Shown here piece by piece: positions 1 to 43,417 of a DNA stretch of 43,417 nucleotides (position 1 is the stretch's first letter; each line of letters begins with the position of its first letter). The DNA comes from Gemmatimonadaceae bacterium (GTDB lineage: Bacteria > Gemmatimonadota > Gemmatimonadetes > Gemmatimonadales > Gemmatimonadaceae), in NCBI GenBank assembly GCA_040882285.1, contig JBBEBQ010000004.1:1-43417 (forward strand), read 5' to 3'. Position numbers and translations under genes: made by a program. The notes beneath the pieces are model-generated. The model was not told the origin of the DNA. It saw nothing but the letters and a program-made list of their open reading frames with translations, and made no database searches.

Positions 1-52
<52 letters not shown>

Positions 53-77
53 CCCGGCGTTCGCCCTCACGCTAGCC

Positions 78-107
78 GCAAAGGAAACGGCCGCCTTTCG
101 GCGGCCG
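78..107 (-). terminator. Intrinsic terminator of the PDZ protein gene
   Basis: An eight-base perfect stem (CGGCCGCC at 88-95, GGCGGCCG at 100-107) encloses a TTTC loop. Read on the minus strand it is followed by a T-rich stretch (TTTCCTTT). It lies just downstream of the minus-strand gene ending at 158. Confidence 0.6.
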
Positions 108-114
108 AGTCATT

Positions 115-153
115 GGGGCGCGGGGCGCGGGGCGCAGGGCGCAGAACGCAGCG
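115..153. repeat. Half of a family-C palindrome (GCGCAGGGCGCAG type)
   Basis: This G-rich tract of GGGGCGC, GCAGGGCGCAG and AACGCAGCG units matches the right-hand arms of the family-C palindromes at 13,718-13,749 and 18,821-18,847. No complementary left arm is seen; it may be lost in the artefactual start of the window. Confidence 0.4.
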
Positions 154-157
154 CCGT

Positions 158-922
158 TCAGATGGTGAAACGACGCACCCCGGGGCGAGTCGGAGTGACA
201 CGCGGCAGCGAAAGCACGCCCGGAGTGACGCTTGGAGTCGCGGCCGGCGCTGAGAGGCGGAGCGGCGTGGGGCGCACTTCGATGCGGCGCACCTCCGACG
301 GACGCAGCTCCAGGCGGCGGATGTTCGGGCTCTGCATTCGGAACGCCTCCACCGCCGGAGCAAGTCTGATCGTGCCGGGAGTTCCGGGATGGAACATGCC
401 GCCGAAGCGCCGATTCTTGAACACGTCGGCGTATCTCGCGGTGGTGACCTGCACGTCGCGGTAGCCGCTGCCGGTCCACACGCGCAGGGTGACGGTGCCG
501 CCCGCAGTGAGGTCGCGCATCACCCGCATGAGGCGATGCTGGCCGACGCTGCTGAGGTACGGGTCGCCCGCGTCGGCCGCGCTCGCGCGGACGTCCACGT
601 TGTTGATGAACGCGATCCGGTGCCCCTCATAGATGCCGGCGCGCTCCGCGGGACCGTCCTCGGCGACGCCGTCCACGAACACGCCCAGCGTGTCGCGCTT
701 GGTCGGCGATCCGCCGAGCATCAGTCCGAGGGTCGCGCGGTTGAGCATGGCGCTGTCCGCCACCATGACGCGCTCGATCACGCGATCCCGCAGCTCGGTC
801 GCGGCCTCTTCGGCCCGCCGCGCGTCGCGCTCGACCGTCCGGGACCGGCTCTCGCCCGTCGCCTGGGCGTCCACCGTACCGCCGACCAAGCAAGCCGAGG
901 CGAGCAAAACTAGTGTACGCAT
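158..922 (-). CDS. Secreted PDZ-domain protein
   Basis: The 254-residue product begins with a signal peptide (MRTLVLLASAC...), with either a lipobox-like LASAC or a signal peptidase I site after VDAQA. Residues about 65-160 form a PDZ domain: the LGLMLGG start, the GVFVDGVAEDGPAERAGI core loop and the GHRIAFINNVDV strand are typical. No trypsin-like protease domain is present, so this is a stand-alone PDZ protein, probably periplasmic or outer-membrane associated and binding protein C-termini. The last 90 residues are rich in Arg, Pro and Thr and look unstructured. Partner unknown. The gene lies downstream of leuS on the same strand, separated by palindrome A1. Confidence 0.75.
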   Translation of the reverse strand: MRTLVLLASACLVGGTVDAQATGESRSRTVERDARRAEEAATELRDRVIERVMVADSAMLNRATLGLMLGGSPTKRDTLGVFVDGVAEDGPAERAGIYEGHRIAFINNVDVRASAADAGDPYLSSVGQHRLMRVMRDLTAGGTVTLRVWTGSGYRDVQVTTARYADVFKNRRFGGMFHPGTPGTIRLAPAVEAFRMQSPNIRRLELRPSEVRRIEVRPTPLRLSAPAATPSVTPGVLSLPRVTPTRPGVRRFTI

Positions 923-991
923 GATTCTCCAATCCGAAATGGGTTCACTCTATACGTCACGCGCCTTTTCGGGATGGTTTCCGGTCCCTGC

Positions 992-1128
992 CTCCGGGGC
1001 CGCCGTGTGGGCGGGGGTCGCCCGTAGGCGGCGTCTTAGCTCGCACAAACGGGATCCTCGAACTCCACCGTTTCCCCGAGCGAGCGTAGCCGCCGAGGGC
1101 GACCCCCGCCCGCACCGCGACCCCGGAG
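992..1128. repeat. Family-A intergenic palindrome, copy A1
   Basis: Left arm 992-1044 and right arm 1078-1128 are largely complementary (CTCCGGGG with CCCCGGAG at the ends, then GGGCGGGGGTCGCCC with GGGCGACCCCCGCCC). The inner parts carry the family core GTCTTAGCTCGC and GCGAGCGTAGC. Unlike copies A2-A4 the apical loop is long, about 33 nt. It lies between leuS and the PDZ gene, both minus strand. Confidence 0.7.
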
Positions 1129-1155
1129 CCACCGACTCAGGCTAACCGCAACCGG

Positions 1156-3627
1156 TTAGACGACGATGTTGAGCAGGCGGCCGGGGACGAAGACGACCTT
1201 CTTTGGAGTGCCGGTTACGAACTTCGCGACGCTTGGCTCGGCGAGGGCGAGCTGCAGGGCAGCCTGCTGTTCGATGCTCGGCGTGACCTGGAGAGTGCCT
1301 CGGAGCTTGCCGTTCACCTGCACCGCTAGCTCGATGGTCTCCTCGGCCGCCAGCGCGGGATCGTAGCCCGGCCAGCCGGAGTCGAACACGCTCTCGGTGT
1401 GGCCCAGCTGCTCCCACAGCTCCTCGGCGACGTGCGGGGCGAATGGGGAGATCAGTTGCACGACGGGCTCGACCTCGGCGCGGTGCGGCGTGCGCTCGCC
1501 GCGGCGGAGCACGTTCATGTACTCCATCAGCGCGGCGATCGCGGTGTTGTAGCTCAAGCGGGGAATGTCCTCGCCGACCTTGCGGATGGTCTGGTGCAGC
1601 TTGCGCAGCACGAGCGGATCGGTGTCGCCGTCGGTCGCGCTCGCGCGCACGGATGACCAGAGCCGCTCGATGAAGCGCCGCACGCCGGAGATTCCCTGGT
1701 CCCGGAAATCGCCGCCTTCCTCGAACGGCCCGAGGAACATGAGATAGGTGCGGAACGTGTCCGCGCCCCACTGCTCGATGTACGCGTCCGGGATTACGAC
1801 GTTGCCGCGGCTCTTGGACATCTTCGCGCCCTCGCGCACGATCATCCCGTGCGCGCGGAACCGGGTGAACGGCTCCTCGAACTCGAAGTGCCCGCCGTCG
1901 CACAGCACCATCGTGATGAAGCGGGAGTACAGCAGGTGCAGCACCGCGTGCTCGTTCCCGCCGATGTAGGAGTTGACCGGCAGCCACTTCTTCGTCATCC
2001 CGGGCTCGAAGGGCTGGTCGTCCACGCCGACGCTCGGGTAGCGCAGGAAATACCACGAGCTGTCGAGAAAGGTGTCCGACACGTCGGTCTCGCGCCGCGC
2101 CTGGCCGCCGCACCTGGGACACGCCACGCGGTACCACTCCTCGTGCCGCGCGAGCGGCGAGATCCCGCTGTCGTCGGGCTTGAAGTCCTTCACGAACGGC
2201 AGCAGCGCCGGCAGATCATCCTCCGGCACCGGCACCGTGCCGCAGGCGTCGCAATAGATGATCGGGATCGGCGGGCCCCAGTACCGCTGCCGTGAGATGC
2301 ACCAGTCGTGCAGCCGGTAGATGTTCACCGCGCGCCCGTGCCCGTTCGCCTCGAGCATCGCGGTGATCCGCTGCTTCCCTTCGGCGACGGGGAGCGCGTC
2401 GAACTCGCCGGAGTTCACCAGCACCGCGTCGGCGTCGTCCACGTACGCGGCGTCGAGCGGCGTGGACGCGTCCTGCCCTTCGCCCGCGACGACGCGCACG
2501 ATCGGTAGCTCGTACTTCGTCGCGAACTCGAAGTCGCGCTCGTCGTGCCCGGGGACGCCCATGATCGCGCCGGTGCCGTACTCCATCAGCACGTAATCGG
2601 CGATCCAGATCGGGACCGGCTGCCCGGTCGCGGGGTTGATCGCGTACGAGCCCGTGAACACGCCGGTCTTCTCGCGGCTCGTCTTGCGCGACACGAGATC
2701 CTGCTTGGCTGCGAGCTCGCGGTACTCGCGCACCGAGTCGAACTCCTCGCGCGTCGTGACGACGTCCACCAGCAGGTGCTCGGGCGCGAGCACCAGGTAC
2801 GTCGCACCGAAGATCGTGTCCGGGCGGGTGGTGAAGACTTTCACCGACAGCGGCGCGTCCGCGTCGATGTCCAGAGCGAACTCCACTTCCGCGCCGGTAG
2901 ACTTGCCGATCCAGTTCCGCTGCGCGGTGCGCGTGCTGTCCGACCAGTCCAGCGTGTCGAGGTTCGCCAGCAGCCGCGGCGCGTAGTCGCTGATCTTGAA
3001 GAACCACTGCTCGAGCTGCCGCTGCTCCACCATCGCGCCGCACCGCTCGCACGCGCCCGCGATCACCTGCTCGTTGGCGAGCACGGTCTTGTCGTTGGGG
3101 CACCAGTTAACCGCGGCGGACTTCTTGTACGCCAGCCCCTGCTTGAGCAGCTGCAGGAAGACCCACTGCGTCCACTTGTAGTACTCGGGATCGGTCGTCG
3201 AGAGCGTGTAGCGCCAATCCACCATCAGTCCCGCGCGCTCGAGCTGCCGCCGGAAATTCCTGATGTTGTTCGGGATCAGCTCGCTCGGGTGCTCGCCGAC
3301 CTTGAGCGCGTAGTTCTCGGAGTGAATCCCGAACGCGTCGTAGCCGAGCGGCTCGAACACGTCGAATCCCTGCAGCCGCTGGAACCGCGCGTAGATGTCG
3401 TTGCCCGTGAACGCGAACAGATTCCCGACGTGCAGCCCTTCGGCCGACGGGTACGGGAACATCATCAGCGCGTAAAACGGCTTCTTGGCGCCGGCGAGGT
3501 CGGTGTGGTTGGTCCCGCTGACCAGCCACCGCTCCTGCCACTTCGATTCGACAAACGTCGGATCATAGAAATCCGACCGGTCGACCGGCTCCTGCGGGAT
3601 CTTGCCCATAGTCTTGTAAGTTATCAT
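1156..3627 (-). CDS. leuS: Leucyl-tRNA synthetase
   Basis: A class I aminoacyl-tRNA synthetase that charges tRNA-Leu in the cytoplasm. The 823-residue product has the HIGH-type motif as HVGN at residues 66-69, Cys pairs of the zinc domain (CPNDK, CERCG and later CDACG, CPRCGG), the CP1 editing insert at about 225-410, the conserved DSSWYFLRYP segment and KMSKS near residue 602. The C-terminal anticodon-binding and extension regions are present, so it is full length. I place the start at the ATG at 3627; another at 3609 (MGKIPQ) is nearly as good because neither has a strong Shine-Dalgarno site. The open frame continues to 3861 but that part runs through palindrome A2 and is not protein-like. 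Confidence 0.97.
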   Translation of the reverse strand: MITYKTMGKIPQEPVDRSDFYDPTFVESKWQERWLVSGTNHTDLAGAKKPFYALMMFPYPSAEGLHVGNLFAFTGNDIYARFQRLQGFDVFEPLGYDAFGIHSENYALKVGEHPSELIPNNIRNFRRQLERAGLMVDWRYTLSTTDPEYYKWTQWVFLQLLKQGLAYKKSAAVNWCPNDKTVLANEQVIAGACERCGAMVEQRQLEQWFFKISDYAPRLLANLDTLDWSDSTRTAQRNWIGKSTGAEVEFALDIDADAPLSVKVFTTRPDTIFGATYLVLAPEHLLVDVVTTREEFDSVREYRELAAKQDLVSRKTSREKTGVFTGSYAINPATGQPVPIWIADYVLMEYGTGAIMGVPGHDERDFEFATKYELPIVRVVAGEGQDASTPLDAAYVDDADAVLVNSGEFDALPVAEGKQRITAMLEANGHGRAVNIYRLHDWCISRQRYWGPPIPIIYCDACGTVPVPEDDLPALLPFVKDFKPDDSGISPLARHEEWYRVACPRCGGQARRETDVSDTFLDSSWYFLRYPSVGVDDQPFEPGMTKKWLPVNSYIGGNEHAVLHLLYSRFITMVLCDGGHFEFEEPFTRFRAHGMIVREGAKMSKSRGNVVIPDAYIEQWGADTFRTYLMFLGPFEEGGDFRDQGISGVRRFIERLWSSVRASATDGDTDPLVLRKLHQTIRKVGEDIPRLSYNTAIAALMEYMNVLRRGERTPHRAEVEPVVQLISPFAPHVAEELWEQLGHTESVFDSGWPGYDPALAAEETIELAVQVNGKLRGTLQVTPSIEQQAALQLALAEPSVAKFVTGTPKKVVFVPGRLLNIVV

Positions 3628-3640
3628 GGGACGGGACAGT

Positions 3641-3770
3641 TTCGCGCCGGCGGAGCGGGCCGAGTATCCTCTTCGCGCGGGCGGAGCGGGCCAAGTATCC
3701 CGTCGCGCGCTACGCGAGCAAACTACGCTCGCTAAGACGCGCGCTGTGGGGACACTTGGCCCGCTCCGCC
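3641..3770. repeat. Family-A palindrome A2 with a tandemly duplicated left arm
   Basis: GGCGGAGCGGGCCAAGT (3680-3696) is a perfect 17-bp inverted match to 3754-3770. Between them lies the core GCGCGC-TAC-GCGAGC-AAACTAC-GCTCGC-TAAGAC-GCGCGC. The left arm is preceded by a near-identical direct copy (3641-3669, then 3672-3700, period 31). The element lies between leuS and the isoaspartyl peptidase gene, which are transcribed divergently, so it cannot simply be a terminator of a flanking gene. Confidence 0.8.
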
Positions 3771-3889
3771 CCAGGCATCCCCCCGCCTTCACGTCCTGAC
3801 ACACACCGCGCAAACGGGTAACGCACACCGCGCTCCGCCTTTCCCACTCCCGCGCTATCATTCGCGTGTACCCTCAGGAGCCCATCGTC

Positions 3890-4921
3890 ATGCGCCGAAT
3901 CGCCGTACTTCTTCTCGCCGCCTCCGCGTGCGCGCCCATCGCACCGCGCAACGCCCCCGCCCCGATCGATGAGGAGCACCCCCGCCTCGAATGGGGCATG
4001 GTCCTCCACGGCGGCGCGGGCGTAACGCGGACGAGCTATACCGCCGCCGAGCTGCCGCTGATGCAGGCGACTTTCCAGGCAGCGCTGCGAGCCGGGCACG
4101 CGATCCTCGAGCGCGGCGGCTCCAGCCTCGACGCGGTCGAGGCCGCGGTGCGGATCCTGGAGGACGACTCGCTGTTCAACGCCGGCAGGGGCGCGGTGTT
4201 CACCAACGACAGCATCAACGAGCTCGACGCGGCGATCATGGAGGGGCACACGTACCGCGCCGGCGCGGTCGCGGGGTTGCACCGCGTGAAGAACCCCATC
4301 ACTCTCGCGCGCGCCGTGATGGAGCGCTCCAAGCACGTGATGATGATCGGCGACGGTGCCGAGCGATTCGCCGCCGAGCACGGGATCGAGCTGGTGGATC
4401 CGAGCTGGTTCCGCACCGGGCGGCGCATGCGCTCGCTGCGGCAGGCGATCGAGAGGGAGCGGCGCGCCGCCAACCCCGGCGGCTCCGCGGTCGTCCCCGA
4501 TCCGACTCTCCGCTTTGGCACGGTCGGCGCGGTCGCGCTCGACAAGCAGGGTCGTCTCGCCGCCGCCACCACCACCGGCGGCATGACCAACAAGCGCTAC
4601 GGCCGCGTGGGCGACGTGCCGATCATCGGCGCGGGCACGTACGCGAGTCCCACCTGCGCGGTATCCGCGACGGGTGACGGCGAGTACTTCATCCGCTGGT
4701 CGATCGCGCACTCGATCTGCGCGCGCACCGAGCTGGCCGGCATGTCGCTCGCCTCCGCCGCCGACACCGTCATCATGCACATCCTGGAAGCAACCGGCGG
4801 CGAAGGCGGCGTCATCTCCCTCGACTCCCGCGGCCACGTTGCCATGCCGTTCAATGCCGAGGGCATGACTCGCGGTTACGTCGGGCCTGATGGTCGCACT
4901 TGGATGAAAATGTTCAGATGA
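3890..4921 (+). CDS. Isoaspartyl peptidase / plant-type L-asparaginase (Ntn hydrolase), lipoprotein
   Basis: The 343-residue precursor of the EcAIII/ASRGL1 family hydrolyses isoaspartyl dipeptides and L-asparagine and matures by self-cleavage. The N-terminal HGGAG motif and the nucleophile region FGTVGAVALD are clear; the catalytic Thr is about residue 211, followed by ATTTGGMTNK and GRVGDVPIIGAGTYA, which hold the glycine and substrate-binding residues. A lipoprotein-type signal (MRRIAVLLLAASAC, Cys14) suggests export and lipidation, unusual for a family that is mostly cytoplasmic. The ATG at 3890 is chosen because AGGAG lies 9 bases upstream; a GTG at 3866 lacks such a site. It converges with the glycosylasparaginase gene across palindrome A3. 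Confidence 0.9.
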   Translation: MRRIAVLLLAASACAPIAPRNAPAPIDEEHPRLEWGMVLHGGAGVTRTSYTAAELPLMQATFQAALRAGHAILERGGSSLDAVEAAVRILEDDSLFNAGRGAVFTNDSINELDAAIMEGHTYRAGAVAGLHRVKNPITLARAVMERSKHVMMIGDGAERFAAEHGIELVDPSWFRTGRRMRSLRQAIERERRAANPGGSAVVPDPTLRFGTVGAVALDKQGRLAAATTTGGMTNKRYGRVGDVPIIGAGTYASPTCAVSATGDGEYFIRWSIAHSICARTELAGMSLASAADTVIMHILEATGGEGGVISLDSRGHVAMPFNAEGMTRGYVGPDGRTWMKMFR

Positions 4922-4933
4922 GCATCCTCCCTC

Positions 4934-5026
4934 GTGCTGCACGGTGACATGTCCCGCTACGGCCGCTACGCGCGCAAACTACGCGCGCTAAGACGCGGCC
5001 TACGGGGACATGTCGCCGCGCAGCAC
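4934..5026. repeat. Family-A intergenic palindrome, copy A3
   Basis: GTGCTGC (4934-4940) pairs with GCAGCAC (5020-5026), then GACATGTCCC with GGGGACATGTC, then GGCCGC with GCGGCC, around the core CTACGCGCGCAAACTACGCG and CGCTAAGACGC. It lies between two convergent genes and could terminate both. Confidence 0.8.
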
Positions 5027-5169
5027 CGGCTTGCATTCGTACCGCTCGCCGGCTCACCGCGGAACGGCGGGGAGATTTGTTCGTACTTACGGCGGCCCAT
5101 CTGCAAGCGCGCGAGGTCAGCGCTAAGGTGCAGTTGCTAGCCGGGTGCGAGTTGGCCGTCCCCGAAGGG

Positions 5170-6270
5170 CTAGCGAGCCTGGTTCACGCAGGCCGGACGA
5201 GCCGTGCGCGGTCGTTCCTCGCGCGGATACAGGTACGCGGATTCCACGCGGCGCGCGCCGGTGGCGTCGGCTACGGCGAAGCGGGAGCCGGAGTAGATCG
5301 AAGCGGAGCCGAACCGCCCGTCCTTGCTGACCGCGTAGAAGTCCACGTCGAAGCGCGGGCGGTCGCGCTCGTCGAGCAGGCGCGCCTCCGTCATCGCGAC
5401 GATCCGCTCGAGCGTCTTGAGGCAGGCCTGCTCCGGCGCCATGCCCTGGCGCATGTGCTCCACGGTGAGGAACGACGCGCAGGCCTTGATCACGGCCTCG
5501 CCCCGACCCGTCGTCCCCGCGCCGCCCACGAGGTTGTCGCAGTACTGCCCCGCCCCGATGATCGGGCTGTCGCCCACGCGCCCGGGAATCTTCCAGGACA
5601 GCCCGCTCGTCGTCGTGACCGTCGACACGTCGCCCGCCGCGTTCAGCGCGATCATGTTGATCGTGCCCGTGTGGAACTTGATGACCACCGGATCAGTGTG
5701 ATCCAGCCAGTTGTCGCCGCTGCTGAGGCACGCGCGCCAGCGGAGCCAGTCCTGCCTGCTCTCCTCGGTGAGGAGGTTCTGCTCCGTGAATCCCATCTGC
5801 AGCGCGAACTTCTTCGCGCCCGCGCCGACGAGCATGACGTGGTCCGTGTAATCCATCACCGCTTTCGCCACCAGCGACGGCGTCGCGATGTCCTCGATGC
5901 ACGCGACCGCGCCCGCCCGCTTCGTGGGCCCGTGCATGCACGACGCGTCCAGCTGCACCACTCCATCCGCGTTCGGCAGTCCGCCGAGCCCCACCGACTG
6001 ATCCTCCGGATCGAGCTCCTGGATGTTCACGCCCGCTATCGCAGCATCGAGCGTGTCCGCATTCTCGCGCGTCAGCATCTCGTACGCGCGCGCGACCCCG
6101 CGCAGCCCGTTGCTGGACGCCACGACCACCGGCCGAGTGGCGGCCGGCGCGCGCGCGCCAACGCTTCGATCAACGACTTCGACCAAGCCAGCGGCAGCCT
6201 TGCCCGAAACAACGGCCGTTGCGGCCGCCGCCGCGCCCGCGCCGAGGAAATCACGTCTGCTGAGGGTCAT
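5170..6270 (-). CDS. N4-(beta-N-acetylglucosaminyl)-L-asparaginase (glycosylasparaginase), Tat-exported
   Basis: This Ntn hydrolase splits the GlcNAc-Asn bond of N-glycan stubs, giving aspartate and aminoglycan. The 366-residue precursor starts with a twin-arginine signal (SRRDFLGAGAAAAATA). Family marks are DAAIAGVNIQELDPED, GLGGLPNADGVVQLDA and the autocleavage site HTGTINMIAL with nucleophile Thr about residue 193, then GRVGDSPIIGAGQYCDN. The start at 6270 is preceded by AGGA at good spacing; 12 further in-frame codons upstream are ignored. It is convergent with the isoaspartyl peptidase and divergent from aspartase, so three aspartate-yielding or aspartate-consuming enzymes are neighbours. 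Confidence 0.92.
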   Translation of the reverse strand: MTLSRRDFLGAGAAAAATAVVSGKAAAGLVEVVDRSVGARAPAATRPVVVASSNGLRGVARAYEMLTRENADTLDAAIAGVNIQELDPEDQSVGLGGLPNADGVVQLDASCMHGPTKRAGAVACIEDIATPSLVAKAVMDYTDHVMLVGAGAKKFALQMGFTEQNLLTEESRQDWLRWRACLSSGDNWLDHTDPVVIKFHTGTINMIALNAAGDVSTVTTTSGLSWKIPGRVGDSPIIGAGQYCDNLVGGAGTTGRGEAVIKACASFLTVEHMRQGMAPEQACLKTLERIVAMTEARLLDERDRPRFDVDFYAVSKDGRFGSASIYSGSRFAVADATGARRVESAYLYPREERPRTARPACVNQAR

Positions 6271-6316
6271 GGAACGTCCTGTGAGAGAAAGCTGTCTCTG
6301 CTCCAATGCGGTAAAA

Positions 6317-6414
6317 GTGGCTCGCGCACGGGGCCTGCCCCCATAGCGCGCGTCTTAGCTCGCGTAGTTTGCGAGCGTAGCGCGCGAAGGGGGCAGACCC
6401 CGCGCGTGAGCCAC
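6317..6414. repeat. Family-A intergenic palindrome, copy A4
   Basis: GTGGCTC (6317-6323) pairs with GAGCCAC (6408-6414). Inside these, CTGCCCCC pairs with GGGGGCAG and GCGCGC with GCGCGC, around the core GTCTTAGCTCGC-GTAGTTT-GCGAGCGTAG. It lies in the divergent interval between glycosylasparaginase and aspartase, only about 45 bp from each start. Confidence 0.8.
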
Positions 6415-6461
6415 ACTCTATAACTGGAGCAAAGTACGAGCAATAACTACCTTCCCGCCAC

Positions 6462-7880
6462 GTGACCACTCCTCCAGACTCAGCCACGCGGCGCGAGCAC
6501 GACCTGCTCGGCGAGCGCGACGTCCCCGCGCACGCCCTGTACGGCGTCCAGACGCTGCGCGCCGTGGAGAACTTCCCGATCACCGGCGTGCAGCTGTGGG
6601 AGTTCCCCACGCTCGTGGCAGCGATGGCCGCCGTGAAGGAAGCGGCCGCGCTCGCCAACCGCGACCTCGGCCTGCTCGAGCCCGGGATCGCCGGCGCGAT
6701 CGTCGACGCCGCCCGGGAGATTCGCGCCGGCGCGCACCACGAGCACTTCGTCGTGGACATGTTCCAAGGCGGCGCCGGCACGTCCACCAACATGAACGCC
6801 AACGAGGTCATCGCCAACCGCGCGCTCGAGATCCTCGGCCACCGAAGGGGCGATTACCAGGCCATCCACCCCAACACCCACGTCAACCTCAGCCAGTCCA
6901 CCAACGACGTCTATCCGACCGCGGTGAAGGTCGCGCTACACGCGAGCATCACCGGGTTGCAGAGGGCCATGGCCGAGCTCGCCGGCGCGTTTGCGGCGAA
7001 GGGCGTGGAGTTCGCCGACCTGGTCAAGATCGGCCGCACGCAGTTGCAGGACGCCGTGCCGATGACACTCGGCCAGGAGTTCAGCGCCTTCGCGCACACG
7101 ATCCTCGAGGACGTCGACCGGCTCGGCGAGGCCCAGGCGCTGATCCGCGAGATCAACATGGGCGCCACCGCCATCGGCACCGGCATCAACGCGCCGCCGG
7201 AGTACGCCGAGAGCGTTCGCCGGCATCTCTCGGAGATCACCGGGCTCGAGCTGATCACCGCGCCCGATCTCGTGGAAGCGACCGCGGACACCGGCGCCTT
7301 CGTCCAGCTGTCGGGCGTGCTCAAGCGCTGCGCCGTCAAGCTGTCGAAGATCTGCAACGATCTGCGGCTGCTCTCGTCGGGCCCGCGCGCCGGCTTGGGC
7401 GAGATCGATCTGCCCGCGATGCAGCCCGGCTCGTCCATCATGCCCGGGAAGGTGAACCCGGTGATTCCCGAGGTGATGAACCAGATCTGCTTCGACGTGA
7501 TCGGCGGAGACGTGACCATCACCCTGGCCGCGGAAGCCGGGCAGCTCCAGCTCAACGTGTTCGAGCCCGTGATGGCCTACCGCCTGCTGCACGGGATGCA
7601 GTCGCTCACCAACGGCTGCGTGGTCCTGCGGGAGCGGTGCGTGACCGGCATCAAGGCCAACCCCGCGCGCCTCCGCTGGTTCGTCGAGCACTCGATCGGC
7701 GTAGTTACCGCCCTTGTCCCGGTCCTCGGCTACGACGTCGCCACCCAGATCGCGAAGGAGGCGCTCGACAGCGGACGCGGTGTGTACGAAATCGTGCAGG
7801 CGCGCGGCCTCATGACGCGCGAGGAGCTCGACCGCATCCTGAATCCCGACTCCATGACGGAGCCCCGAAGCCTGGGCTGA
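6462..7880 (+). CDS. aspA: Aspartate ammonia-lyase
   Basis: This cytoplasmic aspartase/fumarase superfamily enzyme converts L-aspartate to fumarate and ammonia. The 472-residue length fits. The N-terminus DLLGERDVPAHALYGVQT and the segment RAVENFPITG are typical of aspartases rather than fumarases. The flexible-loop signature GSSIMPGKVNP at about residues 323-333 carries the catalytic serine, and MNANEVIANRA and NLSQSTNDVYPTA are intact active-site segments. It starts with GTG at 6462. With the two upstream Ntn asparaginases it would channel asparagine and glycan-linked asparagine to the TCA cycle; that coupling is inferred from position. The gene runs in the same direction as the kinase gene 56 bp downstream. 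Confidence 0.93.
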   Translation: MTTPPDSATRREHDLLGERDVPAHALYGVQTLRAVENFPITGVQLWEFPTLVAAMAAVKEAAALANRDLGLLEPGIAGAIVDAAREIRAGAHHEHFVVDMFQGGAGTSTNMNANEVIANRALEILGHRRGDYQAIHPNTHVNLSQSTNDVYPTAVKVALHASITGLQRAMAELAGAFAAKGVEFADLVKIGRTQLQDAVPMTLGQEFSAFAHTILEDVDRLGEAQALIREINMGATAIGTGINAPPEYAESVRRHLSEITGLELITAPDLVEATADTGAFVQLSGVLKRCAVKLSKICNDLRLLSSGPRAGLGEIDLPAMQPGSSIMPGKVNPVIPEVMNQICFDVIGGDVTITLAAEAGQLQLNVFEPVMAYRLLHGMQSLTNGCVVLRERCVTGIKANPARLRWFVEHSIGVVTALVPVLGYDVATQIAKEALDSGRGVYEIVQARGLMTREELDRILNPDSMTEPRSLG

Positions 7881-7936
7881 TTGGCTGATGTGCGCCCGTA
7901 TTCCTACATTGGGGCTCGCTCTGAACCGAGCCGACC

Positions 7937-10315
7937 TTGGCTGATCAGATCAAAGATTCGCTTCAGAAATCGCTAGGCGACGGCTTTCGCGTGACGCGCG
8001 AGCTCGGCGGCGGCGGGATGAGCCGCGTCTTCGTGGTCGAGGACGTGAGTCTGCAGCGCGAGACGGTCGTCAAGGTTCTGCACCCCAACATGCCCGGCGC
8101 GACGAACGTCGAGCGCTTCCGGCGCGAGATTCATCTGGCCGCGACCCTCTCGCACCCGCACATCGTCCCGCTCCTCGCTGCCGGCGAGACCGACGGCCTG
8201 CCGTATTTCACGATGCCGTTCGTAAAAGGCGAATCGCTCCGGGCCAAGCTGTCGCGCGAGGGCGAGCTACCCGTCGCCGAAGCCGTGCACGTCCTGCGCG
8301 ACGTGGCGCTGGCGCTAGCGCACGCGCATTCCAACGGCGTAGTGCACCGCGACATCAAGCCCGAGAACATCCTCATGACCGGCGGATCCGCCGTCGTCAC
8401 GGACTTCGGCGTTGCGAAGGCGCTCGACCGCGCGGCGCCGGAAGCGAGCTTGGCGACGTCGTCCGGGTTCGCGCTCGGCACACCGGCGTACATGGCTCCC
8501 GAGCAGGCAGCCGCCGACCCGCACGTCGATCACCGCGCGGACATCTACGCCTTCGGCGTAGTCGCGTACGAGCTGCTCACCGGCGAAGCTCCCTTCCGCG
8601 GCCAGGCGCAGCAGATCCTCGCCGCCCACGCGATGCAGGAGCCGGAGGCGCTGGATCGCAGGCGCCGGGGAATCCCGATCGTGCTCGCCAATCTCGTGAT
8701 GCGTTGCCTTGCGAAACGGCCCGCGGACAGGCCGCAGAGCGCGACAGAGCTGGTAACCACGCTCGACAGCGTCGCGTCCACGAGCAGCGCGGGTGCGCCG
8801 AACACACGCGCTCGGCGAAGCTACCTCCGGCCGCTCCTCTTTGCGCTTCCGGTTCTCGCCCTGCTCGGATCCGTCGCCTGGTACGCTCTCGACAGGAGCT
8901 CGGAGACCGATGCCGAGGCGCCGAAGTCGGTCGCTGTGCTTCCCTTCGTGAACCTGGGCGGCGGACAAAGCGACGAGTACTTCAGCGACGGAATCACGGA
9001 CGAGCTGACTTCTGCGCTGGCTCGAATCGAAGGGCTCGGCGTAGCTTCGCGGACCTCCGCGTTTTCCTTCAAGGGAAGGAGCAACGTCGACACGCGCGCC
9101 GTAGGACGTGCGCTGAATGTCGGGGCCGTACTCGAAGGAACGGTTCGAAGATCGGGTGACCGCCTTAAAGTCAGCGCGCAGCTCAGCAACACTTCGGACG
9201 GCTTCATCCTCTGGTCGGAGACCTACGAGCGACGTGGAGCGGACGTATTCGACGTGCAGGAGGACATCGCCAGGTCGATCGCGGCGGCGCTCCGTATTCA
9301 GTTGAGCGCGGGCAAATCTCTCTTTACCGGCACGCGGGATTCGGGAGCCCACGATCTGTACCTGCGCGGTCGGTTTGCGTGGAACAGGCGATCCGCGGCG
9401 GAGCTGAAGAATGCGATCGCCTATTTCGAAGAGGCGATCGCAAAGGACCCTGGCTTCGCGCGCGCGTATTCCGGCTTGGCGGAAAGCTACGTACTCCTCC
9501 CCATATTCGACGGGCGGACCAGTGGTCTCGCGAGCTGGCAGCGCGCGAAGGCCGCGGCCCTGAAAGCGCTGCAGCTCGATCCGATGCTCGTCGAAGCTCA
9601 GTCCGCTCTTGCGTACGGCTACGGCATGCACGAAGGAAACGCGGTCGCCGCCGATGAAGCTTTTCGCCGCGCGATCCGCATGAACCCGCGCTACGCAACC
9701 GCCCACCAATGGTACGCCGACCACTTGGCGTCTCGCGGCCAGTTGGAGCGCAGCCTCGCCGAGATGCGGGTGGCCCAGGCGCTCGATCCTCTCTCGCTGC
9801 AAATCAACTACGAGATAGCACGGGGCCTCTATTTCCTTCGCCGCTACGACGAGTCGATTCAGCACCTGAACCGCAGCGTGAAGACCGATTCAGCCTTCGC
9901 CGGATTCCGTACCGCGCTCGGTGTCGCCTACATGATGAAGGGCGATCACACGAGGGCACTGGAAAACGCCCGCCTTGCGGTGCCACTTTCGGGAGGACGC
10001 CCGATCGTCCTTGGCCGGCTTGCCGCCGCCCTGGCCCATGCGGGGCAAACAGGAGAGGCGAGAGATGGCTTGCGGGATCTTCAGCGGCGCGCGCGCGAGG
10101 GAGAAGCGCTCTGGTTTCCGATCGCGCTCGCGGCGACAGCTCTCGGAGAACGCGACCTGGCGCTCGGCGCGCTGGAAAAAAGCGCGGAGATGAACGACGC
10201 AATAATGTACGAGTTCACCTTCGACCCCGCCCTCGACCCGCTCAGGTCCGATCCGAGATTCATCGCTCTCTGGCGCAAGATGGGCCTCCCTCCGTCGTCG
10301 CCGGACTGGCGCTGA
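7937..10315 (+). CDS. Membrane Ser/Thr protein kinase with TolB/FlgO-like domain and TPRs
   Basis: A 792-residue eukaryotic-like kinase. The kinase domain (about 15-275) has a glycine loop (GGGGMSRVF), Lys46, HRDIKPEN (Asp139, Lys141, Asn144), DFG at 156-158 and MAPEQ, so it should be active. A single membrane segment at about 298-317 anchors it. The outer part starts with a domain of the TolB/FlgO-like type (SVAVLPFVNLGGG, YFSDGITDEL, VLEGTVRRSGDRLKVSAQL; about 331-450), followed by TPR repeats to the end (for example FARAYSGLAESYVLLP and residues 560-760). The start is TTG at 7937. This architecture is very common in Gemmatimonadota and Acidobacteriota. Ligand and targets cannot be told from sequence. 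Confidence 0.9.
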   Translation: MADQIKDSLQKSLGDGFRVTRELGGGGMSRVFVVEDVSLQRETVVKVLHPNMPGATNVERFRREIHLAATLSHPHIVPLLAAGETDGLPYFTMPFVKGESLRAKLSREGELPVAEAVHVLRDVALALAHAHSNGVVHRDIKPENILMTGGSAVVTDFGVAKALDRAAPEASLATSSGFALGTPAYMAPEQAAADPHVDHRADIYAFGVVAYELLTGEAPFRGQAQQILAAHAMQEPEALDRRRRGIPIVLANLVMRCLAKRPADRPQSATELVTTLDSVASTSSAGAPNTRARRSYLRPLLFALPVLALLGSVAWYALDRSSETDAEAPKSVAVLPFVNLGGGQSDEYFSDGITDELTSALARIEGLGVASRTSAFSFKGRSNVDTRAVGRALNVGAVLEGTVRRSGDRLKVSAQLSNTSDGFILWSETYERRGADVFDVQEDIARSIAAALRIQLSAGKSLFTGTRDSGAHDLYLRGRFAWNRRSAAELKNAIAYFEEAIAKDPGFARAYSGLAESYVLLPIFDGRTSGLASWQRAKAAALKALQLDPMLVEAQSALAYGYGMHEGNAVAADEAFRRAIRMNPRYATAHQWYADHLASRGQLERSLAEMRVAQALDPLSLQINYEIARGLYFLRRYDESIQHLNRSVKTDSAFAGFRTALGVAYMMKGDHTRALENARLAVPLSGGRPIVLGRLAAALAHAGQTGEARDGLRDLQRRAREGEALWFPIALAATALGERDLALGALEKSAEMNDAIMYEFTFDPALDPLRSDPRFIALWRKMGLPPSSPDWR

Positions 10316-10411
10316 TTCCGGTCCGAATCGCGGTTACCTTTGAACTGATCCGCCGTTAGCTTTCCGCGCGTCCCCGACCGAAATACCGTACTGCTCGGAC
10401 ATCGACAACGA

Positions 10412-11716
10412 ATGAAAGTTTCCGTACGCGTGCGGCGGCTATCACCATACCTGGCTCTGGCCGCACTCGCGATGATATTCGCCGCGTGCACCGGCGAGAC
10501 GACCCAGTACCCCAACTCCACGTTCGAGCCCAAGACCGAGCTCGGCCGCGCCATCGACGACCTGTGGGACATCCTGCTCCTGCTCGGGACGATCGTCTTC
10601 GTCCTCGTCGAGCTCGTCCTGGCCTTCGTCGTCTGGAAGTACCGCAACAACAAGGAAGCGAAGCACACCCACGGGAACACCAAGCTCGAGATCCTCTGGA
10701 CGCTGATCCCCGCGATCATTCTCGTGTTCATAGCGGTGCCAACCGTCAGGACGATCTTCGAGACGCAGGCCCCCGCTCCCGGCGACGCGCTCAAGGTCGA
10801 CGTCATCGGCCACCAGTGGTGGTGGGAGTTCAGGTATCCCGAGTACGGCGTGACGACCGCCAACGAGCTGTACCTCCCGGTCGGCCGCACCGTGAGCTTC
10901 TCGCTCACCACCAGGGACGTGATCCACTCGTTCTGGATCCCGCAGATGGGCGCCAAGCGCGACCTCATCGCCAACCGCACCAATTACATCTGGTTCACGC
11001 CGGACACCGCCATCGCGCCCAGCGTGTGGAACGGCTTCTGTACGGAGTACTGCGGGACGTCGCACGCGTTCATGCGCTTTCGCGTGTTCACCGTGACGCC
11101 CGAGCAGTTCGAGAGCTGGATCGCCGGGCAGAAGGCCACCGCCGCGTTCAACGCCGGTCCGGCGGCTCCGGCCCCTTCGGCCCCGGACAGCCAGCCGCCC
11201 GCCGCGACCCCGCTCGACACGAATCCTCCGGCCCGGCCGATCGGTCCGCCCACCGGCACCGGCACCGGCACCGCGCAGCTCGCCGGCGGAGTGGCGCCCG
11301 GATATTTCTTCCCGCACGAGAGCATGCCGGCGTACGCCGTGCCGCAGCGTCCGCTGCCAGCGAACATCAGCTTCACGCGCGGCCTCACGGGCGATCCCGC
11401 GCGCGGACAGACCGCGTTCATGCTGGGCGGATGCATCGGCTGCCACACCGTGCGCGGCAACCCGATGGCCGCCGGCATCCTCGGCCCCGACCTCACGCAC
11501 TTCGCCACGCGCCATACGCTGGCGGGCGGCATCTACCCGAACACGACCGACTACCTGGCGCGCTGGATCAAGAACGCGCGCGTGATGAAACCCGCCAGCC
11601 TCATGCCGACGCTCGGCAAGGGCGAGTACGACCCCGTCCTCAAGCGGACGGCGCCCGTGTCACTCGACGACCAGCAGATCGCCGACATCGTCGCGTACCT
11701 GCAGCAGCTGAGATAG
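10412..11716 (+). CDS. coxB: Cytochrome c oxidase subunit II with fused cytochrome c domain (caa3 type)
   Basis: This subunit receives electrons through CuA and passes them to heme a of subunit I. The 434-residue product has a lipoprotein signal (Cys26 after MIFAA) and two membrane helices (about 51-75 and 93-112). The CuA cupredoxin domain has ligands His162, Cys210, Glu212, Cys214, His218 and Met221. A Pro/Thr-rich linker (about 245-320) leads to a C-terminal class I cytochrome c domain with CIGCH at 341-345 and likely axial Met398. The fused heme c marks a caa3-type oxidase that can oxidise a soluble or membrane cytochrome directly. It is the first gene of the oxidase cluster, 10 bp before ctaD. 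Confidence 0.96.
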   Translation: MKVSVRVRRLSPYLALAALAMIFAACTGETTQYPNSTFEPKTELGRAIDDLWDILLLLGTIVFVLVELVLAFVVWKYRNNKEAKHTHGNTKLEILWTLIPAIILVFIAVPTVRTIFETQAPAPGDALKVDVIGHQWWWEFRYPEYGVTTANELYLPVGRTVSFSLTTRDVIHSFWIPQMGAKRDLIANRTNYIWFTPDTAIAPSVWNGFCTEYCGTSHAFMRFRVFTVTPEQFESWIAGQKATAAFNAGPAAPAPSAPDSQPPAATPLDTNPPARPIGPPTGTGTGTAQLAGGVAPGYFFPHESMPAYAVPQRPLPANISFTRGLTGDPARGQTAFMLGGCIGCHTVRGNPMAAGILGPDLTHFATRHTLAGGIYPNTTDYLARWIKNARVMKPASLMPTLGKGEYDPVLKRTAPVSLDDQQIADIVAYLQQLR

Positions 11717-11726
11717 GAATCCAGGG

Positions 11727-13625
11727 ATGACAACAGCCGCAATCACGCCCCACGTCACCGACTACAAGACGGCCGGCGCGTACACCGGACAGAAGGGGAT
11801 CTGGAGCTGGCTCACGACCGTCGATCACAAGCGGATCGGCAAGCTCTACCTGTTCACCGCGCTCTTCTTCTTCATGGTGGGCGGGCTCGAGGCGGTCGTG
11901 ATCCGCGCGCAGCTCGGCGGGCCGAACCGCTCGCTCGTGAGCGCGGAGTTCTACAACCAGCTTTTCACGATGCACGGCACGACGATGATCTTCCTCGCCG
12001 TCATGCCGCTGTCGGCCGCGTTCTTCAACTTCCTGATACCGCTCCAGATCGGCGCGCGCGACGTTGCCTTCCCGCGGCTCAACGCGTTCAGCTACTGGGT
12101 GTACCTGTTCGGCGGAATCTTCATCACCGTCCCGATCTTCTTCGCGCTCGCGCCCGACGGCGGCTGGTTCGGCTACACGCCGCTGACCACCAAGGCGTAC
12201 TCGCCCGGGATGAACATCGACTTCTGGGTGATCGGTCTCCTGATCCTCGGCGTCTCGTCGCTCGCCGCGGCGTTCAACTTCCTCACGACGATCATCAACC
12301 TGCGCGCGCCCGGCATGACGCTCATGCGCATGCCGATGTTCACCTGGATGTCGTTCGTCGTGCAGTTCCTGCTGGTGCTGGCGTTCCCGGTGATCACGAT
12401 CGCGCTGGTGTTCCTCCTGTTCGACCGCTTCTTCGGGACGAACTTCTACACGGTCACCGCCGGCGGCAACCCGCTGCTCTGGCAGCACCTGTTCTGGATC
12501 TTCGGACACCCCGAGGTCTACATCCTGGTCCTGCCCGCGTTCGGCCTCGTCTCCGAGCTTCTGCCGACGTACTCGCAGAAGCCGCTGTTCGGCTACGCCG
12601 TCGTGGTGTACTCCGGAATCCTGATCGGCTTCCTCGGCTTCGGCGTGTGGGCGCACCACATGTTCGCGGTGGGCATGGGGCCGGTGGCCGACACCGTGTT
12701 CAGCCTCACGACCATGCTGATCGCGATCCCCACGGGCGTGAAGATCTTCAACTGGATCGCCACGGTCGCGCAGGGCAAGCTCAAGTTCACCACTGCGATG
12801 TTGTTCGCACTTGGCCTCATCTCGCTGTTCACGATCGGCGGAATCTCCGGTATCATGCACAGCTCGCCGCCGGCCGACCTGCAGCAGACCGACACGTACT
12901 TCATCGTCGCGCACTTCCATTATGTGCTGTTCGGCGGCTCGATCATGGGGATCTTCGGCGGCATCTACCACTACTTCCCCAAAATGTTCGGCCGGCTCAT
13001 GCACGAAGGGCTCGGCAAGATCCATTTCTGGCTGACGTTCATCGCGATGAACCTGACGTTCTTCCCGATGCACTACGCCGGCATGCTCGGCATGCCGCGC
13101 CGCATCTACACGTACGACGCGGAGCAGGGCTGGGATCTGTTCAACGCGATGTCCACCGGCGGTGCGTACCTGCTCGGCGTCGCGGTCATCGTGTTCGTCT
13201 GGAACTTCCTGTGGAGCATGAAGCGCGGCGCGGTCGCGGGCCCGAATCCGTGGAACGCGCCGACACTCGAATGGTCGATCCCGTCCCCGCCGCCCGAGTA
13301 CAACTTCGCGCAGACGCCAGAGGTGCACTCGCGCTACCCGATGTGGGACCAGCGCGCGAGCGACGTCGACCACCCGAAGGTAAACCTCACCGAGGGCAAG
13401 TCGCCGGAGCAGATGGGAATCATCATGCCGTACAGCACCATCAAGCCGCTGGTCGTGGCGCTGGGGATGGTGCTCATGTTCTCGGGACTGATCGCGAGCC
13501 GGGATCCGGCGACCGGAGGGAGCAAGCCGGTGCTGTGGGTGATGTTCGCCGGAGCTGCTATCATGATCGGCGCGTTGTACTCCTGGCTGCTGGCGCCGCT
13601 CGAGCCCGAGCATCATGGGCACTGA
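11727..13625 (+). CDS. ctaD: Cytochrome c oxidase subunit I
   Basis: The catalytic heme-copper oxidase subunit, which reduces O2 to water and pumps protons across the inner membrane. The 632-residue product has the heme a ligand His83 (TMHGTTM), CuB ligands His261 (GHPEVY, cross-linked Tyr265), His310 and His311, and heme ligands His396 and His398 (HFHYVLFGG). The GHPEVYILVLP form is that of A-type oxidases. A C-terminal extension after about residue 500 (SIPSPPPEYNF, then two helices) is common in the longer bacterial forms. It follows coxB with a short gap and is separated from ctaE by palindrome C2, which may attenuate transcription between them. Confidence 0.97.
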   Translation: MTTAAITPHVTDYKTAGAYTGQKGIWSWLTTVDHKRIGKLYLFTALFFFMVGGLEAVVIRAQLGGPNRSLVSAEFYNQLFTMHGTTMIFLAVMPLSAAFFNFLIPLQIGARDVAFPRLNAFSYWVYLFGGIFITVPIFFALAPDGGWFGYTPLTTKAYSPGMNIDFWVIGLLILGVSSLAAAFNFLTTIINLRAPGMTLMRMPMFTWMSFVVQFLLVLAFPVITIALVFLLFDRFFGTNFYTVTAGGNPLLWQHLFWIFGHPEVYILVLPAFGLVSELLPTYSQKPLFGYAVVVYSGILIGFLGFGVWAHHMFAVGMGPVADTVFSLTTMLIAIPTGVKIFNWIATVAQGKLKFTTAMLFALGLISLFTIGGISGIMHSSPPADLQQTDTYFIVAHFHYVLFGGSIMGIFGGIYHYFPKMFGRLMHEGLGKIHFWLTFIAMNLTFFPMHYAGMLGMPRRIYTYDAEQGWDLFNAMSTGGAYLLGVAVIVFVWNFLWSMKRGAVAGPNPWNAPTLEWSIPSPPPEYNFAQTPEVHSRYPMWDQRASDVDHPKVNLTEGKSPEQMGIIMPYSTIKPLVVALGMVLMFSGLIASRDPATGGSKPVLWVMFAGAAIMIGALYSWLLAPLEPEHHGH

Positions 13626-13632
13626 GGAACTA

Positions 13633-13749
13633 CGCTACGTGCTGCGTCCTGCGACCTGCGCCCTCGCCGCGTCGTCCGAGCTGAAAGACTGTCTGTCCCT
13701 CCTGCACCGACCTTTCCAGGGCGCAGGCCGCAGCACGCAGCACGCAGCG
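13633..13749. repeat. Family-C palindrome C2 between ctaD and ctaE
   Basis: The left arm at 13,633-13,664 (CGCTACGTGCTGCGTCCTGC...) and right arm at 13,718-13,749 (...CGCAGCACGCAGCACGCAGCG) are complementary over about 32 bases with a few mismatches, around a 53-base loop. It begins 8 bases after the ctaD stop codon and ends 20 bases before the ctaE start. The GCTGCGT unit recurs at 18,683. Confidence 0.8.
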
Positions 13750-13769
13750 CTTTTCCCCAGCGTAACCGA

Positions 13770-14408
13770 ATGATGCATTACACCACCACCGGACTGGATA
13801 ACAGAAAAATTGCAATTTGGGCCTTCATCGGCTCCGAGTGCATGCTCTTCATGTCGCTCATCTCCACCTACCTCATCTACAAGGGGAAGAGCGTAGTCGG
13901 ACCGTTCCCGCACGAGGCGTGGACCGATCCGATGACGGGCAGGGTGTTCCACGGGATTCTCGACATCCCGGTGACGTCGGCGTCGACGTTCGTGCTGCTG
14001 ATGTCGTCGCTGTTCATGGTGCTGGCGCTCGCGGCCGTGCAGAACAAGCACGTCCCCAAGCATACGACCGGCGACCGCATTCTCGGCTCGTCCCGGCTCT
14101 GGCTGTTCATGACCGCGCTCGCGGGCTCGACCTTCCTCGGCTTTCAGGCGTTCGAGTTCACCTCGTTCGTGCACGAGGGGCTGACGATCCGGCGCAACCT
14201 GTTCGGCTCGACGTTCTTCACGCTGACCGGCTTCCACGGCGCGCACGTCACCGCCGGCGTGCTCTGGCTGCTCACGCTGCTGGCCATCGACTTCAAGCGC
14301 GGGCTGACCGCCAGGGACGAGATGGTCGTCGACCTGTGCGCGCTGTACTGGCACTTCGTCGATGTTGTCTGGATCGCGATCTTCACACTCATCTATCTCA
14401 TCAGGTAG
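13770..14408 (+). CDS. ctaE: Cytochrome c oxidase subunit III
   Basis: A 212-residue membrane subunit that supports proton uptake and stability of the oxidase. Five hydrophobic helices are visible, typical of the short bacterial form. Conserved segments include KIAIWAFIGSECMLFMSLI near the start, GFQAFEFT in the middle, FHGAHVTAGVLWLL, and ALYWHFVDVVWIAIFT at the end, whose His, Phe and Asp residues are family hallmarks. A second ATG directly follows the first, so the exact start may be 13,773. It is 11 bp upstream of ctaF. Confidence 0.95.
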   Translation: MMHYTTTGLDNRKIAIWAFIGSECMLFMSLISTYLIYKGKSVVGPFPHEAWTDPMTGRVFHGILDIPVTSASTFVLLMSSLFMVLALAAVQNKHVPKHTTGDRILGSSRLWLFMTALAGSTFLGFQAFEFTSFVHEGLTIRRNLFGSTFFTLTGFHGAHVTAGVLWLLTLLAIDFKRGLTARDEMVVDLCALYWHFVDVVWIAIFTLIYLIR

Positions 14409-14419
14409 CGGAGCGACCG

Positions 14420-14812
14420 ATGGCTGACCCACACACTCCCGCGCCGGTGATCGATCCTTCGCATGCGCTGCCTCCCGCCGGCGAGAGCACGGCGGGCCAC
14501 GCGCACCACCCGGACGAGAAGCCGCACCCCACGTGGAAGCAGTACAAGTGGGTCGCGCTCATCCTGACGGTCATCACGATCGTCGAGGTCTGGATCTACT
14601 ACATCCCCGCCTTCGTCGCTTCGCGCCTGTTCGTGCCGTCGCTGCTGATCATGTCGGCGATCAAGTTCGCGATCGTGGTGATGTTCTACATGCACCTGCG
14701 GTACGATCACAAGCTGTTCCGCGTGCTGTTCACCGGACCGCTGATCATCGCGATCACGTCAGTTATCGCGTTGATGTTCCTGTTCGGCCAAGTGGCGCTG
14801 AGACTGCAGTAG
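14420..14812 (+). CDS. ctaF: Cytochrome c oxidase subunit IV, prokaryotic type
   Basis: A small 130-residue membrane protein of the COX4_pro / cytochrome C oxidase subunit IV family. A hydrophilic His-rich N-terminus (AGHAHHPDEKPHPTWKQYKW) is followed by three helices: ALILTVITIVEVWIYYI, a second starting LFVPSLLIMSAIKFAIVV, and one near PLIIAITSVIALMFLFG. The sequence MFYMHLRYDHKLF is typical of the family. GGAG lies seven bases before the ATG, chosen over an open frame that runs back through ctaE. It is the last member of the oxidase structural cluster; palindrome B1 follows. Confidence 0.9.
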   Translation: MADPHTPAPVIDPSHALPPAGESTAGHAHHPDEKPHPTWKQYKWVALILTVITIVEVWIYYIPAFVASRLFVPSLLIMSAIKFAIVVMFYMHLRYDHKLFRVLFTGPLIIAITSVIALMFLFGQVALRLQ

Positions 14813-14837
14813 CCGCATTAGCCCCCGGGATTTTGAC

Positions 14838-14942
14838 GGGGAAACCAAGAAGTGAGAGTCCAGAAGCCAGGTTGCCAGAAGCGAGATCAATTTTCTGGGA
14901 ATCTGGCTTCTCGCTTCTGGCATCTCATTTCTTGGATTCCCC
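14838..14942. repeat. Family-B intergenic palindrome, copy B1
   Basis: The outer ends are GGGGAAACCAAG and CTTGGATTCCCC. The inner arms GCCAGAAGCGAGA and TCTCGCTTCTGGC pair perfectly. It is preceded by GGGATTTTGACGGGG, related to the flank of B2. Located 26 bp after ctaF and 60 bp before the M20 peptidase gene, it could act as a terminator, although no U-tract follows. Confidence 0.75.
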
Positions 14943-15001
14943 TTCCCGGCGCCTGGAGCCAGTCTCTTTACGCCGTCACCTTCTTCGCGCTTAGTTAACG
15001 C

Positions 15002-16297
15002 ATGTCTTTCCGTCGACTATCCCCTCTGTTCCTGTCCGTGGCTCTCGCCGCCTGTGCGAGCGCCCCGACCCCGGCCGTCCCCGCCCAACCACCGGCCCGC
15101 GAGCTCGCGCCTGTCGCGATCCCTGACGCCGACCCCCGCGTGCGCTCCGCCCTCGAGCAGATCCGCACCGACGACCCCTGGCTGATCGAGCAGCAGATCT
15201 CCATCTGCGAGATCGAAGCCCCTCCGTTCAAGGAGCAGCGCCGCGCCGCCGATTTCGCCGCCCGTTTTCGCGCGCTCGGCTATGCCACCGTCCGGATCGA
15301 CGCCGAAGGCAACGTCATCGCCGAGCGGCCCGGCGATCCGGGTGAGCCCGTCGTGGTTCTCTCCGCTCATCTCGACACCGTTTTCCCCGAAGGCACGGAC
15401 GTCAAAGTCCGCCGGAGCGGCGACACGCTGCGCGGTCCCGGCATCGGCGACGACTGCCGCGGGCTCGCCGTGCTGCTCGCCGTCGCGCGCGCGCTCGATC
15501 ACGCGCAGGTCCGCGCGGCAGGCACCATCATCTTCGTCGGCACCGTGGGCGAGGAAGGCGCGGGGAATCTCCGCGGCGTGCGGCACCTCGTGGACGTCTC
15601 GCTGAAGGACCGGATCGACTACTTCATCTCCGTGGACGGAGCCGGGCTGGGGACGACGTCAGCCGCCGTCGGCAGCAATCGCTATCGAGTGACGTACGCC
15701 GGTCCGGGCGGACACAGCTATGGCGCCTTCGGCATGCCGAACCCGATGCACGCCCTCGGCCGCGCGATCGCGCTCGTCTCGGAGATTCAGGTTCCCGCCG
15801 AGCCGAAAACCACGTTCTCCGTGGGCGCCGTGAGCGGCGGTACCTCGGTCAACTCCATCTCCGAGTCCGCAGCGATGGACGTGGACCTGCGGTCGGAGTC
15901 TCCGGCCGCGCTTGCGGCGCTCGACAGCGCGTTCATGCGCGCCGTCGCGTCCGCGCTTGCCGCCGAGCGCGCGCGGTGGCCGCGGTCGTCCGTCGCGTTG
16001 AACGTAAAGATCGACACGATCGGAATCCGCCCCGCGGCAACGCAGCCCGACACGGCGCTGATAGTTCGCGCCGCGCTCGAAGCGGGACGGACGCTCGGCT
16101 TTTCCTCGGAGACCGGGGCGTCGAGCACGGATGCGAACCTCCCCATGTCGCGCGGGATTCCGGCGATCACGATCGACGGCGGCGGCATCGGTCGCGGCGC
16201 GCACTCGCTGAACGAGAGCTGGATCGCGACGCCCGACGCGTATCTGGGCCCGCAGTGGGCGCTGCTCCTCACCCTGGCGCTCGCGGGCGTGCGTTGA
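15002..16297 (+). CDS. Lipoprotein M20-family metallopeptidase
   Basis: The 431-residue product starts with a lipoprotein signal (SVALAAC). The M20 zinc-dependent peptidase fold shows metal ligands in SAHLDTVF (His123, Asp125), GIGDDCRG (around 150) and the catalytic pair EE at 184-185 (VGEEGAGN). A dimerisation domain follows at about 220-320 (GPGGHSYGAFG, SGGTSVNSI). A late histidine in GRGAHSLNESW is the last metal ligand. It resembles PepT/tripeptidase or carboxypeptidase G2-like members, so the substrate is probably a small peptide or acylamino acid in the periplasm. Its stop overlaps the ctaG start by one base, so the two are translated together. Confidence 0.88.
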   Translation: MSFRRLSPLFLSVALAACASAPTPAVPAQPPARELAPVAIPDADPRVRSALEQIRTDDPWLIEQQISICEIEAPPFKEQRRAADFAARFRALGYATVRIDAEGNVIAERPGDPGEPVVVLSAHLDTVFPEGTDVKVRRSGDTLRGPGIGDDCRGLAVLLAVARALDHAQVRAAGTIIFVGTVGEEGAGNLRGVRHLVDVSLKDRIDYFISVDGAGLGTTSAAVGSNRYRVTYAGPGGHSYGAFGMPNPMHALGRAIALVSEIQVPAEPKTTFSVGAVSGGTSVNSISESAAMDVDLRSESPAALAALDSAFMRAVASALAAERARWPRSSVALNVKIDTIGIRPAATQPDTALIVRAALEAGRTLGFSSETGASSTDANLPMSRGIPAITIDGGGIGRGAHSLNESWIATPDAYLGPQWALLLTLALAGVR

Positions 16298-17130
16298 TGC
16301 CGGTCTTGTTCCTTCATCCCCTGTCCGCGCTCACCTGGCAGGATTGGAGCATCCACTGGAGCACCGTCATCGGGCTCGTCGCGCTCGGCGCCCTGTACGT
16401 GTACGCGTGGCGGTTCGAGCGGCCGAACCTCGCCGAGAAAGTCTCGTTCTTCTCCGGGCTCGCAATCATCTTCCTGTCGCTCAACGGTCCCATCCACGAC
16501 CTGAGCGATTTCTATCTGTTCAGCGCGCACATGGTGCAGCACCTCCTGCTCACGCTCGCCGTGCCGCCGCTGCTGATCGCGGGCACGCGCGGCGGGATGC
16601 TGCGGCCCCTGCTGGCCGTGCGCGGCGTCGGCCCGCTCGCGCGCTTCCTCACGCGCCCGATCACCTGCTACGTATTGTTCAACGTCGTGCTCGCGCTCTG
16701 GCACATGCCGCTGTTCTACAACGCCGCGATGGCGAACCACAACGTGCACATCACGCAGCACCTGTCCATGATGATCACCGCGACACTGATGTGGTGGCCG
16801 CTCATGAGCCCGCTGCCCGAGCTGCCGCGGCTGTCGTATCCCGGGCAGATGCTGTACTGCTTCCTGATGGTGATCCCGATGTCGGTCGTCGCGATCTACA
16901 TCGCGCTCGCCGACACGGTGCTGTACCCCGCCTACGCCGCCGCGCCGCGCATCTGGGGGATCTCGCCGATGCTCGACCAGCACATCGGCGGGCTGATCAT
17001 GTGGATCCCCGGCGGGCTGTTCTTCTACGCGATCATGTCCGTGGTGTTCTTCAAGTGGGTCAAGCGCGGCGAAGACTCCACCGCCGCCGCGCAGATCGGC
17101 TGGGCTCCGGTTGTCGGTAAAAGCGAGTGA
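16297..17130 (+). CDS. ctaG: Cytochrome c oxidase assembly factor CtaG (caa3 type)
   Basis: A 277-residue polytopic membrane protein of the Caa3_CtaG family, needed for assembly of caa3 oxidases in Bacillus. About seven helices are visible. Family marks include LSLNGPIHDLSDFYLFSAHM near residue 65, QHLLLTLAVPPLLIAG, ALWHMPLFYNAAM, HLSMMITATLMWWPLMSP and DQHIGGLIMWIPGG. Conserved histidines at helix ends (HMVQH, HNVHITQH) may bind copper. The ATG shares its A with the TGA of the M20 peptidase. The link to the oxidase genes 1.5 kb upstream is functional as well as positional. Confidence 0.93.
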   Translation: MPVLFLHPLSALTWQDWSIHWSTVIGLVALGALYVYAWRFERPNLAEKVSFFSGLAIIFLSLNGPIHDLSDFYLFSAHMVQHLLLTLAVPPLLIAGTRGGMLRPLLAVRGVGPLARFLTRPITCYVLFNVVLALWHMPLFYNAAMANHNVHITQHLSMMITATLMWWPLMSPLPELPRLSYPGQMLYCFLMVIPMSVVAIYIALADTVLYPAYAAAPRIWGISPMLDQHIGGLIMWIPGGLFFYAIMSVVFFKWVKRGEDSTAAAQIGWAPVVGKSE

Positions 17131-17307
17131 TTCGTCTTGATCTGCGTCCGTGGGGTGAGAGGCGGGCATCCTCTACGCGCGCTCGACCCACTCGGTTGTT
17201 AGGGCGCGCGCGGGGATTCGGAGAGTCCGGCTCGGAGCGCCGATGTCCGTTGGCCCCGACTGCGCTCGTGCCCGTCAGGGTGGCGCGCTGGGGGACACAT
17301 GGAACCC

Positions 17308-18036
17308 TCAGCAACAGGACGCGATGCGGACCAGTCTGCCCTCGCTCGTACTCCACGCCACCACGTACGTTTCTTCACCGCCCGCGTAGTACCAGAACGC
17401 GGGCATCGCGCGCGTCTCGGCGGCCACGGTCTGGATGCGCGCCGGCGGCACCGCGCGCGCGAGCGTGTTGAGCTCGTCGTACGCGCCGGCCGGCAGCGGC
17501 TCCCACAGCTTCAGCGATTTTGCCGCGCGGTACTCGTGCTCGGCAATGTCGTACCGGATCGCGTCCAGATCCGCCTCGGTCTTGCCCGAGTAGCGCGGCG
17601 CGGCCGAGCCGGCGATGAATGCCGAGTCGGCGAAGATCTTCCGGAGCTGCAATTCGGCCGCGCGCAGCACCGCCGCGGAATCCTTCGCCGAGCCGGGCGC
17701 GTCGTATTTCATGTAGGAGACCGCGGGCCACTCGTGCCGGTACAGGATGCGGTCCTTCGACGTGCGGATCTCCAGCCGCACCATCGTCGAGTCCAGCGGG
17801 CCCTTGCTCACCGTCGCGACCAGCCGCTCGGCGTTCTCCTCGTCGCCGTCGAGCTCGCGATGCGTCTCGTTCCGCCACCAGAGGTCGGACCCGCCCGCCA
17901 CGGCGCCGGTTGCCGGACCCGCAGGGTGGCTCGTAGAGACATTCGTAGCGTCCGGGCCGCTCCGTTCGCCCCCGCAGCCCGCGATAACCACCGCAATGAT
18001 TGGCGGTGCGCCCCATTTGATCAGATTCTGTTTCAT
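17308..18036 (-). CDS. Lipoprotein of unknown function
   Basis: A 242-residue protein with a clear lipoprotein signal (PPIIAVVIAGCGG, Cys about 21). The rest is soluble, with no family I recognise. It contains SDLWWRNETHRELDG, a KDRILYRHEWPAVSYMKYD segment and an alpha-helical middle rich in Ala, Asp and Lys. It ends RIASCC; the adjacent terminal cysteines are odd and could be cross-linked or metal-bound. It is on the opposite strand to both neighbours and therefore monocistronic. No function can be proposed. Confidence 0.75.
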   Translation of the reverse strand: MKQNLIKWGAPPIIAVVIAGCGGERSGPDATNVSTSHPAGPATGAVAGGSDLWWRNETHRELDGDEENAERLVATVSKGPLDSTMVRLEIRTSKDRILYRHEWPAVSYMKYDAPGSAKDSAAVLRAAELQLRKIFADSAFIAGSAAPRYSGKTEADLDAIRYDIAEHEYRAAKSLKLWEPLPAGAYDELNTLARAVPPARIQTVAAETRAMPAFWYYAGGEETYVVAWSTSEGRLVRIASCC

Positions 18037-18229
18037 GGCGGAAGTCTAGCTCGTACTGGTGCGATCCGTGCAATCGGTTCTTTCCGAAAGCGATCGGGAG
18101 CACGGATGACCCGGGATTCTCCGTGACGCCGGTCGTTGCACTACGTTCCGTTGAAGGGCTGATGGAATGCGTGCGTGGAACCAGAGCATCCGACCGAGCC
18201 GAAGCAGCTCCGAACCTCCAGGAGGGACG

Positions 18230-18661
18230 ATGAGAACCACCAGCAAGCTCGCCGCACTATCTCTTGCCTTCGCGCTCGCGGCGTGCGCGGGGACCGACGA
18301 TTCGGCCGCCGACTCGGCGGCGATCGACACACAGGCAGGCTTGGCGACACCCGCCCCGACCGCCACGAGCGACACCGCCGTGATCCACGTCCCGCTCACC
18401 GAATGGAGCGTCGTTGTCAGCCAGGGCGTCGTCGCGCCCGGCACGTTCAACTTCCATGCGATGAACCAGGGCACGTACACGCACGCGTTCGAGATAGAGG
18501 GCAACGGTCAGGAGTGGAAGAGCGCTCCCATCCCCCCCGGCGGCACCGCGACACTGACACCGACGCTCACACCCGGCACGTACACGGTGTACTGCCCGAT
18601 CACGGACAGTCAGGGGAATCATCGGGAGAAGGGGATGAGCACAACATTCACCGTCCAGTAA
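18230..18661 (+). CDS. Lipoprotein with cupredoxin-like domain
   Basis: A 143-residue product. The start at 18,230 is fixed by CAGGAGGGACG just upstream. The lipoprotein signal ends FALAACAG (Cys about 19), followed by an Ala/Asp/Thr linker. Residues about 45-143 look like a small blue-copper fold: ligands His in YTHAFEI, Cys in YTVYCPI, then His and Met in GNHREKGM match the type 1 copper pattern His-Cys-His-Met. The HVPLTEWSVVVSQGVV opening resembles copper-binding plastocyanin-like proteins. It may carry electrons, or copper, in the periplasm for the caa3 oxidase encoded upstream, but this is inference. Confidence 0.82.
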   Translation: MRTTSKLAALSLAFALAACAGTDDSAADSAAIDTQAGLATPAPTATSDTAVIHVPLTEWSVVVSQGVVAPGTFNFHAMNQGTYTHAFEIEGNGQEWKSAPIPPGGTATLTPTLTPGTYTVYCPITDSQGNHREKGMSTTFTVQ

Positions 18662-18682
18662 CGGCGAGTCCGCACGGAAGAG

Positions 18683-18847
18683 CGCTGCGTGCTGCGTGCT
18701 GCGTGCTGCGTCCTAGCAGGATTCCGGGCGAGCGTCAGCGTCCGGAAACCCACTGGCATCGAAAGACCGGGGTTTAGAAGTCTGTGGCACCGCACACCCT
18801 CGCGCCGCGCGACATACTCTCTAGGACGCAGCACGCAGCACGCAGCG
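18683..18847. repeat. Family-C palindrome C3 overlapping the 5' end of namZ
   Basis: The left arm 18,683-18,716 is four tandem GCTGCGT-like units ending CCTAG. The right arm 18,821-18,847 (CTAGGACGCAGCACG...) is a perfect 27-bp reverse complement of its inner part. The loop of about 104 bases contains a smaller TTCCGG/CCGGAA stem. The right arm lies in the open frame of the next gene. Confidence 0.85.
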
Positions 18848-20104
18848 TTTTTCCTTGCCGCCGCCGGGGTGCTGAGCTGCGGCACTCCGCCCGCCACTCA
18901 AAACGGTCAACCGACCACTCTCAACACGGCACAAGCTGCCGAGCCGGCCCCGGCGGAGCTGACCGGAGTCATCCCCGGGATCGAAGTCCTCCTCAGCGAT
19001 TCCCTCCACCTCATCCGCGGACTCCGCGTCGGCCTGATCACCAACCACTCCGGCCGCGACCGCGCCGGCACCAGCTCCATCGACCTCCTGCACCGCGCGC
19101 CCGGCGTCAGGCTCACCGCAATCTTCGGCCCCGAGCACGGCGTGCGCGGCGTGGCGCGCGCGGGCGAGAAGGTCGCGTCCACCGTCGACTCGGCCACCGG
19201 CGTTCCGATGTTCTCCCTCTATGGCGAGACGCTCACGCCGACTCCGGCGATGCTCGAGAACGTGGACGTGCTGCTGTACGACATCCAGGACGTCGGCGCG
19301 CGCGTGTACACCTACGTGTGGACGATGACGCTCGCCGCCGAGGCCGCGAAGAAGGCGGGCAAGCGGTTCGTCGTGCTCGACCGGCCCAATCCGATTCGGG
19401 CGGACGTGATCGAGGGAGGCGTGCTCGAGCCGCGGTACAAGTCGTTCACCGGACTGTACCCGGTCGCGCTGCGGTACGGCCTCACGCCGGGCGAGATGGC
19501 GCGGTACCTGATCGGCACCGGGCTGATAGACTCCGACGCCGTTGTCGTCCCGATGAAGAACTACCGGCTGTCGATGTGGTGGGACGAGACGGAACTCGAG
19601 TGGCGCAATCCGTCGCCCAACATCCGCGACCTCGACGCCGCGCTGCTGTATCCCGGCACCGTCTTCTTCGAGGCGACGAACGTCAACGAAGGGCGCGGGA
19701 CCGACGCGCCGTTCAAGCTGATCGGCGCGCCGTGGCTCGACGCGGGCGCGATCGCGCGCGAGCTGAACGCGAAGCGCCTGCCCGGAGTACGGTTCGACTC
19801 CACGTCCCGCGCGATCGAGCGGCCGGCCAAGTTCGGCGGCCGGACGATCCCGATGATCCAGGTCACGGTCACCGATCGGAACGCCGTGCGACCGGTGGAC
19901 GTCGGCGCGCACATGCTGCGCGCGATATACGCGCGGCACGCGCGCGACTTCCGCTGGCGCGATACCGGGATCGAGCGGCTGTCCGGCAGCGCCGCGCTCC
20001 GCCGCGCGGTCGAGTCCGGCGCGATCGACAACCTGCTCGCCCGCTGGGAAACGGAATCGGCGCGATTCCGGCAGCGGGTGGAGCCGTACAGACTGTACCG
20101 CTGA
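18689..20104 (+). CDS. Exo-beta-N-acetylmuramidase NamZ family (DUF1343), lipoprotein
   Basis: The DUF1343/NamZ family removes terminal MurNAc from peptidoglycan fragments during cell-wall recycling. Recognisable parts are GLRVGLITNHSGRDRAG, IFGPEHGVRG, VDVLLYDIQDVGARVYTYVW, VLDRPNPI and EATNVNEGRGTDAPF. A lipobox-like FFLAAAGVLSCG stands about 60 residues after the first GTG. The N-terminus is odd: the only conventional in-frame start before the lipobox is GTG at 18,689, inside the left arm of palindrome C3. The signal region is partly encoded by the right arm (GRSTQHAAFF). GGAAGAG lies 7 bases before that GTG, so it may be real; otherwise the palindrome has replaced the original start. Confidence 0.85.
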   Translation: MLRAACCVLAGFRASVSVRKPTGIERPGFRSLWHRTPSRRATYSLGRSTQHAAFFLAAAGVLSCGTPPATQNGQPTTLNTAQAAEPAPAELTGVIPGIEVLLSDSLHLIRGLRVGLITNHSGRDRAGTSSIDLLHRAPGVRLTAIFGPEHGVRGVARAGEKVASTVDSATGVPMFSLYGETLTPTPAMLENVDVLLYDIQDVGARVYTYVWTMTLAAEAAKKAGKRFVVLDRPNPIRADVIEGGVLEPRYKSFTGLYPVALRYGLTPGEMARYLIGTGLIDSDAVVVPMKNYRLSMWWDETELEWRNPSPNIRDLDAALLYPGTVFFEATNVNEGRGTDAPFKLIGAPWLDAGAIARELNAKRLPGVRFDSTSRAIERPAKFGGRTIPMIQVTVTDRNAVRPVDVGAHMLRAIYARHARDFRWRDTGIERLSGSAALRRAVESGAIDNLLARWETESARFRQRVEPYRLYR

Positions 20105-20127
20105 CGAATGCGGTTCTGAGCTGAACT

Positions 20128-20286
20128 ACAGGGTTGGGTGACAGGTTATAGGTCTTGATTTTGGTTGAAGACCGGTTGATGGTCGATGGTTGCCGGTTGG
20201 TCCGCCGTCACTGCCCAACCGTCAACCCGTAACCAGTAGTTAACCACAACCAAAACCAACAACCTGTCACCCAACCCTGTTTTTTT
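20128..20286 (+). terminator. Very long palindromic terminator after namZ
   Basis: ACAGGGTTGGGTGACAGGTT (20,128-20,147) is the exact inverse of 20,261-20,280. The arms continue inward imperfectly through GGTTG-type units facing CAACC-type units. The right arm is followed at once by a run of seven T, so it should terminate plus-strand transcription. A hairpin of about 150 nt is far larger than an intrinsic terminator needs. Confidence 0.75.
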
Positions 20287-20363
20287 CTCCTGCTTGCCTT
20301 CCCACGCGATCTATATTACTATTCAGTGATATACTTGATTTACCCACGATCCCGAAGCCCGCC

Positions 20364-20960
20364 ATGCAGACGCTTGCTCCCATACTGTCCCCGACCGACC
20401 TCGCCACCCTGACGTCCGCCCGCCCGGACGTCCGCGTGCTCGACGTCCGCACCCCCGGCGAGTTCGAGTCCGTCCACATCCGCGGCGCCTACAACGTTCC
20501 GCTCGATACGCTGTCCGAGCACTCCGTCGAAATCTCCGCGGTGTCCGCTCCGGTGATCCTTGTCTGCCAGTCCGGCGGCCGCGCGCGCAGAGCCGAAGCG
20601 GCGCTGAAGGCGGCGGGCATGGCCAACCTGCACGTGCTCGAGGGCGGGATGAACGCGTGGGTCGGCGCCGGTCTCCCGATCGGCGGCGGCAAGCGACGCC
20701 TGTCGCTCGAGCGCCAGGTCCGCATCGTCGCGGGCTCGCTCGCGGCCACCGGCGGAATCCTCGGCTTCCTGGTGAACCCCGCGTTCGCGCTGATCCCGGC
20801 GGGCGTCGGCTCCGGCCTCGTCTTCGCGGGCGTGACCGACAAGTGCGGAATGGCGCTGCTCCTCTCGCGTCTTCCCTACAACCGCGCGTCCTGCGACGTT
20901 CCCGCGATGGTCAGAGCGCTCGCATCCGGCCGCGCTCCCGCGGCGCCGGCGACGAGCTGA
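20364..20960 (+). CDS. Rhodanese-domain membrane protein (YgaP-like, rhodanese plus DUF2892)
   Basis: A 198-residue sulfurtransferase. The rhodanese domain (about 8-110) has LDVRTPGEFESVHIRGAYNVP and the active-site loop CQSGGRARRA, whose Cys (about residue 69) carries the persulfide. The C-terminal part (about 120-180) is a two-helix DUF2892 segment (IVAGSLAATGGILGFLVN, FALIPAGVGSGLVFAGVTDKCG), as in E. coli YgaP. It would transfer sulfane sulfur at the inner membrane. It is 16 bp before the MBL-rhodanese gene and forms a sulfide-handling unit with it and the ArsR regulator. Confidence 0.9.
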   Translation: MQTLAPILSPTDLATLTSARPDVRVLDVRTPGEFESVHIRGAYNVPLDTLSEHSVEISAVSAPVILVCQSGGRARRAEAALKAAGMANLHVLEGGMNAWVGAGLPIGGGKRRLSLERQVRIVAGSLAATGGILGFLVNPAFALIPAGVGSGLVFAGVTDKCGMALLLSRLPYNRASCDVPAMVRALASGRAPAAPATS

Positions 20961-20976
20961 CCACAGGAGACCAGCC

Positions 20977-22415
<1,439 letters not shown>

Positions 22416-22419
<4 letters not shown>

Positions 22420-22748
22420 AGAACGGCGAGATGTCTCCCGAGTTGATGGAGCTGGTCGCGGCGCGCTTCCGCGTGCTCGGCGAGCCCGCGCGGCTGCAGA
22501 TCCTGCACGCGCTCCGCGGCGGCGAGGTCTCCGTCAACGACCTCGTCGAGGAGACGGGGCTCGGCCAGGCCAACGTGTCGAAGCACCTCCAGATCCTGCA
22601 CGCGCTCGGCTTCGTCGCGCGGCGTAAGGACGGGCTGTTCGTGTACTACCGGCTCGCGGACAAGGACGTCTTCCGGCTGTGCGACATGATGTGCGGCCGG
22701 ATCGAGTCGCGCATGCGCGGCGTCGAGCGCATGCTCCGCGCCGGATAG
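22416..22748 (+). CDS. ArsR-family regulator of the sulfide module
   Basis: A 110-residue winged-helix repressor (FRVLGEPARLQILHALRGGE, VNDLVEETGLGQANVSKHLQ recognition helix, RRKDGLFVYYRLAD wing). It lacks the metal-binding CVC motif of ArsR proper, but has two cysteines in the last helix (RLCDMMCGRI). A regulator encoded with persulfide dioxygenase and rhodanese genes suggests a BigR/SqrR/YgaV-type persulfide sensor, although the N-terminal partner cysteine of those proteins is not seen. The GTG at 22,416 overlaps the previous stop as GTGA; an ATG at 22,431 is an alternative. Confidence 0.85.
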
Positions 22749-22770
22749 CGACTCCGTGCCGGCGGCCGGA

Positions 22771-23502
22771 TTACACCCCGGCCGCCAGCGTTGGTCGCAG
22801 CTGTCCGATTCGCTCCGCTATCCCAGCAGCGGCTTCGGCCGTCGCTTCACCGATCGCCGACTCGCGCACGTTGTTGGTCCCCATCTTCGCTCCGCCGAGT
22901 CCCCATCCGCCCATGCCGAACACGGTGACGCCCCAGCCCTTGCTGGATTTGCCTTCGCCGGTGAAGCTCGCGATGATCTCGCCCGTCTCCGAATCGATCA
23001 CGCGCGCGGTGAGATTCACGAACGTGCTGTTCTTCTTGCCGCCGAGCCCGTAGAGGAATACCGACGACGCCGCGCGTCCGGCGAGCCCGCCGAGGTGTTT
23101 TTCCTCGAAGCCGAGGCGGGTGACCGAGCCCGACACGATGTAGCGGGCGCGCGTGACGCGGGTCGGCGACGCGCTGGTGATGGAGTCGGGCTGGATCGAC
23201 TGCTCCTGCCTGATCGCGTCGAGCTGTCTCCGCTCGAGGACGCGGAACGCGCCCGTCTTCATCAGCTCTTCGATGATGAGGTCGGCCGCGCCGATGCCGA
23301 GTGCTTCGGCGAAGTTGGCGCCGTCGCGGATCCCCATTTTTTCGAGGCGTCTGCGCGTCCCGCGGTCGCTCGCGATCTGCGCGGCGACAGTGCCGTACTC
23401 GAACGCGCCGACAGTGATGGATGGGCGCGACGGCTGCTCCTGCGCGAAAATCGCCGCGGGAGCGAGCGCGAGGGCGGCGAAAAGCGTACGAATCGAGCTC
23501 AT
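22771..23502 (-). CDS. CsgG/HfaB-like secreted protein
   Basis: The start at 23,502 has GGAG six bases upstream; another ATG six bases earlier lies directly against that site. The 243-residue product has a signal peptide (FAALALAPAAIFAQ). Segments ITVGAFEYGTVA, GAADLIIEELMKTGAFRVLER and ARYIVSGSVTRLGFEE are those of CsgG-type proteins, whose nucleotide-free periplasmic domain forms outer-membrane secretion pores for curli. Homologues without curli genes are widespread and of unknown role. No csgA-like gene is adjacent. Glycine-rich stretches near 135 and 195 are unusual. Confidence 0.75.
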   Translation of the reverse strand: MSSIRTLFAALALAPAAIFAQEQPSRPSITVGAFEYGTVAAQIASDRGTRRRLEKMGIRDGANFAEALGIGAADLIIEELMKTGAFRVLERRQLDAIRQEQSIQPDSITSASPTRVTRARYIVSGSVTRLGFEEKHLGGLAGRAASSVFLYGLGGKKNSTFVNLTARVIDSETGEIIASFTGEGKSSKGWGVTVFGMGGWGLGGAKMGTNNVRESAIGEATAEAAAGIAERIGQLRPTLAAGV

Positions 23503-23592
23503 TGTCATCTCCGGTTGAGTGGTGCGGCCGGAGATTAGCCCCATTGGAGAGGGCGGCCCATACGTAGGGTTACGTAGCCTTGCGGGCGGACC

Positions 23593-23723
23593 CCTGGGAT
23601 TTGGACGGGGAATCCAAGTACGGAGTGTGGCAGTTTGGAGGGATCAGTCGGGAGTGACTACTTCTGACTGTCAAACTCCCCACTGTCACACTCCAAACTT
23701 GGATCCCCCGTCCAAATCCCAGG
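23593..23723. repeat. Family-B intergenic palindrome, copy B2
   Basis: CCTGGGATTTGGACGGGG at 23,593 pairs with the inverse ending at 23,723 (CGTCCAAATCCCAGG). Next come AATCCAAGT with ACTTGGATC and, further in, GGAGTGTGGCAGTTTGGAG against CTCCCCACTGTCACACTCC. It lies between divergent genes (the CsgG-like gene and the Cys-rich protein gene). Confidence 0.85.
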
Positions 23724-23789
23724 ACCCTGACCACTCAGACGTCCCCTAAGGCATATTACGCAGCACACTCCAAAAGATGAGGCCATTCA

Positions 23790-24272
23790 GTGGGCTACAA
23801 CCCTTACAACGGATACTCCGGCAAGGAACGGGACGAGAAGGAGGCCGAGCGCGCGCGCCTGCTCCAGTCCGGCAACCTGCAGATGCGCCACACCGAGTGC
23901 GAGCTGTGCGGCGATCCCGACACGCCGACCAAGCCGCACGTGGAGGACTACTCCAAGCCGTACCTGTGGGAGCCGCCCGCCGAGTACATGGTGTGCGACA
24001 CGTGCGCGAACGACATGCTGCAGAAGCGGTTCAGGAACAAGGACCGCTGGGACAGCTTCAAGGCGCACGTGCGCCGCGGCGGGTACGCGCGGGACCTGCA
24101 GGACCCGGCGACCAACAAGGAGTTTCTCGATTACCGCGAGGCGAGGGAGCGGGGGGAGAAGCCGACTCTGCGTAAGCTCCGGGATCGGCAGCTGACGGGG
24201 AACGAGTGGTGGGAGAAACTGTCGATCGATTCGAATACGCTTACGGATCCCAAGTCGAGGCCACGGCCTTAA
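23790..24272 (+). CDS. Small zinc-ribbon-like protein, HNH-fold possible
   Basis: A 160-residue hydrophilic protein starting at GTG 23,790. Two Cys pairs, CELC (about residue 37) and CDTC (about 71), with a histidine between (KPHVEDY), suggest one zinc site. This spacing recalls HNH endonuclease-like or rubredoxin-like ribbons, but the catalytic HNH residues are not evident. The C-terminal half is highly charged (RDLQDPATNKEFLDYREARE, KLRDRQLTGNEWW). It stands alone, bracketed on both sides by family-B palindromes B2 and B3. Function unknown; nucleic-acid binding is plausible. Confidence 0.65.
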   Translation: MGYNPYNGYSGKERDEKEAERARLLQSGNLQMRHTECELCGDPDTPTKPHVEDYSKPYLWEPPAEYMVCDTCANDMLQKRFRNKDRWDSFKAHVRRGGYARDLQDPATNKEFLDYREARERGEKPTLRKLRDRQLTGNEWWEKLSIDSNTLTDPKSRPRP

Positions 24273-24299
24273 GAGCAAAGCTTCAGGGGATGTTGACAG

Positions 24300-24395
24300 G
24301 GAATCCAAGTAAGGAGTGTGGCAGTTTGGAGGGGTCAGTTCGGAGTACTCCCGACTGACCCCTCTTAACTGCCACACTCCTTACTTGGATTCCCC
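24300..24395. repeat. Family-B intergenic palindrome, copy B3
   Basis: A nearly perfect hairpin with arms of about 45 bases. GGGAATCCAAGTAAGGAGTG (24,300-24,319) matches the inverse of 24,376-24,395 exactly, and the arms continue through TGGCAGTT and GAGGGGTCAGT with few mismatches to a tip of only a few bases. Outer and several inner words are shared with B2. It lies between two plus-strand genes. Confidence 0.9.
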
Positions 24396-24458
24396 TTCCG
24401 CATTCCAGTAACCTGACCAACTTGACCAACTCTGCCCGCGGCAGATAGCTTTCCCACC

Positions 24459-24731
24459 ATGGGAAAGGATTCTGCTCCGCGCCGCCGCAAGACTACAGTC
24501 AATATCTATGAGGCCAAGACCCACTTCTCCGACCTGATCGACCAGGTGGCGAAGGGCGAGGAGATCGTTATCTCGCGGCGGGGGAAGCCGGTGGCCCGGC
24601 TCGCTCCCCTCCCCGGGCGCGGTATCAAGTTCGGGGTTCTCAAGGGCAAGCTCACCGTGCCCGCGGACTTCGATGCTCCGCTCCCGCCGGACATCCAGCG
24701 CTGGTTCGACGGCGGCGCGGACGACGAGTGA
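24459..24731 (+). CDS. Phd/YefM-family antitoxin
   Basis: A 90-residue antitoxin of the Phd/YefM fold. The segment VNIYEAKTHFSDLIDQVAKG followed by EEIVISRRGKPVARLAPL is diagnostic: the N-terminal half dimerises and binds its own promoter, and the C-terminal tail (FDAPLPPDIQRWFDGG) should wrap the toxin. Its stop codon overlaps the start of the PIN toxin gene (GTGA), the usual coupling. The first dozen residues are basic and may be extra. Confidence 0.92.
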   Translation: MGKDSAPRRRKTTVNIYEAKTHFSDLIDQVAKGEEIVISRRGKPVARLAPLPGRGIKFGVLKGKLTVPADFDAPLPPDIQRWFDGGADDE

Positions 24732-25102
24732 GGCTGCTGCTCGACACGCACGTCCTGCTGTGGGTGCTCGCCGGAGACAGGCGGCTCAAGCGCTCGTCCC
24801 GCGAGATACTCACCAGCGCCCGGACCGTAGTGGTGAGCGTCGTGTCCGTCTGGGAGATCGCGCTGAACGCCGCCGCGGGGAAGCTGCGCGCTCCCGCCAA
24901 TATCGAGGAGGCCGTGCTGGAGTCCGGTCTCATTACGACCACGCTCGATTTCGCGGATGTCGCGGAATACGCCAGCCTGCCGGCCCATCATCCCGATCCG
25001 TTCGACAGGATGCTCGTCGCGCAGGCGCGGGTGCGAGGGCTGACACTCATGACGAGGGACAGGCAGCTGGAGCGGTATGAGGTCCCGCTGCTTTTGATCT
25101 AG
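24728..25102 (+). CDS. PIN-domain ribonuclease toxin (VapC-like)
   Basis: A 124-residue PIN nuclease starting at the GTG overlapping the antitoxin stop. Acidic residues of the active site are in MRLLLDTHVLLW (Asp5), SVWEIALN (Glu about 45) and HPDPFDRMLVAQA with a final LMTRDRQLERY. It is of the group that pairs with Phd-type antitoxins. Expected to cleave RNA (tRNA or rRNA in studied homologues) when the antitoxin is degraded. All catalytic positions are intact. Confidence 0.92.
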   Translation: MRLLLDTHVLLWVLAGDRRLKRSSREILTSARTVVVSVVSVWEIALNAAAGKLRAPANIEEAVLESGLITTTLDFADVAEYASLPAHHPDPFDRMLVAQARVRGLTLMTRDRQLERYEVPLLLI

Positions 25103-25144
25103 CTCCTGGGATGCTGTCGGGGGATCCCCGGAGCCACCAACGGC

Positions 25145-25384
25145 ATGCTCGCATCGAGATCGCATGAGTCATCGCTCACGGTGTACGAGCTCGACAACCT
25201 GCGGACCATCGCAAACGACAGCTCGTCGATCGCCCGACACCTCGGGGACATCAGCCGCGAGCTGAGCGCCATCCGGGCCGCCGTCGAATCGGACAAGCGG
25301 GATCGTGAATTCGCGCGGCCGCTGTACCTGATGGCCATCGGGACCGGGACCCTGGTACTCTCCATTCTGTACCGGCTCAGCTAG
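25145..25384 (+). CDS. Small tail-anchored hypothetical protein
   Basis: A 79-residue reading frame with a hydrophilic, probably coiled-coil N-terminus (LRTIANDSSSIARHLGDISR, then ELSAIRAAVESDKRDREF) and one C-terminal membrane segment (LYLMAIGTGTLVLSILY). It lies between two toxin-antitoxin units and is not similar to either. No obvious ribosome binding site; composition is coding-like. Function unknown. Confidence 0.5.
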   Translation: MLASRSHESSLTVYELDNLRTIANDSSSIARHLGDISRELSAIRAAVESDKRDREFARPLYLMAIGTGTLVLSILYRLS

Positions 25385-25480
25385 GCAACCAGGCTGCCTC
25401 GTGATGGCTTCCGAGCGAAATAGTTCTATGATGGCCCTTCAGGCCCTCGCGGCCATGCTCCCGGCATGCCCGCGCTTGTT

Positions 25481-25502
25481 ATTACGTCTATACATAAGTA
25501 AT
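25481..25502. promoter_or_regulatory. Probable operator of the BrnT/BrnA unit
   Basis: ATTAC (25,481-25,485) and GTAAT (25,498-25,502) form an inverted repeat in AT-rich sequence that overlaps the brnT start codon. BrnA antitoxins are known to repress their own promoter. Confidence 0.4.
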
Positions 25503-25701
25503 GTTTTCCTGGGATCCGGCCAAGGCCGAGAGGAATCTCAGGAAGCACGGGATCTCGTTTGAGGAGGCTACACGAGTCTTCAGTGATCCGAGCGCTTTAG
25601 ATGCGGCTGACGAAAAACATTCACAGGTAGAGCCGCGTCGATTGGTTGTTGGAATGCTTTCGGATGGCCGTACAGTCACCGTCGCATACACCAGGAGGTG
25701 A
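25501..25701 (+). CDS. brnT: BrnT-family toxin, truncated by frame break
   Basis: The 66-residue product matches the N-terminal two thirds of BrnT, a RelE-fold ribonuclease toxin: FSWDPAKAERNLRKHGISFE, EATRVFSDP and GMLSDGRTVTVAYTRR. It stops at a TGA where family members go on to a strand with RIISAR. That missing part is present in the -1 frame immediately downstream. The stop codon lies inside AGGAGGTGA, which is also a perfect Shine-Dalgarno sequence for brnA. Without the last strands the toxin should be inactive, unless frameshifting restores it. Confidence 0.8.
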   Translation: MFSWDPAKAERNLRKHGISFEEATRVFSDPSALDAADEKHSQVEPRRLVVGMLSDGRTVTVAYTRR

Positions 25702-25817
25702 GCGATGAAGGCGAAATTACGAGGATCATCAGCGCGCGGCAGGCGAACGGCCGCGAGCGCCTGGCGCGAGAGCACCAAAGAGAACCCGATTCCGGACGAC
25801 GAGATCGACTACTCTGA
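25698..25817 (+). pseudogene. BrnT C-terminus in the -1 frame, overlapping brnA
   Basis: Reading from GTG at 25,698 gives VSDEGEITRIISARQANGRE and then RLARE, the expected BrnT C-terminal segment with its conserved RIISAR motif. It continues to TGA at 25,815. It overlaps the first 38 codons of brnA in another frame. One added base between 25,690 and 25,700 would rejoin it to brnT as a protein of about 105 residues, close to family length. Confidence 0.65.
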
Positions 25818-26031
25818 CATTCCACCACTGACGGATGAGCAGCTCCGGGCCATGCGGCCTATCGGCCGGCCACCCGTAGGCGACGCCACGAAGGTGCCAA
25901 TCTCGTTCCGGATCAACCCGAATCTGCTCGAGCGCATCCGCGCGATCGCCGCGGACCGCGGCGAATCGTATCAAAGCTTCATGCACGACCTCCTGGAGAA
26001 GGGCGCGGCGCGTCATGCCCGGACGCGGTAA
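25705..26031 (+). CDS. brnA: BrnA-family antitoxin
   Basis: A 108-residue ribbon-helix-helix antitoxin. DYSDIPPLTDEQLRAMRP and VPISFRINPNLLERIRAIAA, then SYQSFMHDLLEKGA, are typical of BrnA; the second segment is the DNA-binding RHH. The first 38 residues are basic and translate the region that encodes the toxin C-terminus in another frame, so they are probably non-homologous overlap. The start is well supported by AGGAGG six bases upstream, and no other in-frame start exists before the conserved part. Confidence 0.85.
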   Translation: MKAKLRGSSARGRRTAASAWRESTKENPIPDDEIDYSDIPPLTDEQLRAMRPIGRPPVGDATKVPISFRINPNLLERIRAIAADRGESYQSFMHDLLEKGAARHARTR

Positions 26032-26183
26032 GGCAGCTGACGTAGCTGGTTCTCGCCGCGCTGGCACCCGACACGAACAGTTCCGACTTCGCGCGGCAAT
26101 GATTCCCTCGACGCGCCCTCGGTGACGGTTGTGGGAGCGGATCCAGCTACGTATATTCATTGTAGATACCAGCCGGAGACCCG

Positions 26184-26423
26184 ATGATTACCACCATTCA
26201 ACGCTGGGGAAACAGCCTGGCTGTGCGGATCCCCAAGGCATTCGCTGCCCAGGCGGACATGACCGAGGATGCGCGGGTGCAGATCGCCATCGAGAATGAT
26301 GCGATCGTGATCCGGCCTGCGCCGCCGGCCTGGAAACTCGAGGACATGCTCGAGAAGGTTACCGAGTCCAATCGCCACTCCTTGGTGGATTGGGGTGACA
26401 GAGTCGGCAAGGAGATCTGGTAG
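26184..26423 (+). CDS. mazE: MazE-type antitoxin (AbrB fold)
   Basis: A 79-residue protein with the swapped-hairpin AbrB/MazE DNA-binding domain: TTIQRWGNSLAVRIPKAFA, then VQIAIENDAIVIRPAPP. The acidic C-terminal tail (WKLEDMLEKVTESN) should bind the toxin. CCGGAG precedes the ATG, and a TATATTCATTGTAGATA stretch just upstream may hold the promoter. It is followed at 9 bp by mazF. Confidence 0.93.
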   Translation: MITTIQRWGNSLAVRIPKAFAAQADMTEDARVQIAIENDAIVIRPAPPAWKLEDMLEKVTESNRHSLVDWGDRVGKEIW

Positions 26424-26432
26424 GATCGAAGG

Positions 26433-26777
26433 ATGGCGCGCAATTACGTGCCGGAGCGGGGCGACGCAGTTTGGCTGGATTTCGACCAAACGTCCGGCCA
26501 CGAGCAACTCGGCCGGCGCCCCGGGCTGGTCATCTCTCCACGATCATACAACAAGCGGGTGGGTCTGGCATTGGTATGCCCGATCACCAGCCGGATAAAG
26601 GGATTTCCTTTCGAGGTCGTGCTGCCGAGTGGGCTTCCGATCGAGGGGGCCGTTCTGGCCGATCAGCCCCGATCTTTCGACTGGGTAGGGCGCTCAGTGG
26701 TGCGCGCCGGTCCCTTACCTAAACCCGTAGTCGATGAAGTGATTGCGAAGCTCGCCGCGCTGCTTCACCAGGAATAG
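26433..26777 (+). CDS. mazF: MazF/PemK-type endoribonuclease toxin
   Basis: A 114-residue toxin of the PemK/MazF fold (ChpB-like). PERGDAVWLDFDQTSGHEQL followed by GRRPGLVISPRSYN, then VCPITSRIKGFPFEVVLP and GAVLADQPRSFDW, are typical; Arg in GRRPGLV and Thr/Ser in PITSR are the expected catalytic residues. It would cut mRNA at a short sequence. All motifs are intact. Directly downstream of mazE. Confidence 0.93.
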   Translation: MARNYVPERGDAVWLDFDQTSGHEQLGRRPGLVISPRSYNKRVGLALVCPITSRIKGFPFEVVLPSGLPIEGAVLADQPRSFDWVGRSVVRAGPLPKPVVDEVIAKLAALLHQE

Positions 26778-26789
26778 GTTCGTTTCGCG

Positions 26790-28559
26790 ATGAACGCTGC
26801 TCTCCTATTTCTCTCCCTGGTGGCACCCGACAGCAACAGCTTCATCCGCACCAACCAGGTCGGCTACCTCCCCGACGCTCCTAAAGTCGCCGTCATCTGC
26901 TCGCTCGACTTTGCGAGCTTCTCCACCTTCGAGGTCCGCGACGCTCGCAACCGTCGTGTGCACAGCGGCCCGGCACACGCCACCGGCTCGTTCGCGTCCT
27001 GCCGCTCGACCTTCCGCCTCGACTTCTCCGCGCTCCGGCGAGAAGGCACGTACAGGCTGATTGCCGGCGGGATCGAGTCGCGCCCCGTGCGCATCGCGCG
27101 CGACGCGTACGCCGGCGCCGCGGACACGCTGCTGTACTACATGCGGCAGCAGCGCTCCGGCTGGAACCCGCTGTTCCAGACGTGGGTGCACAACAACGAC
27201 GCGCTCATCGTGGACCACCCCACGCGCACCGGCCAATATCAGGACGTGCAGGGCGGCTGGGCCGACGCCGCGGATTATTTGCAGTACGTCGCGACGTCCG
27301 CTCACGCGACGTTCATGCTGCTCATGGCGTACCGCGACAACCCGCACGCGTTCGCCGACAAGTTCGACGCGTGGGGGAGGCCTGGCGCCAACGGCATCGC
27401 CGACGTGCTCGACGAAGCGCGGCACGGGCTGAATTGGTTGGCGAAGATGTTCCCCGCGGAGGATTCGACGGACGAGCTGATCGTGTTCAACCAGCTCGCC
27501 GACGATCGCGATCACTCGTACTGGGATCTGCCGCACACCGATTCGTCGGACTACGGCTGGGGGAAGGGCAGTTGGCGTCCCGTGTATCCGTGCACCGGCA
27601 AGCCGCAGGGGCTGTTCACCGGGCAGAACCGCTCCGACGGACTCGCGTCAACCGCCGGCAAATACGCGTCAGCCTTCGCGCTGGGCGCGTCACTATTGCG
27701 AGAGCACGATGTCACTTTCGCCGAGCGACTGCGCAACAAGGCAATCCTCGCGTACGACGTCGGCATTCGTTTTCCGGGCGTGTGTCAGACCGCGCCCGGC
27801 CGCTCGCCCTACTTCTACGAGGAAGACAACTGGGTGGACGACATGGAGCTCGCGGCAGCGCAGCTGCATGCGCTGACGCGCGAGGAACGCTACATCCGGG
27901 ACGCGGTGCGCTTCGCCACGCGCGAGCCAGTGACGCCGTGGATGGGTGCCGACACCGCGCGGCACTACCAGTGGTTCCCCTGGCACAACAACGGGCACTA
28001 CGAGATCTCTCTTATCGCTCCACCCACCGATCGCGCGACGATGGCGGAGTACTACCGCCGCGGACTCCAAGCCGTAGTGGATCGCGGCGGCAACGGATTC
28101 AGGGTCGGCATCCCGTTCATCTGGTGCTCCAACAACCTCATGGCCTCGTTCGCCACGCAGGCGCTGCTGTACCGGCAGATGACCGGCGACGAGCGCTTCC
28201 GCGAATACGAAGTCGCCGCGCTCGACTGGCTCCTCGGCGTGAATCCGTGGGGCACGTCCATGATCATCGGCTTTCCCAACGGCGGCGTGTGGGGGCAGAA
28301 GCCCCACTCCCAGGTCGCCGACCTGCTCGGCGTGCAGACCCAGCTCGGCGGCCTGCTCGACGGGCCCGTGTACCGCTCCATCTATGAGAACCTGCGCGGG
28401 ATCCGGCTGCTCAAGCCGGACGAGTACGCGCGCTTCAACACCGGGTTCATCGTGTACCACGACGACCTCGGCGACTACTCGACCAACGAGCCGATCATGG
28501 ACGGGACCGCGAACCTGTCGTACCTGTTCGCGGCGATGGCGGCGACAACGAAACGTTGA
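26790..28559 (+). CDS. Glycoside hydrolase family 9 (endoglucanase-like)
   Basis: A 589-residue enzyme with an N-terminal Ig-like CelD_N domain (NSFIRTNQVGYLPDAPKVAV, TFEVRDARNRRV; about 10-95) and a GH9 catalytic barrel (about 105-585). GGWADAADYLQY holds the catalytic Asp residues near 157-161 and the C-terminal HDDLGDYSTNEPIMDGTANL holds the likely general acid Glu567. The signal peptide is short (MNAALLFLSLVAPDS). Substrates would be beta-1,4-glucans or related oligosaccharides. It begins 12 bp after mazF, but it is unrelated to toxin-antitoxin function and is surrounded by such genes on both sides. Confidence 0.92.
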   Translation: MNAALLFLSLVAPDSNSFIRTNQVGYLPDAPKVAVICSLDFASFSTFEVRDARNRRVHSGPAHATGSFASCRSTFRLDFSALRREGTYRLIAGGIESRPVRIARDAYAGAADTLLYYMRQQRSGWNPLFQTWVHNNDALIVDHPTRTGQYQDVQGGWADAADYLQYVATSAHATFMLLMAYRDNPHAFADKFDAWGRPGANGIADVLDEARHGLNWLAKMFPAEDSTDELIVFNQLADDRDHSYWDLPHTDSSDYGWGKGSWRPVYPCTGKPQGLFTGQNRSDGLASTAGKYASAFALGASLLREHDVTFAERLRNKAILAYDVGIRFPGVCQTAPGRSPYFYEEDNWVDDMELAAAQLHALTREERYIRDAVRFATREPVTPWMGADTARHYQWFPWHNNGHYEISLIAPPTDRATMAEYYRRGLQAVVDRGGNGFRVGIPFIWCSNNLMASFATQALLYRQMTGDERFREYEVAALDWLLGVNPWGTSMIIGFPNGGVWGQKPHSQVADLLGVQTQLGGLLDGPVYRSIYENLRGIRLLKPDEYARFNTGFIVYHDDLGDYSTNEPIMDGTANLSYLFAAMAATTKR

Positions 28560-28640
28560 TGTAGGAGCGGAATAGGCGTCGCACCTACTCGCGACAGCCG
28601 ATTGAATTATCGAGCTGAGCCACCCAGCGTTGTGTTGCAT

Positions 28641-28660
28641 GTAACACATCAGTGTGTTAC
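28641..28660. promoter_or_regulatory. Palindromic operator of the VapBC pair
   Basis: GTAACACA TCAG TGTGTTAC is a perfect 8-bp inverted repeat, with a further TGTGTT half-site at 28,631-28,636. It ends 9 bases before the antitoxin start and probably covers the promoter (TTACTATGG). It fits autorepression by the ribbon-helix-helix antitoxin. Confidence 0.65.
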
Positions 28661-28669
28661 TATGGTTCT

Positions 28670-28903
28670 ATGGATACGACGATCCGGAACCTCGATGAGC
28701 GCATGTACCGGAAGCTGAAGGCCCAGGCCGCGCTCGGCGGCAAGACGATGGGCGAGGCGGTATCGGACGCCATTCGGGTGTATCTCGCGCGGCCCGAAGC
28801 GCTGCCCAGGAGCGGGAGCCTGCGCGATCTCGTCCCTGAGCCATACCCGGACGGCAACGAGAATCTGAGCACCGAAATAGACGCGGTCGCCTACGGCCGG
28901 TGA
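28670..28903 (+). CDS. VapB-type ribbon-helix-helix antitoxin
   Basis: A 77-residue protein. TTIRNLDERMYRKLKAQAAL followed by GGKTMGEAVSDAIRVYL is the RHH (Arc-like) DNA-binding dimer unit. The C-terminal tail (RSGSLRDLVPEPYPDGNENL) should neutralise the PIN toxin encoded 13 bp downstream. The ATG at 28,670 is chosen because the RHH strand starts there; an upstream GTG would lie inside the operator. Confidence 0.88.
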   Translation: MDTTIRNLDERMYRKLKAQAALGGKTMGEAVSDAIRVYLARPEALPRSGSLRDLVPEPYPDGNENLSTEIDAVAYGR

Positions 28904-28916
28904 GCTCGGCCCTCGC

Positions 28917-29324
28917 GTGATTATTCTCGATTCGAGCTTTCTGATCGCGTATCACAACACGCGCGACGTGCATCATGCGGCGGCCGCGCGCGCGATGGTC
29001 CGCCTCGCCGGCGGCGAGTGGGGCCAAGCGCTCCTGTTGGAGTACGTTTTTCTCGAAGTGGTCACCGTGCTGCGTGCGCGCACCCACCTGAAAGTCGCGA
29101 CGGGAGTGGGCACCGCGCTCCTGCAGGCGCGAGAGGTCGAGTTCGTTCCCTGCTCGGATATCTTTCTCGAGGCATTCTCCGGGTTTCGGCAGCAGGTAAC
29201 TGGCGAGCTGAGCTTCGTGGATGCCGCGATCCTTGCAGTCGCTCGCAGAAATCGCCCCGGTTTCGTCGCGACTTTCGACGACGATTTCCGGAGCCAGGAG
29301 GGCATCAAGGTCATTCCCGCCTGA
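28917..29324 (+). CDS. VapC-type PIN-domain toxin
   Basis: A 135-residue PIN ribonuclease. MIILDSSFLIAYHN (Asp5), LLLEYVFLEVVTVLRA (Glu about 42), ELSFVDAAILAVARR (Asp about 103) and FVATFDDDF supply the acidic site. It starts with GTG at 28,917. It pairs with the RHH antitoxin just upstream. Family members cleave tRNA or rRNA; the target here cannot be told. Confidence 0.9.
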   Translation: MIILDSSFLIAYHNTRDVHHAAAARAMVRLAGGEWGQALLLEYVFLEVVTVLRARTHLKVATGVGTALLQAREVEFVPCSDIFLEAFSGFRQQVTGELSFVDAAILAVARRNRPGFVATFDDDFRSQEGIKVIPA

Positions 29325-29379
29325 GTGCCGTGTCAGCTCAAGCCGTCACAGTACAACCTTCAGCATCGGAGGCTTGCCA

Positions 29380-29712
29380 ATGCTCGTACTGCAAGTGATC
29401 CCCGCGCCCGGCCAGGATGCGTACCGCCTGCTGCGCTCGCGCATCAAGGACGCGGCCACGTGGAATTGGAGCAACAAGGCGAAGACGCGCATCAAGCACG
29501 TGCAGCGTCCGCAGGGCGGCTACATCCAGATCTCGAACGCGGACGGAGTGCTGGTGGCGCACGTGCGGCCGAAGACTCCCGCGGACTTGTTCTATCTCGC
29601 CGAGAAGTTCACCGGCCGGCTGATAGCCTGGTTCGCGAACGATCTCGCGGCGGTCAACATGCAGTTCATCAACGAGCCCCCGCCGGCAAAGAAGAAGAAG
29701 CGCCGCCGGTAA
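29380..29712 (+). CDS. Conserved-looking basic protein of unknown function
   Basis: A 110-residue protein with GGAGG seven bases upstream of the ATG. It begins LVLQVIPAPGQDAYRLLRSR and includes WNWSNKAKTRIKHVQRPQGG, DGVLVAHVRPKTPADLFYLA and FANDLAAVNMQF, ending in a run of lysines and arginines. The alternation of strands and helices and the basic tail suggest a nucleic-acid-binding protein. I do not recognise the family. It lies between two VapBC pairs but is not itself PIN- or RHH-like. Confidence 0.65.
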   Translation: MLVLQVIPAPGQDAYRLLRSRIKDAATWNWSNKAKTRIKHVQRPQGGYIQISNADGVLVAHVRPKTPADLFYLAEKFTGRLIAWFANDLAAVNMQFINEPPPAKKKKRRR

Positions 29713-29763
29713 GCGAAGACTTCCGGCCCAACGCCAGCGCCAGGGCGAACCGCGGATCAGTCG

Positions 29764-30171
29764 TCACGCGCCGGGGCTGATTCGGGTCACCCCTGGATAC
29801 CCATCGAAGCCGGTGTCGAATGTCATGATCCGCGGGATGCGGTGTCGCTCCATCGTGGCGAGATGGACCGCGTCGCGGGCTGACCGCTCGCCGGCGCTCC
29901 CGAGCAAAATGGTTTTCGCCCGGTCCACGTCCACTTCGGTCACAGGGAACACCTCGTCCACCACGCCCAGCAGCGCGTCGAACGCTGGCTGAATGGCGTC
30001 GAGTCGTCGGATGCCGGCGTACCGGTGCAGGATCTCCTGCAGCACTTCTGCATTCGTCACCAGCCTGTCGCCGTTCGCGATCGCGCTTTCGAGCATGTGC
30101 TGTGACTCGGCGCGGTGGCGCGCGCTGGAGCCGACGAGGTACATCGGGATGTTGGAGTCAATGAAGATCAC
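29764..30171 (-). CDS. VapC-type PIN-domain toxin
   Basis: A 135-residue PIN nuclease. MIFIDSNIPMYLVG (Asp5), NAEVLQEILHRY (Glu about 46), SARDAVHLATMERH (Asp about 98) and RIMTFDTGFDGYPG are the expected motifs. Its start overlaps the antitoxin stop by four bases (ATGA), giving translational coupling. It lies opposite in direction to the neighbouring pairs. Confidence 0.92.
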   Translation of the reverse strand: MIFIDSNIPMYLVGSSARHRAESQHMLESAIANGDRLVTNAEVLQEILHRYAGIRRLDAIQPAFDALLGVVDEVFPVTEVDVDRAKTILLGSAGERSARDAVHLATMERHRIPRIMTFDTGFDGYPGVTRISPGA

Positions 30172-30425
30172 TTCTCCTCACCGCCCACGTATCCACGCTC
30201 GATTTCAGCGAGCATCTGTGTAATGTCGGGCGCCGGGTATGCATGACGCGCGGCTTCGCGCACTACCTGCAGCTTGCGTTGCGGCTCGCGCGTAGGCTCG
30301 GACCGCTGCAGCTCGCGCAGCGCCCGGCGGACCGCGGCGGACACGGTCGTGCGTTGCCGGCGGGCCCATCGCTCCAGGTCCCGGTATTCGGCGTCCTCGA
30401 GGACGACTTGCAGGCGCTTACTCAT
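30168..30425 (-). CDS. RHH antitoxin of the minus-strand VapBC pair
   Basis: An 85-residue protein. KRLQVVLEDAEYRDLERWAR followed by TTVSAAVRRALRELQR is the ribbon-helix-helix unit. The C-terminus (APDITQMLAEIERGYVGGEE) resembles the toxin-binding tail seen in this group. The gene starts at 30,425, and an AGTAT/ATACT inverted repeat lies just upstream. Confidence 0.88.
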   Translation of the reverse strand: MSKRLQVVLEDAEYRDLERWARRQRTTVSAAVRRALRELQRSEPTREPQRKLQVVREAARHAYPAPDITQMLAEIERGYVGGEEK

Positions 30426-30431
30426 GTGATG

Positions 30432-30444
30432 AGTATAAGATACT
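30432..30444. promoter_or_regulatory. Small inverted repeat upstream of the minus-strand VapBC pair
   Basis: AGTAT AAG ATACT, within AT-rich GAGTATAAGATACTTATT, lies 6 bases before the antitoxin start. Probably the autoregulatory operator, overlapping the -10 region. Confidence 0.4.
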
Positions 30445-30522
30445 TATTGCAGGAGACTAAGCCTGGCGTCTCTGCCATCTCGACCAGAGCCTCCAGGCAA
30501 GCGATCCCCAAAGCGCGCTATC

Positions 30523-30579
30523 ACTATTATAGTTGTTAGTCTTGACTATAATAGTCAGCTATCGTTACTATTATAGTAA
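30523..30579. promoter_or_regulatory. Triple operator, three ACTATWATAGT palindromes at 22-bp pitch
   Basis: ACTATTATAGT at 30,523-30,533, ACTATAATAGT at 30,545-30,555 and ACTATTATAGT at 30,567-30,577 (the last within TTACTATTATAGTAA) are spaced exactly 22 bp start to start, about two helical turns, so all lie on one face of the DNA. The last site ends 2 bases before the nucleotidyltransferase ATG. The strong AT content stands out in this GC-rich genome. Confidence 0.85.
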
Positions 30580-30581
30580 CC

Positions 30582-31157
30582 ATGAGAACCCGCTCCGATT
30601 TTGAAGAGGCGTTCAGGCGCCTCGGACAGTATCTCGAAGCAGTCGGAGCTGCGGAGCTCCGTCTCGTCATCGTAGGAGGAGCCGCCCTCAATCTGCTCGG
30701 ATTGGTGTCGCGCACCACTACGGACGCGGACGTTATCGCGGTTGAGGAGGGCGGGGCGCTGGTGGCGCCGAACGACCTCCCACCTGCTCTACTGGAAGGC
30801 GTTGCCATAGTCGCTGCCTCTCTCCGGCTCCCGGAGGATTGGCTCAACACTGGGCCGTCACTTCAGATGCGGTATGGATTGCCGCCTGGGTTTCGTGAAA
30901 GACTCACGTGGCTCGACTTCAAGCCGCTCCGTGTCGGACTCGCGAGCCGCAAGGACCTTGTCACTCTGAAGTTGTTTGCAACGGCCGATCACTGGCCAGC
31001 GAGGGGCGTTCATTACAGCGATTTAGTCGCGCTGTCGCCGGTATCCGACGAGATACTTTCGGCCGCGGAGTGGGCGAAAACTCAGGACGCGGGGCCTGAG
31101 TTCCCGCGCTTGATAGATGCAGTGGTTGCGAGCGTGATGGAAGATGTCCACCACTAG
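30582..31157 (+). CDS. Nucleotidyltransferase-fold protein (DUF6036/AbiEii-like)
   Basis: A 191-residue protein with the minimal polymerase-beta nucleotidyltransferase pattern: LVIVGGAALNLLGL (Gly32-Gly33), then TTTDADVIAV, giving the catalytic Asp48-x-Asp50. The later RKDLVTLKLFATAD and HYSDLVALSPVSDEI resemble the lysine and DL motifs of DUF6036 and AbiEii-type enzymes, which act as toxins by modifying tRNA or other targets in AbiE and MenT systems. The stop overlaps the next gene by 14 bases. Three operator sites lie directly upstream. A toxin role is inferred from fold, pairing and location. Confidence 0.75.
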   Translation: MRTRSDFEEAFRRLGQYLEAVGAAELRLVIVGGAALNLLGLVSRTTTDADVIAVEEGGALVAPNDLPPALLEGVAIVAASLRLPEDWLNTGPSLQMRYGLPPGFRERLTWLDFKPLRVGLASRKDLVTLKLFATADHWPARGVHYSDLVALSPVSDEILSAAEWAKTQDAGPEFPRLIDAVVASVMEDVHH

Positions 31158-32067
31158 CTTCCCTGCGGTCGCCGATGCCCTGTTGGATCTCTTGTGGCGC
31201 CAATGGCACGAACTCGGTGCGCCGGCCGCTCGCCAGGAATCCGCTGCGACGCAAAGCATCATCGACCCGGAGGCCCTCGTACTTTGTTCCCTCGCAATGG
31301 TCGAACGCGAGCCACGCCTCGCGGACGCGCTCGTCAGCTGGTGCGCGACGAACAGCGCGCACTTAAGCGTGCAAAGATTGAATAATCTGGCCCGCGACTA
31401 TCCGGCGGGCGTTCCAGCGCAGCTACCTGGATTGGCGCATGTAATGGTCAAGGAAGGCCAGGATTTTCGCTGGCGATCTCTTGCCGGACCTGGTACCCCC
31501 CCCACGGATCTCATGCGGCGTGCCCCTAAACAGAGCACGGTCGTGCCACTTGATCGCCCTTCGGCTTTCCTACTTCGCATGCGCGCCCTTTTTGGTTTGG
31601 GGTTGAGAGCTGATATAGTCGCGTTTCTCCTCCGTAAAGGAGATCCGCAAGATTATTCAGACGCCGGTGAGATCGCGCGCGCTCTCGGTTACAATCGCAC
31701 TGCGGTCAAACGCACGTTAGACGTGCTCGGTGCGGCGGGGGCACTAAGTGTGACGGAGGGAGCCGACCCGGGCTACGCGATTGGCTGGAGTAGAACCTAC
31801 AACCTGTTGTCTCAAGAGATCGATCGATTGCCGCAGTGGAAGTACGCACACCAAACTTTCCTGTGGGTGATCGCGTTGCTCGAGAATCGCAAGGATTTGT
31901 TATCGGGCCCGGAGTTCCTGCGTGACTTGGTCTTGAGTCGTTTGCTACGGGACCACTCGCAATTCCTGACAGCCGAAGCTGAGCTCTTCAATCACTCCGA
32001 GATTCGCCAAACGCCTTCGCTTGATGGAATAACGGGCACAACAACAGTTTGGCTCAACAACCTTTAA
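31144..32067 (+). CDS. Winged-helix protein paired with the nucleotidyltransferase
   Basis: A 307-residue protein. Residues about 165-205 form a winged helix-turn-helix (DYSDAGEIARALGYNRTAVK, RTLDVLGAAGALSV) with a wing running to YAIGWSRTYNL. The N-terminal 140 residues are helical with no known domain; the C-terminal 90 are helical (DRLPQWKYAHQTFLWVIALL and LRDLVLSRLLRDHSQFL). It overlaps the nucleotidyltransferase gene by 14 bases. By analogy to AbiEi it may be both antitoxin and repressor acting at the triple operator, but gene order is reversed relative to AbiE and its size is larger. Confidence 0.65.
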   Translation: MSTTSFPAVADALLDLLWRQWHELGAPAARQESAATQSIIDPEALVLCSLAMVEREPRLADALVSWCATNSAHLSVQRLNNLARDYPAGVPAQLPGLAHVMVKEGQDFRWRSLAGPGTPPTDLMRRAPKQSTVVPLDRPSAFLLRMRALFGLGLRADIVAFLLRKGDPQDYSDAGEIARALGYNRTAVKRTLDVLGAAGALSVTEGADPGYAIGWSRTYNLLSQEIDRLPQWKYAHQTFLWVIALLENRKDLLSGPEFLRDLVLSRLLRDHSQFLTAEAELFNHSEIRQTPSLDGITGTTTVWLNNL

Positions 32068-32146
32068 ACGCCCGTGCACGACCGCAACCACAACTCTCAC
32101 TTCGCCAGCGTCGCAAGCGATGTAAGAGCGCAGACTCGGCGCGGAT

Positions 32147-32341
32147 ATGCGCCCGAAGGATGCCTTACGCGTGACAACGGTGATTGCATTTATGCCGTTA
32201 TGCACATATTCTCTCTATGACATGCGACATCAAGCATACCGACGATTTCGGGCCGGAGATGATCGTTTCTACGGCAGAATGATCCCAGCGGCTGTCAGGC
32301 TATACGAGGATCATTTGGAGATGCTTCGGAAAGAGGGTTGA
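32147..32341 (+). pseudogene. Remnant of a HigB-like (phage Gp49-type) toxin
   Basis: The last 30 residues (GDDRFYGRMIPAAVRLYEDH, LEMLRKEG) look like the C-terminus of the RelE/ParE-fold toxins that accompany XRE antitoxins of the type encoded 3 bp downstream, as I remember those families. The preceding DMRHQAYRRFR resembles a collapsed version of their central strands, and the rest of the toxin is absent. I read it as a decayed toxin with an internal deletion. A shorter start within the frame is possible. Confidence 0.45.
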
Positions 32342-32344
32342 TCG

Positions 32345-32668
32345 ATGACTAGGAAATTCAGCGTTCTGCGGGCCAAGATGAGCCCCGCGAGCCAGGCGCG
32401 CGCCGCGGCGCGAACCGCCGCGATGCTCGACAGCATGGCGCTGGCCGAGCTGCGTCGAGCCCGGGAGCTCTCGCAGCAGACGCTGGCGGCCGCCATGGAG
32501 GTTTCCCAGCCGGAGATATCCAAGCTGGAGAAGCGCACCGATACCTACGTCAGCACGCTTCGGAAATACATCGAAGCGTTGGGGGGCTCGCTGGAGATCG
32601 TGGCCCACTTTCCCGAGGGGAACGTACGCATCACACAATTCGCCGATCTCGAGGACACTCGCGCCTAG
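32345..32668 (+). CDS. XRE-family HTH antitoxin (HigA-like)
   Basis: A 107-residue helix-turn-helix protein. ALAELRRARELSQQTLAAAM followed by EVSQPEISKLEKRTDTYVST is the Cro/CI-type HTH, and LRKYIEALGGSLEIVAHFPE then GNVRITQFADLE is a C-terminal extension typical of antitoxins paired with Gp49-like toxins. The HTH looks intact. Its toxin partner upstream appears decayed, so this may now be a solitary repressor. The ATG is preceded closely by the remnant's stop codon. Confidence 0.88.
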   Translation: MTRKFSVLRAKMSPASQARAAARTAAMLDSMALAELRRARELSQQTLAAAMEVSQPEISKLEKRTDTYVSTLRKYIEALGGSLEIVAHFPEGNVRITQFADLEDTRA

Positions 32669-32688
32669 CGTCACCGCTCGGGCTCAGC

Positions 32689-32886
32689 TCAGCTGACCCA
32701 CGTGATCGCGGACTGCGCCCACTGCTGGAGGTACTCCTGAGCTGAAGTTATCCGTGCTTCCAGGATCTCTTCTACGAGCTGTGGAGTGTCAGTAGCCGCC
32801 AAAGCCCACTGGAGCTCCCTCTCTGCGAGCGCGAGATGCGGACGCGCATAGGCTTCGCGCGCCTCGTCGGAGACCGGGTCTTTCAT
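32689..32886 (-). CDS. Small helical protein of unknown function
   Basis: A 65-residue acidic, probably all-helical protein (DEAREAYARPHLALAERELQ, EEILEARITSAQEYLQQWAQ). The ATG at 32,886 is chosen because AAAGGA lies about eight bases upstream. It converges with the XRE gene. I do not recognise it. Confidence 0.55.
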   Translation of the reverse strand: MKDPVSDEAREAYARPHLALAERELQWALAATDTPQLVEEILEARITSAQEYLQQWAQSAITWVS

Positions 32887-33076
32887 GATGTCGTCCTTTC
32901 GATTAGGTCCCGCCTGATCGCGCATGGTTCCGGCTAGCTGCGCCGGGCGGCATTGCCACCGTATGCTTCAGGATTGAAGCAGGACTACGGTCTGGCTGAC
33001 GGATCATCAAGCCGATCTCTCCCCGTCATCTTCATGCTGGCAGCCGAAGGCGGAGGCTGCCGAATTTCAGTTACTG

Positions 33077-33184
33077 CAAATAAAAAAACCCGCGTCTGAC
33101 AATCGTCGTCGCGGGTCTCTTGTGCCGCGACTTAGTTGGATGTGGTAGCCCGCGCGGTCCAACAAGTCGGTGAAATCACCGCGC
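33077..33184 (-). ncRNA. Candidate structured small RNA
   Basis: A promoter, a highly structured stretch and an intrinsic terminator occur in order on the minus strand within 145 bp, with no convincing protein. From the 5' end: a short CGGTGA/TCACCG hairpin (33,168-33,181); a 12-bp stem with one bulged base (CGACTT-A-GTTGGA at 33,128-33,140 pairing with TCCAAC-AAGTCG at 33,158-33,169) closing a 17-nt loop; a linker; and the terminator. Expected length is about 105-110 nt. It lies 115 bp downstream of the DUF2779 gene on the same strand. It does not match tRNA, SRP RNA, 6S or tmRNA features I know. Confidence 0.55.
33081..33116 (-). terminator. Intrinsic terminator of the small RNA
   Basis: On the minus strand ACCCGCG (33,110-33,116) pairs with CGCGGGT (33,088-33,094), with an inner GAC/GTC pair, followed by a run of seven T. 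It would also end any read-through from the six-gene minus-strand run upstream. Confidence 0.85.
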
Positions 33185-33190
33185 ACCCCA

Positions 33191-33219
33191 ACAGTACGAC
33201 TTTCTGGTCCCTTCGTCAA
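33191..33219 (-). promoter_or_regulatory. Sigma-70-like promoter of the small RNA
   Basis: On the minus strand TTGACG (33,214-33,219) is the -35 element and TACTGT (33,191-33,196) the -10 element, separated by exactly 17 bp. Transcription should begin near 33,184. Confidence 0.55.
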
Positions 33220-33298
33220 GATCCTTGAGCCGACGCTGATCGCCCTTGCTCCTGGTCGCGACTTCATGCGATGCGCGTGCTGAGCGAGCCGCGCTCAG

Positions 33299-35182
33299 CT
33301 AGCGGCATGCCTCACGCCTCCAGTACTCGAAGATCAGGACCATGCTGAGCGTGTCGAGCTTGCAGTACTGCAGCAGCAGCTCGCGCCACTGGGCTTTCGC
33401 GGCCGGATCGTTCTTCTCCACGCCGTACATCATCGCTTCGTACGCGCGGACCGCGCCCGTGCCCTCGTGCACGTCCTGCGGCACGCCGTTGATCTCGATG
33501 GGCGGGAGCGAAGCATACGGATCCGCACCGGGGTCCGCGCGCATCCCAGTCCACCCCTCGAACTCGGCGCGCATCCTGTCGTCCGTGCGCCATATCGCGT
33601 CGAGCGTCGGCTTGATGGACGTGCGGCCGCGGGTGCCGGGATGATGAAAGTCCCGCTGCGCCCACTGTTCCAGGTCCACGATTCGCCCGGCCTTAACGCC
33701 GGCGAGCCAGGCAACCAGCTCGGGGTCCTCCACCCCGAACTTCGGCAGCTCCTCGGCCACCTTCTCGAGAGTCGTCCCTTCGAAGCCGGACCAGGTCAGC
33801 ACGCTCCCCGAGTCGCCGATCGCCGCGCGCAGCGTGCGCGCGAACTCCTCGTTCGGCCAGCGATGCTCGGCGTTCAGCCACTCGCTGTGCACCGGCGCGG
33901 CGCCAGGCGCGGCGACCGTGTGACAGCTCCACTGAAACGCCACCAGTCCGTACGGCCTCATGCCGGCGTGGTACGGCAAAGCCAAGCGCGACGCCTCGAA
34001 GTCCAGGAAGTGCAGCGGGTACGTGACAGACGACACTCGTTGACCGAGCTCCGGCCCGACCCAGATCTCTCCGCTCCTGGCGCAGCTGATCTGCCGGCGC
34101 TGGCGCTCCGCCACCGGTCCCACCGATCCGTCCGCCTTGACCAGCGCATCTTCCGGGATGTCGAACAGCGACGCCTTGCCCGCGCTCACCAGCCATTCGA
34201 TCATCGGCATCTTTTTGTCCGCGCTCTTGACCTTGCCGATGCTGAACAGCTCGAGCACGTGCGGCTCCGCGTCGGCGAGCTCGCCCCAGCAGTCGCGAAA
34301 GCCGCTCAGCGGAACCGTATCCGCCTGCTTGAACTCGCACTTGCCGCATTGCGAGCCATGCGGCCGCTTGTAGCTCTCGATCGGCTCGTCCAACAGCCGC
34401 TCGAATTGGCTCGCGGCGAGATCGACTTCGTCGCGCAGCAAGTCAACTTCCTCGGCGACTTCCACCTGAGTCAACACGTCCAGCTTCGGCAGCAACGCGC
34501 GGTCACCGATGAAGCAGGCCGTGTGGACGGTCGAGGTTCCGTCCCGGTCGAGGCGGCGCTCGATATCGAACAGGCTGGTGACGTCGTCTACGCCTGACCG
34601 CTTGCTCTTGTCAACGAGGACGAGGTGCGGCTCGATCTTGAGATCGGGAAAGAGGCGCTCGAGAATCAGCGTCTGGTAGACGAGGTCCTCGAAGGTGCGA
34701 TTCCATTCGGATCGCAGACCGAACGGCTTTCTGGTGGTGCGGAAGCATCCCTTCTTGCCCTCAGCGAGACTCGCGAAGTGCTCCGCGCCGTCGAACGACT
34801 TGGACTTGACCTCGATCAGCCGCAGCGTGTCGCCGCTCTTCTCCAGGATGTCCACGCGCGCCAGTCTGCGGTTCCAGAGAAGCGTGGCCTGGAACAGCGT
34901 GACTTGTTCTTTCGCGAGCTGCGTGCGCGTTTCCTCAAAAGCGCGATTGGGATCCCGGTGGTATTCCAGTTGCACGCCCCCGGGATGCTGTTCCTTGGCG
35001 AGCGCCTCCACCATGTACCCGCCCTGCGCCAGCATGCGCATGTACGCGTCGTCGTCGCGCGTGTCGGGGTAGCCGTTCTCGCGGAAGAACAGCTTGGCCT
35101 CGCAGGTGAGGGCGAGGGTAAAGTCGGACTTCGAGAGCGTACGGGGCCGAGGAGCGCGTTCCGTGGATTCAGTCGGGCTCAT
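33299..35182 (-). CDS. DUF2779 protein: Cas4-like nuclease plus DEDD-like domain
   Basis: A 627-residue protein in two halves. Residues 1-300 form a PD-(D/E)XK nuclease: RLARVDILEK (Asp111), LRLIEVKSKS (Glu124, Lys126). Cys27 and Cys279, Cys282 and Cys298 (QCGKCEFKQ, RDCWGE) are placed as in Cas4/AddB iron-sulfur nucleases. The C-terminal half (about 385-620) is the DUF2779 domain, with HFLDFEASRLALP (Asp394, Glu396) and a late YCKLDTLSM that together resemble a DEDD exonuclease fold. Both sites look intact, so two nuclease activities are possible. It starts 3 bp after the deaminase stop and is the last gene of the minus-strand run. Confidence 0.85.
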   Translation of the reverse strand: MSPTESTERAPRPRTLSKSDFTLALTCEAKLFFRENGYPDTRDDDAYMRMLAQGGYMVEALAKEQHPGGVQLEYHRDPNRAFEETRTQLAKEQVTLFQATLLWNRRLARVDILEKSGDTLRLIEVKSKSFDGAEHFASLAEGKKGCFRTTRKPFGLRSEWNRTFEDLVYQTLILERLFPDLKIEPHLVLVDKSKRSGVDDVTSLFDIERRLDRDGTSTVHTACFIGDRALLPKLDVLTQVEVAEEVDLLRDEVDLAASQFERLLDEPIESYKRPHGSQCGKCEFKQADTVPLSGFRDCWGELADAEPHVLELFSIGKVKSADKKMPMIEWLVSAGKASLFDIPEDALVKADGSVGPVAERQRRQISCARSGEIWVGPELGQRVSSVTYPLHFLDFEASRLALPYHAGMRPYGLVAFQWSCHTVAAPGAAPVHSEWLNAEHRWPNEEFARTLRAAIGDSGSVLTWSGFEGTTLEKVAEELPKFGVEDPELVAWLAGVKAGRIVDLEQWAQRDFHHPGTRGRTSIKPTLDAIWRTDDRMRAEFEGWTGMRADPGADPYASLPPIEINGVPQDVHEGTGAVRAYEAMMYGVEKNDPAAKAQWRELLLQYCKLDTLSMVLIFEYWRREACR

Positions 35183-35185
35183 GCG

Positions 35186-35653
35186 TTAGAACTTATCGCG
35201 CCCGGCGATGTCCTCGTACCACAGCTCCGGCCGCTCGCGGATGAAGCGCGCCATGAGCTCGATGCAGTCCGGATCGTCCAGGACGACGACGTCCACGCCG
35301 TGCTGCCGCAGAAAGTCGATGTTGCCCGGGAAGTTCCGCGCCTCGCCGATCACGACTGATTTGATTCCGAACTGGACAATGGTCCCCGAGCACATCATGC
35401 ATGGACTGAGCGTCGTGTAGAGGGTGACCCCGGCGTAGTCCCGCCGCCGGCCGGCGTTGCGCAGGCAATCCATCTCGCCGTGCGCGATCGGGTCTCCGTC
35501 CTGCACTCGGCGGTTGTGCCCGACTGCGATGATGGCTCCCTTCTCAACCATGGCCGCTCCGATGGGCAGCCCCCCTTCATCATATGACTTGAGGGCCTGC
35601 TCGTACGCCGCCCGCATGAAGACATGCTGTTCGTCGTGCCCAAGCGCTGTCAT
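35186..35653 (-). CDS. Cytidine/cytosine deaminase-like enzyme
   Basis: A 155-residue zinc deaminase of the CDA fold. HGEMDCL (His58, Glu60) and SPCMMCSG (Cys85, Cys88) form the zinc and proton-shuttle site. The overall pattern (GGLPIGAAMV, IAVGHNRRVQDGDPIAHGEM, DFLRQHGVDVVVLDDPDC, W-Y-E-D near the end) is closest to yeast-type cytosine deaminase and related nucleoside or guanine deaminases. The substrate is uncertain: free cytosine is the likeliest, a nucleotide or RNA base less so. It overlaps dut by four bases (ATGA) and is followed after 3 bp by the DUF2779 gene, so the three are co-translated. Confidence 0.88.
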   Translation of the reverse strand: MTALGHDEQHVFMRAAYEQALKSYDEGGLPIGAAMVEKGAIIAVGHNRRVQDGDPIAHGEMDCLRNAGRRRDYAGVTLYTTLSPCMMCSGTIVQFGIKSVVIGEARNFPGNIDFLRQHGVDVVVLDDPDCIELMARFIRERPELWYEDIAGRDKF

Positions 35654-36180
35654 TTCCCCGTGGATCCGAATCCCCCGTCGCGATCCGTCGTCCGACCCAC
35701 CTCGCCGTGCTCAAACTCGACTTCGACGTGCTTCACGAATACCACTTGGGCGATGCGCTCGCCGTGCTCGATAGTGATCGGCTTTGTGTCACCGTTCTTC
35801 ACGGGAACCATCCACTCGCCGTTGTAATCTGAGTCGATCGTCCCGGGCGAGTTGGGAATCTCGATTCCCTTCCTGAACGCCGCGCCGCTGCGTGGGCGCA
35901 CCTCGCCGTGATACCCGGAGGGAATGCGGGCCCTGAAGCCAAGCGGAATCAGCGCCCGTTCGCCAGACTGGAGCGTAACCGATGTCCGGCCGTTGACGTT
36001 TGATATCTCACGACTTTCTTCACTGCCACCGATCGCAACGCGGACAGCACCGCCCGACAAGTAAGCAGCCAAGTCATACCCTGCTGATTCATTCGTCGCT
36101 CGCCGCGGGAGCTGCACATCTGGGGCGAGTGGGTCGAATGCGATGGCGATCGCTACTTGTGCGTTCCGAATCTCTGACAA
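35650..36180 (-). CDS. dut: dUTP diphosphatase (trimeric dUTPase family)
   Basis: A 176-residue enzyme that hydrolyses dUTP to dUMP. All five motifs are visible: ESAGYDLAAY, RPRSGAAFRKG, GTIDSDYNGEW (with the catalytic Asp), ERIAQVVFVK and the C-terminal RDGGFGSTGK. A 25-residue insert after motif 1 (AVRVAIGGSEESREISNVNG) is unusual and may alter oligomerisation. The start is TTG at 36,180. It follows the SIR2-STAND gene after 57 bp and overlaps the deaminase gene. A dCTP deaminase-type role is less likely because the motifs are those of dUTPase. Confidence 0.92.
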   Translation of the reverse strand: MSEIRNAQVAIAIAFDPLAPDVQLPRRATNESAGYDLAAYLSGGAVRVAIGGSEESREISNVNGRTSVTLQSGERALIPLGFRARIPSGYHGEVRPRSGAAFRKGIEIPNSPGTIDSDYNGEWMVPVKNGDTKPITIEHGERIAQVVFVKHVEVEFEHGEVGRTTDRDGGFGSTGK

Positions 36181-36237
36181 TAGCGATGCCCTCGTACAAT
36201 TGCGTTTTGGCGTTACTCAGGCGTATCAAGTGCGCGC

Positions 36238-38709
36238 CTATGACACGCCTAGCCTCTCATTTTGCAGTTCCACATAAAGCTCGCGTAACCGCTCGTCTCG
36301 AGGGTGATTTTTGTGGCCGGCATCCACCATTCGAACGAGGAAGATTAGCAGCTCTTCCCTCTCGGAGGTGGTGACATCGCCCCTGCGGCTCCATGCTAAT
36401 CCGTGCTTCCCCAATATGTGATACGGGTGGGGATCGGACGCACCGCGTGTGCGAATGACGTGCTCAATTAGCGCGAATCCCTCACCCAGGGACTTTCTCG
36501 CGCCTTCGGCAGATGGGTCTCCCACAGCCAATCGGAGTTGAAGATACGCATATTCGGTTTGAACGAGGAAATCCTCCTCGTTCAAAGCCATCGCTTGGTT
36601 GAGGAAGTTCTCGGCAAGCGCGAGGTCCCCGCATTCAACCTCTAGGCTGCCCCGCTGCAACCAGTAATGGTAATCCCAAGACATCAAAGTCTCGATGTCA
36701 TTGTAGAGCTGCTTCGCGGATGAGCAACCAATTTCATGAAATATCCAATCGTGGTTCATCATCGCCTTGACGCGGCGATAGGCCTTATCATTTCGGCGCG
36801 TAGTAGGTCCTACTTTACTTGCAGCTGCGACACATAGACCGGTCAGCGTAGGTGCTAACGTGCCGTCAGCGGACATCGACTTGACGATAACTTCAGCGAT
36901 AACCCGGTGTCTAACTCGGAGTTCGCCGGATCCTACCTGAATGATTAAGCCCCGGCGTTGCAATGTATCGAGCGTTTGTAGCGTTGCGTTTGAGACATAT
37001 CCAACAGCCAAGAGGATTTCGTCTCTCGTCAAGCCAAACCGTAGAGCCGTCGCCACAGCTACGAGACCGTACACTGCTCGCGCATCCACATCGAGGCCCT
37101 GCATTTCATCAGAGATTCGCTCTTCGAATTTTCGGCCTGAGGTCGCGGCGAGCATTGCCACCAGCAACTGCCGTCCGGCCTGCTCACGGAATGCTGAGAC
37201 TTGCTCCCTACGTGACATTCCCTTCAACACGCCGAGCCGGTGATGTACGTGGAGCGCTTCCAGAAGCCCGTCGATATCCCGGTCCGCGAGATGCGGCATG
37301 TTCATTTCTTTCGTAGGAATATTGAGACTCTCGAGCCGATCTGCGATTCGGTCAGCTCGGCCAGATCGAACACAAAGCATGACGAGGGGAAAGCCAATTC
37401 CCTGCGCTATCTCGGCAGCCATGTTCGGTACTTCTGCTCCATACCGATCGGCATCATCGATAATCAACAGAGGCGGTCGTTGGCGATTCAACATTGACGC
37501 CCGGATACTCGAAGGAGCGATATCTATGTCAGTGTCTATCCAACCAACTTCCATCCCAGTGTTTGTCAGCGCGAGACCTAAGGTCATAGCAGCCGTCGAT
37601 TTTCCTGACCCAGCTGTCCCCGTGAGCAATAAAACGCCACGCGGCGTATCTGTTTCAGTAAGCATCGACCTTGCAACATCGGCGAGCTCGTCGTCTATCT
37701 CCCGTCGAGCTGCGCGTTCTTCTCTTATGTCGGCCCACGAAGGAGCTCTTCCGAGCAGGTACTCGCCGACAACATTCTTTTCGTCCGCAGAAAGGCGTCC
37801 AACCCTTGGTACCTCCTTGATTTCTTCACTCCTGGAAAAGCTTCTGCGCAGAACACTCAAGCCTTCCGCAGAAACGTCGGCAACCTCCTGTTGGAGCAGC
37901 GACGCGAACTCTTCAGCCGTTACGGGAAGGTGCTCGACGTTGAATTGTCTTTCGAGAAGTTCTTTCCGCGCGCGATCCAACGATGGTGTAATGATCAGAG
38001 AACGCGGTCGGAACTCCCGCCCACGCGTTTTGCCCTTGCGCCGGAACTCCACGTGCTGCCACAGCGGCGATTCGTCCAACGGCGTCCCTACAAATACCAC
38101 CGGTCGCGCGAGAACGTCGGCGGCACACTGCGCATACAACGGTTCCTGGCCAGCCAGCCGCTCCGCATATTGAGTGGTCGAGAATGTTACACCATCTGGA
38201 GCGTCCTCAAGCTTGCCGTTAAGATGTACGACCTCGAGCTCAGCGGCTGGAGTACGACTGGAAACCCGTTCAAAGGGCTTCATAGCAGAAACCGTCCGTA
38301 ACGGGCGTTCGAAGGTTGCTTGGCGGTTAACGGTATCGGGAAGATTGTCGACGTTGAGCGTGTAGGCGCGGTACCAAGGAAGTGCGAAGAAATTGGCGTA
38401 CCACGGCGGTAGAGTCGCTGCCTCCACACTTAGCTCTCGTTCCAAAAAGGCCCTAAGGTCTTTGGCATGCCGAGCTAGCGCTTGTTCGAAGAGGTCTTGT
38501 AGCCTTGACTCGGGATCAAACGGTTCGGTCGGAAAGCATATGGCCCAAAGTCCCGCTCGCAGTTCGGGTCCGAGAGGCAATGATTTCCCGGAAGCGTTGA
38601 ATGAGGCTTGTGAGAAACCAGCGCCGAGGAACAAAATGGTGTCGCCGCGCCTCGCACGTTCACGCAGATATTTTATGACGTCTCTCGGAATGGCGTCGCC
38701 TTTCGACAT
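36238..38709 (-). CDS. SIR2-STAND antiphage-type protein
   Basis: An 823-residue protein. The N-terminal SIR2 domain (about 8-265) keeps the NAD-binding LGAGFS (28-33), the TLNVDNLPD motif (Asn119, Asp121) and the catalytic HLNGKL (His162), so NAD cleavage is expected. The central P-loop ATPase has GTAGSGKST (364-372) and Walker B LLIIDDAD (414-421), followed by a winged-helix and helical sensor region to the end. This SIR2-STAND layout is that of Avs5-like and related NLR-type defence proteins, which deplete NAD on sensing phage. The ATG at 38,709 has GGAG at good spacing; codons before it are ignored. It is 52 bp downstream of the endonuclease gene. Confidence 0.85.
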   Translation of the reverse strand: MSKGDAIPRDVIKYLRERARRGDTILFLGAGFSQASFNASGKSLPLGPELRAGLWAICFPTEPFDPESRLQDLFEQALARHAKDLRAFLERELSVEAATLPPWYANFFALPWYRAYTLNVDNLPDTVNRQATFERPLRTVSAMKPFERVSSRTPAAELEVVHLNGKLEDAPDGVTFSTTQYAERLAGQEPLYAQCAADVLARPVVFVGTPLDESPLWQHVEFRRKGKTRGREFRPRSLIITPSLDRARKELLERQFNVEHLPVTAEEFASLLQQEVADVSAEGLSVLRRSFSRSEEIKEVPRVGRLSADEKNVVGEYLLGRAPSWADIREERAARREIDDELADVARSMLTETDTPRGVLLLTGTAGSGKSTAAMTLGLALTNTGMEVGWIDTDIDIAPSSIRASMLNRQRPPLLIIDDADRYGAEVPNMAAEIAQGIGFPLVMLCVRSGRADRIADRLESLNIPTKEMNMPHLADRDIDGLLEALHVHHRLGVLKGMSRREQVSAFREQAGRQLLVAMLAATSGRKFEERISDEMQGLDVDARAVYGLVAVATALRFGLTRDEILLAVGYVSNATLQTLDTLQRRGLIIQVGSGELRVRHRVIAEVIVKSMSADGTLAPTLTGLCVAAASKVGPTTRRNDKAYRRVKAMMNHDWIFHEIGCSSAKQLYNDIETLMSWDYHYWLQRGSLEVECGDLALAENFLNQAMALNEEDFLVQTEYAYLQLRLAVGDPSAEGARKSLGEGFALIEHVIRTRGASDPHPYHILGKHGLAWSRRGDVTTSEREELLIFLVRMVDAGHKNHPRDERLRELYVELQNERLGVS

Positions 38710-38761
38710 CACACTACTCCACAGGAGGCGCGCGGTACCGCTCCGCGCTTTGCGACAGCGT

Positions 38762-39376
38762 CTAAGGGGCGACGCCAATCATCACTAAGGGAACCGCGGG
38801 ATTCGACCGCCCTCCGCGGAGAAGGTTGTACAATTCGCCCTCGTAATATGCCACACCCGAGGACATGCATTCCTGCAACTCCTTCATCGGTAAAATCTCA
38901 ATTCCAACGTCAATCTTTCTACCAACGAAGAACGCCACATGCTTGACGAATAAATCGTACGCAACGAAGGAGTATTTTCCGAATTGCACTTCGATGTGGA
39001 TTCTGTTCTTAACGAAGTCGGTCTGGTTATATGAGAATATCGGTTGGATTCCGTTCGCGATAAGCTCCGCCTTCTGCTGTTCGGGAGGCATGTTCATTGT
39101 CTGGACGACGAGTTCTGCATTAGAAGTCACCCAATAGGACACCCGATCTTCATGCCAATCACGCGCGTGTAATTCCCTCTTGAACGCGCGATTCAACTCG
39201 ATGGGGCTATAAAGGAGGCCTCGCGTAGCTTTTCGCTTTTCCTTTGAGATTTTCGTGCGGCATTCTTTCGCGTCGACCTTGTTTATAACGGATTCAATCT
39301 CACCCCAGAGACGCTTCTTGTGGACGAGAATGTGTTCTTTTCCATTGAGGTGCGAGTAGACCTCAACAAGCCTCAC
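38762..39376 (-). CDS. Type II restriction endonuclease, BstYI/BglII family
   Basis: A 204-residue enzyme very like BstYI as I remember it: MRLVEVYSHLNGKEHILVHK, LLYSPIELNRAF, YNQTDFVKNR, IEVQFGKYSFVAYDLFVKH and SSGVAYYEGELYN are near-identical blocks. The catalytic set Asp120, Glu129, Gln131 has the same spacing as BglII Asp84, Glu93, Gln95. BstYI cuts R^GATCY, so that specificity is predicted here. The start is GTG overlapping the methyltransferase stop (GTGA), the usual order in which the methylase is made first. No truncation is seen; it should be active. Confidence 0.92.
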   Translation of the reverse strand: MRLVEVYSHLNGKEHILVHKKRLWGEIESVINKVDAKECRTKISKEKRKATRGLLYSPIELNRAFKRELHARDWHEDRVSYWVTSNAELVVQTMNMPPEQQKAELIANGIQPIFSYNQTDFVKNRIHIEVQFGKYSFVAYDLFVKHVAFFVGRKIDVGIEILPMKELQECMSSGVAYYEGELYNLLRGGRSNPAVPLVMIGVAP

Positions 39377-40263
39377 TTGTGGCCCCCTCGGGGCAGGCGC
39401 GGGTCATATACCGGTCGATCCATCGGACGTGTCTTCAATTCACCCGCGCGAAACGCGTGAATGCGTTCCCATGCGATGTCAACGTAACTCTGCTCCGTGT
39501 CACAGCCGTACCCAAGACGGTCATGCTTGATCGCGGCAATCACGGATGATCCTACTCCCATGTAAGGGTCAAATACCGCGTTTCCTGGGTGGGTCATCGA
39601 CAAGACGAGTCGTTCGACAAGCTCAACGGGAAACTGGCAAGGGTGAACGGTTTTCTCCACGTGGTTGCTCTTAACGTTGGGAATTACCCATACATCTCCG
39701 GGATTTTTCCCTAAGGGGTTACCCGACAGCTGTCCTTTCCGGGGCCCCTTGAACGCTTTCTTGAAAGGGTACTTGGCAGGCACTCTCACAGGATCAAGGT
39801 TGAACGTGTATCGATCGGTTTTAGTGAACCAGAGGATTGTCTCATGCCTTCCCGAGAATCGTTTCGAGCAGTGGAGTCCGTGTTCGAAGTGCCAGACAAT
39901 TCTGTTACGCAGTACCAGACCATGATGACGAAAAGCGGGATACAGCTCTATGTCCAACGGAAAGACTTCGCCATCTTCAGTAACATGGTTCCCTACCTGC
40001 CAGCAGATTGACCCGCTCGGAGACAGCAAACGTACGCACTCTGCGATTACTTGCGCTTGAGATGCGACGTACGCCTCAAGGCGGGCACGAGGGTTTTGCC
40101 TACTGCGTCGCTTTTCATAGGCCTTCCCCATGTCATACGGCGGGGACGTAACGATCAATTCAAAACTCTCGTCCGGTAGCGGCCGCATAAACGAGAGATT
40201 GTCCGCACAATCAATGACAACGTCCTTGTCTCGATGCAGGCGGCGAACGGCTGAAGACCTCAT
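39373..40263 (-). CDS. Type II DNA methyltransferase (beta class), partner of the endonuclease
   Basis: A 296-residue amino-methyltransferase. The catalytic motif IV TSPPYDMGK (39-43) precedes the AdoMet motif I FDPYMGVGSS (231-240), which makes it beta class. DVWVIPNVKSNHVEKTVHPC is a strongly conserved target-side segment. TSPPY occurs in both N4-cytosine and N6-adenine enzymes; N4-cytosine in RGATCY is likely from the BstYI-type partner but is not certain. The ATG at 40,263 is chosen because AAGGAGGACACTCG lies just upstream; a longer frame to 40,335 has no such site. It heads the minus-strand defence run. Confidence 0.92.
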   Translation of the reverse strand: MRSSAVRRLHRDKDVVIDCADNLSFMRPLPDESFELIVTSPPYDMGKAYEKRRSRQNPRARLEAYVASQAQVIAECVRLLSPSGSICWQVGNHVTEDGEVFPLDIELYPAFRHHGLVLRNRIVWHFEHGLHCSKRFSGRHETILWFTKTDRYTFNLDPVRVPAKYPFKKAFKGPRKGQLSGNPLGKNPGDVWVIPNVKSNHVEKTVHPCQFPVELVERLVLSMTHPGNAVFDPYMGVGSSVIAAIKHDRLGYGCDTEQSYVDIAWERIHAFRAGELKTRPMDRPVYDPRLPRGGHK

Positions 40264-40407
40264 CGAGTGTCCTCCTTCCGCTCTGACGAGGATATCCCCA
40301 AGAAGAGGTTGGACGTCCGAAGTAGGCGTCGCCATGTATCTGACATACGCAAACTCATTGCATCGTAAGGCATCGAAATGATCGCTCCGTGATCGAGAAG
40401 GTGCGGC

Positions 40408-40956
40408 CTATCGGTGCGTCGAAATGGACGATCCTGTCGGTTTATCATTCAAGCCCGACCGCTCATCCGTCCCCTCCAACGCATCCCTGAACTCCCCACC
40501 CAGCTTCGGATGCCGCCGCCACATGTACCACCCCATCAACGCCGCGGCTAACAGATTCCCCGCCAACACCTGCCACCAAGCCAGTCGCCCGAGCGGCGAC
40601 TCCGACAGCAGCGCGCTCAACATGTAGAACCCCATCTCCACCACCACGAACCCCACCAGAAACCCGGCCAGGATCCCCGGCGTACGCTCGGCCTGGTGAA
40701 TCACCACCGCCACCAGGATCCCCACCAGCGCGAACGCCGCGTAGTGGAACACGGTGTAGATCGCCACGTGCATGAACGTCGAATCCAGCTCCGACGGCAC
40801 GCCGAAGATCCCGAGCAGTCCCGCGCCGAGCAGATCGGGCGTGAACAGCAGCTGCCCGTTGATCGCATCTATAATGAAGAACCAAACCGCTATAACCGTC
40901 GCGCCGAGGAAGCCGGCGAAGATTCCTTCGCGAAAGGTGCTGTGCCCAACGGCCAT
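40408..40956 (-). CDS. Four-helix membrane protein of unknown function
   Basis: A 182-residue inner-membrane protein with four hydrophobic segments: FREGIFAGFLGATVIAVWFF, AIYTVFHYAAFALVGILVAV, LAGFLVGFVVVEMGFYMLSA and WWQVLAGNLLAAALMGWYMW. The loops and the C-terminal tail (KLGGEFRDALEGTDERSG) are hydrophilic. It has a coding-like high GC content, unlike the methyltransferase next to it, and probably belongs to the host chromosome. I do not recognise the family. Confidence 0.8.
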   Translation of the reverse strand: MAVGHSTFREGIFAGFLGATVIAVWFFIIDAINGQLLFTPDLLGAGLLGIFGVPSELDSTFMHVAIYTVFHYAAFALVGILVAVVIHQAERTPGILAGFLVGFVVVEMGFYMLSALLSESPLGRLAWWQVLAGNLLAAALMGWYMWRRHPKLGGEFRDALEGTDERSGLNDKPTGSSISTHR

Positions 40957-41011
40957 GGCGTGCTCCGGGTCTTTAGGGTTCCAACGCCCAAATTAGCGAC
41001 CCTAAACCCTT

Positions 41012-41052
41012 ATTGCCCACCCGCGGCGGCCTGGCGTCTTGCCGCGGGCAAT
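41012..41052. terminator. Hairpin in the 310-bp gap before the HicB gene
   Basis: ATTGC (41,012-41,016) pairs with GCAAT (41,048-41,052) and CCGCGGC with GCCGCGG inside, leaving a 13-nt loop. No T-run follows on either strand. The rest of the 40,957-41,266 gap holds no gene I can support. Confidence 0.4.
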
Positions 41053-41266
41053 GCTCGGAGCCATGGCTCGACCACGCCGCGCCGGACGATCCAACCAAAT
41101 CAAAGTCGTCCAACGGCACCTAGGGCGCCACTACTACAGGTAGTAGCGGCGTCGGCACCAGTCCAAACCCGGCAAGGCCTCGGTCGTCGGCCCGAGAACC
41201 GCCGAGTTGGCTTCTTAGAGGCTGGCTGGTATTCTCAAGCAGGCAAACCTGCGTGAGCGAGAGAAC

Positions 41267-41485
41267 ATGACGAAGAATTTTCTCGTGATAATCGAGCCGA
41301 CGGGTACCGGATTCTCCGCGTACTCCCCCGATGTGCCGGGATGCGTGGCCGCTGGCAAGACCCGCGCGGCGACCGAAAAGCGCATGCGGGAAGCGATCGA
41401 GATGCACATCGAGGGACTGCGCGAGGACGGACTCGCGGTCCCGGAGCCGCAGTCCATAGCGGCGTACGTGAGCGTCGCCGCGTAA
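41267..41485 (+). CDS. HicB-like antitoxin without an adjacent HicA
   Basis: A 72-residue HicB partial-RNase-H-fold protein: NFLVIIEPTGTGFSAYSPDV, PGCVAAGKTRAATEKRMREA and IEMHIEGLREDGLAVPEP are family marks. No C-terminal DNA-binding domain is attached. No HicA lies next to it; the only HicA in the window is 350 bp downstream, beside a second HicB with about half the residues identical. This may be an orphan duplicate. Confidence 0.88.
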   Translation: MTKNFLVIIEPTGTGFSAYSPDVPGCVAAGKTRAATEKRMREAIEMHIEGLREDGLAVPEPQSIAAYVSVAA

Positions 41486-41509
41486 CGTGCGGAATCGAGG
41501 AGAGAACTC

Positions 41510-41767
41510 GTGACGCTTCGGCCCGCAGCCCCGGCACGTCCCATCTGCCGGCCCATTCGTACCGCAAAGGAATTCGAGGAGACTGTCAACGAGCTCGACT
41601 ACCTGGCTGACCTGGACCCGAAGGAGGGCACCCCGGCGTACGACAGGATGGAGCTTCTCGGCATCCTCATCGCTGCCTATGAGGAGGAGCGCCTTCCACC
41701 ACTCGAACGCGCGAGTCCGCAGGAGCTCGTGCAATTCATGGCTGAGCAAAAGGGGATCAGTTGCTAG
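41510..41767 (+). CDS. HigA-like N-terminal domain lacking the HTH
   Basis: An 85-residue product starting with GTG. RPIRTAKEFEETVNELDYLA, DLDPKEGTPAYDRMELLGIL and IAAYEEERLPPLERASPQEL followed by VQFMAEQKGIS match the N-terminal acidic domain of HigA antitoxins of the HigBA type, where an HTH (starting GLTQKDL or similar) normally follows. Here the stop comes exactly at that junction. It is either a truncated antitoxin or a stand-alone toxin-binding domain. No HigB partner is next to it. Confidence 0.75.
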   Translation: MTLRPAAPARPICRPIRTAKEFEETVNELDYLADLDPKEGTPAYDRMELLGILIAAYEEERLPPLERASPQELVQFMAEQKGISC

Positions 41768-41831
41768 GCAATGGCTGATAGGCGAAGAAGAATGATGACG
41801 CTCCCGCCGCGATGTTCATGCACCATGCGGC

Positions 41832-42044
41832 GTGGCTACAACAAAGATTCGCGAGATCATTCGCCTTTTGGAAGCCCATGGCTGGGAGCTCGTTCGGACA
41901 AAAGGAAGCCACCGGCAATTCAAACACCCAACTCGCTCGGCCGTAGTAACGATTCCGGGTCGGCCGCGGGATGACTTGTCCCCGGGAATGCTGCGGAGTA
42001 TCCTCAAGAAAGCTGGACTGAGGCGCGACCTCCCAAGGAGGTAG
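41832..42044 (+). CDS. hicA: HicA-family mRNA interferase toxin
   Basis: A 70-residue double-stranded RNA-binding-fold toxin. IREIIRLLEAHGWELVRTKG followed by SHRQFKHPTRSAVVTIPGRP is typical, with the catalytic His in GSHRQFKHP; SPGMLRSILKKAGL closes the fold. The start is GTG at 41,832. It precedes hicB by 2 bp. Intact and expected to be active. Confidence 0.93.
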   Translation: MATTKIREIIRLLEAHGWELVRTKGSHRQFKHPTRSAVVTIPGRPRDDLSPGMLRSILKKAGLRRDLPRR

Positions 42045-42046
42045 AG

Positions 42047-42262
42047 ATGAATCAATATCTGGTCGTGATGGAACGTACTACAACCGGCTACGGTGTTTAC
42101 ATCCCCGATTTGCCCGGCTGCGTATCAACAGGTCGAACAAAAGCGCAGGCGGAGCGAAATGCGCGTGAGGCGATCGAGCTCCATCTCGAGGGTTTGCGTG
42201 AGGAGGGCCAGCCTATCCCCAAGGCTTCCTCGACTGCGGCGTTTGTCACCGTAGCCGAATAA
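42047..42262 (+). CDS. hicB: HicB-family antitoxin
   Basis: A 71-residue HicB. YLVVMERTTTGYGVYIPDLP, GCVSTGRTKAQAERNAREAI and ELHLEGLREEGQPIPKASST are characteristic. AAGGAGG lies just before the ATG and overlaps the end of hicA. It has no DNA-binding extension. It resembles the orphan HicB upstream. Confidence 0.93.
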   Translation: MNQYLVVMERTTTGYGVYIPDLPGCVSTGRTKAQAERNAREAIELHLEGLREEGQPIPKASSTAAFVTVAE

Positions 42263-42268
42263 GGCCTA

Positions 42269-42556
42269 ATGGACCCGGAATTTCGCAACGAGCTGCGCGA
42301 AGCGAACGATCGCAACTGGGATCGGATGCGCTCGGAGATGGACGCAATGAGCGCGCGGTTGACCGCCGAATTCCGGAGGGGACTGGCGGAATTACGCTCG
42401 GAGCTGATCCCCATCCTCCCAGGTCGATCCGCAATTTCCGACGAGGTAGAGCTGTTCAAAGCCGACATGAGAGCATGCTTCCGTGAGCAACGCCGCTGGA
42501 TGTTCTTTTTCTGGGCCACTACGGTGCTGGCTTTAGTGGCTGCGGATATTCTGTAA
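42269..42556 (+). CDS. Short coiled-coil, tail-anchored protein (truncated paralogue)
   Basis: A 95-residue protein. FRNELREANDRNWDRMRSEM and LTAEFRRGLAELRSELIPIL are similar to residues 30-75 of the protein at 42,703. One C-terminal membrane segment (RRWMFFFWATTVLALVAA) follows. The N-terminal domain found in the paralogue ([14 protein letters not shown]) is missing; the gene starts 6 bp after hicB. It therefore looks like a 5'-truncated copy, perhaps cut when hicAB arrived. Confidence 0.65.
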   Translation: MDPEFRNELREANDRNWDRMRSEMDAMSARLTAEFRRGLAELRSELIPILPGRSAISDEVELFKADMRACFREQRRWMFFFWATTVLALVAADIL

Positions 42557-42702
42557 AAGACTTCCGCGGTCGCCACTAGCCGGGTAGTAGCGCCATGCGC
42601 GCAAACCAGCTCGGCGGTCGAACGCTCCTCCGCGAAAGTTGTTGATGCGGGCCACCGCTCGGCCTATAGTTCAATTGCGGGCTCCGCCATCAGGAACCCC
42701 GC

Positions 42703-43167
42703 ATGCCGGTCACCGCAAAGCTGTCCAGCAGTTTCTACGAGAAGCTCGGAGACGATGTCACCAATGAGCTCGTTACCTGGCTGAACGCCGTGGACGCTGA
42801 ATTCCGCAACGATCTCCGCGACGCGAACGATCGCAACTGGAGCCAGTTGCGCGCCGAACTCGACGCCCAGAGCACGCGCCTGGCTGCCGAGTTTCGCGGT
42901 GGGTTGGCGGAGCTGCGTACAGAGCTGCGTGCCGAGATCGCGGAGCTGCGCACGGAACTGCGTACCGGCCTCGCGGAGCTACGCACTGAGATGCAGACGG
43001 GATTTGCCAACATCCGCGGCGAAACGGCAGCCGGTCTGGCCGACGGGCGCACCGGGCTCGCCAACCTGCGCGTGGAAATCCATCAAGAGGCAACCAGGCA
43101 GGTCCGCTGGAACTTCCTCTTCTGGGTAATGACCGTGCTCACGATCGCCGGCCTCAAGCTCTTCTGA
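42703..43167 (+). CDS. Coiled-coil, tail-anchored membrane protein
   Basis: A 154-residue protein. An N-terminal domain ([20 protein letters not shown]) is followed by a long helix with tandem 11-residue repeats ([27 protein letters not shown], about 65-105), then a C-terminal membrane segment ([18 protein letters not shown]). It resembles the widespread LA_3696-like or CCDC90-type coiled-coil proteins found in several copies in some genomes. Function unknown. Confidence 0.75.
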
Positions 43168-43417
43168 CCCCCACGACCACGCCCGAAATCATCAGCACGG
43201 TAGCACCCACCGGACCCCGCGAACGGATCCTCGCGCTCGACGTCTTCCGCGGCATGACGATCGCGGGAATGCTGCTCGTCAACCAGCCCGGCTCCTGGGG
43301 CGCGATCTATCCGCCGCTCCGGCACGCCGAGTGGCACGGGTGGACGCCGACCGACCTCATCTTCCCGTTCTTCCTCTTCATCGTCGGCATCACCACGTGG
43401 ATCTCGCTCGAGTCCCG
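43164..43417 (+). CDS. Acyltransferase family protein (DUF5009/HGSNAT-like), partial
   Basis: The frame open to the window end encodes [20 protein letters not shown] followed by [20 protein letters not shown] and [20 protein letters not shown]. This is the first part of the heparan-alpha-glucosaminide N-acetyltransferase-like / DUF5009 membrane acyltransferase family, with the catalytic His in RHAEWHG. The start is unclear: no ATG, GTG or TTG precedes the conserved part; CTG at 43,164, overlapping the previous stop, is the earliest candidate. The rest lies beyond the window. Confidence 0.75.

Follow-up and report, generated by a model that had tools for sequence, protein, structure and literature searches.

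The namZ locus and its 5' end

The window, meaning the whole stretch of 43,417 nucleotides that was analysed, belongs to the 2.89-Mb genome (G000; 27 contigs) of a Gemmatimonadaceae bacterium, where it is contig C4. In it, a gene for a cupredoxin-like protein is followed by a palindrome built of heptamer arrays, which overlaps the 5' part of a namZ open reading frame, and a second palindrome of the same family lies further upstream. The features are as follows.

18167-18661, + strand: upstream gene, predicted small secreted cupredoxin-like protein (Pfam Cupredoxin_1 at 26.8 bits, just below the cut-off of 27.0)
18684-18716, + strand: left arm, a (CTGCGTG)n heptamer array with the end CTGCGTCCTAG
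18717-18820, no strand assigned: element interior; other loci have interiors homologous to it, in one orientation or the other (alignments and covariance model)
18821-18847, + strand: right arm, (CGCAGCA)n, with the namZ-frame reading LGRSTQHAA
18848-18854, + strand: terminal T-tract of the element, TTTTTCC, reading FF and the start of a putative h-region (sequence)
18689-20104, + strand: namZ open reading frame, exo-beta-N-acetylmuramidase family (Pfam; PDB relatives 4k05 and 4jja)
13642-13749, no strand assigned: second family member in the window, whose downstream gene has its own ATG 20 nt past the right arm

The identity of NamZ is secure, since both Pfam profiles are covered end to end (NamZ_N at 1.9e-78 and NamZ_C at 2.4e-42, spanning residues 114-315 and 319-470). 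The order cupredoxin gene, inverted heptamers, namZ is present in all four searched genomes of the genus (g1), namely G000, G001, G002 and G003, each of which also has a second, more distant NamZ homologue. At namZ loci of other genera a cupredoxin gene stands upstream in 0 of 27 cases (about 1.5 kb of upstream sequence was inspected in most, 229 and 519 nt in two). Judged by codon comparison of the mature enzyme, namZ is under purifying selection in the four species, with dN/dS of 0.13-0.21 in six of six species pairs, and none of the four copies contains an internal stop.

An earlier, sequence-only reading of this DNA had described the palindrome as a perfect 27-bp inverted repeat with a 104-base loop. 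The repeat and its loop were recovered, with perfect pairing over 26 bp (arms 18691-18716 and 18821-18846, separated by 104 nt); the 27th pair, T18690 with G18847, is a G·T pair, or a G·U wobble in RNA, which accounts for the earlier count. These arms are nested in a longer imperfect inverted repeat (18672-18707 and 18823-18858; 36 nt, 89%), and the left heptamer array, with four CTGCG units (18685-18712), exceeds the right one, which has three (18827-18847). Chance was ruled out as the origin of the arms: 20 Markov-random windows as long as the real one gave perfect inverted repeats of 18 bp at most within 250 nt, and a reversed control word had no match in the genome. Of the residues GRSTQHAAFF, which had been ascribed to the right arm, GRSTQHAA are indeed encoded there, while FF falls to the T-tract just outside it (18848-18853); the same CGC/CGT-TTTT-CC end is found at other elements of the family. 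Read in the namZ frame, the sequence between the cupredoxin stop (18661) and the lipobox, repeat included, has no stop. A cupredoxin-NamZ fusion by stop read-through was considered and rejected, as the cupredoxin gene and namZ share a reading frame in the window and G002 but not in G001 or G003.

A dispersed family of palindromic elements

The palindrome is one copy of a dispersed element family of about 160 bp with heptamer arms, (CTGCGTG)n, common to the four searched g1 genomes. The arm word has 82 matches at two mismatches or fewer in its own genome, against the 0 of the reversed control word. At one mismatch or fewer it is present in 9 of 60 relatives; the four g1 genomes have 59, 73, 23 and 28 matches, G017, from a different genus, has 160, and the remaining positive relatives have few. 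The reversed control word, GCGTCGTGCGTCGTGCGTCG, has many matches in two genomes of genus g35 from the same order, G047 (15) and G062 (63), which suggests a different heptamer family there.

Among the 15 pairs of arrays at loci of G000, G001, G002 and G003, the order is always CTGCG followed by CGCAG, the opposite order occurring in none, and the loops measure 109-117 nt in ten pairs and 14, 14, 55, 59 and 130 nt in the other five. The interiors have motifs in common, such as CTAGCAG and GTACCACTG, in both orientations, and the namZ-locus interior aligns to other copies above shuffles (for example, score 54 against L097, shuffle maximum 33). A covariance model of the interior (R1) was built on ten sequences, all from G000 and G001 and the namZ copy among them; its best E values are 9e-30 in G000, 4e-30 in G001, 2e-20 in G003 and 1e-12 in G002, and the namZ-locus interior, itself one of the ten, matches at 9.2e-30. 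The model also detects additional copies in G002 and G003, genomes that were not used for building it, and its matches in other genera are weak, many of them so short that mainly the arms match. At namZ the family member overlaps the 5' end of the gene in all four g1 genomes, as the sequence-only reading had proposed for the window; the paired-array loop is 114 nt in the window and G001, where it is homologous, and 55 nt in G003, and G002 has an element remnant with about 12 paired bases.

Words like GTGGTACCGCAC recur in the interior and resemble a T-box; a known RNA family was rejected, since Rfam models gave no relevant match at the elements, either to the T-box or to any other known RNA family. 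The RNAalifold consensus of the interior has pairs in the arms only and zero compensatory pairs, and biased open frames in the interior were likewise discarded (0.79 and 0.68 open frames of three, versus 0.91 in shuffles). Terminal inverted repeats, small size and many copies give the family a likeness to MITEs. A search for papers on Gemmatimonadota and palindromic or heptamer repeats found no openly licensed one describing the family, judged by titles and abstract openings.

Other repeats were seen along the way. A long imperfect palindrome (20128-20280; 65-nt arms, 78%), starting with GAACTAC and ending in a T-run, lies 23 nt behind the namZ stop, and a similar one follows namZ in G001 (L032, about 1321-1475). 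The window also holds two copies of another family (23593-23723 and 24287-24406; arms 85-88% complementary), with GGGGAATCCAAGTA and GGAGTGTGGCAGTTTGGAG in common, and, between two + strand genes, a palindrome of AGAAG/CCAG-type words (14848-14925) that apparently belongs to yet another. Heptamer satellites of the types (GTGACTA)n and TGTTGGC/CTAACAGC adjoin CTGCG arrays (L093 3000-5500, L084 about 3025-3070, L080 about 3990-4030, L082 about 3005-3045), and the genome has several heptamer families differing in their letters. At two loci of G000 (C5:162463-163129 and C6:96063-96708) the arms lie about 600 bp apart around a longer insert, whose inner ends are inverted again in the second case (CCTCGCGGCATC and GATGCCGCGAGG-like).

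Placement behind stop codons and evolution of the arms

The position of the arrays was counted for those of at least three units, relative to the stop of the gene on the CTGCG strand as called by a home-made codon-usage gene caller, at loci that had been selected for carrying an array, each orthologous locus being counted as a separate case. The array starts no more than 10 nt after the upstream stop in 43 of 102 cases and no more than 30 nt after it in 60 of 102 (for six of the 102 the retrieved stretch contained no gene upstream), compared with 3% and 8.2% of 5000 random intergenic positions. By genome, 14/37, 13/29, 3/7 and 13/29 arrays fall within 10 nt; the namZ-locus array begins 23 nt behind its upstream stop, i.e. 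inside the 30-nt range. One element (G000 C12:26605-26858) adjoins the end of a tRNA called by Rfam (L089 2856-2942), so that an element can also trail an RNA gene.

Unit by unit, the two arms of an element agree at 0.567, as opposed to a mean of 0.402 between elements of the same genome (32 elements), and 5 of 5000 permutations were as high, which suggests concerted change of the two arms or their joint copying. In nine groups, paired elements of different species share orthologous flanks, so that many copies are old and not newly jumped.

Because seven is not a multiple of three, the arrays are free of stops in every frame: (CTGCGTG)n reads LRAACCV and (CGCAGCA)n reads RSTQHAA in all three. 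Three CTGCGTG units, moreover, always provide a GTG in each frame. It is tempting, if speculative, to regard such inverted arrays as portable, frame-independent suppliers of N-termini, stop-free, with a GTG per frame and with arms kept matched by concerted change. If so, a gene overgrown at its start could survive by initiation anywhere in the element, its start codon wandering while the enzyme is conserved. Sixteen other gene starts lie within 60 nt of a CGCAG arm; fifteen come after the arm (8-53 nt) and one was called 10 nt inside it, and several of these genes encode a signal peptide of their own.

The right arm and the export signal

Bacterial lipoproteins, the substrates of signal peptidase II, carry a lipobox with a hydrophobic region before the cysteine, which usually stands about 15-35 residues from the start, behind a basic n-region. 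When the 5' regions of the namZ orthologues are aligned, a check that the sequence-only reading had called for, the reading continues from the right arm and T-tract through a hydrophobic stretch to a conserved cysteine, 21 codons with no gap in any of the four species (LGRSTQHAAFFLAAAGVLSCG, LGRSTQHAAFFLATAWVLSCG, AARSTQCAALFLAAAGMLSCG and RVLSERHAALFLSVFGALVCG). Beyond it, Cys-Gly and a linker rich in P/T/A/Q are likewise kept without indels.

In all four species the ten-residue mean hydropathy is 2.1-2.4 when read in the namZ frame, and neither of the other frames exceeds 1.1. When the window sequence was changed at random to the divergence of G002, hydropathy was kept in 2.7% of trials (P 0.027); for the two species nearer to the window the same test is weak (P 0.23 and 0.26). 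The lipobox pattern fits in the window (GVLSC), G001 (WVLSC) and G003 (GMLSC), and in the ALVC of G002 the residue at -1 is Val, outside the standard lipobox set. The gapless 21 codons, together with the purifying selection on namZ, indicate that the right arm and T-tract are probably coding, and most likely encode part of the export signal of NamZ.

It is therefore considered likely that a genus-wide element overlaps namZ and that its right arm and T-tract are translated as part of the export signal, from a start that has moved between species.

Candidate start codons

The codons that bear on the start of translation are listed below.

18689-18691, + strand: GTG, candidate start before the lipobox, with the cysteine as residue 64
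18782-18784, + strand: CTG, near-cognate alternative start three codons past the position of the ATG of G001, with the cysteine as residue 33
18833-18835, + strand: near-cognate alternative start ACG, within the right arm and preceded by AGGA, with the cysteine as residue 16
18869-18871, + strand: GTG at lipobox position -3, rival start that would leave no signal peptide (GCG in G002)
18878-18880, + strand: TGC, putative lipobox cysteine codon, then GGC, both identical in all four species

The sequence-only reading held that a single conventional start precedes the lipobox and lies inside the left arm. GTG 18689-18691, within the left heptamer array, is indeed the sole ATG, GTG or TTG between the upstream TAA (18659-18661) and the lipobox, but a second conventional codon, GTG 18869, stands within the lipobox itself, and GTG 18689 is to be taken as a candidate only. 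It is preceded by a weak GGAAGAG and no strong Shine-Dalgarno sequence, a start there gives an unusually long segment of 63 residues before the cysteine, and the codon usage of 18689-18868 is not gene-like. A left-arm GTG is in frame in the window, G001 and G002, which is less striking than it appears, since any three CTGCGTG units give an in-frame GTG.

The candidate start codons of namZ differ between the species. G001 has a candidate ATG in the loop with a Shine-Dalgarno sequence, AAGGA, 6 nt away, which correspond to TTT and AAAGA in the window, and G002 has a candidate GTG in the left arm with GGAG upstream; counted from these, the cysteine is residue 36 in G001 and 27 in G002. In G003, which has no conventional start to count from, there is no ATG, GTG or TTG from the upstream stop to the lipobox save an ATG at lipobox position -3, so for this species the translated-arm reading has to assume initiation at a non-standard codon or deep within the upstream gene, or else an error in the assembly that escaped detection. 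A start codon at lipobox -3 in all four species was rejected, as alignment on the cysteine gives GCG in G002.

Alternative readings

The hairpin might tentatively be seen as a 3'-end or attenuation signal of the cupredoxin transcript whose stem couples namZ expression to translation, a role that would be compatible with translation of the right arm. RNA of 18655-18900 is predicted to fold at -133.3 kcal/mol, against an average of -103.9 for its shuffles (z -5.9), none of 200 reaching that stability; the predicted stem takes in GTG 18689 as well as the preceding GGAAGAG and is followed by GTTTTTCC, and the arrays of the family sit behind stop codons. The 104-nt loop, however, is far from that of an intrinsic terminator and folds by itself no better than shuffles (z -0.28), and scans for sigma-70 promoters and short-loop terminators found nothing. 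If formed, the stem would bury GTG 18689, where initiation would have to take place before the right arm is synthesised or by melting of the stem; a start located in the loop, like the candidate ATG of G001, would remain exposed.

A rather doubtful variant of the translated-arm reading places the start at CTG 18782 or ACG 18833, which would leave the left arm untranslated and the right arm, or part of it, coding. Either codon would give a normal distance to the cysteine; CTG 18782 is also present in G001, AGGA precedes ACG 18833 in the window and G001, the ACG is kept in G003, and G003 must begin at a non-standard codon anyway if its ATG at 1365 does not serve. Near-cognate starts are rare, however, and the ACG is not kept in G002, nor does the CTG have a clear counterpart in G003 or G002.

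The main competing reading, though an unlikely one, is that namZ starts at GTG 18869, so that the right arm and T-tract would be 5' UTR only, the signal peptide lost and NamZ cytosolic. The spacing would be ordinary, as this codon lies 21 nt past the arm and starts at other elements lie at 20, 24, 26 and 25 nt (window 13770, L074, L100 and L156); the aligned codon is ATG in G003 and GTG in G001, and codon usage supports coding only from there, the codon-usage caller opening namZ at 18869. The missing Shine-Dalgarno sequence is no argument against it, such motifs being uncommon in the genus (30% of 259 called genes versus 18% in a control stretch). Against this start stand the GCG of G002, the hydrophobic segment, Cys-Gly and P/T/A/Q-rich linker kept without indels in four species, and the signal peptides of many outgroup NamZ proteins, several of them lipoprotein-like.

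Decay of the namZ 5' end, with the element having broken the gene and the copy becoming a pseudogene, is very improbable: the G001 ATG and AAGGA facing TTT and AAAGA in the window, and the second NamZ homologue of every g1 genome, would fit it, but the low dN/dS and the frames free of internal stops speak against it.

Proposed origin of the namZ N-terminus

With translation of the right arm as the preferred reading, the element would have been planted directly behind an upstream stop, as is typical of the family, here trailing the cupredoxin gene, and would fill the entire cupredoxin-namZ gap and run over the 5' end of namZ. There it may have displaced the opening codons of an earlier signal peptide of the lipoprotein type. 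The sequence-only reading had left it undecided whether the repeat created a new N-terminus or displaced an old one; displacement is preferred, as at many namZ loci of other genera a conventional ATG opens a plausible signal peptide, and several of these NamZ proteins are lipoprotein-like with ordinary starts (e.g. L036, L041, L043 and L046). The right arm and T-tract would now form the end of the n-region and the first residues of the h-region (RSTQHAA-FFLAAAGVLSC). Either the element supplies the start from its left arm, or ribosomes starting in the loop would cross the right arm; arrays that are stop-free and offer a GTG in every frame could have allowed start-site use to move between species.

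Comparison with known systems

In-frame fusions of MITE-like repeats with genes are described in bacteria for ERIC, YPAL/RU-2, Correia/NEMIS and RPE, according to the passages of the Delihas review (PMC2229807) that deal with them, and palindromic elements of Rickettsia are present in many conserved genes (PMC2229807; PMC10969869, in the portions on these elements). The closest case described there is Yersinia YPO1552, a predicted exported protein of 144 residues whose signal peptide is partly formed by a MITE-like element (PMC2229807). Like such palindromic interspersed elements of about 100-170 bp, as that account presents them, the namZ element is apparently translated as part of a protein. 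Unlike YPO1552, the host here is an enzyme conserved in four species, where purifying selection acts on it, and the arms are heptamer arrays.

Heptamers of the sequence GGGAATC in Xanthomonas form dispersed intergenic arrays, often as convergent inverted pairs, at a mean of 28 nt from the end of the upstream gene (PMC4692102, in its account of array positions). The heptamers of the namZ family are similarly dispersed, inverted and close behind upstream genes; they differ in sequence, the Xanthomonas repeats being described in the same source as of the G-quadruplex type. TAACTGA heptamers of Beggiatoaceae, cyanobacteria and Bacteroidetes form arrays at gene boundaries, and those in reverse orientation are read as protein, mostly as protein ends; in contrast to the namZ element, they are mostly direct repeats ending upstream of start codons, with one inverted pair among the cases that the relevant sections of PMC4679880 set out. 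The P6b stem of the cyanobacterial tRNA-Leu intron is a stem-loop of repeat motifs that have been gained, lost and replaced between lineages, and it differs from the namZ element in being, as characterised in the pertinent part of PMC4476775, a structured group I intron stem that is neither intergenic nor coding.

Precedents thus exist both for a signal peptide made from a repeat and for inverted heptamers behind genes, and what is new is that both occur together on a conserved enzyme whose start codon wanders. The namZ locus offers a natural case, followed in four species with differing candidate starts, in which a conserved enzyme has seemingly acquired part of its targeting signal from intergenic repeat DNA, and it bears on how translation and export persist once a start codon is overrun. 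It also draws attention to a family of repeats tied to gene 3' ends in uncultured Gemmatimonadaceae, members of a phylum that has received little study.
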